IMG/VR virus record: IMGVR_UViG_3300023174_000068
Span: 62,001-126,000 of that record
Direction: 5' to 3' (one strand)
DNA length: 64,000 nt
Source of the DNA: a virus
Shown here: piece after piece, positions 1 to 64,000 of the stretch
Layout of the letters: each line of letters begins with the position of its first letter
Position numbering within the stretch: position 1 is the stretch's first letter
Notes under the pieces: model-generated
The model's input: only the letters and a program-made list of their open reading frames with translations
What the model was told of the DNA's origin: nothing
Databases searched by the model: none
Translations under genes and position numbers: made by a program

Positions 1-172
1 TACAGAAATCACATATAGGTTTTACTTTATATCCTGATCCATTTGGTAGCATATTAACAGGTATTTTTAATTCTTGATTCGATTTGACACTCAATTTATC
101 ACCGAATTGGTTTATTATTTTCTTTTGATTGTAGTTATTTACATATATAGTTGCGTATTCAGAAGATAGCAT
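1..172 (-). CDS. Homing-endonuclease-like protein, N-terminal part (cut by window edge)
   Basis: An ATG at 172 (minus strand) opens 57 codons that run off the left edge. The segment contains LKIPVNMLPNGSGYKV followed by CDFC. The same pattern (LVIPTELL..GSHYRI..CDTC) occurs in the protein at 24162-24551, so both carry the same N-terminal zinc-finger-like DNA-recognition module, typical of phage homing endonucleases. It is divergently oriented to the TerL C-part and 16 nt from it. That is where the endonuclease of a fractured gene with a split intein would be expected. The catalytic part is outside the window. Confidence 0.6.
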   Translation of the reverse strand, partial: MLSSEYATIYVNNYNQKKIINQFGDKLSVKSNQELKIPVNMLPNGSGYKVKPICDFC

Positions 173-188
173 AATCTATATATAAAAT

Positions 189-626
189 ATGATTAAATCT
201 GTTTTAATAAGGATAATAAAGTTTTTAATAACTTTTATTGAAAGAGTAGAACTGAGAAATTCGTCACTAGACGAAAATGACATCAATAAAAAAATACTAA
301 ATTCTATTAATGTTTTCGGGTTTAAAGTTAGAACTGATGCAGGATATGAAAAATTAACAGATTTGCATATAACCCAACCATATAGGCACTATGTTCTTAA
401 AACAGATGGTTATGAATTATCATGTGCTGATAATCATATAGTCTTTGATAAGGACTATAATGAAGTATTTGTAAAAGATTTGGTGGTGAATGACATAATA
501 CAAACAGAGTCAGGATTACAAAGAGTAATATCTTTAAAGCAGGATAACTTTAAATCATCTATGTTTGACGCAACCGTTAATCATCAAAACCACAGATTTT
601 ACACAAATGGCATACTTTCACACAAT
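189..626 (+). other. C-terminal half of an atypically split intein
   Basis: Residues 1-146 of the TerL ORF form a Hint fold lacking only the first block. They contain VRTDAGYEKLTDLH, block B LSCADNHIVF, the central VVNDIIQTESG, block F around FYTNGI, and block G LSHN followed by the +1 nucleophile T. No block A cysteine is present, so the break falls between blocks A and B, giving a very short N-half and a long C-half. The AceL-TerL split intein, found at the same TerL site, has this architecture. Canonical split inteins break just before block F instead. The first 40 residues (MIKSVLIRIIKFL...) are a non-conserved lead-in. Confidence 0.85.
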
Positions 627-2405
627 ACAATCTCATCGGCAATTTTCATGTTACATAAAATACTATTTGATAATGACAAAAACATTATGATAGTTGCAAA
701 CAAAGGTGACACAGCTGTCGAGATTGTTGATAAAGTAAAATCAATTTATTCACTACTGCCATTTTTTCTAAAACCCGGTGTCAAAACTTGGAATCAAAAA
801 TCTTTAACTTTTGAAAACGGTTGTCGTATCAAAACTTCAGCTAGAACAAAAACACCAGCGATTGGTTTTACTATTGATGTGCTCTATTTAGATGAGTTTG
901 CCCATATTCCATCAAATATCATTGAACCATACTACACGGCGGCTTTTCCAACTACAGCGGCGGTTCAGAACTCAAAAATAATTATAACATCAACTCCAAA
1001 TGGAATGAATCTATTTCACAGGCTACTTACAGATGCTGAAAGACCAGAAGGTGATCCGCAAAAAAACAACTATAAACCAATGCGGGTTTATTGGTACCAA
1101 GTTCCTGGAAGATTCGTTACCTACATTAGATTAAATTCACATAAACTATGGGATAACAAGTTAACGAAAGAAGATGTGTTAGAACAATGTAGGGAAAAAT
1201 TTGAAATGCGAACAAAAGTAGAAATGATTTGGAATTCTGATTTACAAAAAGACATCATTTGTGTTTATAATAATGAGCACTGCTCTGATGACGAAGTAAA
1301 ATCAACTATGATAAAGACCGAGAACAGAGAAATTTCAATTAGGTTAATTTCAGAAGTCACTACCTGGAAAGAAGAAGCTATCAAGGATATTGGAGGCGAA
1401 GACGCCTTTAATCAGGAATATGGTCTAAGGTTTATAAACGAATCTAAATCCTTATTAAATGAATCCATTATCGATGAGCTATTGAGGAGTAAGAAAAATT
1501 ATATTTTTGAGGAGATTGCTGAATTTGAGAGGATTAAGTTTGATTATTCAGACTTAAAATGGATAGATGATGAAGAAATTTATTTACCAATAAAAAGAAA
1601 GGATTACAAAATTGTAATATCTGTTGACTTAGCCGAAGGTCTAGGTCAAGATTACTCCGTAATTAACATTTTCAAAGTTGGCGTAAAACCAACGGATTTA
1701 ATAGAACTTCAAAAGGCTAAATACGAATCGATTGTTGATTTTTTTAGATTAGAACAAATTGGAATTTATCGAAGCAATATTATTTCAATAAAACAAGTAG
1801 CAGAACTTCTTTATCTACTAGCCTTCGAATTTTTTAATCCAGAAAATGTCAAAATTGTTTTAGAGTTAAACAACTATGGCAATACGCTGCTTGCAGAAAT
1901 GCCCCACGTCTTTGAAGGAAATAATGATTACGGTTCCTCAATTTTTATGAGATATAAACACAGAATTGATTCAAATGAAGAAAAAGTAGGTCTCAAAGTC
2001 GGTGAGAATAAAAATATTTTAGTCAAAGACTATCAGGACCTTATGTTGTCAAAATCATTTTATATAAACAACGAAGACACTATTAGAGAAATAACAACTT
2101 TTGTCAAGCACACAACCACTGCTGGAAATACAAGATATGCAGCAGATCACGGTCATGATGATTGTGTTATGACGATAGTCAACTCAACTTCGGTGTTCAA
2201 AAAACCAGAGTTTAGAGAAATCGTGGATGAATGGGCATCAAAAAATTTAGATAGAGAAAAATTAGACCACATTAATGAAATTCTAAAAAAAATTGACTTT
2301 GTAGAAGGCGTTGATTATTCAACATTTATAGAGACTAAAAATGCAATTAGATTAAAAAAATCTATGAGTAACCCAAATATAAATAACTGGTTTAAAAGGG
2401 ATTAA
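189..2405 (+). CDS. Terminase large subunit (gp17-like), C-terminal part preceded by a split-intein C-half
   Basis: This is the packaging motor ATPase/nuclease. Residues 147 onward match T4 gp17 immediately after the Walker A lysine: T147 would be the T of GKT, followed by the ATPase core. Walker B is VLYLDE at 231-236, the coupling motif TSTPNG at 267-272, and the nuclease part carries VDLAEG (D480) and a C-terminal DHGHDD. The N-terminal domain and the rest of Walker A are absent, so this ORF alone cannot be a working ATPase. Residues 1-146 are an intein C-half ending in HN, directly before T147. The N-terminal half must be encoded upstream of the window. The promoter-like TATATATAAAA at 177-187 abuts the ATG. 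Its stop region overlaps the 3' end of the convergent clpS by 4 nt. Confidence 0.93.
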   Translation: MIKSVLIRIIKFLITFIERVELRNSSLDENDINKKILNSINVFGFKVRTDAGYEKLTDLHITQPYRHYVLKTDGYELSCADNHIVFDKDYNEVFVKDLVVNDIIQTESGLQRVISLKQDNFKSSMFDATVNHQNHRFYTNGILSHNTISSAIFMLHKILFDNDKNIMIVANKGDTAVEIVDKVKSIYSLLPFFLKPGVKTWNQKSLTFENGCRIKTSARTKTPAIGFTIDVLYLDEFAHIPSNIIEPYYTAAFPTTAAVQNSKIIITSTPNGMNLFHRLLTDAERPEGDPQKNNYKPMRVYWYQVPGRFVTYIRLNSHKLWDNKLTKEDVLEQCREKFEMRTKVEMIWNSDLQKDIICVYNNEHCSDDEVKSTMIKTENREISIRLISEVTTWKEEAIKDIGGEDAFNQEYGLRFINESKSLLNESIIDELLRSKKNYIFEEIAEFERIKFDYSDLKWIDDEEIYLPIKRKDYKIVISVDLAEGLGQDYSVINIFKVGVKPTDLIELQKAKYESIVDFFRLEQIGIYRSNIISIKQVAELLYLLAFEFFNPENVKIVLELNNYGNTLLAEMPHVFEGNNDYGSSIFMRYKHRIDSNEEKVGLKVGENKNILVKDYQDLMLSKSFYINNEDTIREITTFVKHTTTAGNTRYAADHGHDDCVMTIVNSTSVFKKPEFREIVDEWASKNLDREKLDHINEILKKIDFVEGVDYSTFIETKNAIRLKKSMSNPNINNWFKRD

Positions 2406-2686
2406 GAATTAGCTTCCATAGTCGCAGAAAGACCACTATTTCTTAATTTAGACTTCATTTCTGAAATTGTATCAAAGTCTCCATATTTTACGTCGCACTT
2501 ACCTTTAAAATGTACAATATGAGCACATTGATTAGCCTGTTCATATTCGTGTCCACAGTGTTTTACCAGACAATTAATAACATGGTCAAAGGTATTGTAG
2601 TCATCATTGTGTAAAACCAATCGATAAGGCTTAGAGAGTATCTCGTCTACTTTACTCTGTGATTTCTTTTTTGTGATCGTTTCCAT
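2402..2686 (-). CDS. clpS: ClpS-like adaptor protein
   Basis: This 94-residue protein matches the ClpS fold. LVLHNDDYNTFDHVINCL corresponds to the ClpS motif LxNDDYTPMEFV, whose Asp/Asn residues bind N-degron alpha-amino groups. The central AHIVHFKGK corresponds to the HxxG helix that forms the hydrophobic pocket. ClpS hands N-end-rule substrates to ClpA/ClpC for the ClpP protease. The extra N-terminus (about 20 residues, Lys/Ser rich) is usual for ClpS. A ClpP homologue is encoded at 58751-59407, so this phage may both supply and steer a Clp protease. The upstream region is A-rich with TATATA and no Shine-Dalgarno sequence. Confidence 0.88.
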   Translation of the reverse strand: METITKKKSQSKVDEILSKPYRLVLHNDDYNTFDHVINCLVKHCGHEYEQANQCAHIVHFKGKCDVKYGDFDTISEMKSKLRNSGLSATMEANS

Positions 2687-2703
2687 GTTTTTTTTTATAT
2701 ATT

Positions 2704-3246
2704 TTAGTTATTAAAAGTTTTAGTTATTTTAGAGACCACGTCAACAATAGTAACTTGGCAATTTTGAGATAAAGCCCACTCTTCAAACCTGGGCAAATGT
2801 GCCTCTCTATCGTCATACATCACAAATATTTCGGGTTTAATCCTTTCTATTAGGTTTTCAAAAAGGCGTGTTTTAAATAAAAACGTATCTGTCCCAAAGT
2901 TAAGATAAATTTCATCAAAAGACAAATTATGACTGTCTAAAATTAACTGAACTTGTTTTCTTAAGGGTTCAATTCTACCAGTCGCCATAATTAGATAAGT
3001 AGAATCTTTTGAAACTTCCTCTAGATATTTCTGATAAACCCATTCATTTACCGGTATATCAAACACCGATAAATCCAGGCTTTCAGGCTTAGACCACCAA
3101 CCGGTGTATGGCCAGTTCCACTTTTCTGGATTATTCGGGTATCGAGTAATCATTTTTTCTCTCCATATTCTTCGCCCACTTTCTTCCGTTGGAGTAAGGC
3201 AAAGAGTATCATCGAAATCAAAAGAAACCAGTCGTCTATAGTTCAT
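2704..3246 (-). CDS. HAD-superfamily phosphatase (Swiss-Army-Knife RNA-repair-like)
   Basis: HAD motif I is SFDFDDTL at residues 8-15 with both catalytic aspartates, motif II is MATGR, and motif IV is MYDDREAH. The cap-less 180-residue layout and the Trp-rich segment (WNWPYTGWWSKP) before the second motif resemble the HAD domain of Swiss-Army-Knife RNA repair proteins. A role in nucleic-acid end healing is possible but only inferred from that resemblance. It follows clpS in the same direction with a 17-nt gap and probably shares its transcript. Confidence 0.75.
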   Translation of the reverse strand: MNYRRLVSFDFDDTLCLTPTEESGRRIWREKMITRYPNNPEKWNWPYTGWWSKPESLDLSVFDIPVNEWVYQKYLEEVSKDSTYLIMATGRIEPLRKQVQLILDSHNLSFDEIYLNFGTDTFLFKTRLFENLIERIKPEIFVMYDDREAHLPRFEEWALSQNCQVTIVDVVSKITKTFNN

Positions 3247-3305
3247 ATAAATTTTTATTTAAAAAGAGAATCTTTTTTCTATATATAATAAAAAAAGAAA
3301 GTTTT

Positions 3306-3728
3306 ATGTCTGTAAAAATTGATTTAAAGACCGGTTTAATTTTATTATTACTTCTGTTTTGCATTGTTTTCTTTTCAATGTGGTATCTCAAAGGTAGTGA
3401 TTCGGCTTCTAAAAGAGAACTTAAAAGGCTCAAAACGGAATATAAAAATCTCCAAAAAAGTAGAGATTCATTGGATCAAGTAAATATCATGTTAAAAGAT
3501 AATTTCAATGATTATCAAAATAAAATTGACCAAAGGGATTCAAAAATACAATCAATAGAATATCAACTATCTCAAGCTAAAATCGATTTGTCTCAATCTA
3601 AAAAAGATCTCAGTGATATGAAAACTGAATTAACAAAGACTAGAAAAAGAGTTGAAGACTTAAAGAAAAATCCAATTAATAGGGAAGGGGATAATCTAAT
3701 TGAATCATTAAAAGAAAAATTAAAATAA
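3306..3728 (+). CDS. Membrane-anchored coiled-coil protein (spanin-like candidate)
   Basis: This 140-residue protein has one N-terminal transmembrane segment (LILLLLLFCIVFFSMWYL, about residues 12-29) and then roughly 100 residues of charged heptad-like sequence rich in Lys, Asp, Gln and Ser. That architecture (inner-membrane anchor, periplasmic coiled coil) is that of an inner-membrane spanin such as Rz. It is followed 1 nt later by a second exported coiled-coil protein, which supports a two-gene lysis accessory unit. The function is inferred from topology and pairing only. A TATATATAAT element lies about 16 nt upstream. Confidence 0.6.
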   Translation: MSVKIDLKTGLILLLLLFCIVFFSMWYLKGSDSASKRELKRLKTEYKNLQKSRDSLDQVNIMLKDNFNDYQNKIDQRDSKIQSIEYQLSQAKIDLSQSKKDLSDMKTELTKTRKRVEDLKKNPINREGDNLIESLKEKLK

Positions 3729-3729
3729 T

Positions 3730-4227
3730 ATGAGAAAGATATTTACAATAGTTTTAATACTTATTAGTTTTGTCTCTTTTAGCCAAAACGGTTACCCAAA
3801 ATTATCGACCGACTCCACTGGGAAAAAAATTGTTATTTTTTCTTATGAACAGGCTCAGAAAATAGACAATAACCTAGAAATTATCAAATTATTAGAAAAA
3901 GCAGGAACAGAATGTGATAGTTTGAACCTAAAATATATCAAAGTCATTAATGAACTTGAAAACCAAAATAAACTACTTAACTCAGGTTCCGATCTGTTAA
4001 AGAGTCAAATAGTGGATAAAAATTCTCAAATTGAAAATTTAAAACAACAGATTTCCAATTGCGAAACAAATAATGCCGACTGTGATTCTCAAATAAAACT
4101 AAAAGAGGATCAAATCTTGACACTTAAAGATGAACTAAAAACCGTTAAAAGGAAAAGAAATATAGCCTATGGGGCTGGTATACTTGGAGTTTTAGCTACT
4201 ACTTTTCTGTTTTTTGCATTGAAATAA
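3730..4227 (+). CDS. Exported coiled-coil protein with C-terminal membrane segment
   Basis: The N-terminus MRKIFTIVLILISFVSFSQ is a clear signal peptide with the SFSQ ending common in Bacteroidetes. A periplasmic domain follows, with two pairs of cysteines around a coiled coil (residues about 60-140). A C-terminal hydrophobic helix (YGAGILGVLATTFLFFALK) reaches the last residue. It starts 1 nt after the preceding membrane coiled-coil gene, so the two are probably coupled and may act together in envelope disruption. I do not recognise a named family. Confidence 0.55.
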   Translation: MRKIFTIVLILISFVSFSQNGYPKLSTDSTGKKIVIFSYEQAQKIDNNLEIIKLLEKAGTECDSLNLKYIKVINELENQNKLLNSGSDLLKSQIVDKNSQIENLKQQISNCETNNADCDSQIKLKEDQILTLKDELKTVKRKRNIAYGAGILGVLATTFLFFALK

Positions 4228-4242
4228 AATTGGTTTTTTTAT

Positions 4243-4254
4243 TTAATATATAAA
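4243..4254 (+). promoter_or_regulatory. TTAATATATAAA promoter-like element
   Basis: One of many copies of the directional AT motif TTAATATATAA. This copy lies 26 nt upstream of the start at 4281 in an otherwise A-rich leader. It is the proposed phage late promoter core. Confidence 0.45.
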
Positions 4255-4280
4255 ACATAAAAAAAAATTACAAATAGAAA

Positions 4281-4922
4281 ATGAAACACATTAGAACATT
4301 TGAAAGTTATCGTATCAAAAAAAACAGAGAGGAGATTATTAAAGAATCCGTTCTTCAAGTTAACGATATTTACAAAGTTAAGACTATGGTTGATATACCA
4401 CAGTCTTTGATTAACGCTTATGTTAAAAAGGTAAAAGATACAACCGGAAAAAACCTGAGACAATTTTTCGGAGATGTCGATATCGCAGAAGAAATCATTA
4501 AGTATATTAACTTAAACAATCTGGATATTGAAAAAATACCATCGAACATTTTAATGGGAGGGTCGCAAGACCAAGTTCAAATTCAATCAACTGAAGAGGC
4601 TCCTGAAACTGAAGAGGCTACTGAAAAGACTGAAGAGGCTCCTGAAACTGAAGAGGCTACTGAAAAGACTGAAGAGGCTCCTGAAACTGAAGAGGCTCCT
4701 GAAAAGACTGAAGAGCCAGCTCAAGGTCAAGCTCAAAGCCAATCTCAATCACAGGTGAAGCCAGAAGACAAAGAATTCGAAGAGCCAAATGCCGAAGAAG
4801 GTCAGTCTAAAGAAGAAGAAGGTCAGTCTAAAGAAGAAGGTCAGTCTAAAGAAGAAGGTCAGTCTAAAGAAGAAGAAGGTCAGTCTAAAGAAGAAGGAAC
4901 CGAAGAACTTCCAGCTGAGTAA
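4281..4922 (+). CDS. Putative internal head protein with acidic tandem repeats
   Basis: The N-terminus MKHIRTFESYRIKK followed by IIKES matches the capsid-targeting-like segment shared by many proteins here, with a possible IxE cleavage site. Residues up to about 95 look globular. The rest is low complexity: repeats of TEEAPETEEATEK, a Gln/Ser stretch, then five GQSKEE(E) units, all strongly acidic. T4 core proteins packaged with DNA also include very acidic, cleavable species. No enzymatic motif is seen. The nucleotide repeats make copy-number variation likely. Confidence 0.6.
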   Translation: MKHIRTFESYRIKKNREEIIKESVLQVNDIYKVKTMVDIPQSLINAYVKKVKDTTGKNLRQFFGDVDIAEEIIKYINLNNLDIEKIPSNILMGGSQDQVQIQSTEEAPETEEATEKTEEAPETEEATEKTEEAPETEEAPEKTEEPAQGQAQSQSQSQVKPEDKEFEEPNAEEGQSKEEEGQSKEEGQSKEEGQSKEEEGQSKEEGTEELPAE

Positions 4923-4998
4923 TATTTGAACCCAACGAGTTAAAGTTTAATATAAACTAGTTGATTTTTAATAATATCATTATAAATAATAAAAAGAT

Positions 4999-5652
4999 AT
5001 GAAAAAAATAATCAACTGGTTGGCTTTGACATCAATCATATTAATCGCTTTCTACTTTTCTAAAAGACCATCAGAAACCGAATCAACGTCAACAGATTTA
5101 GTGTCAATAGACAGCCATCATTCACAAGAAGCATTGGATTACTATAAAGAAATATGTCTTCGTGATGAATACGGTGGTGTAAATAAAGCGTTCAAATGGA
5201 AAAGAGACGTTAAAATCTATGTTCATGGATCTTGTCCTCAATACATGATGGATGAATTAGATAAAATTGTGAAAGACCTCAATGAAATTATTAATACGAT
5301 TGAAATCAAGATTGTAAAAAATCGTAGTGAAGCAAACACATTTATTTTCTTAGGCTCAAAAGAAGGGTTCAAAACTTTATATCCACAAATTCAAGAAGAA
5401 AATCTAAGAGGAAATTGGGGATATTTTGAAGTATATCCTTCGTCTGGATCTGTAATGTATGTTGAAATGGTTGGGTCTGGTGATGATACAATTTCACAAA
5501 AAAGTATTTTACGAGAAGAACTTACACAATCATTAGGATTTTTTAATGATTCAGAAAAATATCCAGAAAGCATTTTCTATCAAAATTCAAATAGTAACAC
5601 AGAATATGCACCTATTGATAGAGAAGTGATTGATATTTTATATAATAACTAA
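4999..5652 (+). CDS. Exported DUF2927-like protein
   Basis: Residues 1-20 (MKKIINWLALTSIILIAFYF) are a signal anchor. The C-terminal part carries ILREELTQSLGFFNDS, then YPESIFYQ and a YAPIDREVIDILY ending, the pattern of the DUF2927 family. Those proteins have a glutamate-rich REELTQ motif suggestive of a degenerate zinc-protease site and are usually secreted. A periplasmic or cell-surface role is inferred. It is followed by the gene at 5687 with a promoter-like TAATATATAC between them. Confidence 0.6.
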   Translation: MKKIINWLALTSIILIAFYFSKRPSETESTSTDLVSIDSHHSQEALDYYKEICLRDEYGGVNKAFKWKRDVKIYVHGSCPQYMMDELDKIVKDLNEIINTIEIKIVKNRSEANTFIFLGSKEGFKTLYPQIQEENLRGNWGYFEVYPSSGSVMYVEMVGSGDDTISQKSILREELTQSLGFFNDSEKYPESIFYQNSNSNTEYAPIDREVIDILYNN

Positions 5653-5686
5653 ATTATTTAAATATAAGAATAATATATACTTAAGT

Positions 5687-6067
5687 ATGAAAAGACTTAA
5701 GTTATTTGAGGCCTTTGTCGACGCCTTAGAATTTGTTAACGACGGACGCAGAGGTGAATGTAATTTATACCAAATCTGGACCAAACTAGGTGGTAGATTT
5801 AGTTTTAACAGTAGAGAAATAAATCTTCTAGATTTCACAAAAGTCGGTATTAGAAAACCTCTAATTCCAGTGGCAATAAGTCAAGATTTTGATGGCAAAA
5901 TGTGTATACTTGATTCAATATACATTTCGGGTTCTAATTTATTTGGCCGAGTTATTATAGATTCATCAGTGGGTAAAAAAATTAAGTCGTTTCCACTAGA
6001 ATTGATAAACATAGACAGATCAGAAGAGCATTTGTCTATGTTCAACAAATTAGAACAAAAGATATGA
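5687..6067 (+). CDS. Putative internal protein, 3' end apparently frameshifted
   Basis: The start MKRLKLFEAFVDALEF was chosen over an ATG 57 nt upstream because it restores the shared capsid-targeting-like N-terminus and sits just after TAATATATAC. The body contains IWTKLGGRFSFNSREINLLDF and a beta-rich end. After the stop at 6065-6067 a second frame continues with well-formed coding sequence (YEVGKDENHKEK, then LLVVDADYDVYAQIGKFS) to a stop at 6156-6158. Loss of one A from the CAAAAG run near 6056-6061 would fuse the two. So the intact protein is probably about 30 residues longer, or this copy is mutated or mis-sequenced. Confidence 0.6.
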   Translation: MKRLKLFEAFVDALEFVNDGRRGECNLYQIWTKLGGRFSFNSREINLLDFTKVGIRKPLIPVAISQDFDGKMCILDSIYISGSNLFGRVIIDSSVGKKIKSFPLELINIDRSEEHLSMFNKLEQKI

Positions 6068-6150
6068 AGTTGGCAAAGACGAAAATCACAAAGAAAAAAC
6101 GCTTTTAGTGGTTGATGCTGACTATGATGTTTATGCACAAATAGGTAAGT

Positions 6151-6762
6151 TTAGCTAATAGGGCAATGACTAGCTGAGTAGATATATTTCCAATCCCTTT
6201 TAATATTAACACCCAAAGATTCAGCTGTTGTAATAATATCTTCTAGGCACTCGGAGTCAGCACCACCTACGATAGTAACTTCTTTACCTTTTAACTTTTG
6301 AAGTAAGTTATACAATTTAACGGGACATTGAAACCACTGATGATTGTTTCCAATGAATACTATAATAGTACCTTCTTCTGTTGGAAAATACTGACCTTTA
6401 CTTAGAGTCTTTTCTTGAGACTTAATCTGTTGATAAACTTCTTTACTTAGAATCTTTTTATAAAATTCAACATCAACATCATAGTTATATCTTTTTTCAA
6501 TAATATCCTTTTGATTTGGGAAATTATAAATATCATTATGATCTGGGACATCTGGATTATGGTCATATAGATAATCTTTATCCGGATTCTTACCATGGAC
6601 ATGATTATCAAATATTTGATAAACATCAGTAAAGTTATTACAATACTTTTTCAACTCATTTAAATACATTTCACTAAAGAACTTCTTAAATGACTTTTGA
6701 ACATCTACAATTACTAATATAGATTCATTTTGAAACTTTTCGAATTTTTTAATACAAACCAT
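6151..6762 (-). CDS. Isochorismatase-like cysteine hydrolase
   Basis: The fold signature is ILVIVDVQKSF with the catalytic Asp at residue 20, and VGGADSECLEDIITTAESLGV with the nucleophile candidate Cys172 and the usual helix following. The family includes nicotinamidases and isochorismatases. The substrate cannot be read from the sequence, though nicotinamide/NAD metabolism is a natural guess with a NADAR protein at 16461-16961. Unusually, the first strand is preceded by MVCIKKFEKFQNES, the capsid-targeting-like segment, so the enzyme may be packaged into the head. Confidence 0.72.
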   Translation of the reverse strand: MVCIKKFEKFQNESILVIVDVQKSFKKFFSEMYLNELKKYCNNFTDVYQIFDNHVHGKNPDKDYLYDHNPDVPDHNDIYNFPNQKDIIEKRYNYDVDVEFYKKILSKEVYQQIKSQEKTLSKGQYFPTEEGTIIVFIGNNHQWFQCPVKLYNLLQKLKGKEVTIVGGADSECLEDIITTAESLGVNIKRDWKYIYSASHCPIS

Positions 6763-6861
6763 TAACTATATATAAAATCAATTTTAATATCTCTTTTTAT
6801 CTTACTACAAAGAGGTTGTAAATTAGTTTTTGTTTATTTTGCTAACCCTTTTAATTAAAAA

Positions 6862-7236
6862 TTATGTTATCACCGCACTGACCTCGTATCCAGCGATTGT
6901 AAAGTCTATTGTCATATATTCTTCATGTTTTTCTGGATGTTCAAAAAAGTCAACTACTACCGAATATTCTATATCATTTATTTCTGGTATGAACTTGCGT
7001 ATCTGCTGAATTAAATCTGATTGTATTGCATCGGCGGATAATCTGGTCTCATGTAGCAACTCTACTAAATCGGAACCTAATTCAGGATTAGCCAATACGT
7101 CACCTTTATTAGTGAATATAATCATTTCCCATTTCTGTATGATAACTCTCACCACATCATCTTCGATTATTTCAGTGTTTCGAAATTTAGGATGACCTTT
7201 GTATCTAATATAAAAATCTATAAAACTTGATTCCAT
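6862..7236 (-). CDS. Baseplate wedge protein (gp25/GPW-like)
   Basis: This 124-residue protein has the gp25 signature: EMIIFTNKGDVLANPELGSDLVELL in the middle, then an amphipathic helix with a conserved Arg-Ile-Pro-like region (IRKFIPEINDIEYSV). gp25 is the core baseplate wedge subunit of contractile tails that binds gp6/gp7 and initiates the sheath. The length equals the T4 protein (132 residues) closely. ATTTATATATAA on the minus strand (7241-7252) lies just before the start. Confidence 0.85.
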   Translation of the reverse strand: MESSFIDFYIRYKGHPKFRNTEIIEDDVVRVIIQKWEMIIFTNKGDVLANPELGSDLVELLHETRLSADAIQSDLIQQIRKFIPEINDIEYSVVVDFFEHPEKHEEYMTIDFTIAGYEVSAVIT

Positions 7237-7255
7237 TAAGTTATATATAAATATA

Positions 7256-8227
7256 CTAACTCTCAGATACTGCTTCTCGGAGTTTTCCTATTACACTCAT
7301 CGCCAGAACTATTGGGTCTAATGAAGTTTCGATTTTTGGATGATATTCAGAGACAATAAAATTACACTGGAATAGTTTATCTATTTTGACACCTCTTTCA
7401 ATAGCATGGTCTATAAAAGGCTTTCCTAAAATATTTAACATATCGTCAATTTTTTCTGGTCCAAATTTTGAGTTAACAAAATGGTATATTTTTTCGTAAT
7501 CGTTTTGATTGTCGAATATGGCCGAGAATAACTCTTCTTTTAATCGGTTTGACACGCTGGTGCCCAAAGAATCTTGGTGCCCAGTTGTCAAGAAATCCTG
7601 TAAGTGAACTAATGTTTTTCTTAAATCTGGGAAGTTTTTTTTAACAATATTGACAATGTCCTGTTTTGGTAAAGTTTTATTTTCATCTAGTAGTATAACA
7701 TCTCTTATTCTTAAAAAAATTTGTTGTTGAATATATTTTTCTTCTTCGACATTGAGACAATCAAAATTAATCTGAGGAATTCTGGACTTTATACCATCGG
7801 AAATCTTATGAATGTGATTAGTAGTTATTATAAATCGAACATTTTTATTGTATTTCTCGATGAAGGCCTTAAAGGCATCTTGAAACTGAGCGGATACTCT
7901 TTCAAACTCATCTAAAAAAACATATTTCATATCTGATTCAGCGTCCATAATAGAAGAGAACTTGCAAAAATCGTCAATTTTATTTCTTAAAACATCTATT
8001 GATGTAAATAGTGAAGAATTTAACTCAAGATGTGGTTTACTTTTATCATACTTACCAATAAGAATTCGAGCTAAAGTCGTTTTACCAGTACCATAGTGGC
8101 CATAAAATATAAAATTATTCGGCACGCCGTTTGTGAAATACTCACGAATTCTTGGCAACAAAACCATATCGTCTAACGTTTTTGGTCGCCATTTTTCCCA
8201 TAAAAGTAACTGGTTTACTGAACTCAT
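7256..8227 (-). CDS. Clamp loader large subunit (gp44-like AAA+ ATPase)
   Basis: Walker A is FYGHYGTGKTT, Walker B YVFLDEFERV, sensor 1 FIITTN and the arginine finger region GIKSRIPQ, all in clamp-loader order. It opens the sliding clamp (43565-44341) onto primed DNA for the polymerase. I place the start at 8227 (MSSVNQLLLWEKWRPKTLDD) rather than at 8242. The five extra codons fall in the GTATATAAAC promoter-like element, and relatives begin just before the W-E-K-W-R-P motif. The small clamp-loader subunit (gp62) is not recognisable nearby. Confidence 0.9.
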   Translation of the reverse strand: MSSVNQLLLWEKWRPKTLDDMVLLPRIREYFTNGVPNNFIFYGHYGTGKTTLARILIGKYDKSKPHLELNSSLFTSIDVLRNKIDDFCKFSSIMDAESDMKYVFLDEFERVSAQFQDAFKAFIEKYNKNVRFIITTNHIHKISDGIKSRIPQINFDCLNVEEEKYIQQQIFLRIRDVILLDENKTLPKQDIVNIVKKNFPDLRKTLVHLQDFLTTGHQDSLGTSVSNRLKEELFSAIFDNQNDYEKIYHFVNSKFGPEKIDDMLNILGKPFIDHAIERGVKIDKLFQCNFIVSEYHPKIETSLDPIVLAMSVIGKLREAVSES

Positions 8228-8293
8228 AATGTTTATATACAAATAAATTACAAAAGTTAAATTTAGAAGACCTCTGAAATTATATATAGTTCA

Positions 8294-9325
8294 ATGATTG
8301 GTGAAAGGTTTAATTTTGAAGATGTTTTTTTTAGAGACCTTACTGTTTGTGTATTGGACACTTTTGAAGGTCAAATAAAATGGGTGAATCGATTCAGCTC
8401 AGGTGATGTAAATGTGAACGTGCCTTTTTACTACTCTTTGACAGGTGATGAGAGGTTTTTACTAGACTCATTTAGCGATGATATTGTATCTGAAAATCGT
8501 TTTGTTGAATTAAACACTGATATTATTCCAAGAGGCCATTTGACGATGACAGGATTTAATATAAGATCAGATGAATTTGCAAATCCGAATGTCTGGCTAA
8601 GAATGGTAGTGGAAAACGAAATCGAAATTAGAAAAATTTTAGCCAGAGTTAGAAGTATTCCTATAACTGTAAATTACGACTTAACTGTGTTATTGTCGTC
8701 TGAAGTAGACACTTTCAAATGTTCTCAAGCTATCATGGACACACTTTGGATGTATAAATATATGTATTTTGAATACAATTTTATGAATATAGACGCCATG
8801 ATACTGATGCCGGATACAAATACTATTCAGATATCTCGCGAGAAAAATCTGACGTCGGATAATTCAATAACACTTAAAGTTTCTTTTGAAGTACACACTT
8901 ACTACCCAGCAATGAGAAAAGACAGAATCAACTCAGAGGGTTACACAAGAACATATGGTGATGGATCTACGTTTGAAGGAACAAATGGTGAGCCACCGGC
9001 TTTTTTCCCAGTTGGTCAATATCCAATAAACGATGGTTCACTTCAGCCCCCGTTTGTTCAGCCACCATTTCCACCAATTACAGGAGCCACGGGTGCAAAT
9101 GTTAACATACCCCCAGTTTTTCCAGAAGAATTTCCAAAAAAGAAACAAAATCCGAGTCTTTTTAATGATCCTGATTATTTCATGATAGCACCTAAAAGAA
9201 CAAAGTGGTTCAATAATATTCTACAAGCCAGAGAAAAAAATGCTAGGTTGAATAATATCAATGCTGGTAGTAATCCATCTCCTCCAAAAGGAGGCTCGAA
9301 CCGACCAACAAATCCAAATTCATAA
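8294..9325 (+). CDS. Virion structural protein, tail-associated (T4-like)
   Basis: The first 220 residues are beta-rich. They contain IPITVNYDLTVLLSSEVDTF and WMYKYMYFEYNFMNIDAMI, a pattern seen in T4-like tail completion/sheath-associated proteins, where a small domain describes a self-assembling ring. The C-terminal 120 residues are Pro/Gly/Asn rich (LQPPFVQPPFPPITGATGA) and probably unstructured. The exact T4 counterpart is uncertain. Expression is likely late, with TTATATATAG directly before the ATG. Confidence 0.5.
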   Translation: MIGERFNFEDVFFRDLTVCVLDTFEGQIKWVNRFSSGDVNVNVPFYYSLTGDERFLLDSFSDDIVSENRFVELNTDIIPRGHLTMTGFNIRSDEFANPNVWLRMVVENEIEIRKILARVRSIPITVNYDLTVLLSSEVDTFKCSQAIMDTLWMYKYMYFEYNFMNIDAMILMPDTNTIQISREKNLTSDNSITLKVSFEVHTYYPAMRKDRINSEGYTRTYGDGSTFEGTNGEPPAFFPVGQYPINDGSLQPPFVQPPFPPITGATGANVNIPPVFPEEFPKKKQNPSLFNDPDYFMIAPKRTKWFNNILQAREKNARLNNINAGSNPSPPKGGSNRPTNPNS

Positions 9326-9407
9326 GTTTACCAGCAGGAAAAAAGAAAAAATTGACTTTTAATTAATAATATATAGAGTATTAAACTAAAAAATATTTTA
9401 AAAAAAT

Positions 9408-10691
9408 ATGAAGAATCTTAAATTAGAATTGTTCAATTTCAAAAGGAGTCTAACCTTAGACCAAGAAGAAATTTGTCAAATTGTCGAAGGGCATATGAAT
9501 GCATGTGACACGCATTCAGAAAAAAACATCGTTATGTCATTAAACGAAAGATTAAAGCCTTATACTTATGACAAGTCAGTAAAGTCTCTACTCGAATCTC
9601 TAAACGATGATATGTCTAATTATGAGCTATTATATGAGTTAAAAAACTTATATAATGTACTTAATTCAAAAAATCAAGGTGAGCTTTACAGACAGCCAAT
9701 TAATGTCATTTTACAAACAATTAATTTAGATTCTGACCAAGATAGACTTTCAAAAATATTAAATGAACTTTCTGTATATGATTGGGTTCCGGAAATTAAA
9801 TTATTTGTTCACAATTTAACAAAATCACCTGAAAAAAGAGCAAATCTTTTGAGTGGAGGCAAATCTGAATCCGTTTACACAATTGTTGAAACAGTAGAAG
9901 ATGGACACATCGCTCTAATCAAAGATTCTTGGTTTCTTTTGACAGAAAATTCAATTGAAAAGACTCTTTTAGAAAATAATGTTAAAAACGAAGAGGAATT
10001 GACTACTTTAAGAACTCTACAAACAGCTATGAACTATGCTACAATTGTTGAGGATAGAATTAATTTTAGAATATCCGAATATCTAACACTTGGGATGTCT
10101 GTTTCAAAGAAAGGTTTACTTTTTGTAAACGATGATGAATTAAACGAAGAAACTACTTTAGAATCTTTATTTTCTTCTCCTATTGTGCCGATTGTAAACA
10201 AAAACTTTTATCCAATGTTACAAACAGTATCTGAAAACTTAGATAAATTCGTTGAATTAGACGTAGTTAAAAGAGTAACAAATTTGATAAATCCTTATTT
10301 GGAATGCTTTGCTTTTAACTATAAAAATAATGTCTATCTTTATAGATGCGACGAAAGATACGGAAACTCCTTCTTTAAATATGAATCTGCATTAGAACTT
10401 GTTAATGAAATAAAGAATGAATTAAATTATGATTTAACATATTTCTTTGAAGACAAACTTTCAAAAGAATTAGTTGTTAAGAGAAAACTTGAAGATAAAG
10501 AAAGAGAAGTAACACTAAAATTAGAAGATGTTAAATTCAATATTGAGAAAGTCAAAAGTTCAATCAAACTAATCGGAGAGTCTGAAGTATTAACAACAGC
10601 ACTTAAAAACTTAGAAAAAAGAAAAACGGTTCTTGAATCCGAATTGAACGGAGTAAAAGAATTACAATACAACGAAAGAATTAAACTTTAA
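9408..10691 (+). CDS. Conserved phage protein with C-terminal coiled coil
   Basis: This 427-residue protein has no catalytic motif I can recognise. Residues 1-330 are mixed alpha/beta with repeated Leu/Asn-rich helices. Residues about 345-420 are a long charged coiled coil (KLEDKEREVTLKLEDVKFNIE). It ends at a strong terminator, so it is the last gene of its unit. A TTAATAATATATAG element lies about 30 nt upstream. A structural role is suggested only by position between structural genes and gp55. Confidence 0.5.
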   Translation: MKNLKLELFNFKRSLTLDQEEICQIVEGHMNACDTHSEKNIVMSLNERLKPYTYDKSVKSLLESLNDDMSNYELLYELKNLYNVLNSKNQGELYRQPINVILQTINLDSDQDRLSKILNELSVYDWVPEIKLFVHNLTKSPEKRANLLSGGKSESVYTIVETVEDGHIALIKDSWFLLTENSIEKTLLENNVKNEEELTTLRTLQTAMNYATIVEDRINFRISEYLTLGMSVSKKGLLFVNDDELNEETTLESLFSSPIVPIVNKNFYPMLQTVSENLDKFVELDVVKRVTNLINPYLECFAFNYKNNVYLYRCDERYGNSFFKYESALELVNEIKNELNYDLTYFFEDKLSKELVVKRKLEDKEREVTLKLEDVKFNIEKVKSSIKLIGESEVLTTALKNLEKRKTVLESELNGVKELQYNERIKL

Positions 10692-10711
10692 TTATTTGAA
10701 ATAAATTTTGA

Positions 10712-10738
10712 AACCCTCTTTTTAAGAGGGTTTTTTAT
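10712..10738 (+). terminator. Rho-independent terminator
   Basis: Perfect hairpin AACCCTCTT / AAGAGGGTT with a 3-nt loop, followed by a T-run. It closes the transcript of the gene at 9408. Confidence 0.9.
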
Positions 10739-10795
10739 TTTAATAAACTTTTTTGATGAATAAGTATATAACATGAAAAAAAAGTTAGATTTAAT

Positions 10796-10903
10796 ATGAT
10801 TCATACAGTAAGAAAATTAAAACTAATTCAAAATTCCAAACTAAATAAAAAATACTTTTCTGATTTTTTATTCAAAAAAATAATCCTAAAGCCATTTATC
10901 TAA
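10796..10903 (+). CDS. Short ORF, probably the displaced 5' end of the gp55 gene
   Basis: A 35-codon ORF (MIHTVRKLKLIQNSKLNKKYF then SDFLFKK) overlaps the gp55 frame. After SDFLFKK it turns into low-quality sequence (IILKPFI) and stops. Adding one A to the seven-A run at 10874-10880 would make it read SDFLFKKNNPKAIYLNNKDLF and continue straight into gp55. In the given sequence it ends in the -1 frame relation to gp55. A U UUU UUA heptamer (10864-10870) sits exactly where the second frame opens. Confidence 0.5.
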   Translation: MIHTVRKLKLIQNSKLNKKYFSDFLFKKIILKPFI

Positions 10904-11259
10904 ATAATAAAGATCTCTTCGTAGAGATTATCGTGTCTAAAGCACAAGGAAAATTAACAAGAAACGCAGAAAAAATGCTAGAACTCTTAGCAAAGAAAAC
11001 TGTTAAAAAAATGAGATACTGGTCAAATGACGACAAATTAGATTGTTATCAATCGGGTCTGTTAGATATGTTTCAAAACTGGTATAATTTCAATGAAGAA
11101 AAATCGACTAACGCATTTGCCTACTTCACGGAGATATTTAAACGCGGCTTGGCCAAGGGATTTAACCAAATATACTCCAAAAAAGGAGACAGCGATAATC
11201 AAATAAAACTGCTCTCTATTGAAGGATCTAATGAAGGACAAGGTCTACACTCAATCTGA
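10864..11259 (+). CDS. Late-transcription sigma factor, gp55-like (5' end frameshifted)
   Basis: Coding sequence in this frame opens after a TGA at 10861. It reads NNPKAIYLNNKDLFVEII, which matches the T4 gp55 N-terminal motif YVNNKELLQAII. Then come RNAEKMLELLAKK, DDKLDCYQSGLLDMFQNWYNF and STNAFAYFTEIFKRGLAKGF, equivalent to the sigma-2-like region of gp55. gp55 replaces the host sigma factor to recognise short AT-rich late promoters. The only ordinary start codon is GTG at 10933, which would cut off the conserved N-terminal motif. A complete protein therefore needs the ORF at 10796 joined by a frameshift. An 11281 terminator follows. Confidence 0.78.
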   Translation, partial: FFIQKNNPKAIYLNNKDLFVEIIVSKAQGKLTRNAEKMLELLAKKTVKKMRYWSNDDKLDCYQSGLLDMFQNWYNFNEEKSTNAFAYFTEIFKRGLAKGFNQIYSKKGDSDNQIKLLSIEGSNEGQGLHSI

Positions 11260-11280
11260 TAAAAAAAAACAACCTAATCG

Positions 11281-11312
11281 AACCTAATCAAAAAATTGAT
11301 TAGGTTTTTTTA
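11281..11312 (+). terminator. Rho-independent terminator
   Basis: Perfect stem AACCTAATCAA / TTGATTAGGTT with a short A-rich loop and a trailing T7. It ends the gp55 transcript immediately before the next promoter-like element. Confidence 0.92.
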
Positions 11313-11313
11313 T

Positions 11314-11325
11314 TTAATATATAAG
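11314..11325 (+). promoter_or_regulatory. TTAATATATAAG promoter-like element
   Basis: A copy of the recurrent directional motif, placed between a terminator and the start at 11337, exactly where a new promoter is needed. Confidence 0.5.
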
Positions 11326-11336
11326 AAAAAACCACT

Positions 11337-11711
11337 ATGAAAAAAATAAAAAAAATTATATCCAATTTCAACGATTATCTAGCAGATAGACTTTCTTATG
11401 TTCTATCAATTATGTTAACTTTTTATGTGATTAGTTTTCTTGTTGCTGTTCCACTTTTTTACACTCAACCAACAACAGTAGTAGCGTGGGCATCTTATCT
11501 TTGCTCAGTAGTATTTCAAGGTTTAGCTCTACCAGTGCTCGGATACACAGCTCGAAAATCTGGTGAAAAATCAGATAAAATGATGAGCGATATGTACAAA
11601 ATGACCAAAAAAATTGAGGAATTAACAGAGTTAATTGAAAAACAACAACAACACTTAGAAAAAGATGTTGAAGAAATAATTGATATAGAGAAGTCTAAAA
11701 AGAATATTTAA
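11337..11711 (+). CDS. Small membrane protein with cytoplasmic coiled coil
   Basis: Two transmembrane segments (residues about 22-42, MLTFYVISFLVAVPLF; and about 48-70, VAWASYLCSVVFQGLALPVLG) are followed by a Lys/Glu/Gln coiled-coil tail (residues 80-120). Similar two-helix proteins with the VFQGLALPVLGY-like second helix occur in T4-like phages without known function. A holin role cannot be excluded. Its 3' end overlaps that of the convergent glutamine synthetase by 4 nt. Confidence 0.55.
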   Translation: MKKIKKIISNFNDYLADRLSYVLSIMLTFYVISFLVAVPLFYTQPTTVVAWASYLCSVVFQGLALPVLGYTARKSGEKSDKMMSDMYKMTKKIEELTELIEKQQQHLEKDVEEIIDIEKSKKNI

Positions 11712-12790
11712 ATATCTGTAAAAACAGTTCTAATCATACGCTCAGTGACTAAGTATGGGTCGCAGTTTGAAGCGGGTCTTCTGTCTTCAAAATATCCTTT
11801 TCCATCAATCACAGATTGAGCGGGTATGCGAATTGATGTGTCTCGTGTGCTATATCCAAAACTAAATTCATGTATACCAGACGTTTCGTGTTCACCTGTT
11901 AGTCTCTCTTCATTAAAAAGGCCATAGACTTCTATGTGATTGATATGGTTTGATTCTAATTTAGACATAGTCTCTTTGATAATTTCAAATCCGCCATTTT
12001 CTCTCATTGATGGAGTAGAGAAATTTACATGACAACCGGTGCCGTTCCAGTCACCTTTAATAGGCTTAGGGTGTAATGATACGTTTGTATTATATCTCTC
12101 GGCCACTCTCTGTAAGATATAACGAGATATCCAGAGTTGATCAGAACCGTTAATTGGAGTAACTGGTCCGATTTGATATTCCCATTGCCCAAGAAGAACT
12201 TCGGCATTTATTCCAGAAATTTCCAGACCAATTTCTAGACACATATTCATGTGATTTTCAACAATCTCTCTTCCAATAACTGTATCGGCTCCTATTCCAC
12301 AGTAGTAATCACCTTGTGGTCTTGGCATTTCTGATGGCTCATCTGTTGTAAATCCTAAAGGCAGACCTACACCATCTGAAAATGGACTTTTTGGTTTATG
12401 AGTTAATGTGTATTCCTGTTCCCAGCCAAACCAAGGAGAATCATTTTTTTCAACATTGTCATTTATATTAAATTCTAGCAGTGTCTCTGAAAGCATGTGT
12501 CTTTTGTTTGAAATGTGTGGAGTTCCATCAGGATTCAAAACTTCACAAAGTACCAGTTTATCATATACACTTCTTAGCGGATCTCTTACTACAAAAACAG
12601 GTTTAAGTAAACAGTCTGTATTTTCACCACGACCTGCTTTTGCTTGGTTTGTGGAGCTTCCGTCGAAAGACCACATTTGGTATAGTTCAATATTATTATC
12701 CAATCCATCTGATTCGACAATTTTGGTCTTACTTCTTAAATTCTGTGGTTCATTCCCATCAAGCCAGATATATTCTAGTTTAATTTTCAT
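11708..12790 (-). CDS. Glutamine synthetase, type II (eukaryotic-like GlnII)
   Basis: The enzyme makes glutamine from glutamate, ammonia and ATP. All landmarks of type II glutamine synthetase are present in order: LEYIWLDG at the N-terminus, MWSFDGSSTNQA, WFGWEQEYTL (metal-binding glutamates), PQGDYYCGIGAD, GINAEVLLGQWEYQIGP, GDWNGTGCHVNFST, YGLFNEERLTGEHET, and SIRIP followed by YFEDRRPASNCDPY. At 360 residues it is full length and appears intact. Such a gene is unusual in a phage. It stands alone, flanked by membrane-protein and unknown genes. It may boost amide nitrogen for nucleotide synthesis during infection (inference). Confidence 0.95.
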   Translation of the reverse strand: MKIKLEYIWLDGNEPQNLRSKTKIVESDGLDNNIELYQMWSFDGSSTNQAKAGRGENTDCLLKPVFVVRDPLRSVYDKLVLCEVLNPDGTPHISNKRHMLSETLLEFNINDNVEKNDSPWFGWEQEYTLTHKPKSPFSDGVGLPLGFTTDEPSEMPRPQGDYYCGIGADTVIGREIVENHMNMCLEIGLEISGINAEVLLGQWEYQIGPVTPINGSDQLWISRYILQRVAERYNTNVSLHPKPIKGDWNGTGCHVNFSTPSMRENGGFEIIKETMSKLESNHINHIEVYGLFNEERLTGEHETSGIHEFSFGYSTRDTSIRIPAQSVIDGKGYFEDRRPASNCDPYLVTERMIRTVFTDI

Positions 12791-12860
12791 TTTTTTATTT
12801 TTTTTATTTTTTTATTCAACAAAGTTTTAAATTAATAATATAGAAGTTTCAAATACTTTA

Positions 12861-13139
12861 ATGAAAGAAGTCTATATTCAACTTTGGGAAATTTGGCTAA
12901 TTGATAATTCTATTCAATCCGATGGTTGTTCTTTGCATATTTCATTAAGTTCTAGAAATAATTTTTTACAAAACTTAGAAAGAAATACCACAGAGCGACC
13001 GGTCGGTAAGCAAGAAATTGTTTATGTTGACAATTCAATTTATCAAATATTAAAAAGAAAATCCGATATAAGACTCTCAGAAGTTGAATTTAATAATTCA
13101 TTAAGTTTAAAAAGAATCGAAGTTTATGATAATGTTTAA
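12861..13139 (+). CDS. Unknown protein, 92 residues
   Basis: Not recognised. It begins VYIQLWEIWLIDNSI and appears beta-rich, with a C-terminal FNNSLSLKRIEVYDNV. It is preceded by TTAATAATATAG and overlaps the next gene by 14 nt, so the two are probably translationally coupled. Confidence 0.5.
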   Translation: MKEVYIQLWEIWLIDNSIQSDGCSLHISLSSRNNFLQNLERNTTERPVGKQEIVYVDNSIYQILKRKSDIRLSEVEFNNSLSLKRIEVYDNV

Positions 13140-13452
13140 TCTTATTTCACTAATTTTCATTTTCTCTAATTCTTACTATATCTACCATTATAAAAGACTA
13201 GATGAACCGATTAGAGTCAGGGATTTCAATAAAAAATTAGATTTAGTTTATTATAGCCTTAAGCCTCTTTTTATAATCTGGCTCTTAATTGGTATATTTT
13301 TACAAGTTTCTAATATCTATTTAGTGCTATCTTTTTTGATTATTTTAAGATTTCCTTTATATTATACAAATAAATCATTGTATTCACGATATCACCGTAT
13401 TGTTCCTGTGGTAAACATCGTTCTACTTAGTTTGTTGTTGTTTAACTTATAG
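13126..13452 (+). CDS. Small integral membrane protein
   Basis: This 108-residue protein is almost entirely hydrophobic with about four helices: FNLISLIFIFSNSYYIYHY, LKPLFIIWLLIGIFLQV, LVLSFLIILRFPLYY and VPVVNIVLLSLLLF. Translation could start at 13126 or at the second ATG at 13132. No family is recognised. Together with the overlapping 12861 gene it forms a two-gene unit convergent with the gp4-like gene. Confidence 0.5.
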   Translation: MIMFNLISLIFIFSNSYYIYHYKRLDEPIRVRDFNKKLDLVYYSLKPLFIIWLLIGIFLQVSNIYLVLSFLIILRFPLYYTNKSLYSRYHRIVPVVNIVLLSLLLFNL

Positions 13453-13974
13453 GTTAAATTTTTTTAAGTGATCTTCTGTAATTATTATAAACTCAAATCC
13501 CTTTTTTTGACACCAAGAAATCATAGTGTCCCATTTTTGTTTATTTTTATAAGCCATTTTTAGATCGTATTCAAAGTTTTTGAGTTTCTTTCCCCTGTTT
13601 TCAGGAATTTCCAATCTGCCTTCATTTAGGGCTAACACCATGTTATATTCTTTTTGAGGTTTGACTTCAACTACTACCTTTTTTGTTAGAGTCTCATTAA
13701 TTTTCATTTCATAATAAAAGTCAGGATAGTACGAGTGTTCTTTTATTTTAGTATCACCTTTATCAAAGTGTGTCATCTGGTATGGAATTTTCAAACATTC
13801 CGCGCCCCAAATAGATATTTTATCATTGTGGTCTAACCAAGTCATTATCTTTTTCTCCCAACTGCTTCGAAAAAATACGCCTCCAAGTGAATTTAATTTC
13901 AGCACTTTTTCTTTAAACTTTGGAATATAATTGCCCTGGTTATAGTTTGAGTTGTTGGGTTTAGCGTTTATCAT
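13447..13974 (-). CDS. Head completion nuclease (gp4-like)
   Basis: The T4 gp4 family pattern is clear: FFRSSWEKKIMTWLDHN, ISIWGAECLKIPYQM, HSYYPDFYYEM and KVVVEVKPQKEY. The last two supply the D and ExK residues of a PD-(D/E)XK nuclease core. gp4 acts at the portal after packaging so that tails can join. The minus-strand leader is the TATATATAAATT palindromic element shared with the divergent gene at 14008. Confidence 0.82.
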   Translation of the reverse strand: MINAKPNNSNYNQGNYIPKFKEKVLKLNSLGGVFFRSSWEKKIMTWLDHNDKISIWGAECLKIPYQMTHFDKGDTKIKEHSYYPDFYYEMKINETLTKKVVVEVKPQKEYNMVLALNEGRLEIPENRGKKLKNFEYDLKMAYKNKQKWDTMISWCQKKGFEFIIITEDHLKKFNL

Positions 13975-13976
13975 AA

Positions 13977-13988
13977 TTTATATATAAA
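13977..13988. promoter_or_regulatory. Palindromic TTTATATATAAA element between divergent genes
   Basis: A perfect 12-bp palindrome lies 2 nt from the start of the gp4-like gene (minus) and 19 nt from the start at 14008 (plus). Because it reads the same on both strands it could serve as the promoter core in both directions. Confidence 0.45.
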
Positions 13989-14007
13989 TAAAACAATCTC
14001 TGAGTAA

Positions 14008-14715
14008 ATGGGTGAATTATATGATAGATTTAAACTAAATAAATTGGTTAGTTCTAACGACCCGGTAAGTTATTTCAAAGAAAACTCAATAGATTTTTAT
14101 AAATCTTACACCAAATCAACTGAACAAATAAAAGCAATTCCCGTAAGACTGATGATACCGGGAAAATTTTATTTTCTACATTACAAAGATGATTCTAATT
14201 GGATAAGATACTCACCTGTATTTATAACCGAACAGAAACTTTATGAATCGAATATTCTTTTTACATGTGTAAATTTCAACTTTATACCACTTGAGATTAG
14301 AATACTTTTTTTTGATAAGTATATTAAAGAATTAGACTTTCAACAGGATATAAAAAAGAAAGGAAATCACTTTATAAAAGTAAAACATGAGATTATTTAT
14401 AGAGAATTAAAAAAATTACGACTGGAATATAGCATCCAACCCTATAACGCTGCTCAAATAGTGACCTGTCATAGAATAATGATGGAAGACTTACCCAGAT
14501 TTTTATTCTCGGCTCACCCAAAAAACAAATATGATCCAAAGAAGTTAATCGAAATTTGGAAAACAAAAGCAAAAAATTCCGATCAAAGAGATGATGAGAT
14601 GATGAAATTGACTACCGAGGACCTTTACAACTTTGACAAAGATTTTATGCAAAAGTTTGATACTTTAAGCTCCCATATCGAAAGGTTTAGAAAGAGTATT
14701 GAAAAGTGGGGCTAG
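14008..14715 (+). CDS. Putative virion protein (cyanophage 'DNA end protector'-type)
   Basis: The segment IPGKFYFLHYKDDSNWIRYSP followed by ILFTCVNFNFIPLEIRILFF has the pattern of T4-like phage proteins. In those, a beta domain ends in a 'G-L-N-x-H-Y-L-P-P' loop, and cyanophage versions are often called gp2 or end protectors. The C-terminal third is helical and charged. It is divergent from the gp4-like gene, another terminal head-maturation protein. The assignment is tentative. Confidence 0.45.
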   Translation: MGELYDRFKLNKLVSSNDPVSYFKENSIDFYKSYTKSTEQIKAIPVRLMIPGKFYFLHYKDDSNWIRYSPVFITEQKLYESNILFTCVNFNFIPLEIRILFFDKYIKELDFQQDIKKKGNHFIKVKHEIIYRELKKLRLEYSIQPYNAAQIVTCHRIMMEDLPRFLFSAHPKNKYDPKKLIEIWKTKAKNSDQRDDEMMKLTTEDLYNFDKDFMQKFDTLSSHIERFRKSIEKWG

Positions 14716-14717
14716 TC

Positions 14718-15077
14718 TTATTCAAATATTAGATCTATTGAATTGTCTCTGTAAACCTGTTTAGTAATATCTCCTAAAATTGAATCTATCAACTTTTCGT
14801 AAATATCATCAACTTGAAGTGTTTCGTATTGATTGAGTGTGGCTAAATTTTTATTGTACCAACTATAAAAGAAATCGCAACAACACTCGATTAATTCTTC
14901 AAATGTGAAGTCATCTCTAAATAAATAACTACAATAAAGAACTTTGAAACCAAATTGATTCGATGTAGACGAGCCCCAAGACGGATTCTCATAGGAAATT
15001 ATTACAGCGGTATTCCAGATTATCTCAATAGTGAATCCAAGTTCTTTTATTTTATCTAAGTGGTCAGTAAATTGCAT
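14718..15077 (-). CDS. Unknown protein, 119 residues
   Basis: Not recognised. It contains FEELIECCCDFFYSWYNKNL, with three adjacent cysteines and many aromatics, and probably forms a small alpha/beta domain. It is separated by 2 nt from the cupin gene upstream on the same strand, so the two are co-transcribed. Confidence 0.5.
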   Translation of the reverse strand: MQFTDHLDKIKELGFTIEIIWNTAVIISYENPSWGSSTSNQFGFKVLYCSYLFRDDFTFEELIECCCDFFYSWYNKNLATLNQYETLQVDDIYEKLIDSILGDITKQVYRDNSIDLIFE

Positions 15078-15079
15078 AA

Positions 15080-15412
15080 TTAATTAGTCCTTTCGTAAGA
15101 TTGGAAAACACAAACAAAAACTAAATCAGAGTTTCCGGTATTAAAAACTTTATGAAAGGCCCCGTCAGGGATCAAAATAATGTCATCAGATTTGACATCT
15201 ATTCTTTGGTCGTCTAACTGCATTATACCCGTACCACTTTTAAAGAAATAAACTTCTTCTAATCCAGGGTGTGAATGCCCAGAAGTTTCTTTATTTGGGT
15301 GTAAAATTGTTTTTGATACACAAAGGTTATTTAAGAATCTGTTGTCTTCTACAACATAGACTTCGGTGTCTCTAATTACGTTTCCTGAAATAACGTCACT
15401 ATTGATTTTCAT
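15080..15412 (-). CDS. Single-domain cupin protein
   Basis: Cupin motif 1 is GHSHPGLEEVYFFKSGTG, with the two His and Glu metal ligands. Motif 2 is PDGAFHKVFNTG, with the last His. At 110 residues this is the minimal cupin barrel. Such proteins include sugar isomerases/epimerases and small-molecule sensors, and the substrate cannot be inferred. It sits between an unknown gene and a DNA methylase gene. Confidence 0.82.
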   Translation of the reverse strand: MKINSDVISGNVIRDTEVYVVEDNRFLNNLCVSKTILHPNKETSGHSHPGLEEVYFFKSGTGIMQLDDQRIDVKSDDIILIPDGAFHKVFNTGNSDLVFVCVFQSYERTN

Positions 15413-15434
15413 AATTATTTTTTTATTTTATATA

Positions 15435-16382
15435 TTATATTCTTTCACCAGTTACTGGATCATAATTTAGAATCAGTAGTTCGACTCCTTTTTCGGCTTT
15501 GCCTTTTGACTCATGATTATTCCCACCGTTTGCGGAACTTCTATTAACTTCCTTTTCAAACCAAAGATATTTATCTTTCGGTAATAACTCTTCTAAGAGT
15601 GGGAAATAATAGTATGATAATGACCATCTACTTTCAATACCTTTAATCAATTCTAAAAGTCTTCTGTGTGAGGCAGGTCCAAATACACCTTCTGCATCAG
15701 ACCCATACCAGAAAAGCCTCTTAGCATCGTCTTCGCCCTTTGATTCGTCAAATCTAGCATAAGGAGGGTCTAAATAAATGTAAGTTTCTGGGCTATCCCA
15801 TTTTAAGATTAGTTCTTGAAAATCAATATTGTTGAACTCGGTGATAGATTGTAGTTTCTGTGTATATTTATTTTTCTTTAATTTAGATATTAAAGATTCT
15901 AATTTAAGTTTATCCGTATCTTTTTTATACCCAGTAAATCCACCGCCTCGTGGATAGACACTGGAAAAACTTGAAGTGATAAGAAATGCGTAAATTGCAG
16001 CTCTTTTAAAGTCACCCATTTCAAAGTCATTGTTGTCTAAAAAATCATTGTCTACATACTTTCTATAGATAGATTTATAGAAATCCCATTTTTTTTGGGG
16101 ATCCGTTTCGGTTGTATTAAGAATTGTTTGTTTCAATTTTTCCAGAACATATAAAAACTTTTCCGGTTCAGCGCAACACTTCATTAGATTGACTTGGTGT
16201 CTATTTTTATCGTTATAAACCACATTTTCAAAATTTAATGTATCATCGTCCATGTAGGTAGCAAAAGAACCCGAAAACGGCTCGAGGTAATTTTTGACAC
16301 CTATTTTGGGTATTTTTTTGTTAATGAAGTCAATAAAAACGGAAGAACTCTTTCCTCCAAAATAAGAAATAACAGCGCACAT
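15435..16382 (-). CDS. dam: DNA adenine N6-methyltransferase (Dam/D12 class)
   Basis: Motif I is ISYFGGKSSS at the N-terminus, followed by LEPFSGSFA. The catalytic motif IV is YIYLDPPYARFD, as in D12-class adenine methylases such as T4 Dam. The 315-residue length is slightly longer than T4 Dam (259), with extra helices before motif IV. It transfers methyl groups from SAM to adenine in phage DNA, commonly as protection from host restriction. The target site cannot be read from the sequence. Confidence 0.88.
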   Translation of the reverse strand: MCAVISYFGGKSSSVFIDFINKKIPKIGVKNYLEPFSGSFATYMDDDTLNFENVVYNDKNRHQVNLMKCCAEPEKFLYVLEKLKQTILNTTETDPQKKWDFYKSIYRKYVDNDFLDNNDFEMGDFKRAAIYAFLITSSFSSVYPRGGGFTGYKKDTDKLKLESLISKLKKNKYTQKLQSITEFNNIDFQELILKWDSPETYIYLDPPYARFDESKGEDDAKRLFWYGSDAEGVFGPASHRRLLELIKGIESRWSLSYYYFPLLEELLPKDKYLWFEKEVNRSSANGGNNHESKGKAEKGVELLILNYDPVTGERI

Positions 16383-16460
16383 TTTATTTAAATTTAGTTA
16401 AGGTTTATTTTATATTCTAAAAATTAATATTGTTTCTTTTTTTGAGTAGACCACAATTTG

Positions 16461-16961
16461 CTACAACTGGTCTTCTAGTGAGGGTCTTGTTTTTTTAATC
16501 AGTTCTAATCTAACTTTCATTAAAATTTTACCTAAATTATTCTCACCACTGTTGCCGCATTTTAGGCAATTACAATTTCCCCAAAAATTATCATGCCACC
16601 AGTTTTCTTCGACTAGTTCAAAACCACCAGTGTCAATTAGTTGTTGGGCTAAAGATTCATCAGAGAACTTTTGTGTTATTGCTAAATTCATAAAATCTAA
16701 TTTTTTTTCACCCCAATCTGTTCGGAGTTTGACTCTTTGTCCTATTTTTTTAACATCTTGGGCTAGTGGAATTTTTGAAATAAGTTCTCGTAAATCCGGA
16801 GCAGTGTAGTATTTTCCATCTATAAATTGCAGGGTGTTTACTTTTAGGGCAACATAGAAGTGCTCTACAGATGGGTAAATGATTCCTTGGTGTTCTATTT
16901 TACACGGGTAGAAATTAGAAAGAAAGTAATATCGACCTTGAAATTTCGTTATCTTTGACAT
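16461..16961 (-). CDS. NADAR-family protein (YbiA/RibX-like)
   Basis: The hallmarks are YYFLSNFYPC near the N-terminus, YPSVEHFYVALK and WWHDNFWGNCNCLKCG, then NNLGKILMKVR at the end. NADAR proteins are N-glycosidases acting on riboflavin intermediates or ADP-ribosyl groups and are frequent in NAD/ADP-ribose conflict systems. The start at 16961 (MSKITKFQG) is preferred over 17033 because the upstream codons lie in the tmRNA terminator and an AATATATAAT promoter-like element. Its position next to the tmRNA gene and the isochorismatase-like gene elsewhere suggest a role in NAD-linked host conflict (inference). Confidence 0.85.
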   Translation of the reverse strand: MSKITKFQGRYYFLSNFYPCKIEHQGIIYPSVEHFYVALKVNTLQFIDGKYYTAPDLRELISKIPLAQDVKKIGQRVKLRTDWGEKKLDFMNLAITQKFSDESLAQQLIDTGGFELVEENWWHDNFWGNCNCLKCGNSGENNLGKILMKVRLELIKKTRPSLEDQL

Positions 16962-16984
16962 ATAGATTATATATTGTAAAAAGT

Positions 16985-17009
16985 AAAAGTCCACTCTAAG
17001 TGGACTTTT
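16985..17009 (-). terminator. Rho-independent terminator of the tmRNA gene
   Basis: Perfect hairpin AAAAGTCCACT / AGTGGACTTTT with a 3-nt loop, beginning 4 nt after the CCA end of the tmRNA. Confidence 0.9.
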
Positions 17010-17013
17010 CAAT

Positions 17014-17380
17014 TGGTGGAGATGACGTTGCACTGCCCAACGTGTCTTCTTTAGTTGATAATAACTATTCGTTCACAAGCTTAGTCACTTTTTCTAAAGT
17101 GGCAAAATAGATGGTTTTTTTGAAAAAACTTCTAAAAACTAACAAAAACCGGTTCCAAATTTACTGTCTGGTTCAGTTGTAGATTTTTTACAATTAAGCA
17201 AATTGTAGCTCTTCTACTTTGAGCAGGTTGTTTTGTAGGGCCGCTACTAAATCTTCACGAGTTCCTACTTGATTTGTGTTGCCATTTACGACAGTGTTAT
17301 CTAATTTATTAGTCGGATATTTAACAAGCCGACACTTGCATAAAAACCACCACACTACGAATCTATTCTATGACATCCCC
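17014..17380 (-). ncRNA. ssrA: tmRNA (transfer-messenger RNA)
   Basis: Reading the minus strand, the 5' end GGGGATG (17380-17374) pairs with CATCTCC (17024-17018) in a 7-bp acceptor stem followed by A-CCA. The pairing contains G3-U70, the alanine identity element. The 3' third has GTGACTAAGCTTGTGAA, matching the conserved GACTAAGCATGTAG of bacterial tmRNA. The total of 367 nt is normal. An open tag frame runs from GTA at 17289 to TAA at 17194 (31 codons, ending ELQFA), preceded by ACTGTC like the E. coli TAGTC before the resume codon. Odd points: the tag is about three times the usual length, and the T-arm loop is GGCAGTG rather than TTCRANY. The upstream element GATATATAAATT could be a phage promoter. 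Confidence 0.88.
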
Positions 17381-17428
17381 AAATGTGTTTCAATTTATAT
17401 ATCATATATTACAAACCAAAAAAAGTTG

Positions 17429-17983
17429 TTAAAAAGGAAGTCTGCTAGAATTGCTTTCATCACCTATATAGAATTCAAAAACAAGAACCCCGGTAGAAGC
17501 ACTTTGCCAAATATCAAAATCACACTCGTATTCAGATAGAACATCTTTTTTAAGTTTGTTAGCCACATCTAAAGCCGAAATAACGGCTTTAAGCGTTGTC
17601 GTTTTTGGCAAATGGCATTCTATAATAATTTCTTCGTGTTTTTTTGATGTCACTCTGACGTCTTTTAATCCGGCGTTTCTAAACATTTGTCTAAGTAGTG
17701 AGTGTAGGTTTTCTAAATCGTCTTTGTCATCTTCTTCGTAATCTGAGTAATCGTCGTAATCGTTATCTGAATTAAACTTAGGATTGGAAGATTTACCTAA
17801 TTTCTCAAAATCGCTCTCATCATACCAATCATCGTAGTAACCATAATCTTTTGTAGAATCGTCTTCATAATCATACCCACCTTTGTCATTTTGGTTATTA
17901 GCAGGTAGATCATCGTTTAAGTGACTCAGGTCATCTTTTCGAATAGCCTCTTTAATAAATGTATTAAATTGTTTAATTTTCAT
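17429..17983 (-). CDS. Putative internal head protein
   Basis: The N-terminus MKIKQFNTFIKEAIRK is the closest match in the window to the T4 capsid-targeting sequence, with a predicted prohead-protease site IKE|A. Residues 25-95 are acidic and Tyr/Asp rich, and residues 95-184 look folded (LRQMFRNAGLKDVRV then HEEIIIECHLP). No enzymatic motif is recognised. It follows the metallopeptidase gene with a 1-nt overlap. Confidence 0.6.
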   Translation of the reverse strand: MKIKQFNTFIKEAIRKDDLSHLNDDLPANNQNDKGGYDYEDDSTKDYGYYDDWYDESDFEKLGKSSNPKFNSDNDYDDYSDYEEDDKDDLENLHSLLRQMFRNAGLKDVRVTSKKHEEIIIECHLPKTTTLKAVISALDVANKLKKDVLSEYECDFDIWQSASTGVLVFEFYIGDESNSSRLPF

Positions 17984-19473
17984 TATTTTAATTCTATTTT
18001 AAGGTATGTTTTGTCGAATGAACAAGCATCTGACAATTTATATTTTGTTAAAATATCCTGGATATTAGCAATACCCATATATACATAATCTAAATTTGGT
18101 TCTTCTAAGTCTATTCTAATAAAAACTTTATCCAACTCACCAATCACTTTTACTTCAAGCACCGATTTACTCTTTTTTATTTCGCTGATTAAGTCTTTAT
18201 ATTTAGCTAAAATCTCTTGATTAAAACCTACTTTTCTAACGGTAGGTAATGAGTCCCAATCTACTTTGGTTGAAGCTATGGCTAACTTTTCTAAGAATGT
18301 TATATTTATCATCTCAGAATTTCTGTGTTCGTTATAATATCCAACTGATATGTTAGTGCATTCGGCAATATCGTCCATAAAAGACGCCGAATCAGTGTAG
18401 ACTCCGGTAGTATCAAGTGACAAACTGACTCCACCTTTTGAGAATTCTTTAGCCAGAGCTTGTCCAAACTCGTTAGAACAGCACTGTCTACCTAATTGAT
18501 GTGTGATAACCGAAGTAGTTCTCCTTCTATCAAAAGAAACGCATCTTTTAATATTCTGTAGGTAATCAACGCTGGTAAAAATACCAGAAAGAGCATTTGA
18601 GCCAATTCCTCCTCTTTCTTCGCCTATAAAAAAGTAATATAAACCTGGGACATTATTTGCAATCATATATAACATAACCGTTGTGCCAGCTTTGTCGTCT
18701 GCTCCAAGTATTGACTTACCATCTGTATGTATGATTTCATCACCAGATCCAGTTTTTATAAGCCTAAAAGAATATCCTTCTTCGCTAACTCTACCTCTGA
18801 CAGATAGTAAGTTTATATCAACTTGCTCTCTATCTGCTGTATCTAAGTGACAGGTAAACATAGTTTGTGGATTACTCGGACCAACTATCTTGTAGTAATT
18901 TCCAATTTCATCTCTTTTAAGATCACTTGGTAAAAACTGCAACACCTCTTTTTCATGTCTACAATCTGGAAAGTGTGGGTATGTTTTTGTAGTAAGTGAT
19001 ATAAATGTTCTACGAACATCTTTTGGTGTAAAAGAGAAATTTGGAACTTCAATTTTTTCAGACTTTATTTGTTCACCAGAGTCTCCTTCATATGCGAGTT
19101 CATTGTACAGTGTGATAAAATCTCTTATATCTGCTTCGGTAAATAGGCTTGGCCAGTAGTATCTTAAAAATTTTCCAATTTTCATATCATATTTTTTGTC
19201 TTCTACAGTCACTAAAAAGCAAAAAGGTTTAGTCGACACATCAACGTAAGAAATTCCAAGTCCATTAAAATATTTAGAAGTAGGTTCACCCAGCCACATC
19301 ATTTCAAAGGCTAAGTATTCATTATTTTCTTCCATTGTAATAAGAATTTCTTCTAATTTTTTAGAATATACAATTCTTGGTGGTATCCCTTTGCCGAAGC
19401 CAAAGTTTTTGTCATTAGGGGCGATAGATTGTGTTGCTGATTCGAAAAATTGTCCGAACTTAAATAATTTCAT
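17983..19473 (-). CDS. Zinc metallopeptidase (M20/M28/M42-like), putatively packaged
   Basis: Metal ligands are visible in order: TCHLDTAD (His and Asp), ILGADDKAG (bridging Asp), FIGEERGGIGS (catalytic and ligand Glu), CVSFDRRR (Asp) and SVGYYNEHRNSE (last His). This is the di-zinc exopeptidase/aminopeptidase pattern. The enzyme core starts at about residue 170. The first 160 residues are extra and begin with MKLFKFGQFFESATQS, the capsid-targeting-like segment. Packaging of an active peptidase into the head, to be injected with DNA, is a testable inference. It is 16 nt downstream of the NFACT-R gene. Confidence 0.75.
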   Translation of the reverse strand: MKLFKFGQFFESATQSIAPNDKNFGFGKGIPPRIVYSKKLEEILITMEENNEYLAFEMMWLGEPTSKYFNGLGISYVDVSTKPFCFLVTVEDKKYDMKIGKFLRYYWPSLFTEADIRDFITLYNELAYEGDSGEQIKSEKIEVPNFSFTPKDVRRTFISLTTKTYPHFPDCRHEKEVLQFLPSDLKRDEIGNYYKIVGPSNPQTMFTCHLDTADREQVDINLLSVRGRVSEEGYSFRLIKTGSGDEIIHTDGKSILGADDKAGTTVMLYMIANNVPGLYYFFIGEERGGIGSNALSGIFTSVDYLQNIKRCVSFDRRRTTSVITHQLGRQCCSNEFGQALAKEFSKGGVSLSLDTTGVYTDSASFMDDIAECTNISVGYYNEHRNSEMINITFLEKLAIASTKVDWDSLPTVRKVGFNQEILAKYKDLISEIKKSKSVLEVKVIGELDKVFIRIDLEEPNLDYVYMGIANIQDILTKYKLSDACSFDKTYLKIELK

Positions 19474-19489
19474 AGAGTATATATTAAAT

Positions 19490-20065
19490 TTAAATATAGA
19501 TTATATTTCTGTTGATAGTGTCTATGAAAGCCCTGCCTGTTGCGGGTTTATTACTTTCAATAAAATCAACATCTTCATCGTTTAATGATTTGTTAGATAA
19601 TTCTCTTATTTTTGTCAAAATTTCCTGGTTTGGTGTAGTTGAAACATTTTTAGAATAACACCACACTATTGGGGTGTTTGATTGACTTTTTGCTTTACTA
19701 TTTTTCTTAGCAATTTCTGCCGCTCTTTTTAACACAAACTCTGGTATTATGTCATCTTTTAGTGCCTTAACAAGAACGTGGCTACCAGGAAATCCAGCGG
19801 CATGCAACCAAATATCTTTTTCACTGGGGTAGACACCACCTATTGGGTTAGCATTAGTGCCACAAAATTTTGACGTTAGAAAGTGATTTGATTCTTTGTT
19901 TCTACCCCAATAAACATCATAGATGTTATTTGGATTAAATTCGTCTACAATTTTTTGATGTTTAATATCAACGTTATTTTTTTGTAATTCTTTTAACTGA
20001 ATTGATATTAAATTTTCTAAAACTTGGTTTTTTGAAAAGTTATGAAACTTCTTTATTTTTTTCAT
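19490..20065 (-). CDS. Stand-alone NFACT-R (DUF814) protein
   Basis: VYWGRNKESNHFLTSKF, DIWLHAAGFPGSHVLVKA, VLKRAAEIAKKNSKAKS and IVWCYSKNVS reproduce the NFACT-R domain of RqcH/NEMF/Tae2. There it contacts tRNA/rRNA on stalled 50S subunits. Full-length RqcH has three further domains that are absent here. The N-terminus MKKIKKFHNF is the capsid-targeting-like segment, with VLE|N as a possible cleavage site. A role in ribosome quality control during infection is inferred from the domain. The proximity of the tmRNA gene fits. Confidence 0.78.
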   Translation of the reverse strand: MKKIKKFHNFSKNQVLENLISIQLKELQKNNVDIKHQKIVDEFNPNNIYDVYWGRNKESNHFLTSKFCGTNANPIGGVYPSEKDIWLHAAGFPGSHVLVKALKDDIIPEFVLKRAAEIAKKNSKAKSQSNTPIVWCYSKNVSTTPNQEILTKIRELSNKSLNDEDVDFIESNKPATGRAFIDTINRNIIYI

Positions 20066-20092
20066 AGATTATATATTAAATTATTTAAAAAC

Positions 20093-20120
20093 AAAAAAGA
20101 CCCATTAATGGGTCTTTTTT
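20093..20120 (-). terminator. Terminator after the major capsid gene
   Basis: A symmetrical hairpin (AAAAAAGACCC / GGGTCTTTTTT, loop ATTAAT) lies 23 nt past the capsid gene stop. It separates the very highly expressed capsid transcript from the NFACT-R gene, which has its own TTAATATATAA element. Confidence 0.9.
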
Positions 20121-20143
20121 GTAAGTTTTAAGTAGTAGAACTA

Positions 20144-21841
20144 TTAGTTCAAGTACTGACCAGCGTCAGTAACTTGGATAGTCATAAACTGTTTTTGTGG
20201 GAACCAACCAACTTCTGTTACAGCATATCTTGATCTCAATAACATTCTTGGAGCAAATGTAGCTTCAGAGATGATAGAGATTGATTGTGCCATCAAGTAA
20301 GGAACGAAGATGATACCTGGTTGATCAGGATTGTTCTTTCTTCCTAAAACGATTCTGTTGTCGTTATATCTCATATAAGGGTCAACGTAGATAGAAATAT
20401 CACCGATTGAACCTACTGGGTATAATTGACCAGAAGCATTCATTTTTGATTTAACAGGGTTAATAGTATATCCAGCGATATCAGAAAGAGCAGCAGCAAG
20501 ACCTCCATTTGTGATAAGGTATTGAGCAGGACCTACACGACCTTCAGTAGCGATGAAGTTAGAAGCGTGAACAATCTTAGTGATAAGTTTTCTCTGAACC
20601 GCGTGAGTTGTTTCACCACCAACCGCAGATACATAAGTTGTATCTAAGTCGAAGATAGGATTACCAGAACCATTTAATGGAGCTGATGTTCTGTTCAAAG
20701 TTCCTAATTCGAAGATTTTAGCAACGATTTGTTTTGAAATTGTTTGAGACAATTCGTTAACAAGAATAGATTCCATTTTTTGAACGATATCCATACCTGT
20801 GTTAGCTTTAATATCTTCGATTTCGGTTCTTCTAAGTGCTGAAGATACTTCGATAGTACCAACTGCTACAGTTTTAGAAGAAATTTTAGGACCGATAACT
20901 CCAGCATAGCTGTCATCATCCATACCTCTATCCATTGGATACTGTCCGTTAAATCCTGAACCATACTGAGCCCAGTTAGCAGAGAATCCAGGGATGTGGT
21001 CTTCAAGAGCCGAAACTAAATCAACTGATGGACTTTGACCACTCAATGATACACCACAAATTGATGTAATTTGAGAAACCATAGAAGCAACTGAAGTAAA
21101 GGTGTTTCTAGTTTGGTCGAAAGCGAAAACAGATCCAGCAGAACCAACTGCAGTGTGAGCAGTGTTGAACTGTCTGAAAGCTCTAAACATTGGGAATCCG
21201 TCGATTCTTGAGAATCCTAAAAACTCAACGATACCTTGTTTAGATGCGGTCGCGTTTAGGGTTTGTGAAATAGTAGCACCCAATCCTGTAACACCAGTCG
21301 TGTTAATTGAATAATAGAATGGTCCATTTTGTAAACCTCCTGTTGATTGGTTGATAGAAGCACCACTACCAGTCAACATTGCAGATTTAATAGCACTGAT
21401 GTTTGTAGCATTCAATTTGAATACTTGTGGTCTTTCATCTGCGTTACCATCTCTTGTATCATCATAACGGAAGTCGATGAAAAGAAGGTCGATTTTCGGA
21501 CCTGGTGTTGGTTTAACAGCAACAAGGTCAAGACCGATTGTTTGAGCTGCAATTTTCATCGCAACTGGAAGTAGGTTTTGACCTACATCACCCGAACCAG
21601 CAGCTCCGGTCCAGTTAGCACCTTGAATGGTACCTGTTGGGTTATTAAGACCAACTACAGGGTTAAGGACAGCACCCATACCTGTAACGTTAGAAGCGTT
21701 TACATAAGCATTCTCGTTGATTGAGTGGAACTCAGCATATTCTGACATCCATTCTACTCTATCACCTTCAACTCCCATGTTTTCCAAAACTGGAGACCAC
21801 TTCTTAATAGCTTTTTGTTTGTCTATTCTAATGTGTGACAT
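20144..21841 (-). CDS. Major capsid protein (gp23-like)
   Basis: This 565-residue protein (T4 gp23 has 521) starts with IKKWSPVLENMGV like the T4 NKWKPLLEGEGL. It carries SSALRRTEIEDIKANTGMDI and the C-terminal PRMLLRSRYAVTEVGWFP block typical of gp23. A prohead-protease site is apparent at I41-N-E43, followed by NAYVNASNVTG, equivalent to the mature T4 N-terminus region. This gives an internal example of the IxE cleavage rule in this phage. Codon use is smoother and less AT-rich than in neighbouring genes, as expected for the most abundant protein. Confidence 0.95.
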   Translation of the reverse strand: MSHIRIDKQKAIKKWSPVLENMGVEGDRVEWMSEYAEFHSINENAYVNASNVTGMGAVLNPVVGLNNPTGTIQGANWTGAAGSGDVGQNLLPVAMKIAAQTIGLDLVAVKPTPGPKIDLLFIDFRYDDTRDGNADERPQVFKLNATNISAIKSAMLTGSGASINQSTGGLQNGPFYYSINTTGVTGLGATISQTLNATASKQGIVEFLGFSRIDGFPMFRAFRQFNTAHTAVGSAGSVFAFDQTRNTFTSVASMVSQITSICGVSLSGQSPSVDLVSALEDHIPGFSANWAQYGSGFNGQYPMDRGMDDDSYAGVIGPKISSKTVAVGTIEVSSALRRTEIEDIKANTGMDIVQKMESILVNELSQTISKQIVAKIFELGTLNRTSAPLNGSGNPIFDLDTTYVSAVGGETTHAVQRKLITKIVHASNFIATEGRVGPAQYLITNGGLAAALSDIAGYTINPVKSKMNASGQLYPVGSIGDISIYVDPYMRYNDNRIVLGRKNNPDQPGIIFVPYLMAQSISIISEATFAPRMLLRSRYAVTEVGWFPQKQFMTIQVTDAGQYLN

Positions 21842-21894
21842 AATTTTTTTTATTTTTTTTTATTATCTATAGAAGCCCAATTGAGACTTTTAGA

Positions 21895-23988
21895 TTAAAT
21901 GTTTTTGAATCTTTCTAAGATAGCCTTAGCTTCTCCGTCTGAAATTTTATCCTCTTGGATTAACATTTCATGAGAAACTAATTGTTTCGTATAAGATTCA
22001 TTTTTTTTGAGATTTCTAGTAGACCAGAAATGCTCAACTTGTGATTCAGTCATTAGGACTTCAGCAGGATACAATCTAGCCTGTGAAAGGATAGATTTTT
22101 TGCTTGAGTCTGTTAACTGTTCCCAGATTGGCTTAATGTTTTCAGGCATCAATCTGATAACTCTTTCTTCAAGAGATTCATTTTTAGTTGACAGTGCTTC
22201 TGCGATTAGAGTTAGAACTTCTTTCTGAGAGAAATAGCTTCTTTCGTTTATGTGAAGTTTAACAGATTCTTGTTCTTCGTCAGATAGTGCGTAGAAACTG
22301 TCTACTTGTGACTTGTTTAAGAACTTCAAGAAGTTCAAATCAGTCGATTCAGAAACTTTTCGTTTTTTAGCTTCTTCAATAAGTTTATTTATAGATTCTG
22401 ATAATTCAGAATCGTCTTTTCCGGATACGTTATAATCATTTTCTTTTTCTTCCTCTTTTTCTTCCTCTTTTTCTTTATTATTCCAAGCTTCTTTGTTTTT
22501 TGAAGGAATTCCATTATATTCTTTTTCTTCCTCTTTTTCTTCTTCTTTTTCTTTTTCTTCTTCTACGTTTTCAAAACCAACAGCTGATAAAGAAGGAAAC
22601 TCATGTGCCATTCCGCCATTTTCGAAAAGTCTTTCACTATTAGAATTTAACTTTTCAACAATCATACCTTGATAAGAGATTGATTTATCAAGATTTTCAG
22701 CGATATATTCAGAATAAGCGATGTTATCATCTAAATGCTCTGCGATATACTCGGAGTAAGCGATATTGCCTTCAACGTGTTCTGCTAAGTATTCAGAGTA
22801 AGCAATTGAATTATCAAGGTGTTCTGCGATATATTCAGAATAAGCAATGTTTTTGTCTAAGTTTTCAGCAATATATTCAGAATAAGCAATATTTTTGTCT
22901 AAGTTTTCAGCGATATACTCAGAGTAAGCAATGTTTTTGTCTAAGTTCTCTGCTAAGTATTCAGAATAAGAGATGTTTTTGTCTAAGTTTTCAGCGATGT
23001 ACTCAGAATAAGAAATGTTTTTGTCTAAGTTTTCTGCTAAGTATTCAGAATACTCGATATTTTTGTCTAAGTTCTCTGCAACATATTCAGCGTAATTGAT
23101 GGCTTTTTCAAGATTTTCTGCTAAATAATCATTGTGTTTAACTAACTTTTCTGTAGTAGACTTAAGAGACTTGTTCTCGTTAACAACAACTTGGATTTTT
23201 TCAGCTAAGTAGTCTAAATATTTTACAACTTGTGAGTTAGTGTTGTTTAATTCTTCATAGTATTCTAACAACTGTTCCATTTTTTTAGGTGTTAGATTAC
23301 CTTTTGATAAAGCAGTTTTAACTTCTTTTTTAGTTGAAGCTAATTCGTTAACTAAATACTGCGAATAATCAGTCAACTGTTTTTTGGTGACAAAATCGTT
23401 TGTGTTCATATTAAATAATTCATTTATTTTTGACTCGTCGGACATTTCATATATCCTAAAGTTGGTATTTTCTCTGAATCCCAAAGATTCATTAAGTGGT
23501 TTAACGGTCATTTTAGCTGAAGCAAATCCTGGATCAGCCACTATATCATAAGTAAATAATTTTTTCAGAGACACTGAACCATCAGATTCTGTCACACCGG
23601 CGGCTCTTGACGATACGAAAACAGGACATCCATCATCAACTAACGCTCTGGCTTCTCTACCCCAATAAGTAGTAAGTAATCTAATCTCGCCCTCTACTTT
23701 ATTGGCTTCTTTGACGTAATTAACTTTTTCGATTATGTGAGAAGCTCTAGCCAAAGAGGTATCAAAAACATCTGGGTGATCAAATTCTCCATAAACAGCA
23801 CCTAAAGTGCTCATTCTTTCCTTTAACTCTTCAAGAGCAGGTATGAATTTATCAGCAGTGTAGATTCTCTCATTCCTGTTCTTAATCCCAAATTCAGTGA
23901 AAGTTCCACCTAAAACGTATTCTTTTTTTGAGGAATTTTCTCTGATAAGAGATGATGTTGAGTTTTCAACTATTAAAACTGGTTTCAT
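21895..23988 (-). CDS. Prohead protease fused to scaffold protein (gp21-gp22-like)
   Basis: Residues 1-175 form the prohead maturation protease. The catalytic His lies in VYGEFDHPD, the Ser in VFVSSRAAG, and an Asp-containing DIVADPGFASA follows. From about residue 220 the protein becomes a scaffold: helical, with eleven 14-residue repeats of the type NIAYSEYIAENLDK, then a KEKEEE-rich linker and a helical C-terminus containing many IPENI/ILSQARLYP-like segments. In T4 these are two genes (21 and 22). It is transcribed toward the capsid gene, 53 nt away. Confidence 0.85.
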   Translation of the reverse strand: MKPVLIVENSTSSLIRENSSKKEYVLGGTFTEFGIKNRNERIYTADKFIPALEELKERMSTLGAVYGEFDHPDVFDTSLARASHIIEKVNYVKEANKVEGEIRLLTTYWGREARALVDDGCPVFVSSRAAGVTESDGSVSLKKLFTYDIVADPGFASAKMTVKPLNESLGFRENTNFRIYEMSDESKINELFNMNTNDFVTKKQLTDYSQYLVNELASTKKEVKTALSKGNLTPKKMEQLLEYYEELNNTNSQVVKYLDYLAEKIQVVVNENKSLKSTTEKLVKHNDYLAENLEKAINYAEYVAENLDKNIEYSEYLAENLDKNISYSEYIAENLDKNISYSEYLAENLDKNIAYSEYIAENLDKNIAYSEYIAENLDKNIAYSEYIAEHLDNSIAYSEYLAEHVEGNIAYSEYIAEHLDDNIAYSEYIAENLDKSISYQGMIVEKLNSNSERLFENGGMAHEFPSLSAVGFENVEEEKEKEEEKEEEKEYNGIPSKNKEAWNNKEKEEEKEEEKENDYNVSGKDDSELSESINKLIEEAKKRKVSESTDLNFLKFLNKSQVDSFYALSDEEQESVKLHINERSYFSQKEVLTLIAEALSTKNESLEERVIRLMPENIKPIWEQLTDSSKKSILSQARLYPAEVLMTESQVEHFWSTRNLKKNESYTKQLVSHEMLIQEDKISDGEAKAILERFKNI
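22680..23145 (-). repeat. 42-nt tandem repeats encoding a 14-residue scaffold repeat
   Basis: About ten good and two degenerate copies of a unit encoding N-I-x-Y-S-E-Y-[IL]-A-E-N-L-D-K. Fourteen residues equal two heptads, consistent with a long coiled coil. Copies differ mainly at synonymous sites, so they are not all recent. Confidence 0.9.
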
Positions 23989-24161
23989 TTAAAATAATTA
24001 TTTTTGTGGTTTGATATTATATATTGATATATACTGGGCCTTATTTTACAGAGGTGGATTTTTTATAGCAAACGAAAACCCTTATTGTCATAAAGTTCTA
24101 CTTAACATTAGATAAGAAAGATTTGAAAATTTTATAAATAAAAAAAATTACTGGATTTTTT

Positions 24162-24551
24162 ATGATTTTAACCAGAGAGATAGAGGTAAGAATAACTGAG
24201 TCAAATTTTTCCTATTATGAGGACTTAGGTTATGAAGTGTTCATCGGTGAAGAACTGGTCATACCTACCGAATTATTATCAAAGGGTTCTCATTATAGAA
24301 TAATATGTAAGTGTGATACCTGTGGTATTCAAAAAGAGGTGATTTTTAAGAATTACATTAAATATAACAATAACTGGGGTGAATATTTTTGCAGAAAGTG
24401 TTCGGAACATAAAAGAAAAAAAACACTCAGAAAAAACTTAGGCGTAGATTATCCTATACAAAATGAAAAGGTAATGGATAAAATGAAAAAAACTATGGTC
24501 AATAAATATGGTGTTGATAATATCTCTAAACGAGAAGAAAAGAATGAATGA
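24162..24551 (+). CDS. Truncated homing-endonuclease-like protein
   Basis: LVIPTELLSKGSHYRI and CKCDTCG, with a second pair CRKCSEHKRKK, form a zinc-finger-like DNA-binding module. It is followed by the repeat type NLGVDYPIQNEKV / NKYGVDNISKRE seen at the start of long phage homing endonucleases. The protein stops at 129 residues in a TGAATGAATGAATGA run without any nuclease domain. It is therefore probably a decayed remnant, inserted between the prohead-protease and portal genes, and it shares its N-terminal module with the ORF at 1-172. Confidence 0.6.
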   Translation: MILTREIEVRITESNFSYYEDLGYEVFIGEELVIPTELLSKGSHYRIICKCDTCGIQKEVIFKNYIKYNNNWGEYFCRKCSEHKRKKTLRKNLGVDYPIQNEKVMDKMKKTMVNKYGVDNISKREEKNE

Positions 24552-24564
24552 ATGAATTTTGAAT

Positions 24565-25008
24565 ATGCAAAGAGAAATCGAATTTGATGTGGATTGTTTC
24601 GATTTAAAACTCGAAAATTATCAATTGTTCTTATCAAAGTTTGACGAATGGGTCAATGCCAAAAGAGAAATAAATTTAAACTTTATACTAAAACCCGAGA
24701 AAAAATTAGAATTTGAAGTCGAGTTAGATAATAGTTCTTCTGTTTATCATGTTGGTTTCTATGAAAACCCACTTTATACAAACACTGTTCTATTACAAAA
24801 ATCAGCAGCTGTGATATCTAGTTTTAAGTTTATACTAAACAATAATTCAATAGAATCTCTAGTATTGAAATTAAATCCATTAACCACTAATTGGGGTAAA
24901 GTTCTAAGCGATATGGTAACATCATTAAACAAACCAAAACTTCAACAACAAATAGCAGACGGACAAGTAATCAACTTTTATTTTTTAATAAATAAAAGTG
25001 GCACATGA
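24565..25008 (+). CDS. Unknown protein, 147 residues
   Basis: Start taken at ATG 24565 (MQREIEFDVDCFDLKLENY); an in-frame TTG two codons earlier is less likely. The protein is beta-rich, with EINLNFILKPEKKLEFEVEL and INFYFLINKSGT at the end. No family is recognised. It overlaps the next gene by 4 nt (ATGA), indicating coupled translation. The pair runs opposite to the flanking head genes. Confidence 0.5.
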   Translation: MQREIEFDVDCFDLKLENYQLFLSKFDEWVNAKREINLNFILKPEKKLEFEVELDNSSSVYHVGFYENPLYTNTVLLQKSAAVISSFKFILNNNSIESLVLKLNPLTTNWGKVLSDMVTSLNKPKLQQQIADGQVINFYFLINKSGT

Positions 25009-25442
25009 AATTTTATAAATTTGAAACAGACCACACGCAACTAGAAATCGACAGAATTATTATCAATATGACATTAATCGAAGCCGATCAGATTGATAAA
25101 CTATTTAGAAGAATAGACTGTGTTGAATATACTGATAAGGACGGTAATGAATGTATGTTTGCTATTTTGAACAATTTTGATTTTGACATCCTTTGTAGTG
25201 TTTATGATAAATACTGTATAAAATATAAATTCTTTGATTTATCCGAAAAAGTGCTTTTTGACTTTGCGGTCGATACTAAATTCAAAAACTCAAATAATTT
25301 TTCTGTATCTCTTAAATTAAAAAAACTAATGAAAAACTATCGAAGAGATTGGCTGACAACAGACGTGGTTTTAGATAAAATACTAAGTCTAGGAATTGAA
25401 AGTCTAAATGATTTTGACTACGTTATATTAAAGCGGCATTAA
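25005..25442 (+). CDS. Unknown protein, 145 residues
   Basis: Not recognised. It has an alternating hydrophobic/acidic sequence with DGNECMFAILNNFDFDIL and a basic C-terminal third (LKLKKLMKNYRRDWL). It is coupled to the preceding gene and convergent with the portal gene, overlapping its stop by 4 nt. Confidence 0.5.
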   Translation: MKFYKFETDHTQLEIDRIIINMTLIEADQIDKLFRRIDCVEYTDKDGNECMFAILNNFDFDILCSVYDKYCIKYKFFDLSEKVLFDFAVDTKFKNSNNFSVSLKLKKLMKNYRRDWLTTDVVLDKILSLGIESLNDFDYVILKRH

Positions 25443-27079
25443 AATTCAAATTCACCACCACCTTCTTCAGCAGGCGGTGTTTCTTCGGCTGGTGCTTCAG
25501 CTGGAGCTTCTTCCGTTGTAGATTGACCACCTCCTTCAGCAGCACCCTCAGCAGCACCTTCGCCACCACCCTCGCCTCCAGCACTAGACTCTGCTCTTGC
25601 CCAATATCTTTGGTTTTCGGCCTTTTCTTCAGGTGTTAATTTGAAAACGTAGTCCATAATCCACTCAATATGGAAGTAAGGTTTGTCTCCGTTCATTATC
25701 CCAGTAAGAGTTGTTATCGCCTCGGCTCTTTTTGATAAAGTATTAATTTTTTTCCAATCTTCGAAAACCTGATTTGTATAAAATATAACATCTACCGAGT
25801 TTAGGAAAACTTCGTCTTCTTTGAGTTCTGGAAACTCAATTAACATTTGTAGTTTAAGTGGCTTAACTATAATTTCTTTAAATATTGTTCTAAGCCTCAT
25901 AATAAAGTTATGGAATTTGATTTCATCTCTGGTCATCTCAGCAGCATCAGTAATCAGATTTCCACCACCTCCTTCGGCTTCTAATCTTGTAAGGGGAATC
26001 TTAGAAGCTCTTTTAAGTGCTTGGTGAAACCACTTTAACATTGTTTCTTCGTTAAGGTCATGACCCTGTGGACCAACTAATTCCATTTGAGGCGTTCCAG
26101 CGTCCCCTTCAGGGAACCAAACTTGTTTGTTATATGGTAAGTGCTTTGAACCGTTTATAGATAGTGTACCTAAGGTATCATCCCACTCGACTTCTTCAGA
26201 ATAATCTTGTATCAATTGTCCGATTTGTTCTTCGGCTCTTTGTCTTGATAGACCCTTTACCGGGATAACAAATTTTTGATAGATTGTAGCATTAATAACG
26301 TTATACATTATTCTTGTTTGTTCAAGAATTTTTAATTGATTGTATGGTTTGATTAAGCCTTCTACATAAGAAGTTTCTGAATAATCGTTTTGTGTAGAGT
26401 AAGATATAAATACAATTTGTGAATCTAAAAATATTCTCCTCAACTGAGGATCTTCTGGAAATTGAATCCAAAGGTGGCCAACGTTCGGTTCATAGGCAGG
26501 TACTAAAGTTTCTGGTCTTAGCCGGTTAAAACCTACGATATTCTTTTTCTTATCATCATAGATGAATTCTATTGCTAAGTATCCATCTATTAAAAAATCT
26601 CTCATCATTTGCCAGGCTGTGATACTATCAGCAAATCCAAACTTGTTATAAATCTTTTCAAAATATTCAATATATTTATCTTGTATTTCTTGTGGATAAT
26701 CCGAAGGTATTGGCCTTGGTGAGCAAAAGTCTCTAGTATCATTATAGACAATTGATTCATCTGATATCGCGCTAACGAAATCTCGTATTTCATCTTTAAT
26801 TGAATATTCCCTTAAAATCCTTCTTTTATCAGCATAGGCTTTATCTAAATATGGTATAGATTTTCTATTAAGAACAGAGGCGACTGCTCGTTGTGAAAAA
26901 AAATCATACATTGAATTTCCACGAGCTGAATAAGGGTCTTCGTTGATTCCTATACCGACTTGATTTCTAATAATCATGTCGTCGTAGTTCATACCGTAGT
27001 TAGAAAGAGTTCTAAGGATTCTACTAAATAAACCCCTATTTTCTACAGGAGAGTTTAATCCTAAGTTATTATCAGCCAT
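25439..27079 (-). CDS. Portal protein (gp20-like)
   Basis: This 546-residue protein has the gp20 layout. A clip/wing region contains REYSIKDEIRDFVSAISDESIVY. A core carries RLRPETLVPAYEPNVGHLW, the KYNVINATIYQ-type stem helix region (RIMYNVINATIYQKFVIPVKGL) and SKIPLTRLEAEGGG, typical of T4-like portals. The C-terminal 45 residues are Gly/Ala/Glu rich. It forms the dodecameric DNA gate bound by TerL. It precedes the protease-scaffold and capsid genes in the head cluster. Confidence 0.9.
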   Translation of the reverse strand: MADNNLGLNSPVENRGLFSRILRTLSNYGMNYDDMIIRNQVGIGINEDPYSARGNSMYDFFSQRAVASVLNRKSIPYLDKAYADKRRILREYSIKDEIRDFVSAISDESIVYNDTRDFCSPRPIPSDYPQEIQDKYIEYFEKIYNKFGFADSITAWQMMRDFLIDGYLAIEFIYDDKKKNIVGFNRLRPETLVPAYEPNVGHLWIQFPEDPQLRRIFLDSQIVFISYSTQNDYSETSYVEGLIKPYNQLKILEQTRIMYNVINATIYQKFVIPVKGLSRQRAEEQIGQLIQDYSEEVEWDDTLGTLSINGSKHLPYNKQVWFPEGDAGTPQMELVGPQGHDLNEETMLKWFHQALKRASKIPLTRLEAEGGGGNLITDAAEMTRDEIKFHNFIMRLRTIFKEIIVKPLKLQMLIEFPELKEDEVFLNSVDVIFYTNQVFEDWKKINTLSKRAEAITTLTGIMNGDKPYFHIEWIMDYVFKLTPEEKAENQRYWARAESSAGGEGGGEGAAEGAAEGGGQSTTEEAPAEAPAEETPPAEEGGGEFEF

Positions 27080-27133
27080 CTGGGTTAGTCAAAATTTAAG
27101 ATTATATATAAAAAAGATATGTTCCTAAAAAAA

Positions 27134-27784
27134 TTAATTTTTAGGTGTAATTGTTATAACAGCTGATATTTCACCCCATGCATCTGGTTCTGAAATGTTT
27201 TTTTCAATATTGAATTTTGAAAAATCAATACCTCTAAAAAGACCATTCCACTTTCTATCTGTGTAAACACCGGGTCCGAAACCATTACACCTTACAGTAA
27301 TTGTCATGGTATCTTTATCAAATTTTTTGGTCATTCCATTAGAAAAATCACTTTTCGCAACAGAAGTCCTTTTGTTCATTTCGTTATAAAGTTTTTGCAT
27401 GGTAAAAAGGTCACCCCCTACCTTAGCATTTTGAATGAAACAAACAACGGTACCCCATTTCCAGATAGAACTGATAGAAACTTGCACACTCTCTAATCGG
27501 TTTTTAAGTGCTATAAGTTCATCTAGGAATTCCCAGAATTTATCATCCGTTATCATTTCGGTATATCCACCCATTGGTGCGGTTTTGAATGCATTCCTAA
27601 ATGTAATATTCATAGAAGTAAATCCTTCATATTCACCCTCAGTAATTGTTCTAGGACCTTCGAAAGAATATTCTATATCTAAATCTTTAATAGGAATCAA
27701 CATCTCATCCAATTCCTCCTGAGAGAAGTCACTGATATCTTGTGATTCATTTAAATGTTGTAAAAATTTGTGTAAATATTTCAT
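27134..27784 (-). CDS. Putative internal head protein, 216 residues
   Basis: The N-terminus MKYLHKFLQHLNESQD fits the capsid-targeting-like pattern with an ideal LNE|S cleavage site. The remainder looks folded, with GPRTITEGEYEGFTSMNIT, TVRCNGFGPGVYTDRKW and EISAVITITPKN at the end, but no family is recognised. It overlaps the upstream gene's stop by 1 nt. Confidence 0.55.
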   Translation of the reverse strand: MKYLHKFLQHLNESQDISDFSQEELDEMLIPIKDLDIEYSFEGPRTITEGEYEGFTSMNITFRNAFKTAPMGGYTEMITDDKFWEFLDELIALKNRLESVQVSISSIWKWGTVVCFIQNAKVGGDLFTMQKLYNEMNKRTSVAKSDFSNGMTKKFDKDTMTITVRCNGFGPGVYTDRKWNGLFRGIDFSKFNIEKNISEPDAWGEISAVITITPKN

Positions 27785-28482
27785 TATTTATTCTTGAGTT
27801 TTTTATCAAGTAGTTTCGCCAAATGGTCTCCAATAAAATAGTGCATGTTCTTTAATGTATCGGTCTCAAAAGTCACTATCTCATCCATAAATTTAAATTG
27901 GTATTTATAGGCATCAACTTCTTCTTCTTCACCTCGTTCTACTTTCCAAATAGTCAACTCTACATCGTAATTATTGTTGATGTTTATTTTAAAATCAAAA
28001 GTAGTTTTATCACACGGGGTAGTCTTAAACTTAGGTTGGTATTGGACTTCAAAAATAGAATAATCAGTAATTTTTGCCCTTCTCATATAGTAATTAAGAA
28101 ACATAGCAGGTGCTTCAACAAAGTCAGATAATATCTGTAGATCTTCACCAAAGTCTCGAGATTTAATTATATCCAACACTTTTTCTTTAAGATTTATTAG
28201 ATTTTTAAATTCAATTTTGTGATAGACGCAGTTAATGTCAAAAAGGTAAATAAAGTCATTTTCAATCAATAACTTTTTATCTATATCAACTTTAAATATA
28301 AACTTTGTATGTATGATAGAAACGTCTTCAGTTTCTAAGTCCTGTATAGAAACCACCATTTTGTAAAATTTCTGGTCTGAACTAATTTCATAAACTATAT
28401 CAACCGACGAGGCTCTAGCATCTTCGTCTTCTGAAAACATATCTCTGAAAACTTCCTGAACTTCACTAACTTTTAACTCCAT
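27784..28482 (-). CDS. Unknown protein, 232 residues
   Basis: Not recognised. It is beta-rich with many Lys/Asp/Ile residues (FDFKININNNYDVELTIWKVE) and lacks the capsid-targeting-like N-terminus of its neighbours (starts MELKVSEVQEVF). It is the middle gene of a three-gene minus-strand unit (nucleotidyltransferase, this, 27134), with gaps of 4 and -1 nt. Confidence 0.5.
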   Translation of the reverse strand: MELKVSEVQEVFRDMFSEDEDARASSVDIVYEISSDQKFYKMVVSIQDLETEDVSIIHTKFIFKVDIDKKLLIENDFIYLFDINCVYHKIEFKNLINLKEKVLDIIKSRDFGEDLQILSDFVEAPAMFLNYYMRRAKITDYSIFEVQYQPKFKTTPCDKTTFDFKININNNYDVELTIWKVERGEEEEVDAYKYQFKFMDEIVTFETDTLKNMHYFIGDHLAKLLDKKLKNK

Positions 28483-28486
28483 AATC

Positions 28487-29251
28487 TTATTTAAATTGAC
28501 TATCGTATAATTTTCTTTTAAGTTCCATAAAGCGGTCTATATAACCGTTTCTTCTTAGTAATTTAAAAATTAGATTACCAATTGAGAACTCACCACTTTC
28601 TGATTCAAGTCCGCTTTTTCTATAATCTTTGATTTTGTTCCAGACCTTTTTTATTCTATTTTCTAATTGACTGAATTCTTTGGTTTTCGAGTCTTCCTCA
28701 ATTTCATCAATTAACATCATTAGTACTTTGGACTTTTCTTTTATCATTCGTTCATTGGGTTTGAATTCAATTTTTTCAGGTATCTTTATCCATTTATTAT
28801 TTTTTAGTGAAAAAACACCACCCATTTTTCCATCTTCGATTTCTTGTAGCATAACATCAGAATCTTGAATAGCAATCTCAACATCATATCCCTTTATTTT
28901 AATCTGATGAAGTGTATTCCACATTTTTTTTGCCAAATCACATAAATTTTCTACTAATTCATATTCATCATCAACATCGATGAAGTCAATAATTATATGT
29001 AAATCAAAGTCAGAATATTTTTCGGACCAATTATAATTACAAAGAGAACCACAAAGCACAATATCTTTTATTTTGGCTTGTAGGTCGCATCCTTCATAAA
29101 AATCTTTTGCAATAGTTATTAATTGCTTTCTTACCTGGTTATCAATCTCGAAGTCGTTCCATAACTTAGGGTTAAGGTCGTCTTGTAACCTAAATGATTT
29201 AATTGGAACAAATGCTCCTCTTTTTAGCTCATTAATCTTACTTATTCGCAT
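28487..29251 (-). CDS. Nucleotidyltransferase (pol-beta superfamily)
   Basis: VLCGSLCNYNWSEKYSDFDLHIII contains the nucleotidyltransferase signature GS-x(9)-S-D-x-D with both metal-binding aspartates. GYDVEIAIQDSD supplies the third acidic strand. The 254-residue protein resembles minimal nucleotidyltransferases of toxin-antitoxin or tRNA/antibiotic-modifying type. The target is unknown. The first residues (MRISKINELK) only weakly resemble the capsid-targeting-like segment. TTAATATATATC lies just upstream. Confidence 0.7.
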   Translation of the reverse strand: MRISKINELKRGAFVPIKSFRLQDDLNPKLWNDFEIDNQVRKQLITIAKDFYEGCDLQAKIKDIVLCGSLCNYNWSEKYSDFDLHIIIDFIDVDDEYELVENLCDLAKKMWNTLHQIKIKGYDVEIAIQDSDVMLQEIEDGKMGGVFSLKNNKWIKIPEKIEFKPNERMIKEKSKVLMMLIDEIEEDSKTKEFSQLENRIKKVWNKIKDYRKSGLESESGEFSIGNLIFKLLRRNGYIDRFMELKRKLYDSQFK

Positions 29252-29285
29252 AGTTATATGGTATTTGTAAGATATATATTAAAAA

Positions 29286-30419
29286 TCAATATATGATTTT
29301 GTTAATCTGTTCTATAACCATATCAGAAGTAATGGCCTTTGTACATTCAAATTGCCTTTGTGTGCCTCTGTGAATTGGACACCAGTTCCAATCAGAAGCA
29401 TTTAGTCGGTGGCTATTAAAACATGAATTACAAACCGACTTATTTATCACTCGAAGGGTTTTATCGGTGGTTTCAGAGTAAGTGTCGCTAAATCCTGAAA
29501 TCAAAATGACTGGTAAATCACAAGCCCACGCTAACCAACTAAGTCCTGATCCAAGACCAATAAAAAATTGGCAAGTTTCTAAGTCAGATATCAATTGGTC
29601 CAAACTTTGAGCTGCGAATTTTTTTGCTCGTAGTGGTTGCTTATTTCCCATATAACCGTCTTCTTCTCGTGAGTAAATAACAACTTCATACCCTAAGGAA
29701 TTTAAGTAATCCACTACCTGTTGCCAACCGTCGGGGTTGTTCCAATATTTAGCCTGTGCGGTGGAATGAATTCCGATTCCTACTTTTTTAAGTTTCTGTG
29801 GACGTTTTAAATTTAAAACCGGTCTAATTTCTTGTGGATCTAAACCCAAAATATCAGACGCGGTTTGTTGAAGTGAAGTTTTTCTAAAATCTTTTGGATT
29901 TTTATTGAAGTCCGGTTCATCGCCGTCATAAAACCAACCAATTCTATACTGAGCATAAATATTATGAACAACTTCTCCAGGGTTGACAAATTCAATATCC
30001 GAGTAGTCTAATTTAAATAATTCGTTCAAAAATGTTGAAACCACCACCTGACAATTATGTTTTTTTCTAAACTCTTCGACATATGGAAACCAGGCTATTG
30101 TGTCTCCAAGTGATTTTGATTCCAGACTGATAAATATTTTTTTATCTGTTAGATCTTGTTTGTAACTCCAGACTACTTCACCAGATACATTCTCCAACTT
30201 AAGAGTCCATATCGTGAAGTATTTTTTATTGGCCTTAGCCCACATACCGTTTGATATTTTTGTTCTAAAAAGAAGAATATCACCACTGAACATGTTAATA
30301 AAATATTCCGAATCAGGAAAATTATTTATCTCGACAAAAGGACCATCTACAAAGTTTATATTTACAGACGGACTGGGAAGCCTTATTATGTCGTCTCTTT
30401 TTTGGATATTGTTATACAT
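29286..30419 (-). CDS. TibC/Aah-like protein O-heptosyltransferase
   Basis: The GT9-like fold is evident from SLGDTIAWFPYVEEFRKKH and a sugar-nucleotide site around IGLGSGLSWLAWAC. The C-terminal cysteine cluster, VCNSCFNSH then DWNWCPIHRGT and FECTKAI, matches the iron-binding finger (C-x2-C...C...C) of TibC, the dodecameric bacterial autotransporter heptosyltransferase. Those enzymes glycosylate Ser residues of repetitive secreted proteins. It lies in one minus-strand unit just downstream of a GT4 glycosyltransferase and a fibre gene full of Ser/Thr repeats, so virion glycosylation is likely (inference). Confidence 0.82.
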   Translation of the reverse strand: MYNNIQKRDDIIRLPSPSVNINFVDGPFVEINNFPDSEYFINMFSGDILLFRTKISNGMWAKANKKYFTIWTLKLENVSGEVVWSYKQDLTDKKIFISLESKSLGDTIAWFPYVEEFRKKHNCQVVVSTFLNELFKLDYSDIEFVNPGEVVHNIYAQYRIGWFYDGDEPDFNKNPKDFRKTSLQQTASDILGLDPQEIRPVLNLKRPQKLKKVGIGIHSTAQAKYWNNPDGWQQVVDYLNSLGYEVVIYSREEDGYMGNKQPLRAKKFAAQSLDQLISDLETCQFFIGLGSGLSWLAWACDLPVILISGFSDTYSETTDKTLRVINKSVCNSCFNSHRLNASDWNWCPIHRGTQRQFECTKAITSDMVIEQINKIIY

Positions 30420-30434
30420 GAGTTATTTATTTTT

Positions 30435-31376
30435 TTAGATTCCTAATACGTTACAAATATTTGTAAGATTTTGATGTTGGTCTGTTGTTATTTGATTTGT
30501 TTGCTCCATAAGACTTTCACTATAAGTTGGTAATTGTTTTAGAAATATTGGTAATTTAAAACTTTGGGCTTCTTTAACCGAAATCGGATTTAACTCTAAA
30601 TTAGAGGGAAAATAAAATAAATCAGCCGCTTTATAAAAGTCATCGACATCATTTCTTTCGCCGTGTATAACGCAGTTCCCTGGTAATTGGTGCATCAACG
30701 GTCGCCAATATTCACTGAAGTTGACTGCTTGATTTCCAACAAAGTGAAACTGTATTGGTAATTCTTTAATCTGGGATAATCTTGCCAGTTCTATGAGTTC
30801 AGATTGATTTTTACCAGGAGTAAATAGACCAACGTTAAGCACATGTTTTATTTTAGGGTTAAAGTTGAGTTTTTCTTTGAAGGAATTTTTATCAAAATCT
30901 ATATGTTGTATTGGATATTCCCAAACTTCAGCGTCAATATCCTGAACTTCAGTCTTAAATTTTTTTAATGACCACTCCGATACTAATATGAATTTATCTG
31001 CTAAGTAGGTTAGTGTCTTAAAATCCGTTTGTGATGAGTGTGTGGTTACAACAATTTTCCAAGTTCTGTTTTGATCATATATTGAATTTAGTATGTCTCT
31101 ATTTATAAATGTCTCTGGTATCTCTTCGAAGTGGATTACATCAGGATTTATCAAGGATATAATGTTTAAAACATCAGATTTTTGACTACTTAGTGAGTAA
31201 AAATTTTGTTGTAATAAGTTTTTTATTCTATCTCTTTGAACAACATACTTACCTCCGGTGATATCAGTCCACTCAACCACAGAAAATTGTATATCTTTTA
31301 AAGTCTCTAATTTTTTTAGAAGATACTGAGGTTGGCCTCCAGTTGATAAATGCGGAGTAATAATTAAGACCTTCAT
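30435..31376 (-). CDS. Glycosyltransferase family 4
   Basis: Begins VLIITPHLSTGGQPQYLLKK, the Gly-loop of GT-B enzymes. The C-terminal Rossmann domain has LNVGLFTPGKNQSELIELA, HFVGNQ and FYFPSNLELNPISVKEAQS, which holds the E-x7-E motif of GT4. At 313 residues it is compact but complete. It is 15 nt upstream of the heptosyltransferase gene and downstream of the fibre genes. It may extend or initiate the same glycan. Confidence 0.82.
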   Translation of the reverse strand: MKVLIITPHLSTGGQPQYLLKKLETLKDIQFSVVEWTDITGGKYVVQRDRIKNLLQQNFYSLSSQKSDVLNIISLINPDVIHFEEIPETFINRDILNSIYDQNRTWKIVVTTHSSQTDFKTLTYLADKFILVSEWSLKKFKTEVQDIDAEVWEYPIQHIDFDKNSFKEKLNFNPKIKHVLNVGLFTPGKNQSELIELARLSQIKELPIQFHFVGNQAVNFSEYWRPLMHQLPGNCVIHGERNDVDDFYKAADLFYFPSNLELNPISVKEAQSFKLPIFLKQLPTYSESLMEQTNQITTDQHQNLTNICNVLGI

Positions 31377-31432
31377 TTTTTATCTCTTATACAAAAAAAC
31401 AAAGTTAGTGTTTAGTAAGAGATTGATTTTTT

Positions 31433-34400
31433 CTAAGACCAAATTTGAATGTAGCCAAGAAGCGCTGTGTAGTCGTTAGACGTTGTGCTATTCATTATCA
31501 ATTGGAAATCCCCACCGGTAAACGAAGTAACATCAATCGGAGTGGATGCATCAGATAACGCGTATCTGTAGTATGTACCATTATTTGCGCACCACCCTAT
31601 CGAATAGCAACAATAAGCGTTTCCCGCAGTTATAAAAATTTCCCCAAAAATTTCAGATGGATGTCCATTTGCTTGAGTACCCGTAGTTGTGGTGGTAGTA
31701 AGAGTATCTGTGCCAAATTTTGTTGTTATTGAGACAGTAGGATTATTATCAGCGGATCCCCATTTCCCAGTGACTCTAAAATGGATGATTTTAGCGTTGT
31801 AGTTGATACTATCAGTAAAGAATTGAAGTGGGAAGTTTCTTGTGCCAAAATTTGATAAACCACCCATTAAATCTTTTGAAACTCCAACAGTATAGTTAAT
31901 TATGTTTGTTCTAGAATACATCGTTCTCATAGCAACGGTATGCAAAGTATCGACATTGGGAGTTGAAGAATTTAAAGAAGCACTTGTTCCACTTGTTCCG
32001 TTGGTTCCAGAAGACCCCGAGGTTCCGCTTGTAGTACCTTGGAGTAGATAGGTTACTTGTGTAACTCGTAGTGAAGCAGATGGATTCTCTGGTCTTGCGG
32101 GACCAGATTGAGTTCCTGAAGTATATAAAACGAAGTTTATGTTTTGAGAGGACCAATATATCTCAAAGTAGTCATTTGAGTTGCACTGAACTAACCAATT
32201 AAGTGATGTTATATTCTGTTGGTTAGCATTCGAAACGGTTAATTCGGATCTGGACCAGGTAACACCGACTCCATTTTTTTCTAACCAGAATTCTATATTA
32301 CCTAAACCCGGTAGCAGTTTTGTAAGTTGTAACTCAAGTGTTAACTCGTAAGTTCCACCATTAGATATTAAAACTTGTGAGTTGTTTGAAATTGAGACAC
32401 CGTTTGAGAATTCTGTAGAGTTGAATGATATTGCGTTTGCAGCAGTAGCACCAGCATTACTTTGAACAGTGGTATCAAAGAAATGACCGTAATAAGCGTC
32501 TATTGGTACCCCAGATGTTCCCGAAGAACCCGATGTACCATTTACACCGGAAGTTCCAGAAGTTCCACTTATTCCCGATGTTCCGTTTCCAGAAGTTCCC
32601 GACGTGCCACTAATTCCAGAGGTTCCAGAAACGCCAGAGGTTCCTGATGTTCCATTTATTCCAGAAGTTCCAGAAACGCCAGAGGTTCCTGATGTTCCAT
32701 TTATTCCAGAAGTTCCAGAAACGCCAGAGGTTCCTGATGTTCCATTTATTCCAGAAGTTCCAGAAACGCCAGAGGTTCCTGATGTTCCATTTATTCCAGA
32801 AGTTCCCGACGAACCAGAAACGCCAGAGGACCCAGAGGTTCCACTTAGTCCTGATGTGCCGTTAATTCCAGAAGTTCCTGATGTGCCGTTAATTCCAGAA
32901 GTCCCAGACGAACCAGAAACACCCGAAGTTCCTGATGTTCCACTGATACCGGTGCCACCAGTTCCGATTAGCGCTATTTGAGAATCAACGTAGAATTTGG
33001 TTATTAAAGACTGTGAAACAAAAGTTCCCGTGTAATCCTGTGTATATTCTAAACCTCTCAGATTGCCAACTGTGATAGAGGCAGTTTGCGAGGATATCGA
33101 AAAATTGTTATTTGATGTTAAATCTAGACTATCAAAACTTATTAAATCAATAGAATCTCCGTATAAGTCTATATTTCCAGAGTTGGAGTCAACTAAAAAG
33201 ACACCACCATCTAATTGAACATCGACTACAGACCCAGACATTGATAGGTTAGAAAAGTCATTAATATTTAAGTCATATCCATTTGCATTTATTGTAGTAT
33301 TTTGGGATAAAGTGCCTCCTAAAATAATTCGTCCTGAATCAAGAGATAATCCATTATCTATGTCTATCCATTGAAAATCTCCCGACCCGTCGTTAGATAA
33401 CAGATAACCTGCTGTAGCACCTCCATTTAATCCGGTATTTAATTTAGAAGCAGTTAATGAACCGTCTATGACCTGTGCAGAAGCCGAAGGTCCAAAGATT
33501 GTATTAGATTGGGTAAATTGAATTGTAGCGGTGTTTGCAAATTGCGTGTTAGAAGGAGTTCCAGTAGTAAGTGAAATTAGAGCCAAGCTCCCAAAGTTAG
33601 AAAATGTCCCTCCACTCATAACTAAATTTCCATTAGCAATAACAACTTGTCCATAATTAACCAATGTTCCAACTATCTCTAAATCAGCGTAAACCCAATA
33701 CTGATAATGAGGTGGCACAACGATATAGTCAAAAGAATCTACATAGTATTTTACATTAAAAAGGTCTTCATTATTATAGGGTCTATTTAACTGAAAATAA
33801 GTCCCATCGTAAACCAAACTATAGACTACATTAGCAACGATATCATAAGGATTTAGTGAAACTAGTCCACTCTGAGAGGGTTTTTTTATAATAACTGGTC
33901 CTAAGTTATTAACATTCAAGGAAGCCGTCATTCCTACGTTTGTAGCAGAGAACTTTGTGAAAAAAAGAACATCCTTAGTGTAATTATCAAATAGCGGAGA
34001 TGAGTTAGCCGAATAAGTAGCCCCATTTGAGGTAGTGGCTACGATATCTCTGTTTTGACCCACTAACTCTTTATTCCAGGTTCCAAAAGGGAAAGGATAT
34101 AATCCACCATAGGTTTCATATCTATAAATAGAATTGTCTTCGTTATCAACTCTTACCGACATACCATCTGTCGGTGTTGTTCCAACCCACTGACTAAGTG
34201 TAGAATTCCACTCCACTACATAGCCTGATGAGAAACTGCCCCAGTTTGGACCAGTTGGTAAGTTCCCTAAAATGTATCTATCTCCGTTTGACGGAGAGAG
34301 TGGTTCAGCATTTAGAACAGAAAGAACCGAATCAATCCATTCGCCACTACCACCCGACCCAGAGCCATTAAACTGAGTCCAGTTCAAATTATCAACAATA

Positions 34401-34627
34401 TTAGTATTAGCGAGATTATATTTTAACTGATATGTTTTATCTTGAGAAGTGACATAAACTAACATACCCCACTCGCGACGCTCTTGTATAATGTTGTTTC
34501 TATCAGAGATTGAATTAACAGTATGTAAACCTCCTTTTATTTCATAAGCATAAGCGGTGGCAATCCTATCATTTGAATCTGCTGGTCTTATTGAAGAGGT
34601 TATTAAAGTTCCTGTGTTTAAGCTCAT
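31433..34627 (-). CDS. Tail fibre/adhesin with collagen-like GTSG repeats
   Basis: This 1064-residue structural protein has an N-terminal region (1-150) with RREWGMLVYVTSQDKTYQLKY and NGDRYILG, typical of phage fibre attachment parts. A beta-solenoid-like middle follows. About 130 residues of G-[TSV]-S-G repeats (unit GTSGVSGTSGINGTS) come next. The C-terminal head has jelly-roll-like segments (TYELTLELQLTKLLPGLG) and a second short GTSGSSGTNGTSGTS block. The Ser/Thr density makes it the prime substrate for the adjacent glycosyltransferases. Confidence 0.8.
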   Translation of the reverse strand: MSLNTGTLITSSIRPADSNDRIATAYAYEIKGGLHTVNSISDRNNIIQERREWGMLVYVTSQDKTYQLKYNLANTNIVDNLNWTQFNGSGSGGSGEWIDSVLSVLNAEPLSPSNGDRYILGNLPTGPNWGSFSSGYVVEWNSTLSQWVGTTPTDGMSVRVDNEDNSIYRYETYGGLYPFPFGTWNKELVGQNRDIVATTSNGATYSANSSPLFDNYTKDVLFFTKFSATNVGMTASLNVNNLGPVIIKKPSQSGLVSLNPYDIVANVVYSLVYDGTYFQLNRPYNNEDLFNVKYYVDSFDYIVVPPHYQYWVYADLEIVGTLVNYGQVVIANGNLVMSGGTFSNFGSLALISLTTGTPSNTQFANTATIQFTQSNTIFGPSASAQVIDGSLTASKLNTGLNGGATAGYLLSNDGSGDFQWIDIDNGLSLDSGRIILGGTLSQNTTINANGYDLNINDFSNLSMSGSVVDVQLDGGVFLVDSNSGNIDLYGDSIDLISFDSLDLTSNNNFSISSQTASITVGNLRGLEYTQDYTGTFVSQSLITKFYVDSQIALIGTGGTGISGTSGTSGVSGSSGTSGINGTSGTSGINGTSGLSGTSGSSGVSGSSGTSGINGTSGTSGVSGTSGINGTSGTSGVSGTSGINGTSGTSGVSGTSGINGTSGTSGVSGTSGISGTSGTSGNGTSGISGTSGTSGVNGTSGSSGTSGVPIDAYYGHFFDTTVQSNAGATAANAISFNSTEFSNGVSISNNSQVLISNGGTYELTLELQLTKLLPGLGNIEFWLEKNGVGVTWSRSELTVSNANQQNITSLNWLVQCNSNDYFEIYWSSQNINFVLYTSGTQSGPARPENPSASLRVTQVTYLLQGTTSGTSGSSGTNGTSGTSASLNSSTPNVDTLHTVAMRTMYSRTNIINYTVGVSKDLMGGLSNFGTRNFPLQFFTDSINYNAKIIHFRVTGKWGSADNNPTVSITTKFGTDTLTTTTTTGTQANGHPSEIFGEIFITAGNAYCCYSIGWCANNGTYYRYALSDASTPIDVTSFTGGDFQLIMNSTTSNDYTALLGYIQIWS
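32641..32806 (-). repeat. 45-nt tandem repeats in the fibre gene
   Basis: Three exact consecutive 45-nt copies (32641-32685, 32686-32730, 32731-32775) and a partial fourth, within a longer 32500-32960 region of diverged GTSG-encoding units. Exact identity at synonymous positions shows recent expansion. The number of repeats probably varies between isolates. Confidence 0.92.
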
Positions 34628-34637
34628 ATTCTATTTA

Positions 34638-35657
34638 TTAAATTATTTCAACGTCTACTGGTGAATTATATGCAGTGTTAGTAACCCAAACTTCATAGTC
34701 TGTCCCACTAAAACCGTGTGAGTTAACAAAAGGTGATGATGTGCGAACCCTAGTAAACGCCGTATTAATAACTCCATTTACTTTGAATATAGGAGAGGTT
34801 GCTTGAGGAACTGTGGAAGGCCATGCAAATATTAAATACTGACCATTTCCATTTATTGATTTATAGGTTTTTGATTTACTAACTGAAAATTCTTCTCCAT
34901 ATAAAACCCCATTGGCACCTGCTCCAGTAAGTGATAATATAGCAGAATCAGTACATAAAGAGGCTACAGAAGAAGCCGAGCCTGGATAAAGTGTTAAATT
35001 AGGATTTCCAATAGAAGTCAAATTTATCTTTCCCCAATATATTTTATTTTGCCAATATAAAGTTTGTGTTCCAGTAACAACATTAACACCATCTGAAACA
35101 GAAATTATAAAAGAATTACTCTCTGAGGCTGTAATTGGACTGAGACTATGAGTAGCCGTCGAGACGTGTGACCCAGAGTATGGAGGAAACGACTTTGCCA
35201 CAGAATCAACAGTCAATGTACCAGGAATAAGAGCTACAGACCCAAGAGTCACATTATAGTTAAGAGTAACTGACAAAGGAGAACCAAACTCCAACACACC
35301 ACTACCTATAGAAGAAATAGAAGGCTCGGGTTGAACATAGGGGTAAAAAACACGGTCTAAAAGTTGTTGAATAGTACCACTAAAAGTAGAACCCTGAGCT
35401 ATACCTCCAACATTACCAGTATAATATGAAGGCGTTGATGAGTTATAAGTAACAGAGGCACTACCCAGACCTGCTAAGCTCGCTGAAAAAGAATCAATTT
35501 TTTGCCACAGAGTATAAGTAACATCTCGAACATTGAAAGCATCAATAGCTCCTGAATTGTTATCCAATAAACCAAGCAACAATTCGTCTAACGTAGAAAA
35601 TTCATGACTGACAGAAACAGTGGACCCGGAAACAGAGTATGTACCAATTAAAGCCAT
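34638..35657 (-). CDS. Fibre-associated structural protein
   Basis: This 339-residue protein is rich in Ser, Thr, Gly and Val. It has an N-terminal helix (STLDELLLGLLDNNSGAI), GTIQQLLDRVFYPYVQPEP and Ig-like beta segments after it. The pattern recurs in baseplate/fibre adaptor proteins of Bacteroidetes T4-like phages. It lies 10 nt upstream of the long fibre gene on the same strand and is preceded by TTAATATATAATC. No enzymatic motif is visible. Confidence 0.6.
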   Translation of the reverse strand: MALIGTYSVSGSTVSVSHEFSTLDELLLGLLDNNSGAIDAFNVRDVTYTLWQKIDSFSASLAGLGSASVTYNSSTPSYYTGNVGGIAQGSTFSGTIQQLLDRVFYPYVQPEPSISSIGSGVLEFGSPLSVTLNYNVTLGSVALIPGTLTVDSVAKSFPPYSGSHVSTATHSLSPITASESNSFIISVSDGVNVVTGTQTLYWQNKIYWGKINLTSIGNPNLTLYPGSASSVASLCTDSAILSLTGAGANGVLYGEEFSVSKSKTYKSINGNGQYLIFAWPSTVPQATSPIFKVNGVINTAFTRVRTSSPFVNSHGFSGTDYEVWVTNTAYNSPVDVEII

Positions 35658-35733
35658 TTAAAGATAAGTTTTGAGATTATATATTAAAAATGGAAACCTC
35701 AAATATAAATATTATAACATGATGTTTCATGAA

Positions 35734-36429
35734 TTAACAAACAAATAGGTAGAAGTTTCCTATTTTGGATTCGAAGTCCCACTCTTCCCCTAGTTCGCTG
35801 GATAGGATACGAGTAATTATTTCCTCTGTAAGCCCGGACTCTAACTTCTTATTTAGTTTTTCACTGTCTATGATTTCAGACAATTGTATATTAACCCCAG
35901 GCATCACTTCTTTTAATTCCTTTGATGTTTTGTCCATTATTGACTCCATTATGTTGAATTTAATCAAGTCTATGTCTTCTTTGTCAAAAACAACCACAAG
36001 CAAATCGGTCCCATTCCAATCTATGACTTTGAACAAGTGTTTTTTTGAATCTACTATATCTATTGAGCTGAGGTCGATATCAAAATAATCTGAAATGCTT
36101 TTTTCATGAGATAATTCAGAATTTTCGATTCCTTTAAATATATCGGATTCGATTTGGTTATTCTCATCTATAAATTTATAATTCTCAAATGTCAAAACTC
36201 CATCAGATTCTAAGGCACATCTATCTTCTATCACATCTCTAAGGATTTTATCAGTCCCTGAAATCTCATTTAATCCGTTTCTTGATAAAAATTGTTTGAA
36301 TCTTTTACTACCAGGATTTAAATAATTCATCAAAGAGGATGGTCTAATACCCCATTCGTTGATATATTCATCAACTAACTGGTTTACTCTTTGGTAGTAC
36401 TCGTTGGCTTCTTCTCTATTTGTTATCAT
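35734..36429 (-). CDS. Unknown protein, 231 residues
   Basis: Not recognised. Acidic, with ANEYYQRVNQLVDEYINEW at the start and many Ile/Asp/Glu stretches. Its start codon overlaps the stop of the zinc-ribbon gene upstream by 4 nt (ATGA-type coupling). No membrane segment or catalytic motif is visible. Confidence 0.5.
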   Translation of the reverse strand: MITNREEANEYYQRVNQLVDEYINEWGIRPSSLMNYLNPGSKRFKQFLSRNGLNEISGTDKILRDVIEDRCALESDGVLTFENYKFIDENNQIESDIFKGIENSELSHEKSISDYFDIDLSSIDIVDSKKHLFKVIDWNGTDLLVVVFDKEDIDLIKFNIMESIMDKTSKELKEVMPGVNIQLSEIIDSEKLNKKLESGLTEEIITRILSSELGEEWDFESKIGNFYLFVC

Positions 36430-36680
36430 TTACGTTGAAAAAATTTTCCGTATTTTAATGATTCTTGCATTTTTTGAGATTCCATTTCTTTTAAAGATTC
36501 AAACTCTTCTTTGCTCAGTTCTTCTATATTTGTTGAATTACAATTAGTGCAATTAGTCAAAGTTGCAGTATTCTCTTCGATATTTTGGTCACAATCATCA
36601 CAATGATAATACAATTCTTGTCTATTACCGCTTAGCGTTTTTCCATAATCAAATGTTTCAAAAGTCTTAATTATTTTCAT
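36426..36680 (-). CDS. Small zinc-ribbon protein, putatively packaged
   Basis: MKIIKTFETFDYGKTL is the capsid-targeting-like segment. It is followed by a zinc ribbon, HCDDCDQNI then NCTNCNSTNI (two CxxC knuckles). The C-terminus QESLKYGKFFQRK resembles the ends of two or three other putative internal proteins. It begins 4 nt after TTAATATATAT on the minus strand. Confidence 0.6.
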   Translation of the reverse strand: MKIIKTFETFDYGKTLSGNRQELYYHCDDCDQNIEENTATLTNCTNCNSTNIEELSKEEFESLKEMESQKMQESLKYGKFFQRK

Positions 36681-36726
36681 ACAATATATATTAATTTTTA
36701 TTATTGTCTTTTATATGCTAACATTT

Positions 36727-36738
36727 TTAATATATAAG
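36727..36738 (+). promoter_or_regulatory. TTAATATATAAG promoter-like element
   Basis: This copy ends only 2 nt before the ATG at 36741. If it is a promoter -10 box, the transcript would be leaderless or nearly so. Confidence 0.5.
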
Positions 36739-36740
36739 AA

Positions 36741-37643
36741 ATGAATCTGTCTCAATTAAAAGATTTTTATAGCAGAAAGCCTATCGAATTTGTTGTTAAA
36801 GAAAATTACGAACTTATTGAAGATAATGAGTATATTCCGAGATTTTCTTTGAAAAATATAAAAGAAATTGCAAATATTCCAATAAATAGTCCGATAAAAT
36901 ACTCAGATGATATTATTTCCAAAGCAATCAAATACGGAATGATATTTTTAATCAATTATAAGGGTGAAGAAGATACTCACTTTTCAGGCCACGAAAGAGT
37001 AATCTATCCGATGGTGCTTGGAAAATCCTCTAAAGGAAAAAACTTATTAAGAGGTTGGCACTTAAACGGTTGGTCTGTTTCAAGCAAAAGACACATCAAT
37101 AAAATTTGGCGATTATTTAGAACTGATAGAATTTTATCAATGACTTTTACCGGTTCCTTTTATCGACTACCGCCTGCAGGTTACAATATGAATGATAGAG
37201 GAATGCGTGGTGGTATCATTTCAAAAGCAGACTTTAATGAGATTAGGCGAAACCAACAAAATTTAGTCAAGCAAAATAAAATTCAAAATAGAGAAGAAGT
37301 TGAGATGGGAACCCCAGAAAGATCATTTGCGTCAATTCGGGTTAAAGATACAAAATCAGAATTAGACCTTTTGAAACCCTTAGAGAACGCTTACATTAGT
37401 AGTTCAAAAGATAAATCGGTTCTTAGAATATCCTTTCTCAGAAGTATTTTTGGAAATAAATACGTAGCGGTTTTAGGCGCTATGGGTCAACCAGGAAATA
37501 CTATAAAAGTCTTTGTAGACGATGGGACTCAATTAGGAGTATTTAAGGTTATGGATTCGGTAACTGGAGATGTATTGAAGAGTATAAAAAATGTCAAAGG
37601 TAATTCTAAGTATGAACTTTACTTATTTGACAGAAAGATATAA
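36741..37643 (+). CDS. Conserved phage protein with WYL-like segment
   Basis: This 300-residue protein's middle region (ERVIYPMVLGKSSKGK then LLRGWHLNGWSVSS and IWRLFRTDRILSMTF) has the Y-P, R-x-W and R-F-R-x-D-R-I pattern of WYL-type ligand-binding SH3-like folds. A conserved PPAGYNMNDRGMRGG loop follows. The C-terminal 100 residues form a separate beta domain. It terminates at a shared bidirectional terminator. The function is unknown, and nucleic-acid sensing is only suggested by the WYL resemblance. Confidence 0.5.
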   Translation: MNLSQLKDFYSRKPIEFVVKENYELIEDNEYIPRFSLKNIKEIANIPINSPIKYSDDIISKAIKYGMIFLINYKGEEDTHFSGHERVIYPMVLGKSSKGKNLLRGWHLNGWSVSSKRHINKIWRLFRTDRILSMTFTGSFYRLPPAGYNMNDRGMRGGIISKADFNEIRRNQQNLVKQNKIQNREEVEMGTPERSFASIRVKDTKSELDLLKPLENAYISSSKDKSVLRISFLRSIFGNKYVAVLGAMGQPGNTIKVFVDDGTQLGVFKVMDSVTGDVLKSIKNVKGNSKYELYLFDRKI

Positions 37644-37673
37644 AAAAACCCGAACTTTCATTCGGGTTTTTTT
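37644..37673. terminator. Bidirectional terminator
   Basis: Stem ACCCGAA / TTCGGGT with flanking A and T runs, located between two convergent genes (36741 plus, 37692 minus). It can act on both. Confidence 0.9.
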
Positions 37674-37691
37674 CTTATCAATTTTTCAGTA

Positions 37692-38426
37692 TTATCTAAA
37701 ATTTTTAAATCTTCTCAAACTTTCTTTTTGAATTTCCTCAGGCATTTCATTCTTCATCTCATCATCTGCCTCTATTTCGTCATTTTTCATGTGATTGTTG
37801 TCATCTGACACATCATGGTCCATCATCTTGTGGTCGTGGACGTGGTGAGGATCTTCGTGTGTTGCAAAGAAGTTGAATACGTGTTCAATGTTTTCGGCTG
37901 CTACAGAAATATGATCTGAAGCCCAGTCATGCTCACTTAAAATATGGTCTAACATCTCTTCATCCATTTCTAGTAATTCATCCACTAATCTTTTAATAGT
38001 TTCTAAATTTGAAAAAAACATATAGTTTTGAGTCTCTTGGTGTTCCTTCAAACTCTTAAGTGTTTTTGCCAAATTGGCTCTTTTTTTCATCAAAGCTGTA
38101 ATAGTTTTCTCTTCACCTTTTACTTTGATTTTAGTTCCAACCTCTCCGTCTACAATTCTTTTTAGAATACCATCAGGAATTTTTTCATCCATATCATACC
38201 CTAATTGCTGGTGAAGAGCGCCCTTTTTCATTTTAGTGTCTTTAATCCACTCGTTATTTTTTTTCTCAGAATGTGGCATCATTTCTTCTTCCATTTCTCG
38301 GCACATCATTGATAATTCAGCATTAGAGCAGTTTACTAAGTCTCTCATAGAGTGACCGTTTTTACACAACATATTACACATCTCTTCTCGAGACATATAA
38401 TTTTCAAAAGTTTTTATAATTTTCAT
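37692..38426 (-). CDS. Putative internal head protein, His/Met/Glu rich
   Basis: Begins MKIIKTFENYMSREEM, nearly identical to the start of the zinc-ribbon protein at 36680, so the segment is a module. The body is helical and acidic. It contains DPHHVHDHKMMDHD, a His-rich metal-binding-like stretch, and ends QKESLRRFKNFR. No enzymatic motif. TTAATATATAA lies just upstream on the minus strand. Confidence 0.6.
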   Translation of the reverse strand: MKIIKTFENYMSREEMCNMLCKNGHSMRDLVNCSNAELSMMCREMEEEMMPHSEKKNNEWIKDTKMKKGALHQQLGYDMDEKIPDGILKRIVDGEVGTKIKVKGEEKTITALMKKRANLAKTLKSLKEHQETQNYMFFSNLETIKRLVDELLEMDEEMLDHILSEHDWASDHISVAAENIEHVFNFFATHEDPHHVHDHKMMDHDVSDDNNHMKNDEIEADDEMKNEMPEEIQKESLRRFKNFR

Positions 38427-38459
38427 TTTGTTATTTTTTTTTATTATATATTAAATAAT

Positions 38460-39608
38460 CTATATTAAAATATTCACCACTTCAGGATAGTATCTACACA
38501 CTTCTTCATTCTTATTATCATACTTAATAACAGAAAGCACATATCTCATAGCATTTAATCTGCCAATTTTCTTGTCATTAGAATTTATCACAACCCATGG
38601 ATTTTTGGTAGTAGATGTCTGTTGAAACATTTGCCTTTTGAAGTTTCCAATAATCTCAAATTTATCTAAAACCTTTGCGTCGTTTGGAGAAAACTTCCAA
38701 TATTTTAATGGTGATTGTTGACGTAACTCAAACCTTTTAATTTGTTTATCCTGAGTAATAGAAAACCATAATTTTATTAAAATAACACCATTTCTGTTTA
38801 TTTTTTCTTCCCATTTGTTAACATTAGACATAAAATCTTGATATTGGTCTTCACTGCAATATCCCATAGCAGGTTCTACAACCGCTCTATTATACCAACT
38901 CCTATCAAAGAAAACTATCTCACCACTATTTGGTAGATGCTTTTCGTATCTTGAAAACCAGTTATTTTTTTCTTCTTCTGTTGGAATCCCCAAAGCAACA
39001 ACTCTAAAGCCCTTTGGGTCTAAATATTCTGTAAACCTCTTTATAGTTGAACCCTTACCGGCGGCATCCCTTCCTTCAAACACAATTGCTATTTTCTTTC
39101 CGGTTTTTTTAACCCACTCTTGAAGTTTTAACAACTCAATTTGAATTTGATATTTTTCTGACTCGTATTTTTCTCTACCAATTATCGAACCCTCACCTTC
39201 AAATTCATCAAAGTGACCGGAGTTTCCACCCCTAAGCAGATTCACTCTTGCTTCTACCGAGGTGTAATATTCATCAAAAGTTTCTCTAATTTTACGTTTT
39301 GTGTTTCTATTTTTAAGTTCAAGAATTTGATTTACTTTTCTTAAAAAAGTTTCAACATTTAACTCTTCCACAAATTCCGGCGTGAATTCATTATTTAACT
39401 CGCGCATAATGACCGGAATATCAACTTTTTCTAAATCTCCAAAATTTAGCTGCTCGGTTTCTTGATCGTAGCTGATACTAGATAGAATATACGTTCTGTA
39501 TTCAGTTAGTCTGTGTAAAAAATTATCTTTCAACTTTTTAAGAGATTCTGGGTCTAGATCAGAAACTCTGAGATCTTCTAAGATAAAGTTTTGAAATCGT
39601 TTTAACAT
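38460..39608 (-). CDS. ppk2: Polyphosphate kinase 2 (PPK2), putatively packaged
   Basis: PPK2 uses polyphosphate to phosphorylate nucleotides (or the reverse). Walker A is EGRDAAGKGS (residues 178-187), Walker B FFDRSWYNRA (233-242), and the lid region has RRFELRQQSPLKYWKFSP, all diagnostic. The kinase core spans residues 150-382. The first 145 residues are an extra helical domain beginning MLKRFQNFILEDLRVS, a capsid-targeting-like segment with ILE|D as a possible protease site. Phage PPK2 could use the host polyphosphate store to regenerate (d)NTPs. Delivery from the virion is inference. Confidence 0.9.
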   Translation of the reverse strand: MLKRFQNFILEDLRVSDLDPESLKKLKDNFLHRLTEYRTYILSSISYDQETEQLNFGDLEKVDIPVIMRELNNEFTPEFVEELNVETFLRKVNQILELKNRNTKRKIRETFDEYYTSVEARVNLLRGGNSGHFDEFEGEGSIIGREKYESEKYQIQIELLKLQEWVKKTGKKIAIVFEGRDAAGKGSTIKRFTEYLDPKGFRVVALGIPTEEEKNNWFSRYEKHLPNSGEIVFFDRSWYNRAVVEPAMGYCSEDQYQDFMSNVNKWEEKINRNGVILIKLWFSITQDKQIKRFELRQQSPLKYWKFSPNDAKVLDKFEIIGNFKRQMFQQTSTTKNPWVVINSNDKKIGRLNAMRYVLSVIKYDNKNEEVCRYYPEVVNILI

Positions 39609-39724
39609 GCAGAAAATATTGCTTTTAGTTATATATAAATTTTATGAAACAGGAATTTTAAAACCACATTTGAAATAAACAAAAACAAAGATCTATGATA
39701 GAATAAAAAACTATCATGTTGTAA

Positions 39725-40135
39725 ATGGAAAAGGTAGATAAATTTATTGAATTTTTAATTGACAACAGGTCAGATAGTCGAATAAAAATCAGTAAAAAAA
39801 TCAAATATGGTTTTAGATATTATTTTTTAGTTTTTGAAATTGATCCCGCACCAAATAAAAACACACCTTATCCTTACCGAGAAAGAATGGAAATAATTTT
39901 TGATGGTAGAAATAGATGCATTGAAGTTTATAGAGAAGATGAAGAAAATCCGATAGTTATAGAAAACGATACACTACTTGACAAATGGTCTAATAAAATA
40001 GAAGAGATATTATCAGAAAATATTGAAGACAAAGTTTTAGAAGTATTTAATGACTCTCTAAATAAATGTTTTAATAAAAACTTATACAGAGATCTGCAAA
40101 TTTTAAAATTATTTAAAGAAGATGACACCATATAA
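39725..40135 (+). CDS. Unknown protein, 136 residues
   Basis: Not recognised. It contains KYGFRYYFLVFEIDPAPN and an acidic C-terminal half, and probably forms a small alpha/beta domain. It overlaps the following gene by 14 nt. Upstream it has an AT-rich leader but no clear TTAATATATAA element. Confidence 0.5.
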   Translation: MEKVDKFIEFLIDNRSDSRIKISKKIKYGFRYYFLVFEIDPAPNKNTPYPYRERMEIIFDGRNRCIEVYREDEENPIVIENDTLLDKWSNKIEEILSENIEDKVLEVFNDSLNKCFNKNLYRDLQILKLFKEDDTI

Positions 40136-40616
40136 CCAAGAAGAGTTAGATAGAATCGCCAAAGCAAAAGAAACTAATGATAAATTAGAAGAATTTTTTA
40201 ATGAAAAAAGACTTGAGTGGAACAAACAAATCGAACCCCTATTCTCTGTTATTAAAATAGACCTGACACAATCTACATCAGCAAACAAAATCTTAGAAGC
40301 ACAGGCTTTAGCTCTTACATTTAGACAACAAATTGGTGAACAAATTAATTTTTTTCTAAATAAAAGGAGTCGAGAAACGACTAAAATCAAAAGGCTACGA
40401 CAAGATAAATTTATTTTCTATGCAACAGGATTTGGAATAAAAACCAACTTAGGAGAAAAAGGAATACTTATTGATGGTCATTTAGCCGAAAACGACCGTA
40501 TTTTGGAATTGATTGAGTCGTATATTGAATTTCTAAGAGACACCACAAAAAACTTAGAGTCATTAGGGTATTCAATAAAAAACATGATAGAGTTGATGAA
40601 CTACTTAGGTCGATAG
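40122..40616 (+). CDS. Unknown helical protein, 164 residues
   Basis: Predominantly alpha-helical, with EELDRIAKAKETNDKLEEF and RETTKIKRLRQDKFIF, and a central Q-Q-I-G-E-Q segment. The basic/acidic alternation suggests a helical bundle such as a small structural or recombination-mediator-like protein, but no family is recognised. It overlaps the previous gene. Confidence 0.5.
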   Translation: MTPYNQEELDRIAKAKETNDKLEEFFNEKRLEWNKQIEPLFSVIKIDLTQSTSANKILEAQALALTFRQQIGEQINFFLNKRSRETTKIKRLRQDKFIFYATGFGIKTNLGEKGILIDGHLAENDRILELIESYIEFLRDTTKNLESLGYSIKNMIELMNYLGR

Positions 40617-40678
40617 TTGATTTAAAAAATTACAAGATCTTGGAAATGGAGCCAGTTTCAAGAACGAATACTTTACAA

Positions 40679-41191
40679 ATGAAAACATTATCAATTTTTA
40701 TCTTCTTTATTTTCTTTCACAACTTTGGTCAAACTGTAAATGATCTAATCATCAAAAAGGTTAATCAATATCGAAAAGAATATAATCTAACACCATTAAA
40801 ATATTCTTCAGAGGCAAAATTAGCAAATAGTCAAATGCTCACCTATATGATTGAAACATCAACAATGCCTTTAGACCATTCACAAAAAATTCCATCTTCT
40901 TTTGGAAAAACTTTTGATAATTTTTCTGACAGGATTACATATCTATATGGTTACAATTATGAATATATTGGTGAGAATTTATGCACTTTTGATGATAAAA
41001 AAACAGATGAAGAAAGAGCAAATAAAGTATTAGAAATATGGAAAAAATCTCCAGCACACAACGCTCTTTTACTTAGTGTAAAGTATGACGGTGTTTGTGT
41101 TGGATCCAAAGTATCAAACACAATTTATTATGGTAATTTGTATTACGAAAACACCCCAACCTTTTATTGTGTTTTAACAATGTATAAATAA
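40679..41191 (+). CDS. Secreted CAP-domain (SCP/PR-1-like) protein
   Basis: MKTLSIFIFFIFFHNFGQ is a signal peptide, so ATG 40679 is preferred to 40640. The CAP fold follows: VNQYRKEYNLTPLKYSSEAKLA, DHSQ (first His), YIGENL (Glu-Asn), WKKSPAHNALLL (second His) and YYGNLYYENTP at the end. Bacterial CAP proteins are secreted and sometimes act as peptidases or lipid binders. In a phage it would act in the periplasm or outside the cell. A weak terminator-like hairpin follows. Confidence 0.82.
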   Translation: MKTLSIFIFFIFFHNFGQTVNDLIIKKVNQYRKEYNLTPLKYSSEAKLANSQMLTYMIETSTMPLDHSQKIPSSFGKTFDNFSDRITYLYGYNYEYIGENLCTFDDKKTDEERANKVLEIWKKSPAHNALLLSVKYDGVCVGSKVSNTIYYGNLYYENTPTFYCVLTMYK

Positions 41192-41244
41192 TATAAAACC
41201 ACATCTTTTATAGGTGGGTTTTTAATTTTTGTATACAAATCGTT

Positions 41245-41345
41245 TTACAATTTATTAAATGTGTCTGCGAAAGATTGTCCGGATTCTTTTGCCGAAACTT
41301 CAGCGGCTGTGGCCTGTTCTTCACCTCTTTTAAAGAAGGCGACTA
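41245..41345 (-). pseudogene. Short coding remnant
   Basis: Minus-strand frame VAFFKRGEEQATAAEVSAKES followed by GQSFADTFNKL and a stop at 41247-41245. The composition looks like real protein, with Ala/Glu and few of the Lys/Asn/Ile runs of random AT-rich DNA. No start codon lies between it and an in-frame TAA just upstream, inside the end of the 42443 gene. It is probably the tail of a gene lost by deletion, or an unannotated exon of a broken gene. Confidence 0.35.
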
Positions 41346-42443
41346 AACTCTTTTATTCCATTTAGTCTCAACTCCAAGTTTCTTTAATTCTAAATGACCG
41401 TCAGAACAATCATCACACAACTCTTCTTTTCCATGATAATAAACCAAAATGTCGCCATTGCAGAAATCACACTTCTCTTTTTTACCCCAAACGTCTTTTA
41501 ACTTGAAACCCCTTTTTAGACTAACATTAGACAATTCATCTTTGTCTTTTGACAAAAAAGCCATAGTGTCCACATAAGGATATGTTGAAAAATCACCTTT
41601 AACCTTTACGGTGCAAACACCGTTTACTTCAGAGCCTTTATAAATAAACTGCACACTTTGATTGATATAAGAAACATTATATTTTTTATACATCCAATCA
41701 TTTTCGTCTGCAAATTTTCTAAATTTTATGATATCAGAATCACGATTTGTATAAACGCGGTCCATTAAAAATTTTGTAGGGGCAGGAGATTCTTTTAACT
41801 TCCAAACAAGTGCTCTCCCGTGAATTTTCCCATCTACGTCAATTAAAATAAGTAGTTTTACTTTTGTTTCATTTTCTGTATAAAGTTTGAAAGTTTTTTT
41901 TCCTTCATCTTTCATACAAGATCCACCTAGTGTACCCCCACTGGAAAAATAGTTTTCTAATTTATAGTATTTTGCAATTTCGTCTCCGGCGACCAATTTA
42001 AATTGCAGACCAGACTCAGTAGTTGCTTTAAATGCATTTACAAAATCTTCTAAATCTTTATCACTGATAGTCACACCAAGTTGTGTTAGCATGTATCTAA
42101 TTGCTCTTCCTACTTTTAATTCCGACCTACCGGGCATCTCATAGGGAAGTGCCGGACTTTCATCTTCATTCCAGTCATCCCAGGGAATTCTATTGGAACT
42201 TATAAAGGTAACTTTATCGTCTTTATCACTTAGATCAAAAAAGTTTTGAGATAACTCACCAACCTCTTTTTCACCAATAGCACTAAGTAAGATTTCAGCA
42301 ATTTCACCACTTCTACCTCCCAACACTTTGATTTCTCTAAGTTTAAATATTAAATCTGACGCGCATTCAATATAAGCCTCTGAAACACTTAATAAGTGAA
42401 AAAGTAAATTTTGGAATCTAAAATCGCTATATTTTTTTAACAT
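41343..42443 (-). CDS. Conserved T4-like phage protein with C-terminal zinc ribbon
   Basis: The segment GTLGGSCMKDEGKKTFKLY then LLILIDVDGKIHGRALVW and KFLMDRVYTNRDSDI matches a family common in T4-like phages. It has a conserved Ser-Cys-Met and G-R-A-L-V-W but no assigned function. A zinc ribbon (KCDFCNGDI ... LCDDCSDGH) lies near the C-terminus. The start MLKKYSDFRFQNLL weakly resembles the capsid-targeting-like segment. Confidence 0.6.
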   Translation of the reverse strand: MLKKYSDFRFQNLLFHLLSVSEAYIECASDLIFKLREIKVLGGRSGEIAEILLSAIGEKEVGELSQNFFDLSDKDDKVTFISSNRIPWDDWNEDESPALPYEMPGRSELKVGRAIRYMLTQLGVTISDKDLEDFVNAFKATTESGLQFKLVAGDEIAKYYKLENYFSSGGTLGGSCMKDEGKKTFKLYTENETKVKLLILIDVDGKIHGRALVWKLKESPAPTKFLMDRVYTNRDSDIIKFRKFADENDWMYKKYNVSYINQSVQFIYKGSEVNGVCTVKVKGDFSTYPYVDTMAFLSKDKDELSNVSLKRGFKLKDVWGKKEKCDFCNGDILVYYHGKEELCDDCSDGHLELKKLGVETKWNKRV

Positions 42444-42489
42444 ATATGGGTATATATTAATTTGAACAAAATAATTTTAGCTCCGGTGG

Positions 42490-42873
42490 TTAATCCTTCT
42501 TTTTTCTTCTTTTAGCGCGAGCATTTCGCACGGCTTTTGCTTTAGCCCACAAATCAGAATCCGCTTTTCGAGCACCACCAGCACCGGTGATAAAAGAATT
42601 AACTCTACCAGTGGCCCACGCTTGTTGAGGGGTTCCTGGACGATGGCCTGCGTTCCAGGCGGCGCTTCCGCGCTTATAAACTTTTTTTAAAATACCCATC
42701 GGAATCCCACTTTGTCTTGATTTTTTTCTAATCATTTTTGCCGCTTTTGAGCTTGGATTATCAACTGATCCAGCCGTTGCTTCCTCTAATATAAGTATAT
42801 CTTCGACTAGATAAAGATATTTTTGGTAATCTAAATCATCTGAAAACGATTCAAAGGTCATTAAATTTTTCAT
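42490..42873 (-). CDS. DUF5824-like protein, putatively packaged
   Basis: Start chosen at 42873 (MKNLMTFESFSDDL) because it restores the capsid-targeting-like N-terminus and lies 1 nt after the upstream stop. A longer ORF would run through that gene. The C-terminal 80 residues (SRQSGIPMGILKKVYKRG, AWNAGHRPGTPQQAWATGRV, ending RNARAKRRKKK) match the DUF5824 pattern seen in phage head-gene neighbourhoods. The strongly basic tail suggests nucleic-acid contact. Confidence 0.68.
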   Translation of the reverse strand: MKNLMTFESFSDDLDYQKYLYLVEDILILEEATAGSVDNPSSKAAKMIRKKSRQSGIPMGILKKVYKRGSAAWNAGHRPGTPQQAWATGRVNSFITGAGGARKADSDLWAKAKAVRNARAKRRKKKD

Positions 42874-42874
42874 A

Positions 42875-43477
42875 TTATTTATCACCAAACATTTTTTGAT
42901 AGGCTTTGGTAGCCGATGATTTTTTAGTTTTAACTCTTTTACCCTCTCCACCTTTTCCTGATTTATAATCAGCATCCCAATCTTTTTTATACTCACTTTT
43001 TCCAGCAAAAGTATCGATTTCTTTTTTCATTTTACCGGGATGTGGTCCGGCTAAATATTTTCCAGGTATTTTTCTACCCTTATATCTTTCTGATTTTCTC
43101 CTTTCTAGTAATTCACCCTTAACCTCGTTTATTAAATTTAAAATATCTTTTTCGATGACTTCAAGTCCAGCTGCTTCTTGGTCCTCGGGTGTGTCACCGT
43201 CTAATTCATCTTCAAAAAGCAATTCGTTGTCAACAAATTTTTTAACAACATATGGCGTGTCTTTTTTCAAATCTAATTCATATCTATACGGTGTTTTGTC
43301 GACTATAAAGTTTACAACTAAATATTCGCCGTTTTTATCACTCCAGTTGTAAACTAATTCACTCTCAAAATCCCCATTTTGTAGATTTGATATTAAATCT
43401 TCAATTTCTTGCATTTTTGCCTGAACATAACTCTGTTGAGATTCTACAAATTCCCTAAACATTTTAACTTTAGACAT
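42875..43477 (-). CDS. Putative internal head protein, 200 residues
   Basis: Begins MSKVKMFREFVESQQS (capsid-targeting-like, with FVE|S as possible cut). It has a beta-rich middle (GEYLVVNFIVDKTPYRYEL) and a basic Gly/Lys-rich C-terminal third (YKGRKIPGKYLAGPHPGKMK). It is coupled with the DUF5824-like gene. TTAATATATAA (43482-43492, minus) ends 4 nt before the start. Confidence 0.58.
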   Translation of the reverse strand: MSKVKMFREFVESQQSYVQAKMQEIEDLISNLQNGDFESELVYNWSDKNGEYLVVNFIVDKTPYRYELDLKKDTPYVVKKFVDNELLFEDELDGDTPEDQEAAGLEVIEKDILNLINEVKGELLERRKSERYKGRKIPGKYLAGPHPGKMKKEIDTFAGKSEYKKDWDADYKSGKGGEGKRVKTKKSSATKAYQKMFGDK

Positions 43478-43481
43478 ATAA

Positions 43482-43492
43482 TTATATATTAA
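43482..43492 (-). promoter_or_regulatory. TTAATATATAA promoter-like element (minus strand)
   Basis: Exact match to the consensus, oriented toward the gene that begins at 43477. This shows that the motif keeps its direction relative to the gene on both strands. Confidence 0.5.
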
Positions 43493-43564
43493 TTTTTATT
43501 TTTATTAAAAAACTTATTTAAAAAATCTTTAAACATTTACAATTTTAAGTAATACTAATATAGT

Positions 43565-44341
43565 ATGTCCCAAAAAAATATAAATTTCAAATTTAAGTCT
43601 GATAAAGTTTCGGAATTTATCCAGAAAATTGATGAACTTTCTAAGATTGAAGATACCATCAAAATAAAAATCGACTCCGAAAATATACTGATGTATTCTA
43701 TTTTGGGAGGTAATGTAATGTTAGCATTTAAAAATTTTTTACTCAAAACAGGCGACTATTTTGATTTTGAGGATTTTGATTTTACTATAGATTTTATCTT
43801 AGCCAGTTCTAAAAAATTTGTCAAAAATTTGAGTTTTCTAAATACTTCTCACACAGTACTTTGGGATTTTAATTATAAAAAATCAACCGAAAACGACGAT
43901 ATTGTCTGGGTTAGGTCGGTTCAAGTAAGTGGTGGAAAACTTAAAGTAAAGTGGTTAGGTGGAGAACATTATGAATTAAGAGATATAAACAAAGATTCTC
44001 TTAAAAATAACTTAAATATCAAAAATAAAAAGTGGTCTTTCTCCATTAAAAAAGAAGACTTTTTAGACGTAAAAAAACTATCTAACATAAATTCAGAAAG
44101 AATCGTAAATATAACAATTGAATCTGGGAAAGTCATACTTTCTGAAAAATCAGCATGGGAACTTGAAGTTCAATCTATTGACAGTTCGATTTCATCTAAT
44201 TTAATGCTAAATAAAAAGTTTCTATCGTGTATCGATGAGAACAAAGATGTTGAATTTAATATTTTTGAAAACTTCATGTTAATTCAAGATGAAAACTCAA
44301 ATCTAATGCTGTCGTTTGAGCAAAGTTTTGACGACGACTGA
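43565..44341 (+). CDS. Sliding clamp (gp45-like)
   Basis: This 258-residue beta/alpha protein has DNA-clamp style internal repetition: two halves, each with a helix followed by strands (FIQKIDELSKIEDTIKIKID in the first; SIKKEDFLDVKKLSNI and VNITIESGKVILSEK in the second). It ends ENFMLIQDENSNLMLSFEQS, comparable to the last strands of gp45. The immediate neighbours are DNA polymerase fragments, and the clamp loader is at 7256-8227. T4 gp45 has 228 residues. Assigned on pattern plus context. Confidence 0.7.
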   Translation: MSQKNINFKFKSDKVSEFIQKIDELSKIEDTIKIKIDSENILMYSILGGNVMLAFKNFLLKTGDYFDFEDFDFTIDFILASSKKFVKNLSFLNTSHTVLWDFNYKKSTENDDIVWVRSVQVSGGKLKVKWLGGEHYELRDINKDSLKNNLNIKNKKWSFSIKKEDFLDVKKLSNINSERIVNITIESGKVILSEKSAWELEVQSIDSSISSNLMLNKKFLSCIDENKDVEFNIFENFMLIQDENSNLMLSFEQSFDDD

Positions 44342-44385
44342 CGCCTGATTTTAAAACAATACCTCTAAATTTTAATATCACAGAT

Positions 44386-44493
44386 ATGACAAAAGGAGAA
44401 AAAATTCAAAAAATTGAGTCATTAAAAAAACAAGCAAGCGAGTTGAAGAAAGAAGTAGACTACTACAACGCTCTTCAGCTCGCTCTGTTTTGA
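44386..44493 (+). CDS. DNA polymerase fragment ending just before motif B
   Basis: This 35-codon ORF (MTKGEKIQKIESLKKQ...YYNALQLAL-F) is B-family polymerase sequence from the finger helices. The polymerase-like frame actually extends upstream to about 44338 (TPDFKTIPLNFNITD), overlapping the clamp stop without any start codon. The ORF ends in TTT TGA at 44488-44493, directly before a hairpin. The next codons of the polymerase (K-L-V-L-N-G-S-Y-G) resume at 44531. It is either a remnant or the take-off side of a bypass. The exonuclease domain and motif A are not in the window. Confidence 0.6.
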   Translation: MTKGEKIQKIESLKKQASELKKEVDYYNALQLALF

Positions 44494-44519
44494 CCCCCTC
44501 TTAATTATTTGAGAGGGGG
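44494..44519 (+). other. Strong hairpin inside the polymerase coding region
   Basis: CCCCCTCT pairs with AGAGGGGG. The stem extends by T-G, A-T and A-T to 11 bp around a 4-nt loop. It starts directly after the TGA that ends the upstream polymerase fragment. No T-run follows, so it is a poor intrinsic terminator. It looks more like a translational bypass or processing structure. Confidence 0.75.
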
Positions 44520-44530
44520 TAGACACGCTA

Positions 44531-45139
44531 AAATTAGTATTAAACGGTTCGTATGGGGCATTTGCTACATCCTACTTTATACTCTATAATAACCACGTAG
44601 CAGGAACCATTACAGCCCAAGGTAGAGATTTAACCAGAACAATGGATAAAGTTAATGAAGAGTTTTGGTATAATCAGTGGCATAAAGACATCGAACTACA
44701 TCAACAAATATCAATTAAAGACGTAACTCAAATTTCAAAAGATGAATCTGTGAGTATCTACGCTGATACTGATAGTTGCCATAAAGATTCTTTAATAAGA
44801 ACGGATAGTGGTAATTTCACAATAGAGAATTGGTATAATAGAAATATAAAAAACGGGTCTGGTGGTGAAACTTCCAAAGGACATGAATCTGTTTTAACTG
44901 ATGATAAAATTTTAAATTTTTCAGAAAATGAAAATCTATATTACGCATCTGTTAAAAGAATTATAAGACACAAGGTATCTAAAGATAAATGGAAATTGAA
45001 AACAAAATCAGGAAAGGAAATCATTGTGACTAATGATCACTCAATGATAGTTTTTAGAAATGGTAAAAAAATAGAAGTAAAACCATCTGAAATAATTGAA
45101 AGTGACAAAATACTAGTTTTGAAAACTAATATATACTGA
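44531..45139 (+). CDS. DNA polymerase (gp43-like), motif B to motif C, fused to a split-intein N-half
   Basis: From 44531 the frame reads KLVLNGSYGAFAT (motif B) and runs to SIYADTDS (motif C with catalytic aspartates). An intein begins at C (codon 44777-44779): CHKDSLIRTDSGNFTIENWY, then block B KEIIVTNDHSMIVF, ending LVLKTNIY at the stop. The N-half is 120 residues. The first ATG is at 44642, which would leave out motif B. The frame is open from 44513 without a start codon, so expression of the complete piece requires readthrough from the upstream fragment. Residues KWKLKTKSGK precede block B, as in canonical split inteins. Confidence 0.82.
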   Translation, partial: KLVLNGSYGAFATSYFILYNNHVAGTITAQGRDLTRTMDKVNEEFWYNQWHKDIELHQQISIKDVTQISKDESVSIYADTDSCHKDSLIRTDSGNFTIENWYNRNIKNGSGGETSKGHESVLTDDKILNFSENENLYYASVKRIIRHKVSKDKWKLKTKSGKEIIVTNDHSMIVFRNGKKIEVKPSEIIESDKILVLKTNIY

Positions 45140-45157
45140 TAAAAGTATCTGTATAAG

Positions 45158-46258
45158 ATGGAACTAAATAAAGAGTTTATTGAGTGGTTTAATAAAAATA
45201 AAACAAAAGATGAGTATAGAAAAATAATACTTAAATACTTTAAAGAATCTCTATATTGTAGAATATGTGAAGATGTAATTTACTATTACGATTCTTCTTT
45301 TATTTTTGGTAAAAATGGTTTGAAATTAAAGGGTAAGTCATTTGAGACATCTAAAGGTATAGATAAAGTATATTACTTGTCAATTTGTGAGGATTGTTTA
45401 TCTAAAAAATATCCAGAATATCAAGATAAAAATAAATCTAGAGTATTTAATCAGATGAATTATTTAACTGAATATGCCTTTGATATAGATCATGAAATTG
45501 CTGTAAAATGGGTGAAAGAAAAATATGCAATCACCGAGACCAATTTAATAAAAAAATGGGGAGAAGAATCAGGGAAGGAAAGATGGAAAAATTATCTCCA
45601 AAAACAGTCTTTTTCTAATACATTTGAGTATAAAAAAGAAAAGTATGGATGGGATGAAGAAAAATTCAAAGAGTATAATAAGTCAAGATCTGTAACATTA
45701 GAAAATCTTATAAATAGACATGGTGAGGATATTGGACTAAATATTTGGAAAAGATATTGCGACAAACAAAAGTATTCGACATCTGTGGAATACTTTATTG
45801 GAAAGTATGGAACATCAAAAGGAATAGAAATATATGAGAATTTCTGTAAAAAAAGATTACATGGCGCTGGGTATTCTATTGTATCAAAAGAATTATTTGA
45901 TTGTGTTTTGAATAGAATTCCAAACTTTAAAGCATATTATGCTGATAACGAGTGGTATTATTACGATAAAGAAAATAAGAAATATTACTTGATAGATTTC
46001 TACATAAAGGAATTAAATGTGGGTATTGAATTTCAAGGTGATATTTGGCATGCTAATCCTAAAAAATATAAACCAAATGATAAACCATATCCTTTCCAGA
46101 AGGACTTAATGGCTAAAGAAATATGGGAAAAGGATAGAATCAAGAATGATTTTTTAAAAACTAAATTGAATAAATTGATTATAATTTGGGAATCCGATCT
46201 TTATAAGGAAGGAATAGAACAAACAGTTAATAAAATAATTAAAGAAATTAATGAATAA
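45158..46258 (+). CDS. EDxHD (VSR-like) homing endonuclease of the fractured polymerase gene
   Basis: The C-terminal catalytic part has YLIDFYIKELNVGIEFQGDIWHANP, i.e. D, E, D and W-H in the arrangement of the EDxHD/very-short-patch-repair family (type I-Bth0305I). It ends with IIIWESDLYKEG. The N-terminal part has a CxxC pair (CRICEDV, SICEDCL) and two or three repeats around LIKKWGEESGKERWKNY / LINRHGEDIGLNIWKRY / FIGKYGTSKGIEIYENF, typical DNA-recognition repeats. It starts 18 nt after the N-intein stop and overlaps the C-intein start by 8 nt (ATGAATAA). This is exactly the known layout of fractured genes. Confidence 0.88.
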   Translation: MELNKEFIEWFNKNKTKDEYRKIILKYFKESLYCRICEDVIYYYDSSFIFGKNGLKLKGKSFETSKGIDKVYYLSICEDCLSKKYPEYQDKNKSRVFNQMNYLTEYAFDIDHEIAVKWVKEKYAITETNLIKKWGEESGKERWKNYLQKQSFSNTFEYKKEKYGWDEEKFKEYNKSRSVTLENLINRHGEDIGLNIWKRYCDKQKYSTSVEYFIGKYGTSKGIEIYENFCKKRLHGAGYSIVSKELFDCVLNRIPNFKAYYADNEWYYYDKENKKYYLIDFYIKELNVGIEFQGDIWHANPKKYKPNDKPYPFQKDLMAKEIWEKDRIKNDFLKTKLNKLIIIWESDLYKEGIEQTVNKIIKEINE

Positions 46259-47480
46259 GTTAGAATATTTTTTAGATGATATAGAATCATGTGAATTGGT
46301 AGGGGAATTTAATGATGAATATGTTTATGATGTTGAGATTGATGATGATACACACACATTTATAGCAAATGATATATTGGTTCATAATTCTCTTTTTGTT
46401 TCTTTTAAACCCGCAGTTGACCACTGTGAGTGGAAAAATCTTATTTTTAATAATCACTACTTAAACTCAGTAAAAGAAAGGTTTATTATATTGACCAAAG
46501 ACCAAAATTTGAAATGTCAAAATACAAACTGCATTGGAATTGCAAATGACATACACACTCTTAAAAATTTATTATCAAATGATTATGAATTACTACTATT
46601 TGATGGTAGCTTTGTAAAAGACAGAGGTCTTAATAGCTTAAAAGATGATGGAGCATTTACTTCTGAAATAAAATGGAATTGGTCAACTGAACAGGACTTA
46701 ATTCACGGTATTGACCATTTTAGATTTGGCCAATACTTCAAAGATTGCTTAGAAGCCTACGCCAATTCATTTGGAGTTGAAAATAAAGAAGATTTTGAAC
46801 TAGAAAGAATATCGGAATCTATTATAAATATCGCAAAAAAGAAGTATATCTGCCATATTATCTTTGAAGATGGAATTTCTTTTGAAAGACTATCTTACCT
46901 CTATCCAAAAGGCGTCGAATTGGTAAGGTCATCAACTCCGGCTTTTGCTCGAGAAAAAATTGTAGGAATTGTCAAATATCTGTTTGAGCATCCAGACACC
47001 TTTAATATCAAAGACTTACTGAAACTAGTAAAGTCTCTTAGAAAAGAATTCGAATTAGCAGACATCGATGACATAGCGATGCAGTCGTCCTGCTCTAATT
47101 ACGAATTCAAAGTCTTACAAGATAAATCCCTCCCCTTACAATTTGTTTCCGGAGCGCACTTTGCTGTAAAATCGGCCGCTCACTACAACTATCTCCTAAA
47201 TAAAAATAAAGACTGGCAGCAAAAATACGAGTTTATTAAATCAGGAACAAAGATTAAATATTATGTTTGTAGAGACAAATCTATTACCGATATGTTTGCT
47301 TACATTAGGGGTTCTTTTCCAATAGAGTTTGCACCAGAGATAGACTATGACACGCAGTTCGAAAAGTCAATTCTCTCGCCAATAAATTCTATTATTGAGC
47401 CACTTGGTATGCCTGAAATCACAAAGAGGCTATCTGTAGTTATGGACATATTTTCAGGATTTGGCAAGACTGGTTTTTAG
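46251..47480 (+). CDS. Split-intein C-half fused to DNA polymerase C-terminus (gp43-like)
   Basis: Residues 1-46 are a canonical C-intein: YVYDVEIDDDTHTFIANDILVHN with block F (D-D-x-H-x-F) and terminal His-Asn. Ser47 is the +1 nucleophile. The extein resumes SLFVSFKPAV, the strand after the YADTDS motif, so trans-splicing rebuilds motif C. The palm/thumb follows (KKKYICHIIFED, then YPKGVELVRSSTPAF, the KG-x-E-x-x-R-S motif). The end VVMDIFSGFGKTGF resembles the clamp-binding tail of T4 gp43. Translation is coupled to the endonuclease by the ATGAATAA overlap. Confidence 0.88.
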   Translation: MNKLEYFLDDIESCELVGEFNDEYVYDVEIDDDTHTFIANDILVHNSLFVSFKPAVDHCEWKNLIFNNHYLNSVKERFIILTKDQNLKCQNTNCIGIANDIHTLKNLLSNDYELLLFDGSFVKDRGLNSLKDDGAFTSEIKWNWSTEQDLIHGIDHFRFGQYFKDCLEAYANSFGVENKEDFELERISESIINIAKKKYICHIIFEDGISFERLSYLYPKGVELVRSSTPAFAREKIVGIVKYLFEHPDTFNIKDLLKLVKSLRKEFELADIDDIAMQSSCSNYEFKVLQDKSLPLQFVSGAHFAVKSAAHYNYLLNKNKDWQQKYEFIKSGTKIKYYVCRDKSITDMFAYIRGSFPIEFAPEIDYDTQFEKSILSPINSIIEPLGMPEITKRLSVVMDIFSGFGKTGF

Positions 47481-48175
47481 AACTTACCATACCAAATTAA
47501 TCCCTCTTTAGGAATTGAATAATATGCATCTGACATAAATTTATTAGTTGAATCGAAAATATAACACTCTAAATCATTTACTACAATCAAATATTGAGCG
47601 TCAAAATCAGTGACGTGTCCTTTGATGTAGACAAAAAATCTACTCCTACCTTCGTTGATTTTTTTGAGTGTTTTAACTTGAGCGGACTTTCTTACACCAT
47701 CTACTTCAAAGAAAAAATCACAACCTTCAATATCATCTATCTCAGATGGCGGAGTTACTTCTATTTGTTGTCCTTTTGTTAAAAAATATTTTTCTATACA
47801 CTCTATAGCTTTCTCTTCTCTATAGCTACCAAGTTTAGAGGAATTTTCTATAATTGTTATTATTTCTCCAAAATATTTACCATCTGGATGAAACAGGTCA
47901 TTTGTATTTGATTTTATCCAGTTGATAAGTTCTCCAACTGATTTAGCACCTGATGTTTTTTTTACAAAATTGATAACATATCTGTTGTTTTTTGTTTTTC
48001 TAAGTAGACTAGCAGAAATTGTGATACCAAATTTAGTTATAGAATCAACTTTTAGATATCCCCATACTCTTCTACAAGCTAGAAGTATCTCATATCCCAC
48101 CACATCTTTATCTTTTTCTGAAAGTATAAAATATGAACTTTCAAAAAATTTTTGCCAACTGATTATTTTTATCAT
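47477..48175 (-). CDS. PD-(D/E)XK nuclease-like protein, putatively packaged
   Basis: Residues about 150-170 contain IEGCDFFFEVDGVRKSAQVK, the D...E-x(n)-Q-x-K core of restriction-endonuclease-like folds, followed by FFVYIKGHV and YLIVVNDLECYIF strands. The N-terminus MIKIISWQKFFESSYF fits the capsid-targeting-like pattern. If packaged, a nuclease could be delivered into the host at infection. Convergent with the polymerase C-part (4-nt overlap). Confidence 0.6.
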   Translation of the reverse strand: MIKIISWQKFFESSYFILSEKDKDVVGYEILLACRRVWGYLKVDSITKFGITISASLLRKTKNNRYVINFVKKTSGAKSVGELINWIKSNTNDLFHPDGKYFGEIITIIENSSKLGSYREEKAIECIEKYFLTKGQQIEVTPPSEIDDIEGCDFFFEVDGVRKSAQVKTLKKINEGRSRFFVYIKGHVTDFDAQYLIVVNDLECYIFDSTNKFMSDAYYSIPKEGLIWYGKF

Positions 48176-48208
48176 ATCTGGTATATATTAAAATCGGATA
48201 TATAAAAA

Positions 48209-48454
48209 ATGAAAAGTGATCCGCTTTACGATTTATATCTTTCCTACTTAGAGAATGAAAAAAATTTAGGAAAAATTAATCAAGGAAAATTCAGTTTATT
48301 TAAGATTTCTGGCGATAGATTTCAGAAATTTAAACTTCGATACGAATTAGATGACTTCTTTCAAGATAAAGTCAAAGAGTCACATAAGTCCGAGCTAAGA
48401 GACCAAAAAATTGATAAAGTGATAAGTGAATCTAATAGAGGTGATAAAATGTGA
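48209..48454 (+). CDS. Unknown small protein, 81 residues
   Basis: Charged and helical (DPLYDLYLSYLENEKNLGKI). Preceded by two promoter-like AT elements, TATATATT and GATATATAAAAA, and overlapping the next ORF by 29 nt in another frame. Not recognised. Confidence 0.45.
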   Translation: MKSDPLYDLYLSYLENEKNLGKINQGKFSLFKISGDRFQKFKLRYELDDFFQDKVKESHKSELRDQKIDKVISESNRGDKM

Positions 48455-48752
48455 CGACTCAGTCTACAAGTTTTTTGAAGGATGTGATATAGGTCAGCTG
48501 ATGAAACACGCAAGAGACGGAAGTGAAGGACACTTGATTTGTTTTTGTGAAAATCTGAAGTTAGAGATAAAAAAATGGAACAGACAATCAAAATTAGCGT
48601 CTATTTTAGACAACGACAAGTTTAAAAAATTTTCTTTCAATCAAATAGAAAACAACTATGTCAGAATTTACCAAAACTGTGGACTATCAACTCAAAAACT
48701 CCTTGAAATTGTTAAGGGTAAAATAGTCGAAGAACACACCACAAAAAACTAA
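48426..48752 (+). CDS. Unknown protein, about 100 residues
   Basis: The start is either GTG 48426 or GTG 48441 (VIKCDDSVYKFFEGCD); no ATG is near. It contains GHLICFCENLKLEIKKWN and YVRIYQNCGLSTQKLLEIV. The overlap with the preceding gene suggests coupling. No family is recognised. Confidence 0.45.
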   Translation: MNLIEVIKCDDSVYKFFEGCDIGQLMKHARDGSEGHLICFCENLKLEIKKWNRQSKLASILDNDKFKKFSFNQIENNYVRIYQNCGLSTQKLLEIVKGKIVEEHTTKN

Positions 48753-48805
48753 TTAGTACAATTGATTTTGTAGTTTAATATATACCTTAAATGACAAAAT
48801 AGTTA

Positions 48806-49300
48806 ATGAGATATCTAATGAAGTGGGATGGTTACAGTTCTAAGCAAAGAGTAGACGATATTTTAGATAAAATTTCAAAATATGGCATGGACTCTTTAAC
48901 TCCGTTAGAGAGGGAATTTTTAGACTCGTATAAATCTGGTACAGAAGAAGAAGTGCATGACAAAATTTTAAGAACTGAAACTGGAACAATCTTTGAAGAC
49001 GACAGGGGCTATTTCAAATTTGAATTTGATAGCTGCGAAGATTATGGAGATGAAGTCCATTACTTAGGCACACTTTATGTTCCTGATTTAGAGTTTGAAG
49101 ACGGTTCAATAATTGAAGGTAGACTTGACGGCAGAATTGTGGTTTATAGTCAGGGCCAAATTTCACCTGATTTCTACTCCATTCAAAAGGACCCAAAAAG
49201 TGGTGATAATTATGACGTTTTTGAATTCTGCAATGGTCTTGAATACGAATTAGATTCTTTTTTAGATTATGTAATATCAGAAATAGAAAAAAAAGACTAA
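48806..49300 (+). CDS. Protein with DUF6576-like N-terminal motif
   Basis: Residues 15-45 (VDDILDKISKYGMDSLTPLER) match the DUF6576 motif (V-D-x-I-L-D-K-I-S-x-x-G-x-x-S-L-T-x-x-E) found at the ends of bacterial rhomboid proteases and other Bacteroidetes proteins. The rest is acidic and beta-rich (YGDEVHYLGTLYVPDLEFE). This motif is a Bacteroidetes trait and supports the host inference. TTAATATATACC lies upstream. Confidence 0.55.
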   Translation: MRYLMKWDGYSSKQRVDDILDKISKYGMDSLTPLEREFLDSYKSGTEEEVHDKILRTETGTIFEDDRGYFKFEFDSCEDYGDEVHYLGTLYVPDLEFEDGSIIEGRLDGRIVVYSQGQISPDFYSIQKDPKSGDNYDVFEFCNGLEYELDSFLDYVISEIEKKD

Positions 49301-49308
49301 ATGTAATT

Positions 49309-49320
49309 TTAATATATAAA
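49309..49320 (+). promoter_or_regulatory. TTAATATATAAA promoter-like element
   Basis: A consensus copy 18 nt upstream of the start at 49339, in an A-rich leader. Confidence 0.5.
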
Positions 49321-49338
49321 AAAAATAAAATAATAAAA

Positions 49339-49803
49339 ATGATTAAAAGATATAATCAATTTGTTTCAGGCGTTAAAACTAACGAAGAGTTCATAATGCC
49401 AAATAAAAATGATAATTACTCGGATGACATGAAATCAGAAATGGAACCGGAAATGAATCAGATGCCAAAAATGGAGGAAGAGGAAGTAGCAGTCGATAAA
49501 TATACTTTAGCTCTTCAAGAACTTTCGGATTTAGCAAATGAAATGGGTCTAATTGTAGAATATTCACCTGAAAACAAGTTTTTAACTATTGAAGGAAAAC
49601 AAGTAATTTTCCCAACCGAAACAGAAAGATATCATATTGACGGTGTTAAAAAATCATTTAAAACTTCACAGGAAGTAGTTGACTATTTTACAAAAGAGAT
49701 CAAAGCTCAGGAACAGTCTCAAGATTTACCTGAAATGACAAATCAACCAGTTCAAATGGAGTTTGAATCTAAGAGTTATAAATCAAAGAGATACAAAAGA
49801 TAA
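49339..49803 (+). CDS. Putative internal head protein, Met/Glu rich
   Basis: Begins MIKRYNQFVSGVKTNEEF (capsid-targeting-like). An acidic Met-rich spacer (KSEMEPEMNQMPKMEEEE) is followed by a folded part with LSDLANEMGLIVEYSPENK. It ends FESKSYKSKRYKR, again the E-S-plus-basic/aromatic C-terminus seen in other members. No enzymatic motif. Confidence 0.58.
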   Translation: MIKRYNQFVSGVKTNEEFIMPNKNDNYSDDMKSEMEPEMNQMPKMEEEEVAVDKYTLALQELSDLANEMGLIVEYSPENKFLTIEGKQVIFPTETERYHIDGVKKSFKTSQEVVDYFTKEIKAQEQSQDLPEMTNQPVQMEFESKSYKSKRYKR

Positions 49804-49811
49804 ATAAAACC

Positions 49812-50144
49812 CTATTTATCTTTTTCTTCTTCACCAGCTGTTGTTAAGGTGCTATCTAACTTTTTACTCTGTTCTATTTTGTGAATTAAGTATCCGGAAA
49901 CTGCAAATTCAACACTTGCCCACAGTAGAAAGTCTGTCATGCTAAGCGTTTGATATTTCTTAATCAAAAAGAATATCATACCCCATTGCGCAATTATAAA
50001 AGCTGCTCCTGACTCGACTCTCTTTTTTGAGAAAAAAGATCTACCAGAAGAGTAGATAAGAGCTACTTCTTTGATAAACCATTTAAAATTATTCCAGATA
50101 GACATCATTCTATTTGATACACCAGATGTAGTTTGATTTTTCAT
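49812..50144 (-). CDS. Small two-helix membrane protein (holin candidate)
   Basis: This 110-residue protein has two hydrophobic segments (SGAAFIIAQWGMIFFLI and FLLWASVEFAVSGYLI), preceded by a basic amphipathic stretch (YSSGRSFFSKKRVES) and followed by a charged tail. The size and topology fit a class II holin or a conserved T4-like phage membrane protein. No lysis cassette lies next to it, so the holin role is tentative. Confidence 0.5.
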   Translation of the reverse strand: MKNQTTSGVSNRMMSIWNNFKWFIKEVALIYSSGRSFFSKKRVESGAAFIIAQWGMIFFLIKKYQTLSMTDFLLWASVEFAVSGYLIHKIEQSKKLDSTLTTAGEEEKDK

Positions 50145-50204
50145 AGTAGTGGTTATTTCTTTTATATATTATTTTAGAGAACTAACTTTTAGATATATAA
50201 CTTA

Positions 50205-50678
50205 ATGAAAACTATTAAAGTTTTTAAGTTTCTATTAAATAGCACCGATTCTCATTTTATTTCAGTGGATAGAAGGTTTTATCGTAGATGGAAATATGTA
50301 GTAAAATTAATAGTACTGCTAAACAAAAACTATAAATCGGTAGAAATTTTTAGACAAAAATTTAAAAATATAGAAGACTTTGTTGTAGTTGGGCTCAAAT
50401 GGGGCGGAAAAAATGTTAGAAGGAGAACATCAGGTTTTGCTAAAGAGTTTGTAGATCAAAATAAGGACTCAAATTGTATCTATTGTGGAAAAACACTAAG
50501 CCCAAATAATGCAACGGCTGATCACATTATACCCATCTCAAAAGGCGGAAATAATTCACAAATAAATCTTGTGGTTTGTTGCTCAGATTGTAATAACGAA
50601 AGGGGAAATATTGACTTTAGTAGTTTTTTGAAAATCAAAAATCCAAAATTCAAGAATATTAAAAATCCAATAATTTAA
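50205..50678 (+). CDS. HNH endonuclease
   Basis: The zinc/HNH core NCIYCGKTL, then TADHIIPISKGGNNSQINLV and CCSDCNNERG, is complete (two CxxC knuckles, D-H, N, and final N). The N-terminal 80 residues are basic and helical. Such free-standing HNH enzymes are mobile in T4-like phages. This one lies against the 3' end of the primase gene. Whether it is a homing or packaging-type HNH cannot be told. Confidence 0.85.
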   Translation: MKTIKVFKFLLNSTDSHFISVDRRFYRRWKYVVKLIVLLNKNYKSVEIFRQKFKNIEDFVVVGLKWGGKNVRRRTSGFAKEFVDQNKDSNCIYCGKTLSPNNATADHIIPISKGGNNSQINLVVCCSDCNNERGNIDFSSFLKIKNPKFKNIKNPII

Positions 50679-51871
50679 TACCTATCAAAATCGTCAAATT
50701 TTTTGTTATAATCTACTTCTTTAACAACTTTTTTCTTTTTTGAAAATTTAGGTATCCATTTAATATCAAAACTATCTTTACTAAAAAAATCACTTAATTT
50801 TAGAGTAGCATGTGGATTTTCAACTAAAGTAGCCAGTTTATTAATATCCTTAACTTTTGATATTCTATGTAGCAACGAATAAGGGTCTGGTGAATTTTTT
50901 TTATCGACAATACTTTCAAAGAGTTTATTCCATAAAAAAACAGGATATCCAGACTTTAATTTTTCATCTGATTTTTTATGTCCAGCTTCGTCATTATCAA
51001 AAAAATAACGTATATCTAAATCACCGTTTTCTAAAAACCTTGAGTCGGTATTAACACCGACTAAACCAATTGAATTTGGAAAAAATAGCGAATCTATATA
51101 ACCCTCAAAAATAGTAAGTGTGTTTGAAAAATCGCAATTTAAGATATTGAAGTAATACGATAACTTATTATACACAACCATTTGATTAATATCGATTTCT
51201 TTAGGTTCTTCTTTTCCAATTGAAGTCCATTCCAGTAGGTTTTCAAAATTAAAAATTTTAAACATTCTCCTTTTTCCCTCCTTTAGATTTCTTACCTGTA
51301 AACCTAACACTTTTTGGTCTCTTCTATTTAACATCACAATAATCCACTCAGATTGATCGTCTGTTTTCCACCATTTTGCTTGATAGATATTTTTGTGTAA
51401 GTGTGGCGCAATACCACGTCCTATGAGGTATTTATAGACCCCTCCGTTGACTTGAATAGGTTTAAAATCAGAAATAGGAGTTAAATTCTGATTGAAAACT
51501 CTTTCTAATTCTGTCAGATCTATAAGGTCTTCAAATTTAGCGTCAACAAAATCACCTTCATAATCTGAATAAGTCATAACACTGTTTAAGTGTTCTATCA
51601 TTTCCAGTTTCTTATCAGGGTCTATCTGTTCGTTAAAGTCTTTACAGACTCTACCAAAAGTGGTTTTTTTATCACAGTTAAAACAACAAAAAACCAAAGA
51701 ATTGAAATATAAATTACCCCTTTTAGCATGTTTATTTTTAGTTGAATCACCACAATAAAAACAAGCCATGTTTACCCTGTCGGAGTAGGCTACCATTTTC
51801 CTTTTGATGGGCTCAGAAAATTCTTTATTTACAATATTTTGTAAAATTTCTTGTATGTATAACTTGTCCAT
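50675..51871 (-). CDS. DNA primase (gp61/DnaG-like)
   Basis: An N-terminal zinc-binding part with MACFYCGDSTKNKHAKRG and FCCFNCDKK (two CxxC) is followed by a TOPRIM-like domain. TLTIFEGYIDSLFFPNSIGL carries the catalytic Glu and YFFDNDEAGHKKSD the D-x-D-E motif. This is the order of bacterial/phage DnaG-type primases. The 398 residues include a basic C-terminal tail (KFSKKKKVVKEV). It synthesises RNA primers at the fork with the phage helicase, which is not in the window. Confidence 0.87.
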   Translation of the reverse strand: MDKLYIQEILQNIVNKEFSEPIKRKMVAYSDRVNMACFYCGDSTKNKHAKRGNLYFNSLVFCCFNCDKKTTFGRVCKDFNEQIDPDKKLEMIEHLNSVMTYSDYEGDFVDAKFEDLIDLTELERVFNQNLTPISDFKPIQVNGGVYKYLIGRGIAPHLHKNIYQAKWWKTDDQSEWIIVMLNRRDQKVLGLQVRNLKEGKRRMFKIFNFENLLEWTSIGKEEPKEIDINQMVVYNKLSYYFNILNCDFSNTLTIFEGYIDSLFFPNSIGLVGVNTDSRFLENGDLDIRYFFDNDEAGHKKSDEKLKSGYPVFLWNKLFESIVDKKNSPDPYSLLHRISKVKDINKLATLVENPHATLKLSDFFSKDSFDIKWIPKFSKKKKVVKEVDYNKKFDDFDRY

Positions 51872-51905
51872 TTTGAGAGTAACAAATATTTAATATATAT
51901 TTTAT

Positions 51906-53198
51906 ATGAAATGTTCCTCTTTTGTTGATTTTGAAACAGCTCTATCCATTGTGAGGGGGTTGAATATTAACAGCGTTTCAGAATGGAGAAAATGGATAAA
52001 AGAAAATAAAGATAAAAAAATACCTTATAACCCTGATATCATTTATAAAAATAATGGATGGGTAAATTTTAAACATTTCTTCGGAACTTTCACACTAAAA
52101 AGAAAAAAATTTTTTACCTTTGAGGAATGTAAATGGTTTTTAAAACATTTATCATTTAAAAATCACAAAGAATTTATAATTTGGATTAAAAAAAATAAAG
52201 ATAAAGGCGTGCCATCTAACCCGGAAATAATTTACAAAGATAAATGGATTTCCTGGGGTGATTTTTTATCAAATAATAATATAAGCAATTCTAAAAAAAT
52301 ATTTTTAGAATTTTTAGAGTGTAAAAATTATTTATCAAATTTACAACTAACTGGTTATAAATCATTTATGAGATGGTATGACATAGAAAAACCAAATCAT
52401 ATACCAAATAATCCAAATATCGTTTATAAAGATAAATGGATTTCCTGGGGTGATTTCTTATCAACTGGTAACGTGAGCAATTCGGATAAAATATTTTTAA
52501 ACTATGAAGATTGTAAAAAAATTGTTGTCGACAAAAAAATAAATTCTATTAATAAGTTTATGAGATGGAAAGACAAACCTAAAAATATACCATCTAAACC
52601 AAATATAACTTATAAAAATAGAGGATGGACTACTTGGTCTGATTTTTTAGAAAGTTTAGTAATTTCAAACAAAGATAAAGGTCAAAAATATCTAAACTAC
52701 GAAGATGCTAAAAATTATTTAAAAAAACTAGATTTAACTCACAAATTAGACTATATTGATTATATTGTAAATCACAATATAGATTTTCTTCCGAAAAGAC
52801 CCGATTATATCTATAAAAAAGATTGGAAAGGATATTTAGATTATCTGAACTGTGTTGGTTTAAGGTCTTCTTATGGGGAAATAAAAATCAAAGAGTTTTT
52901 AGACGAAAAAAATATAAAATATGAGAGAGAAAAAAAATTCGAGTCTTGTGTAAATAAAAATAATAACAAACTACCCTTTGATTTCTATTTAAATGACTAT
53001 AACATCTGTATAGAATACGATGGTCAACATCATTTCCAAATCGTATCAAAGTATGGGGGAGAAGACTTCTTTAAAAAGGTGCAAGATCATGATGTTATAA
53101 AAACCAAATGGTGCCTAGAAAACAACATCAAGTTAATTAGAATGCCATATAAAAAGAAGAATAAAATATTTAAAATTTTAAGTACCGAAATTAATTAG
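51906..53198 (+). CDS. Homing endonuclease with integrase-type repeats and EDxHD-like nuclease
   Basis: Residues 1-300 contain five repeats of about 55 residues ending in motifs such as VYKDKWISWGDFLS, the phage-integrase repeat (INT_rpt) used for DNA recognition. Residues 310-430 carry LPFDFYLNDYNICIEYDGQHHF, DVIKTKWCLENNIKLIRMPY, the E-x-D-G-x-x-H core of the VSR/DUF559 nuclease group. It is divergent from the primase gene, whose start is 35 nt away, and looks like an inserted free-standing homing endonuclease. Confidence 0.82.
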   Translation: MKCSSFVDFETALSIVRGLNINSVSEWRKWIKENKDKKIPYNPDIIYKNNGWVNFKHFFGTFTLKRKKFFTFEECKWFLKHLSFKNHKEFIIWIKKNKDKGVPSNPEIIYKDKWISWGDFLSNNNISNSKKIFLEFLECKNYLSNLQLTGYKSFMRWYDIEKPNHIPNNPNIVYKDKWISWGDFLSTGNVSNSDKIFLNYEDCKKIVVDKKINSINKFMRWKDKPKNIPSKPNITYKNRGWTTWSDFLESLVISNKDKGQKYLNYEDAKNYLKKLDLTHKLDYIDYIVNHNIDFLPKRPDYIYKKDWKGYLDYLNCVGLRSSYGEIKIKEFLDEKNIKYEREKKFESCVNKNNNKLPFDFYLNDYNICIEYDGQHHFQIVSKYGGEDFFKKVQDHDVIKTKWCLENNIKLIRMPYKKKNKIFKILSTEIN

Positions 53199-53210
53199 TA
53201 TATTTGTAGT

Positions 53211-53450
53211 ATGAATTTAAAAGAATTATATGAATCTGGTGAAGATGTCAGGGAATCACAAATTCCCCCTGATTGGAGAGAAAGTTTTGACCATTTTATC
53301 GCAGGTCAAACCTGCTACTTAGTCGACAATCCCAACTCTGATGAAAAAGAATTCGTATATTTTTCACATGACTTTCGGTTTTGGTATAATCAAAATAAAA
53401 TGCAAATCGAAAGAGACTCAAAGTTACGAGACGTAACAACAGGAAATTAA
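53211..53450 (+). CDS. Unknown small protein, 79 residues
   Basis: Acidic, with SQIPPDWRESFDHFIAGQTC and FVYFSHDFRFWYNQNK. It starts 12 nt after the homing endonuclease stop and converges on the HAD-like gene with a 4-nt overlap. Not recognised. Confidence 0.48.
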   Translation: MNLKELYESGEDVRESQIPPDWRESFDHFIAGQTCYLVDNPNSDEKEFVYFSHDFRFWYNQNKMQIERDSKLRDVTTGN

Positions 53451-54646
53451 CCTATTTTCTTTTTCTTTCTTTTCTTAATTTCCTTCTTTTTCTGAGACAC
53501 TATCTCCTTTGAAGTTTTTGTTAAATAATCTGTTTGCCTTAAAAACCGATTATGGAAATCATCCTGTCTAGTCATACTATCAGTCGGATTTAATTGACCG
53601 GTAATATTGCCAAATGGAGTGTGCGGTAATACTGAACTTTCCAAACCAGGTGTGTACATAGAGTTTTCCAAAAACTTTACAAACTGTCGAAACGTAAACA
53701 CTTTGGACTCTCTTTTATACAAACTCCTTTCGTCTTCTTCTCCTGTAAAAATAACATGAAACTCACCAATATTACTGTAATCTTCGTTGTTAAGATTTTT
53801 ACAGACATCATCAATATGTTCCCAATTTTTTCTATCATCATCTGAAAACCCAATTTTAGCAACCACTTTCCACGTCTCACCAGATTTAATAGTTTCTATA
53901 TCATCATTTAGATTTACTTCTAATTCTTTGGCCAAATCGTCGCATTTTTTGACAAAGTTCTTAAATGCCATTTCTTTTGCCCTTTCTGGGTTATCAGGAG
54001 CTCCACCCCTTGATGGTGCAGAAACTCCAATAAACTGACAAAGGTCTAAATAGTTGCTTATTAACCTTTCGTCTGAATCAATAGTTTTGTCATAAAGGTG
54101 CGAAAACATCTTTAAATGGTCTATCATAGATAATTTTTGTTCTGAACTCAAATTTGATATGATAAACTCAATAGCCTTTCTCATCGGGCCACCGTTGCTA
54201 TTTGCACCAGACTCATGTCCTCTGGCTGTAATGATTGCAAAAAGTGAGCCGGTTGTTAAACATTCAATAAATTTATCATATGATTTTGCGAAGCTGCCCT
54301 GTAGTAGTGCCCTTCTAACATCTTTATAGAAAATATCAGGATCGACTTCATCTCTAAAATTTCTGAAAGGATCATTTGCATATCCAACCACAGTGTGACC
54401 GGAATATTCAAAATTTATTTTTCCAATTTGAGACCTGTAGTGTGCGAAATCTTCGGTATTCATACCGACTTCTAATCCGTTTTCATCTTGGAGAAAGATT
54501 TCCGTTGGCATTCTAAAAATGTTATCATCCCAATCAAATGCGTAGTAAAGTAATTGATAAACTCTGTATTTATTTCCAGATTTATCATAAAAATCATCTT
54601 GAAGATATTCTTCTGTTAAATAGGTATTAAATTTCTTTAGATTCAC
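53447..54646 (-). CDS. HAD-like protein, putatively packaged
   Basis: After the capsid-targeting-like start MNLKKFNTYLTEEYLQ (ideal LTE|E site), the HAD motif I appears as AFDWDDNIFRMPTEI, with motif II in FAIITARGHES and a motif IV-like KIGFSDDDRKN. Spacing suits a capped HAD hydrolase, and residues 320-399 form a basic extension (VSQKKKEIKKRKKKKIG). It may be a nucleotide or nucleic-acid-end phosphatase. TTAATATATAA lies upstream on the minus strand. Confidence 0.68.
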   Translation of the reverse strand: MNLKKFNTYLTEEYLQDDFYDKSGNKYRVYQLLYYAFDWDDNIFRMPTEIFLQDENGLEVGMNTEDFAHYRSQIGKINFEYSGHTVVGYANDPFRNFRDEVDPDIFYKDVRRALLQGSFAKSYDKFIECLTTGSLFAIITARGHESGANSNGGPMRKAIEFIISNLSSEQKLSMIDHLKMFSHLYDKTIDSDERLISNYLDLCQFIGVSAPSRGGAPDNPERAKEMAFKNFVKKCDDLAKELEVNLNDDIETIKSGETWKVVAKIGFSDDDRKNWEHIDDVCKNLNNEDYSNIGEFHVIFTGEEDERSLYKRESKVFTFRQFVKFLENSMYTPGLESSVLPHTPFGNITGQLNPTDSMTRQDDFHNRFLRQTDYLTKTSKEIVSQKKKEIKKRKKKKIG

Positions 54647-54709
54647 TTTTTTTGTAAACTTTTGTATTGAATTTATATATTAAATTTTGTAAACTAAAAT
54701 AATATCCAA

Positions 54710-55360
54710 ATGGCACAAGGAGTTCATAAAATCACAAAAAATTTCGAAGACGAATTATCAAAATATACCGGAGCGCCCTACGTTGTAACTGTTGACAACA
54801 TGAGCAACGCTCTTTTTCTTTCACTCTACTACGAACACCATATAAAATCAAGATGTGAAAAATCCATAAAAATACCAAGTAGAACTTATCCTTCTGTGCC
54901 GTGTGAAATTATTCATGCAGGATTAAAAGTTGACTTTCAACCAGTAGTTGGTGAAACGATTAAGGGAGCCTATCAACTAGTTGGATCTCGTGTCTGGGAC
55001 TCGGCCCTTACTTTTACTTGGAACATGTATATCCCAGAAACCCATATGTGTGTGTCATTTACCGGACCCTACAAACACTTAAAACTGGGCAAAGGTGGAG
55101 CAATTCTAACTGATTGCGAAGAGGCTTACAAGTGGTTCAAAAAAGCTCGATTCAGTGGTCGAGACGAGTGTTCCTATCACGTTGATGATTTTGACGTTAA
55201 TCCAGTTGTTGGTTGGAATTTTTATATGATGCCTGAGATTGCAGCTCGGGGACTACTTCTGATTTCTCAATTTTATGACCAAGATGGTTCTGCAAAACAC
55301 AATGAAGATTTAGAACTTCCTTATCCAGATCTTTCCAAATTCGAAGTTTATAAAAAGTAA
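54710..55360 (+). CDS. DegT/DnrJ/EryC1-family sugar aminotransferase
   Basis: FEDELSKYTGAPYVVTVDNMS corresponds to the N-terminal F-E-x-x-x-A-x-x-x-G...V-x-S-G-T-x-A motif. IPSRTYPSVPCEIIHAG and GPYKHLKLGKGGAILTD supply the PLP-lysine region, and FYMMPEIAARGLLLI the C-terminal block. At 216 residues it is shorter than cellular members (about 370), lacking part of the C-terminal domain. It would transaminate a keto-sugar nucleotide. First gene of a four-gene sugar-modification unit. Confidence 0.75.
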   Translation: MAQGVHKITKNFEDELSKYTGAPYVVTVDNMSNALFLSLYYEHHIKSRCEKSIKIPSRTYPSVPCEIIHAGLKVDFQPVVGETIKGAYQLVGSRVWDSALTFTWNMYIPETHMCVSFTGPYKHLKLGKGGAILTDCEEAYKWFKKARFSGRDECSYHVDDFDVNPVVGWNFYMMPEIAARGLLLISQFYDQDGSAKHNEDLELPYPDLSKFEVYKK

Positions 55361-55366
55361 CTCGAT

Positions 55367-57304
55367 ATGATCGATTTGTTAAAACAGGTAAAAATCGTTG
55401 TTTACTATGTTAGAGATGAAAGGGTAAACTGGGTTAAAGATCAAATTAAAAATCTTAATCTCACCATTGAATTTGAATTTGTAAGGGGTTTTACTAAAGA
55501 TGACAGCGAAGGCTATCAAAAAAACAAACACTCAAACCCTAAATATGCCGAAGCCGAAACAGACGGCCAGATTGCTTGTCTTCGAACTTTTGCAAATATA
55601 CTCTATAAATTTAGTCAAGACAGCGGTGATAAAAAGTATGTAATAACTATGGAAGACGACGCCTGTCTTCTTAAAGACGGGTTTGAAGAAAAACTTACTC
55701 AGGCAATACTTAAATATAAAAAATACAGAAAAGAAATTGACTATGTTTGCTTAGGATATGGACCATTTGATATCGAAAGACTAAAATCAAGAAACACAGG
55801 CCATGACGATGGATTTTATTGGGGATTTTGGAATGGCAGAAAAACAATAGAGGACTTCGATAATCTTTATGGTGGGCAGATGCTATTATTTGATAAAATT
55901 GCAGCGAAGCAAATTTCTGATGTATTTCACCAAAATAACACCGATGAAATCAGAAATAAGATAAAAGAAAGAATCGACTTTGGGTTGATTTTTTCACTTA
56001 AGGTTGATGTATTACTTGGGGACCACGTACTTCCACTTGTATTTAGACAGTCCGCTCAATACCCACCATTGTGTATTGAAGGAGATTTTTTTACTTCTAT
56101 GGAACAAGGTTTCAATAATTTTGATACAAGAAATTGGTCAAAATATCTTGAAATGTCTAATTATTACATAAATCAAAAATCTGATAAAAGAAAAATTCTA
56201 CTTACCGACATTATGTTTCCAAACAAATTTTCAACTTGGAGAAATAATGAGATTATATCTTTTATTGAAGAATTTGATACCGATATACTTATTTTCAAAA
56301 TTGATTCATATGCTGACACTCAATTTGATTTTGATTGGGACTTTCACAATCAATCAGGACTATTAAACGGTTACAATATTTTAATATCCAATCCAAAATA
56401 TAACCATTTGAATAAATATAATCAAAGAATAGATGGGACTAAATTTAATTATAAATTCTTAGCTTCTTATCTAATAACTAAATCTTCTGACTTTGATATT
56501 AATAAATACGATGCAGTATATCATATCTTTCTTAATACTTTTAATGTTTTTGACCAACATTTTAAATTTGATTATAGTAAGCAGTTCATACACCTTTACC
56601 CAGGAGGCGGTTATACAGATTTATCAAAAATAGACAATTTAGAACCAAAAATAAATATCATATCAACACATCACAGGACAACTAAAAAACTAAAAGAAAT
56701 CGGACATAAAAATTTTCTTATTGCTTACTTTGGAACTTTGATGAAATCGGATGAATCCTTCTTTGAGAAACCAGAAATAACTGACAAAACAATAAATATT
56801 TGTTTCTCTACTATGGGTAGTGCCGTTAACAAAGGCGACGATATTTATCACCAACTGATTAATTTTTATCAATTATTTCCTGAAAAAAAGATAAAGTTTT
56901 GGGCAGTTGGTAATTTTGAAAAAAGAGATGGAGTAGAAATAGTAGAACCAATGGACTACCTATCCTTAGCTAAATTTTACAGAAAAAATATAGATGTTTA
57001 TATAAATCCTGAAACTGGAAATTCTTTTAACGGATGGCCGTTAGGCCTGGAGTCCGTGATAAATGGTTCTGTTCTTGTTACCTCTGATCCAAATAATGAC
57101 CACGATTCATACTTCAAAGAGGAATCTGGTATATTCGTATTTAAAGATTTTAGAGAACTTGTAAAAATAATTGACCACCTTTATGAAAATTTATCAGAAA
57201 TTCGAAGTTACTCAAAATTGACACAGAAAAACCTAAAAAATTATTTAACATATGAAAATCAACAAAGTATAATATTTAACTATATAAAGAGCAGATTGGT
57301 ATAA
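55367..57304 (+). CDS. Two-domain glycosyltransferase
   Basis: N-terminal part (1-270): a GT25-like domain with VVYYVRDERVNWVKDQ, KYVITMEDDACLLKDGF (D-x-D-type) and a nucleotide-sugar pocket around LYGGQMLLF. C-terminal part (about 280-645): a GT-B-like domain with INICFSTMGSAVNKGDD, KFWAVGNFEKRD and YINPETGNSFNGWPLGLES. Both appear intact, so it may add two sugars in turn. Lies 6 nt after the aminotransferase gene. Confidence 0.75.
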   Translation: MIDLLKQVKIVVYYVRDERVNWVKDQIKNLNLTIEFEFVRGFTKDDSEGYQKNKHSNPKYAEAETDGQIACLRTFANILYKFSQDSGDKKYVITMEDDACLLKDGFEEKLTQAILKYKKYRKEIDYVCLGYGPFDIERLKSRNTGHDDGFYWGFWNGRKTIEDFDNLYGGQMLLFDKIAAKQISDVFHQNNTDEIRNKIKERIDFGLIFSLKVDVLLGDHVLPLVFRQSAQYPPLCIEGDFFTSMEQGFNNFDTRNWSKYLEMSNYYINQKSDKRKILLTDIMFPNKFSTWRNNEIISFIEEFDTDILIFKIDSYADTQFDFDWDFHNQSGLLNGYNILISNPKYNHLNKYNQRIDGTKFNYKFLASYLITKSSDFDINKYDAVYHIFLNTFNVFDQHFKFDYSKQFIHLYPGGGYTDLSKIDNLEPKINIISTHHRTTKKLKEIGHKNFLIAYFGTLMKSDESFFEKPEITDKTINICFSTMGSAVNKGDDIYHQLINFYQLFPEKKIKFWAVGNFEKRDGVEIVEPMDYLSLAKFYRKNIDVYINPETGNSFNGWPLGLESVINGSVLVTSDPNNDHDSYFKEESGIFVFKDFRELVKIIDHLYENLSEIRSYSKLTQKNLKNYLTYENQQSIIFNYIKSRLV

Positions 57305-57308
57305 ATAT

Positions 57309-57869
57309 ATGTTTTATAAAAGAGAAGATTTAGAAAAAATTGGATTCAAAAGTGTTGGAGAAAACGTTCTTATATCTGACAAATGTTCGATATATAATGC
57401 CAAAAGAATTGATATAGGCAATAACGTAAGAATAGATGATTTTTGTGTTATTAGTGCCGGCGAAGGTGGTATAGAAATTGGAAATAATGTTCACATAGCC
57501 GTTTATTGTAGTATTATAGGAAAATCAAAAATAACGCTCTCTGATTTTTCAGGTTTATCTTCAAGAGTCTCTATTTATAGTTCGACAGATGACTATAGTG
57601 GAAACTACTTGACCAACCCAACCGTGCCAGAGAGATTTACAAATATTATCTCGGGTGAAGTAGTTTTAGGAAAACATGTTATTGTTGGAGCAGGGAGTAT
57701 AATTTTACCAAATGTAAAAATTGGAAATTACAGCGCAGTTGCTGGATTATCTCTTGTTTCTAAAAACATTGAAGAATCAAAAATAGCCGGAGGTATTCCA
57801 GCAAAAGTCTTAAAAGAACGAAACAACAACCTAATCGATTTGGAATGCGAGTATCTAAAAAATTTCTAA
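57309..57869 (+). CDS. Hexapeptide-repeat acyltransferase
   Basis: Left-handed beta-helix repeats are plain: IDIGNNVRIDDFCVIS, IEIGNNVHIAVYCSI, VVLGKHVIVGAGSIILPN and VKIGNYSAVAGLSLV, ending IAGGIPAKVLKER, the standard O/N-acetyltransferase terminus. It would acylate a sugar hydroxyl or amine. Placed directly after the glycosyltransferase and overlapping the MaoC gene by 25 nt. Confidence 0.9.
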   Translation: MFYKREDLEKIGFKSVGENVLISDKCSIYNAKRIDIGNNVRIDDFCVISAGEGGIEIGNNVHIAVYCSIIGKSKITLSDFSGLSSRVSIYSSTDDYSGNYLTNPTVPERFTNIISGEVVLGKHVIVGAGSIILPNVKIGNYSAVAGLSLVSKNIEESKIAGGIPAKVLKERNNNLIDLECEYLKNF

Positions 57870-58213
57870 TCACCGAACAAGTAGTCATTGATTTTGCTAA
57901 GATTTCAAATGACTACAATCCTATTCATTTAGACGAGGAATACGCAAAAAATACCATTTTCGAAAAAAGAATAGCACACGGTATGCTATTAGCGAGCTAT
58001 ATTTCTGGGTTAATCGCAAATGATTTTCCAGGGGAAGGATCTATATATTTAGAACAAAATCTATCTTTCAAAAAACCGTGTTATATAGGAGATGAAGTAG
58101 AGGTTGTTGTGAGTCTTATTGAAAAAACAAAAAATAAATACAAATTATCAACTACTGTTAAAAGCGGTGAAAATATTTTAATAACCGGTGAAGCTTTGAT
58201 ATTGAAGAAATAA
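57845..58213 (+). CDS. MaoC-like hot-dog hydratase
   Basis: The catalytic motif FAKISNDYNPIHLDEEYAK contains D and H in the D-x4-H spacing of (R)-specific enoyl-CoA hydratases. RIAHGMLLASYISGLI supplies the conserved A-H-G-M. At 122 residues it is a single hot-dog, like PhaJ. Its product, an (R)-3-hydroxyacyl-CoA, could be the donor for the overlapping acyltransferase gene, giving a 3-hydroxyacyl amino sugar. That pathway is inference from gene order. Confidence 0.85.
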   Translation: MRVSKKFLITEQVVIDFAKISNDYNPIHLDEEYAKNTIFEKRIAHGMLLASYISGLIANDFPGEGSIYLEQNLSFKKPCYIGDEVEVVVSLIEKTKNKYKLSTTVKSGENILITGEALILKK

Positions 58214-58240
58214 AAAACCCACTTCTGAGAAGTGGGTTTT
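58214..58240. terminator. Terminator of the sugar-modification unit
   Basis: Stem AACCCACTTCT / AGAAGTGGGTT with a single-base loop and flanking A/T tracts, between convergent genes at 58213 and 58248. It can serve both. Confidence 0.9.
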
Positions 58241-58247
58241 ATTCAAT

Positions 58248-58664
58248 TTAGTTTAATTTTCTTTTCTTAATAAATCTACCAAATGATTCAAGTGTTGGTT
58301 CTTTTTTCATTTGAGCCATTTTATTGTTAGACATTTTATTCTGAGCCGATTTCATATCCTCCTCGTCATCTTCGTCTTCTTCTTGTGCATATTCATCCTC
58401 TTCACCCTCTTCGTCTTCTTCTTGTGCATATTCATCTTCGTCTTCGTCTTCGTCTTCATCGTCCTCAAAATCGTCTTCTTCTTCAAACTGACCGAAGTTT
58501 TGAACTTCTTTTTGACCCTGAGCGGATTTTTCACCACCCTGCTCGCTAGAACTAAGTGTAAACTCTTCAACAACATCACCGTCCATTTCAGCTGTTACAG
58601 AAATCACACCATTGTTTTCTTCAATAGTTAACATATATTCACCTATTTCAATTGTAGTTTTCAT
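58248..58664 (-). CDS. Highly acidic protein, possible prohead core component
   Basis: Residues 1-40 form a small beta domain (TTIEIGEYMLTIEENNGVI). Residues 58-105 are almost only Asp/Glu (EDDEDEDEDEDEYAQEEDEE, with YAQEEDE repeated). The C-terminus PTLESFGRFIKKRKLN is basic/aromatic and resembles the ends of several putative internal proteins. T4 core proteins gp67 and gp22 products are comparably acidic, so a scaffold-core role is plausible but unproven. TTAATATATAA lies upstream. Confidence 0.55.
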   Translation of the reverse strand: MKTTIEIGEYMLTIEENNGVISVTAEMDGDVVEEFTLSSSEQGGEKSAQGQKEVQNFGQFEEEDDFEDDEDEDEDEDEYAQEEDEEGEEDEYAQEEDEDDEEDMKSAQNKMSNNKMAQMKKEPTLESFGRFIKKRKLN

Positions 58665-58750
58665 ATTTCTTTTATTTTTTTTTATATATTAATTTAAAAA
58701 AACAACTTTTTCACTTATTTAATCTAAAAAATTTAATCAACTCACACAAA

Positions 58751-59407
58751 ATGAATCAATTTCAAAAGTTCTTACTATCACAATCAATTTCAAGTTCACT
58801 TTCAGGTGATTATTTCAAAAAACTGGGTAGAAAAAACTTTGGACCACAATACTTTGATACCGGTGCCATGTCACAGGATGTTTTTTCAAAGCTACTGGAT
58901 GATAGAATCATATTTTTGTCAGATGAAATAGATTCAGATATTTGCAACTTAATAAAAGCTCAATTGCTTTTTCTTGATAGCGAAAGTGACGAAAAAATAT
59001 CAATCTATATTGATTCACCAGGTGGATCGGTATATTCGGGCCTTGGTCTTTTAGATGTCATTGATTTTGTAAAATCACCGATTTCTACTGTAAATACCGG
59101 CCTAGCCGCTTCCATGGCAGCCGTCATATTGTGTTGTGGTAGTAAGGGTGAAAGAAAAGCACTTAAACGAAGTAGAACTATGATACACCAACCGCTAACT
59201 TATGGTGGTTGGATGCAACAAGCCTCAGATGTAGAAATCGAAGCAAAAGAAATGAATACTCTAAAAAAAGAACTCTATGAAATAATATCCGAAAGAACTG
59301 GTCAGTCCTATGAAAAGGTATATAAAGATGGTGATAGAGACTATTGGATGTCAGCTATCGATGCAAAAAAATATGGCATGATCGACGAAATAATTAAAAA
59401 AAGATAA
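58751..59407 (+). CDS. clpP: ClpP-like serine protease
   Basis: The complete ClpP triad is present: Ser121 in NTGLAASMAAVIL, His146 in RTMIHQPLTYGG and Asp197 in DRDYWMSAIDAKKYGMID. ISIYIDSPGGSVYSGL is the oxyanion-loop strand. The 218-residue length includes a 25-30-residue N-terminal extension, MNQFQKFLLSQSISSS, that resembles the capsid-targeting-like segment or a normal ClpP propeptide. No Clp ATPase gene is in the window, so it would need host ClpX/ClpA/ClpC. A ClpS homologue is at 2402-2686. Confidence 0.93.
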   Translation: MNQFQKFLLSQSISSSLSGDYFKKLGRKNFGPQYFDTGAMSQDVFSKLLDDRIIFLSDEIDSDICNLIKAQLLFLDSESDEKISIYIDSPGGSVYSGLGLLDVIDFVKSPISTVNTGLAASMAAVILCCGSKGERKALKRSRTMIHQPLTYGGWMQQASDVEIEAKEMNTLKKELYEIISERTGQSYEKVYKDGDRDYWMSAIDAKKYGMIDEIIKKR

Positions 59408-59410
59408 ATC

Positions 59411-59683
59411 TTACTTATCTGATTTTGGTTTTCTAGTCTTTGGTTTAGACTGAGTTTTATTTTCGGTATCTTTTGCGGTTGCCTTTTTAGCAGATTCTTT
59501 TTTTGGAGTTGTTTCTTTTTTTGATACGCTCCTTCTAGTTTTCTTTTTAACCTCAGGTGCATCTTCAACAGACTCCACAGTTTGAGTAATTGGTGCCTTT
59601 TCTGCAACAACTTCTTCTATTTGTGCTTGAACAGCATCAGATTTTTTACCAAATCCAAATAACTTTTTAATAAATTGTACCAT
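59411..59683 (-). CDS. Lys/Thr-rich basic protein (histone-H1-like tail)
   Basis: A short N-terminal helix (MVQFIKKLFGFGKKSD) is followed by an acidic stretch. About 50 residues of Lys/Ser/Thr/Ala then follow, such as KKKTRRSVSKKETTPKK, composition typical of bacterial histone-H1-like DNA-binding tails. Probably unstructured. It could bind DNA or act as a decoy. Convergent with clpP with a 3-nt gap. Confidence 0.5.
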   Translation of the reverse strand: MVQFIKKLFGFGKKSDAVQAQIEEVVAEKAPITQTVESVEDAPEVKKKTRRSVSKKETTPKKESAKKATAKDTENKTQSKPKTRKPKSDK

Positions 59684-59778
59684 TTTTATAGTTAATATTT
59701 TTTTTATATATCAATATAATATTCTTCTCCTTATGGTAAAATATGTCTAAATTTCAAAAAAATCAACAAATACCTAAG

Positions 59779-59790
59779 TTTATATATAAA
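59779..59790 (+). promoter_or_regulatory. TTTATATATAAA promoter-like element
   Basis: Palindromic variant of the recurrent element, 6 nt upstream of the uvsW start. Confidence 0.45.
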
Positions 59791-59796
59791 TAGGTA

Positions 59797-61617
59797 ATGA
59801 AATTTAGATACGATAAATCTTCTGAAGAAATAGTTGTCACGTCTGCAACTCGTATTGAATATCACCAACTTAACCTCTGGTTGACAAGATTTGTTAAGGG
59901 TTATAAATATATGCCAGCATTTAAAATGGGAGTTTGGAATGGTCAACAATCCTACTTTAAAAACGGTAGATTTAACTTTGGCCTTTGGCGAGAAGCAATG
60001 AAAGGTTGTAAAGAAATCGACGCATCATTTATTTTAGAAAACAAAGAAGATTTCCCCCTAAACAGAGACGTTACGTTAGAAGACGTCACTCTATTTTGCC
60101 GGGAATATTTCAAATTTCACAAAGTCAAGACCAAAGCAGGCGATTGGATTCCATTTATGCCCTATGATCACCAAATTGAATCAGCTTATAAAATTCTTAA
60201 AAACAGATATTGCATGGCCGAAGTTGCCACTTCTGGTGGAAAGTCTTTGATAATTTCAATTGTTATGTTTTACACACTAAAACACATTAAACCAGATGCT
60301 AAATTTTTAATAATTGTTCCCTCCATTACCTTAGTAACACAATTTTATGATAATATCCTTGAATATAATTGGGGAAGTAACAACTTATTAAAAATGAAAG
60401 AAGAGGGTTTCGCTGAAATAGAAAACAAAGAAGCACAATATACACCCTGTGAAGTAAGAGTTGAAGAAGTTATGTCAGAAAAGCCCAGAAAATATTCTGG
60501 AACTCACGCTGCAAATGTTTACATTGGAACTTATCAATCACTTGAAAAGTGGCCAAAGGAATTCTTTCAACAATTTCACACAGTAATAACCGATGAAGCA
60601 CACGGTGCCAAATCTAAAACAATAACAACAATTCTACAAAAAACATTCAGACATGCCTACTCAAGATTTGGAGTATCAGGAACTTTTCCAGAAGACGACA
60701 CATGTGAGATACTGACAATACAAGCTGTTTTAGGGCCTAAAATAACCGAAGTTTCTGCCTATGAGTTAAAAGAAAAGGGCATAATCACCCCAATGGAAAT
60801 AAAAGCCGTAATTATGAACCATGCAGATAGTGAATTTAACGAAAGAATCAAACTATTCAAAAAGGCCGGTGCAGGTAAAGACGCCTACGAACTAGAAAAA
60901 GCTTATATTCATATTTCAGAAAAGAGACTGGATTTCATTAAAAAAATAGTCGAAAAATGTGAGACAAACACCCTACTTCTTTTTCACACAATAGAGTATG
61001 GTCAAAAAATATTGCAAAAGTTGGAGTCAGAACTACCCAGTCGAGAATACTTTTATATTGATGGTGAGATTAGCGGAAAAAAAAGGGAGGAAATAAAAAA
61101 ACAAATGGAAATTACCAAACAAAAAGTAGAATGGACTATTTTGAACTTTGGAGACTATGAGTTAGAATTCAAATCAGACACTAAGATTCCAATATCAGGT
61201 GGTGATTGGAAATTAGCTTGTGATATAACACCAGATGACCAAATCGATGACGAGTTCCTTAAAAAATTTTTAGATATTTCTAAAAATAAAATAGTAAAAA
61301 ATAAAAAAGTCACAAAAGATTCTGGGTCCACTAAGGTGTTAGTTGCTTCTTACGGTACTCTGTCAACAGGTGTCTCCATCAATGCCATTTTTAATGTAAT
61401 TTTTGCAGACTCTTTTAAATCAGAACAAATAATTATCCAATCAATTGGTCGAGCCCTTCGTCTGCACACAGAAAAAGAAAAGGCTAAAATTTTCGATTTA
61501 GTTGATGTGTTTGACAGTGGTGATATGTCAAATATTCTTTTTAGACACTTTAAAGAAAGAGAGAAATTCTATCAGAAAAGACAATACCCTTACAAAGTTG
61601 TAAAAATTAATCTTTAG
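59797..61617 (+). CDS. uvsW: UvsW-like helicase with an in-frame insertion
   Basis: SF2 helicase of recombination-dependent replication. Motif I is VATSGGKSLI, motif II VITDEAHGAKS, motif III GVSGTFP, motif V LVASYGTLSTGVSI and motif VI QSIGRALRLH. The N-terminal domain (KMGVWNGQQSYFKNGRFNFG) matches T4 UvsW. The 606 residues exceed T4 UvsW (503). Much of the excess is a 67-residue block (nt 61126-61326) between motifs IV and V, with YELEFKSDTKIPISGGDWKL and DITPDDQIDDEF, not expected in the family. Confidence 0.92.
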   Translation: MKFRYDKSSEEIVVTSATRIEYHQLNLWLTRFVKGYKYMPAFKMGVWNGQQSYFKNGRFNFGLWREAMKGCKEIDASFILENKEDFPLNRDVTLEDVTLFCREYFKFHKVKTKAGDWIPFMPYDHQIESAYKILKNRYCMAEVATSGGKSLIISIVMFYTLKHIKPDAKFLIIVPSITLVTQFYDNILEYNWGSNNLLKMKEEGFAEIENKEAQYTPCEVRVEEVMSEKPRKYSGTHAANVYIGTYQSLEKWPKEFFQQFHTVITDEAHGAKSKTITTILQKTFRHAYSRFGVSGTFPEDDTCEILTIQAVLGPKITEVSAYELKEKGIITPMEIKAVIMNHADSEFNERIKLFKKAGAGKDAYELEKAYIHISEKRLDFIKKIVEKCETNTLLLFHTIEYGQKILQKLESELPSREYFYIDGEISGKKREEIKKQMEITKQKVEWTILNFGDYELEFKSDTKIPISGGDWKLACDITPDDQIDDEFLKKFLDISKNKIVKNKKVTKDSGSTKVLVASYGTLSTGVSINAIFNVIFADSFKSEQIIIQSIGRALRLHTEKEKAKIFDLVDVFDSGDMSNILFRHFKEREKFYQKRQYPYKVVKINL

Positions 61618-61696
61618 TTGATTATAGAAACCCTTTGGTAATATATAAAAAAACCCGCTTATCAAAATTGGTGGTGGTTTAAAATTTAAGAAACTT

Positions 61697-64000
61697 ATGG
61701 GTAAATTCATTAATTCTCTATCTGCCGAGCAAAAAAATAACATCAATGTTATTATTACAACCGCGCTTAAATCAGGTATAACTAATCCTATAAGTATAGC
61801 AGGTGCTTTGGCAATCGTTTCAAAAGAATCTGCGTTTATTCCAAAAAATGAAAATCTAAATTACTCAGCAAAGCGACTTCAGAAAGTTTTTGGCATAAGC
61901 GCCGAAACAGCTTCACAAATAGCGGGTAATCCTAAAGCAATAGGTGATGCTATTTATGGAGGTAAATACGGAAATGCCTCAAATGAGGGTTATAAATACC
62001 GCGGTAGAGGATTAAACCAGCTCACTTTTAAGGGAAACTATGAAAAGTATAAAAGTTTGATAGGACAAGACATCGTATCAGATCCCGAAATAGTTAATAA
62101 CATATCAACTGCTGCAAAGATTCTTATCGAATATAATAAGAGTAATATAAATGGCTTAAAAAAATCCGGCAAACTCTCATCTTATGGCGCAACTGATATA
62201 AATGGGTTCAAAGATACTAAAAACGCAGTCTTTGCCTTTTACCACGTTACAGCAGGATCGGGACTCAGCGTGGATAAAATAAAAAACCTCGAACACAACG
62301 ATAATCTAGGTGGAATGACAAAAGCATTGGCTCGTGTTGATGAGCTTTATGACTACGTTAAAAAATTCGACCCAAATTCCTTTGCTAACTCGATTCAAGA
62401 AAACCCACCACAGTCCGGATTAAGTCCTAATGAATCGCAACAAACATCAGATGAACAAACGGCCACTCCTACACCACCACCGCCTCCAGATCCAAAGTTA
62501 GATGGTCAAATAACATTAGAAAAAGTATCAGGACCTGGAAACTTGATGGGTCAAATAACATCAGAAGTAGTCTTTGGACAAATCACTTTTTCTGATATTC
62601 AATTTGATGAACCCGGAACTTATGTGCTCAGAGCCATCCCAACTAATTCAAATGTTGAAACCTTGGAATTCACAGTTTTAGTTTCACCCAATGATAATCC
62701 AAAATCAACTGAAAAACCAGTTGAAGAGGTGCAGGGAAAAAGGTCTATAATTACACAAATAGATCCAGTAAGGCTAAAAATATCACCAATCACGTTTCCG
62801 GTTCAAACAACAGCAGAACCAGAAAACGCTGAAGTTCTTTCACAAATAGGCTTAACACCGTTTGTTTGGTATAATGGATTTCAAATTAAAGAATCTTCAT
62901 TAAAAAAGCTACAAATTTTTTACTATGAATTTGTTCCTTGCTGTTTGGTTAAATTCTCAGATTTATTAGGCATAATTGCAAAACAGGGTATGCCACTATC
63001 TGATGCCACTTTTGATGTCTTTTTAAATTCCAACAGTTCAGTATTAAAATCGATACATCTAAGATTTAAAATTTTAGACTTTCAACAAAATCCAGACAAG
63101 AGTTATACTATGACTGGAATACTTGACTTAAAAAACTTTTATAAAGTCAATTATAAATCCTACAAAGGAACATCATTTGAAGTAATGAGAAAAATCGCAG
63201 AAGAACTAGAACTAGGGTTCAACTCAAACATTGACAATACTTCGGATTCAATGACCTGGATTAATACCGGAGCAAAGTATAAAGATTTTTTAAATCAAAT
63301 AATAAAACATTCATATATTGGCGATACCTCTTTTATCCAAGCTTATATAGACTTTTATTACGGACTTAATTTAGTTGACTTAGAAAAAGAATGGAACAGA
63401 GATTGTAATAATGACTTAGGGATAACCACAGGTGGCTTAACAATTGCGGATGGAAATAAGAAGGATGAAAAATCAAATTTAGCCCCATTAATACTTATAA
63501 ATGATTTATCACTTCATTATTCAAATTGTTATTTTGAAAACTACAGAGTTCAAAATAACGCAACAAATAAATCGGTCTCCTCTGGTCAATTTACTACTAC
63601 TAAATACTATGACATTGGAACAAAACAGTTTTTGATTTTCGATATTGATTCAGCGACAACTCAGAGCAATGATAAGGTTATACTTAAGGGCAAACCTACA
63701 GATTCAGAAGACTTGAAAACAAATTACACAACTGTTTTTGGAGGCAAAGTAGATTTATCAAACGTGCATAAAAATTACCTATATGCAGAAGTTTTAAATA
63801 ACAGAAACTTGATTGACCTAAGTAAGATTGTTGTGACTTTTGAGATGCCAAATCCAAATTTTAATCTTTATAAATTTCAAAAAGTAAGGATCCAATTTAT
63901 CAATCCTGCACCATCAATTATTGAAGAGGATTTCAATCAAAAAAGAATCAGCGGTGATTGGATGATAATTGATATTGCTTTTCTTTGGAACGGAAAAAGG
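61697..64000 (+). CDS. Tail lysozyme fused to baseplate hub protein (cut by window edge)
   Basis: The open frame starts at ATG 61697 and runs 768 codons to the right edge without a stop. Residues 1-225 are a GH19-like lysozyme: AGALAIVSKESAFIPKNENL (catalytic Glu), LNYSAKRLQKVFG, GYKYRGRGLNQLTFKGNY and NAVFAFYHVTAG. A Pro/Thr-rich linker and a small beta domain follow. From about residue 350 there is a hub-type region with WINTGAKYKDFLNQIIKHSY and NPNFNLYKFQKVRIQF, similar to gp27-like baseplate hub proteins. It combines the roles of T4 gp5 and gp27. A GTAATATATAAAA element lies about 46 nt upstream. Confidence 0.8.
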   Translation, partial: MGKFINSLSAEQKNNINVIITTALKSGITNPISIAGALAIVSKESAFIPKNENLNYSAKRLQKVFGISAETASQIAGNPKAIGDAIYGGKYGNASNEGYKYRGRGLNQLTFKGNYEKYKSLIGQDIVSDPEIVNNISTAAKILIEYNKSNINGLKKSGKLSSYGATDINGFKDTKNAVFAFYHVTAGSGLSVDKIKNLEHNDNLGGMTKALARVDELYDYVKKFDPNSFANSIQENPPQSGLSPNESQQTSDEQTATPTPPPPPDPKLDGQITLEKVSGPGNLMGQITSEVVFGQITFSDIQFDEPGTYVLRAIPTNSNVETLEFTVLVSPNDNPKSTEKPVEEVQGKRSIITQIDPVRLKISPITFPVQTTAEPENAEVLSQIGLTPFVWYNGFQIKESSLKKLQIFYYEFVPCCLVKFSDLLGIIAKQGMPLSDATFDVFLNSNSSVLKSIHLRFKILDFQQNPDKSYTMTGILDLKNFYKVNYKSYKGTSFEVMRKIAEELELGFNSNIDNTSDSMTWINTGAKYKDFLNQIIKHSYIGDTSFIQAYIDFYYGLNLVDLEKEWNRDCNNDLGITTGGLTIADGNKKDEKSNLAPLILINDLSLHYSNCYFENYRVQNNATNKSVSSGQFTTTKYYDIGTKQFLIFDIDSATTQSNDKVILKGKPTDSEDLKTNYTTVFGGKVDLSNVHKNYLYAEVLNNRNLIDLSKIVVTFEMPNPNFNLYKFQKVRIQFINPAPSIIEEDFNQKRISGDWMIIDIAFLWNGKR

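What the first reader, a model, noticed from the sequence alone, without database searches (positions are those of the whole stretch)
44338..47480. Fractured DNA polymerase with split intein at catalytic motif C and an EDxHD endonuclease between the halves
The polymerase is interrupted in YADTDS, its metal-binding motif C. A 120-residue N-intein, then a 366-residue EDxHD endonuclease gene, then a 46-residue C-intein follow, and the extein resumes SLFVSF. This matches the fractured-gene arrangement described for split inteins with VSR-like endonucleases. Together with TerL, two essential genes of one phage are split this way. The polymerase N-terminal part (exonuclease, motif A) is also missing from the window, so the enzyme may be built from three or more pieces.
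Basis: partly seen in the sequence, partly recalled or inferred. Interest (0 to 1): 0.85.

Follow-up and report, generated by a model that had tools for sequence, protein, structure and literature searches.

The report
Ribosome-skipped gap in a phage polymerase
A phage's DNA polymerase gene really is cut by a known type of split intein, but it also carries, 240 bases upstream, a 43-base hairpin with a stop codon that the ribosome apparently jumps over, and about 30 related phages carry similar gaps that come and go alongside DNA-cutting selfish genes, a feature previously well established in phages only for one T4 gene.

Summary
The reported anatomy is right. The polymerase is cut at YADTD|S by a split intein, with a VSR-like (EDxHD) endonuclease gene between the halves. 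That is a known kind: homologous polymerase inteins and endonucleases lie in Tenacibaculum, Aeromonas, Campylobacter and Lak phages. The "missing" N-terminal half is a separate gene (43A) 89 kb away on the other strand of the same 131-kb contig.

Just before motif B (44488-44530), 43B is broken by a 43-nt frame-disrupting gap holding TGA and a 12-bp hairpin. Among the window and 53 related loci, 30 carry such a gap (29 distinct, five sites within 10 codons) and 24 do not. In 21 of 21 gaps at four sites, take-off and landing codons share a codon box. A stem-loop made by synonymous codon choice abuts most of these take-offs and is missing in nearly all ungapped alleles. A homing endonuclease gene sits directly upstream in 18 of 30 gapped and 0 of 24 ungapped loci.

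Best reading: programmed translational bypassing of the T4 gene 60 type, recurrently gained and lost with homing endonucleases. Nothing was tested experimentally. The Tyr-site gaps do not fit codon re-pairing.

The parts
43565..44341 (+). Likely sliding clamp gene directly upstream of 43B; in many gapped relatives a homing endonuclease gene lies just upstream of 43B, but not here
   Evidence: ORF; neighbour comparison; clamp identity is by resemblance, no family hit
44386..44487 (+). 43B segment 1: ATG to take-off codon CTG (34 codons, MTKGEKIQ...NALQLAL), fingers helix of the polymerase
   Evidence: uninterrupted homologues L089, L090
44437..44484 (+). 5' stem-loop (13-bp stem) inside the coding sequence, ending directly before the take-off codon; formed by synonymous codon choice
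44485..44487 (+). Proposed take-off codon CTG (Leu34)
44488..44530 (+). 43-nt gap (length mod 3 = 1) with TGA at 44491-44493; last three bases CTA (44528-44530) are the proposed landing codon
44493..44520 (+). Gap hairpin ACCCCCTCTTAA-TTAT-TTGAGAGGGGGT; no other like it in the 131-kb contig
44531..44773 (+). 43B segment 2 (N-extein): motif B KLVLNGSYGAFA to YADTD; its first in-frame start codon (44642) lies after motif B
44774..45136 (+). N-intein, 121 aa, Ser1, with TNDH block; stop at 45137
   Evidence: Pfam PF14890 E 6e-11; comparison with relatives
45158..46258 (+). EDxHD / VSR-like putative homing endonuclease, 366 aa, conserved IEFxGDxxHxNP
46251..46388 (+). C-intein, 46 aa, ending ANDILVHN
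   Evidence: homologues in L009, L010 and contiguous in L145
46389..47480 (+). 43B segment 3 (C-extein), SLFVSF to polymerase C-terminus
   Evidence: PHROG 262 / 1918

Best explanation
The polymerase is a gp43-like enzyme made from two genes, 43A (distant) and 43B. 43B carries two separate invasions. At motif C there is a split intein with its VSR-like endonuclease; the halves should trans-splice (inferred). At motif B there is a 43-nt untranslated gap that ribosomes bypass as in T4 gene 60. At CTG34 the ribosome stalls; a hairpin beginning five bases further on sits at the A site, and an upstream coding stem-loop refolds behind the ribosome and drives it forward. Leu-peptidyl-tRNA then lets go, slides about 40 nt and re-pairs on CTA, which lies seven bases after the G-rich hairpin strand that can act as an internal Shine-Dalgarno site. 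Translation resumes at AAA (KLVLNGSYG). Anatomy, codon matching, stem-loop association and endonuclease association are shown; stalling, sliding and landing are inferred. The gap is probably kept because it destroys the target of a homing endonuclease encoded just upstream in related phages; the two move as a cassette (inferred). Here the endonuclease gene has been lost or was never acquired.
For: 29 distinct gaps (36-48 nt) at five sites (after Ala33, Leu34, Val37, Gly40, Tyr42) within 10 codons; all three frame remainders occur, and 26/29 have a stop at the first or second codon. At the four non-Tyr sites 21/21 landing codons match the first two bases of the take-off codon, against 3.2% at other gap positions; Ala-site gaps L110/L114 carry one extra GCA codon relative to Leu-site gap L096, so the match follows the site. 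A stem of mean 8.3 bp abuts the take-off in 14 Leu-site alleles, against 0-1 bp in 20 of 21 ungapped alleles and 0.8 bp (max 2.7) in 2000 synonymous recodings; in L009 it has moved with the site. Folding energy of the 75 nt before take-off -17.8 vs -7.8 kcal/mol, p=4e-8; at Leu/Ala/Val sites 11-12 of 12 phylogenetically independent pairs agree and none disagree. Codons after the gap and before any ATG are under purifying selection, pN/pS 0.10-0.18. A homing endonuclease gene lies directly upstream in 18/30 gapped vs 0/24 ungapped loci, p=1e-6. L106 vs L108: identity falls to 74-83% only from the 43B start to the gap, then returns to about 95%. Presence of the gap needs at least 13 changes on the polymerase tree. 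Corresponding features are described for T4 gene 60 (PMC5009743, PMC11194080).
Against: No expression data, and no host known. Eight Tyr-site gaps have no matching landing codon (2/8 share two bases) and no abutting 5' stem-loop, so one mechanism may not cover all; the Gly-site allele also lacks the abutting stem. Three alleles lack the early stop. Two of 14 Leu-site alleles have a mismatch at the stem base. Alleles are related or exchanged, so counts overstate independence; the endonuclease association drops to p about 0.03 in independent pairs. Codon matching could be a relic of how the gap inserted. The T4 KKYK peptide signal is not seen, though Ser12 marks 23/29 gapped vs 0/19 ungapped alleles.
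Confidence: 0.8

Rival explanations
1. The gap is removed at the RNA level (a tiny intron-like element cut around the hairpin and re-ligated), and translation is ordinary.
For: Would work equally for all five sites, including the Tyr site with no codon match; in some Tyr-site alleles the flanking exons can pair.
Against: 36-48 nt with one hairpin is too small for a group I or II intron; Rfam finds nothing credible. No RNA ligase of family PF09414 in the contig (one search is uncontrolled). Excision would not need a landing codon matching the take-off codon, nor a stem-loop ending exactly at the take-off.
Confidence: 0.08
2. 43B is made as two separate polypeptides: a 34-aa peptide ends at TGA and translation restarts downstream, with the G-rich hairpin strand as ribosome binding site.
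For: G-run at Shine-Dalgarno distance; several Leu-site alleles show an ATG just after the hairpin, though out of frame; split polymerases are known in T4-like phages (PMC2988022).
Against: In most alleles the first usable in-frame start is 17-38 codons after the gap and past motif B, yet those codons are strongly conserved. L011 has TAA directly before the resume codon. Restart would not select for codon matching or the 5' stem-loop.
Confidence: 0.05
3. The gap simply inactivates the gene (mutation, decay or assembly artefact).
For: Metagenomic assemblies; stop codon and frameshift; L136 and L137 differ by one G in the hairpin run.
Against: Identical gapped alleles recur in separately assembled records (L011=L012; L117=L140; L132=L133=L143=L149). 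29 different sequences share one architecture. Purifying selection after the gap; no other polymerase found in the contig, and the 177-kb contig of L108 also holds only the gapped 43B.
Confidence: 0.03
4. Codon matching is only a target-site duplication left by insertion, and the stem-loop serves mRNA stability or endonuclease evasion rather than bypassing.
For: Gaps are clearly mobile; synonymous change at a cut site would by itself protect against an endonuclease.
Against: Leu-site landing codons are CTA although the take-off is CTT or CTG, so they are not exact duplicates; the stem tracks the take-off register. Some device must still join the frames.
Confidence: 0.04

Closest known systems
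T4 gene 60 programmed translational bypassing (with mobA endonuclease upstream)
   Same: Stop just after take-off, stable gap hairpin, 5' stem-loop in coding sequence, matched take-off/landing codons, G-rich Shine-Dalgarno-like stretch about 6 nt before landing, endonuclease gene upstream, host gene itself split in two (39/60; here 43A/43B). Gap length within the range over which T4 sliding is processive (up to 56 nt, PMC11194080).
   Different: DNA polymerase instead of topoisomerase; 29 distinct gaps at five sites instead of one; other codons (Leu, Ala, Val, Gly, Tyr); take-off codon usually followed by one sense codon before the stop; no KKYK peptide; hairpin starts after a 5-nt spacer; Tyr-site gaps lack codon matching. 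The mobA/gap cassette idea is from my memory of Bonocora et al. 2011; the protective role is mentioned in PMC5009743.
Magnusiomyces capitatus mitochondrial byp elements
   Same: Many short bypassed inserts in essential genes; take-off and landing codons not always perfectly matched (PMC5009743).
   Different: Mitochondrial, apparently context-independent bypassing of 81 inserts; here one gene, phage, structured flanks, linked endonuclease.
Fractured genes with split inteins and EDxHD/VSR-like endonucleases (Dassa et al. 2009, cited in PMC12350094)
   Same: N-extein-N-intein / endonuclease ORF / C-intein-C-extein order at a catalytic motif; Tenacibaculum phage PTm1 has the same order in the same gene.
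   Different: Only details: Ser1 intein, and coexistence with a bypass gap about 240 nt upstream.
Split gp43 (43A/43B) of Aeromonas phages 25 and 44RR
   Same: Family B polymerase encoded as two genes (PMC2988022); PHROG 2062 and 1918 are separate 43A-like and 43B-like families.
   Different: Here the two genes are 89 kb apart on opposite strands.

Membership tests
T4 gene 60-type programmed translational bypassing | Two ORF parts of one protein separated by an untranslated gap | tested here: met
   (sequence only)
[quoted passage not shown]
   21/21 share the first two bases at Ala/Leu/Val/Gly sites (window: CTG to CTA; fully identical codons in 5/21); not met at the Tyr site, 2/8
T4 gene 60-type programmed translational bypassing | Stop codon directly after take-off | tested here: inconclusive
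   26/29 have a stop at the first or second codon, but mostly the second, unlike T4
T4 gene 60-type programmed translational bypassing | Gap stem-loop at take-off and 5' stem-loop upstream | tested here: met
   Gap hairpin in all 29; 5' stem-loop abutting take-off in the window and most Leu/Ala/Val alleles, absent at Tyr and Gly sites
T4 gene 60-type programmed translational bypassing | Nascent peptide signal | tested here: inconclusive
   Ser12 in 23/29 gapped vs 0/19 ungapped alleles; no KKYK
T4 gene 60-type programmed translational bypassing | Joined protein product shown | not testable with these tools
   needs expression and mass spectrometry
Fractured gene with split intein and EDxHD endonuclease | Intein halves with splicing blocks flanking a broken extein | tested here: met
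Fractured gene with split intein and EDxHD endonuclease | VSR-like endonuclease gene between the halves | tested here: met
   motif IEFxGDxxH; VSR 1cw0/1vsr among top PDB fold matches, prob 0.95-0.99 but E 0.03-0.1; viral VSR E 9e-20
Fractured gene with split intein and EDxHD endonuclease | Trans-splicing and homing shown | not testable with these tools
   needs bench work
Group I or II intron | Intron core or Rfam match | tested here: not met
   gap only 36-48 nt

The most novel reading that the evidence does not exclude
Programmed ribosome bypassing is not a T4 oddity but a recurrent, mobile device: homing endonucleases and short bypass gaps travel together through a lineage of large phages, repeatedly invading the catalytic motif B of the replicative polymerase. 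Two mechanistic classes exist, one re-pairing on a matched codon behind a 5' stem-loop and one (Tyr site) landing without codon matching.
Probability: 0.65. Interest if true: 0.93.

Novelty: new variant of a known kind. Interest (0 to 1): 0.88.

Why it matters
T4 gene 60 has been the one well-established bypass in bacteria and phages; reviews call it apparently unique (PMC3014915) or list only unproven candidates beside it (PMC5009743). About 30 natural variants with different codons, hairpins and positions, plus sister alleles without the gap, give a ready-made comparative set for testing which signals matter. They also support the idea that bypass gaps persist as immunity against homing endonucleases, and show that stop codons in phage polymerase genes need not mean pseudogenes.

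Tried and rejected
Genome contigs of bacteria and archaea: no relative. Element in cultured or annotated phages: none in INPHARED by blastn; PTm1, LR756500 and other distant polymerases are ungapped at motif B. Pattern scans for the same hairpin elsewhere in IMG/VR: outside the polymerase only terminator-like or unrelated matches. No second such hairpin in the 131-kb contig, and none in open reading context in the ~54 loci scanned. tRNA genes in the contig: none, so no phage tRNA explains landing. Sequence search of the endonuclease against PDB: nothing credible. Stop-codon readthrough: rejected because most gaps shift frame. Endonuclease subfamily versus gap site: no clean correspondence. Searches for earlier reports of bypassing in phage polymerases: none in the held library; subscription papers are not covered.

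Full report
OBSERVATION. The arrangement described is present: polymerase interrupted at YADTD|S, N-intein (44774-45136), endonuclease ORF (45158-46258), C-intein (46251-46388), extein resuming SLFVSF. The intein begins at Ser; the next residue varies among relatives (C, V, I), so the spliced product YADTDSLFVSF equals the uninterrupted sequence. The window is G000 62001-126000 of a 131,438-bp virus record. The polymerase N-terminal half (exonuclease, motif A) is a 508-aa gene at G000 16098-17624 on the minus strand, 89 kb away. No PolA or PolC was found.

THE INTEIN PART IS A KNOWN KIND. Tenacibaculum phage PTm1 has the same order, annotated as split polymerase precursor, VSR endonuclease, polymerase. 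Related endonucleases and/or inteins occur in Prevotella Lak, Aeromonas, Campylobacter and Pseudomonas PA5oct-type phages. A relative (L145) has a contiguous mini-intein at the same site and another (L136) a split intein without an endonuclease gene. The endonuclease model is of moderate quality (pLDDT 78, pTM 0.40). Among PDB matches VSR (1cw0, 1vsr) and AbaSI rank near the top but with E 0.02-0.1; the viral library gives a VSR endonuclease of Aeromonas phage Aes123 at 9e-20.

WHAT WAS MISSED. 43B begins at ATG 44386. After 34 codons (...NALQLAL) a 43-nt stretch follows, holding TGA and a 12-bp hairpin; then motif B resumes in another frame. There is no in-frame start codon between the gap and 44642, so motif B could not be made by ordinary translation.

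COMPARATIVE EVIDENCE. Protein-based scans and pattern searches of IMG/VR, with phage records, gave 53 related loci plus the window. Thirty (29 distinct gaps) are interrupted at motif B and 24 are not. Gaps fall after Ala33, Leu34, Val37, Gly40 or Tyr42. A GC-rich hairpin, mostly 10-12 bp, usually begins five bases after the take-off codon; from its 3' end to the landing codon is mostly 5-7 nt. At the Ala, Leu, Val and Gly sites 21/21 landing codons share the first two bases with the take-off codon, against 3.2% at other gap positions. Identical gapped alleles come from separately assembled records.

5' STEM-LOOP. In Leu-, Ala- and Val-site alleles a coding stem-loop ends at the take-off codon (one base short in L009). 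Ungapped alleles encode nearly the same residues with codons that do not pair. Mean abutting helix at the Leu site 8.3 bp against 0.8 bp after synonymous recoding (maximum of 2000 trials 2.7); ungapped alleles 0-1 bp, except one with 5. The window allele folds at -24.1 kcal/mol and its sister L100 at -9.2. In phylogenetically independent pairs 11-12 of 12 agree and none disagree.

MOBILITY. On a tree of the polymerase C-terminus, gap presence needs at least 13 changes and is no more clustered than shuffled labels. L114 and L116 have identical C-terminal proteins but gaps at different sites. L106 (no gap) and L108 (gap) are about 95% identical except from the 43B start to the gap, where identity drops to 74-83%; L108 also has an 860-nt insertion with an endonuclease gene just upstream. 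Such genes, with members matching PHROG homing endonuclease families, lie at this position in 18/30 gapped and 0/24 ungapped loci; L217 has a GIY-YIG-like gene in the same place. The window has none.

MECHANISM. Shown: gap, hairpin, codon matching, stem-loop association, purifying selection after the gap, endonuclease association. Inferred: stalling, codon-anticodon release, sliding and landing, by analogy with T4 gene 60, whose 5' stem-loop, take-off stem-loop, nascent peptide and internal Shine-Dalgarno are described in PMC5009743 and PMC11194080. Inferred too: the gap protects the gene from the endonuclease.

LIMITS. Metagenomic records, unknown hosts, no expression data; the record may be incomplete. 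Counts are of related and exchanging alleles. The Tyr-site class lacks codon matching and the abutting stem-loop; the literature notes that minimal pairing can suffice for landing (title of Herr et al. 2004, in the reference list of PMC3014915), but I could not test this. The literature library is open-access only.

Noticed in passing
outside the window, G000 about 7600-9400 minus strand (L004): Another gene broken by a split intein (extein ...VLIVDE|C ... HCVSN|CHDFDD...) with an endonuclease-like ORF between the halves.
   Followed up: partly
189-2405: TerL ORF begins with a C-intein ending GILSHN and resuming TISSAIFM, so its N-terminal part should lie upstream of the window.
   Followed up: partly
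L011 5794-5829; also L107, L108, L113, L116, L122, L129, L150: Tyr-site gaps resume at GGA/GGT, but the preceding codon (TAA, AAC, AGC, CAA, GAC) does not match Tyr; in some alleles the flanking codons can pair around the hairpin.
   Followed up: partly
43B residue 12 (window about 44419-44421): Ser in 23/29 gapped and 0/19 ungapped alleles; nascent-peptide signal or hitch-hiking marker, unknown.
   Followed up: partly
L109: Ungapped allele, sister of gapped L136, still shows a partial 5' stem: possibly a recent loss of a gap.
   Followed up: no
L091 (LR756500): A different endonuclease ORF with KYGV-type repeats sits between the intein halves at the same polymerase site.
   Followed up: no
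51906-53198: ORF matching HNH / homing endonuclease PHROG families, target unknown.
   Followed up: no
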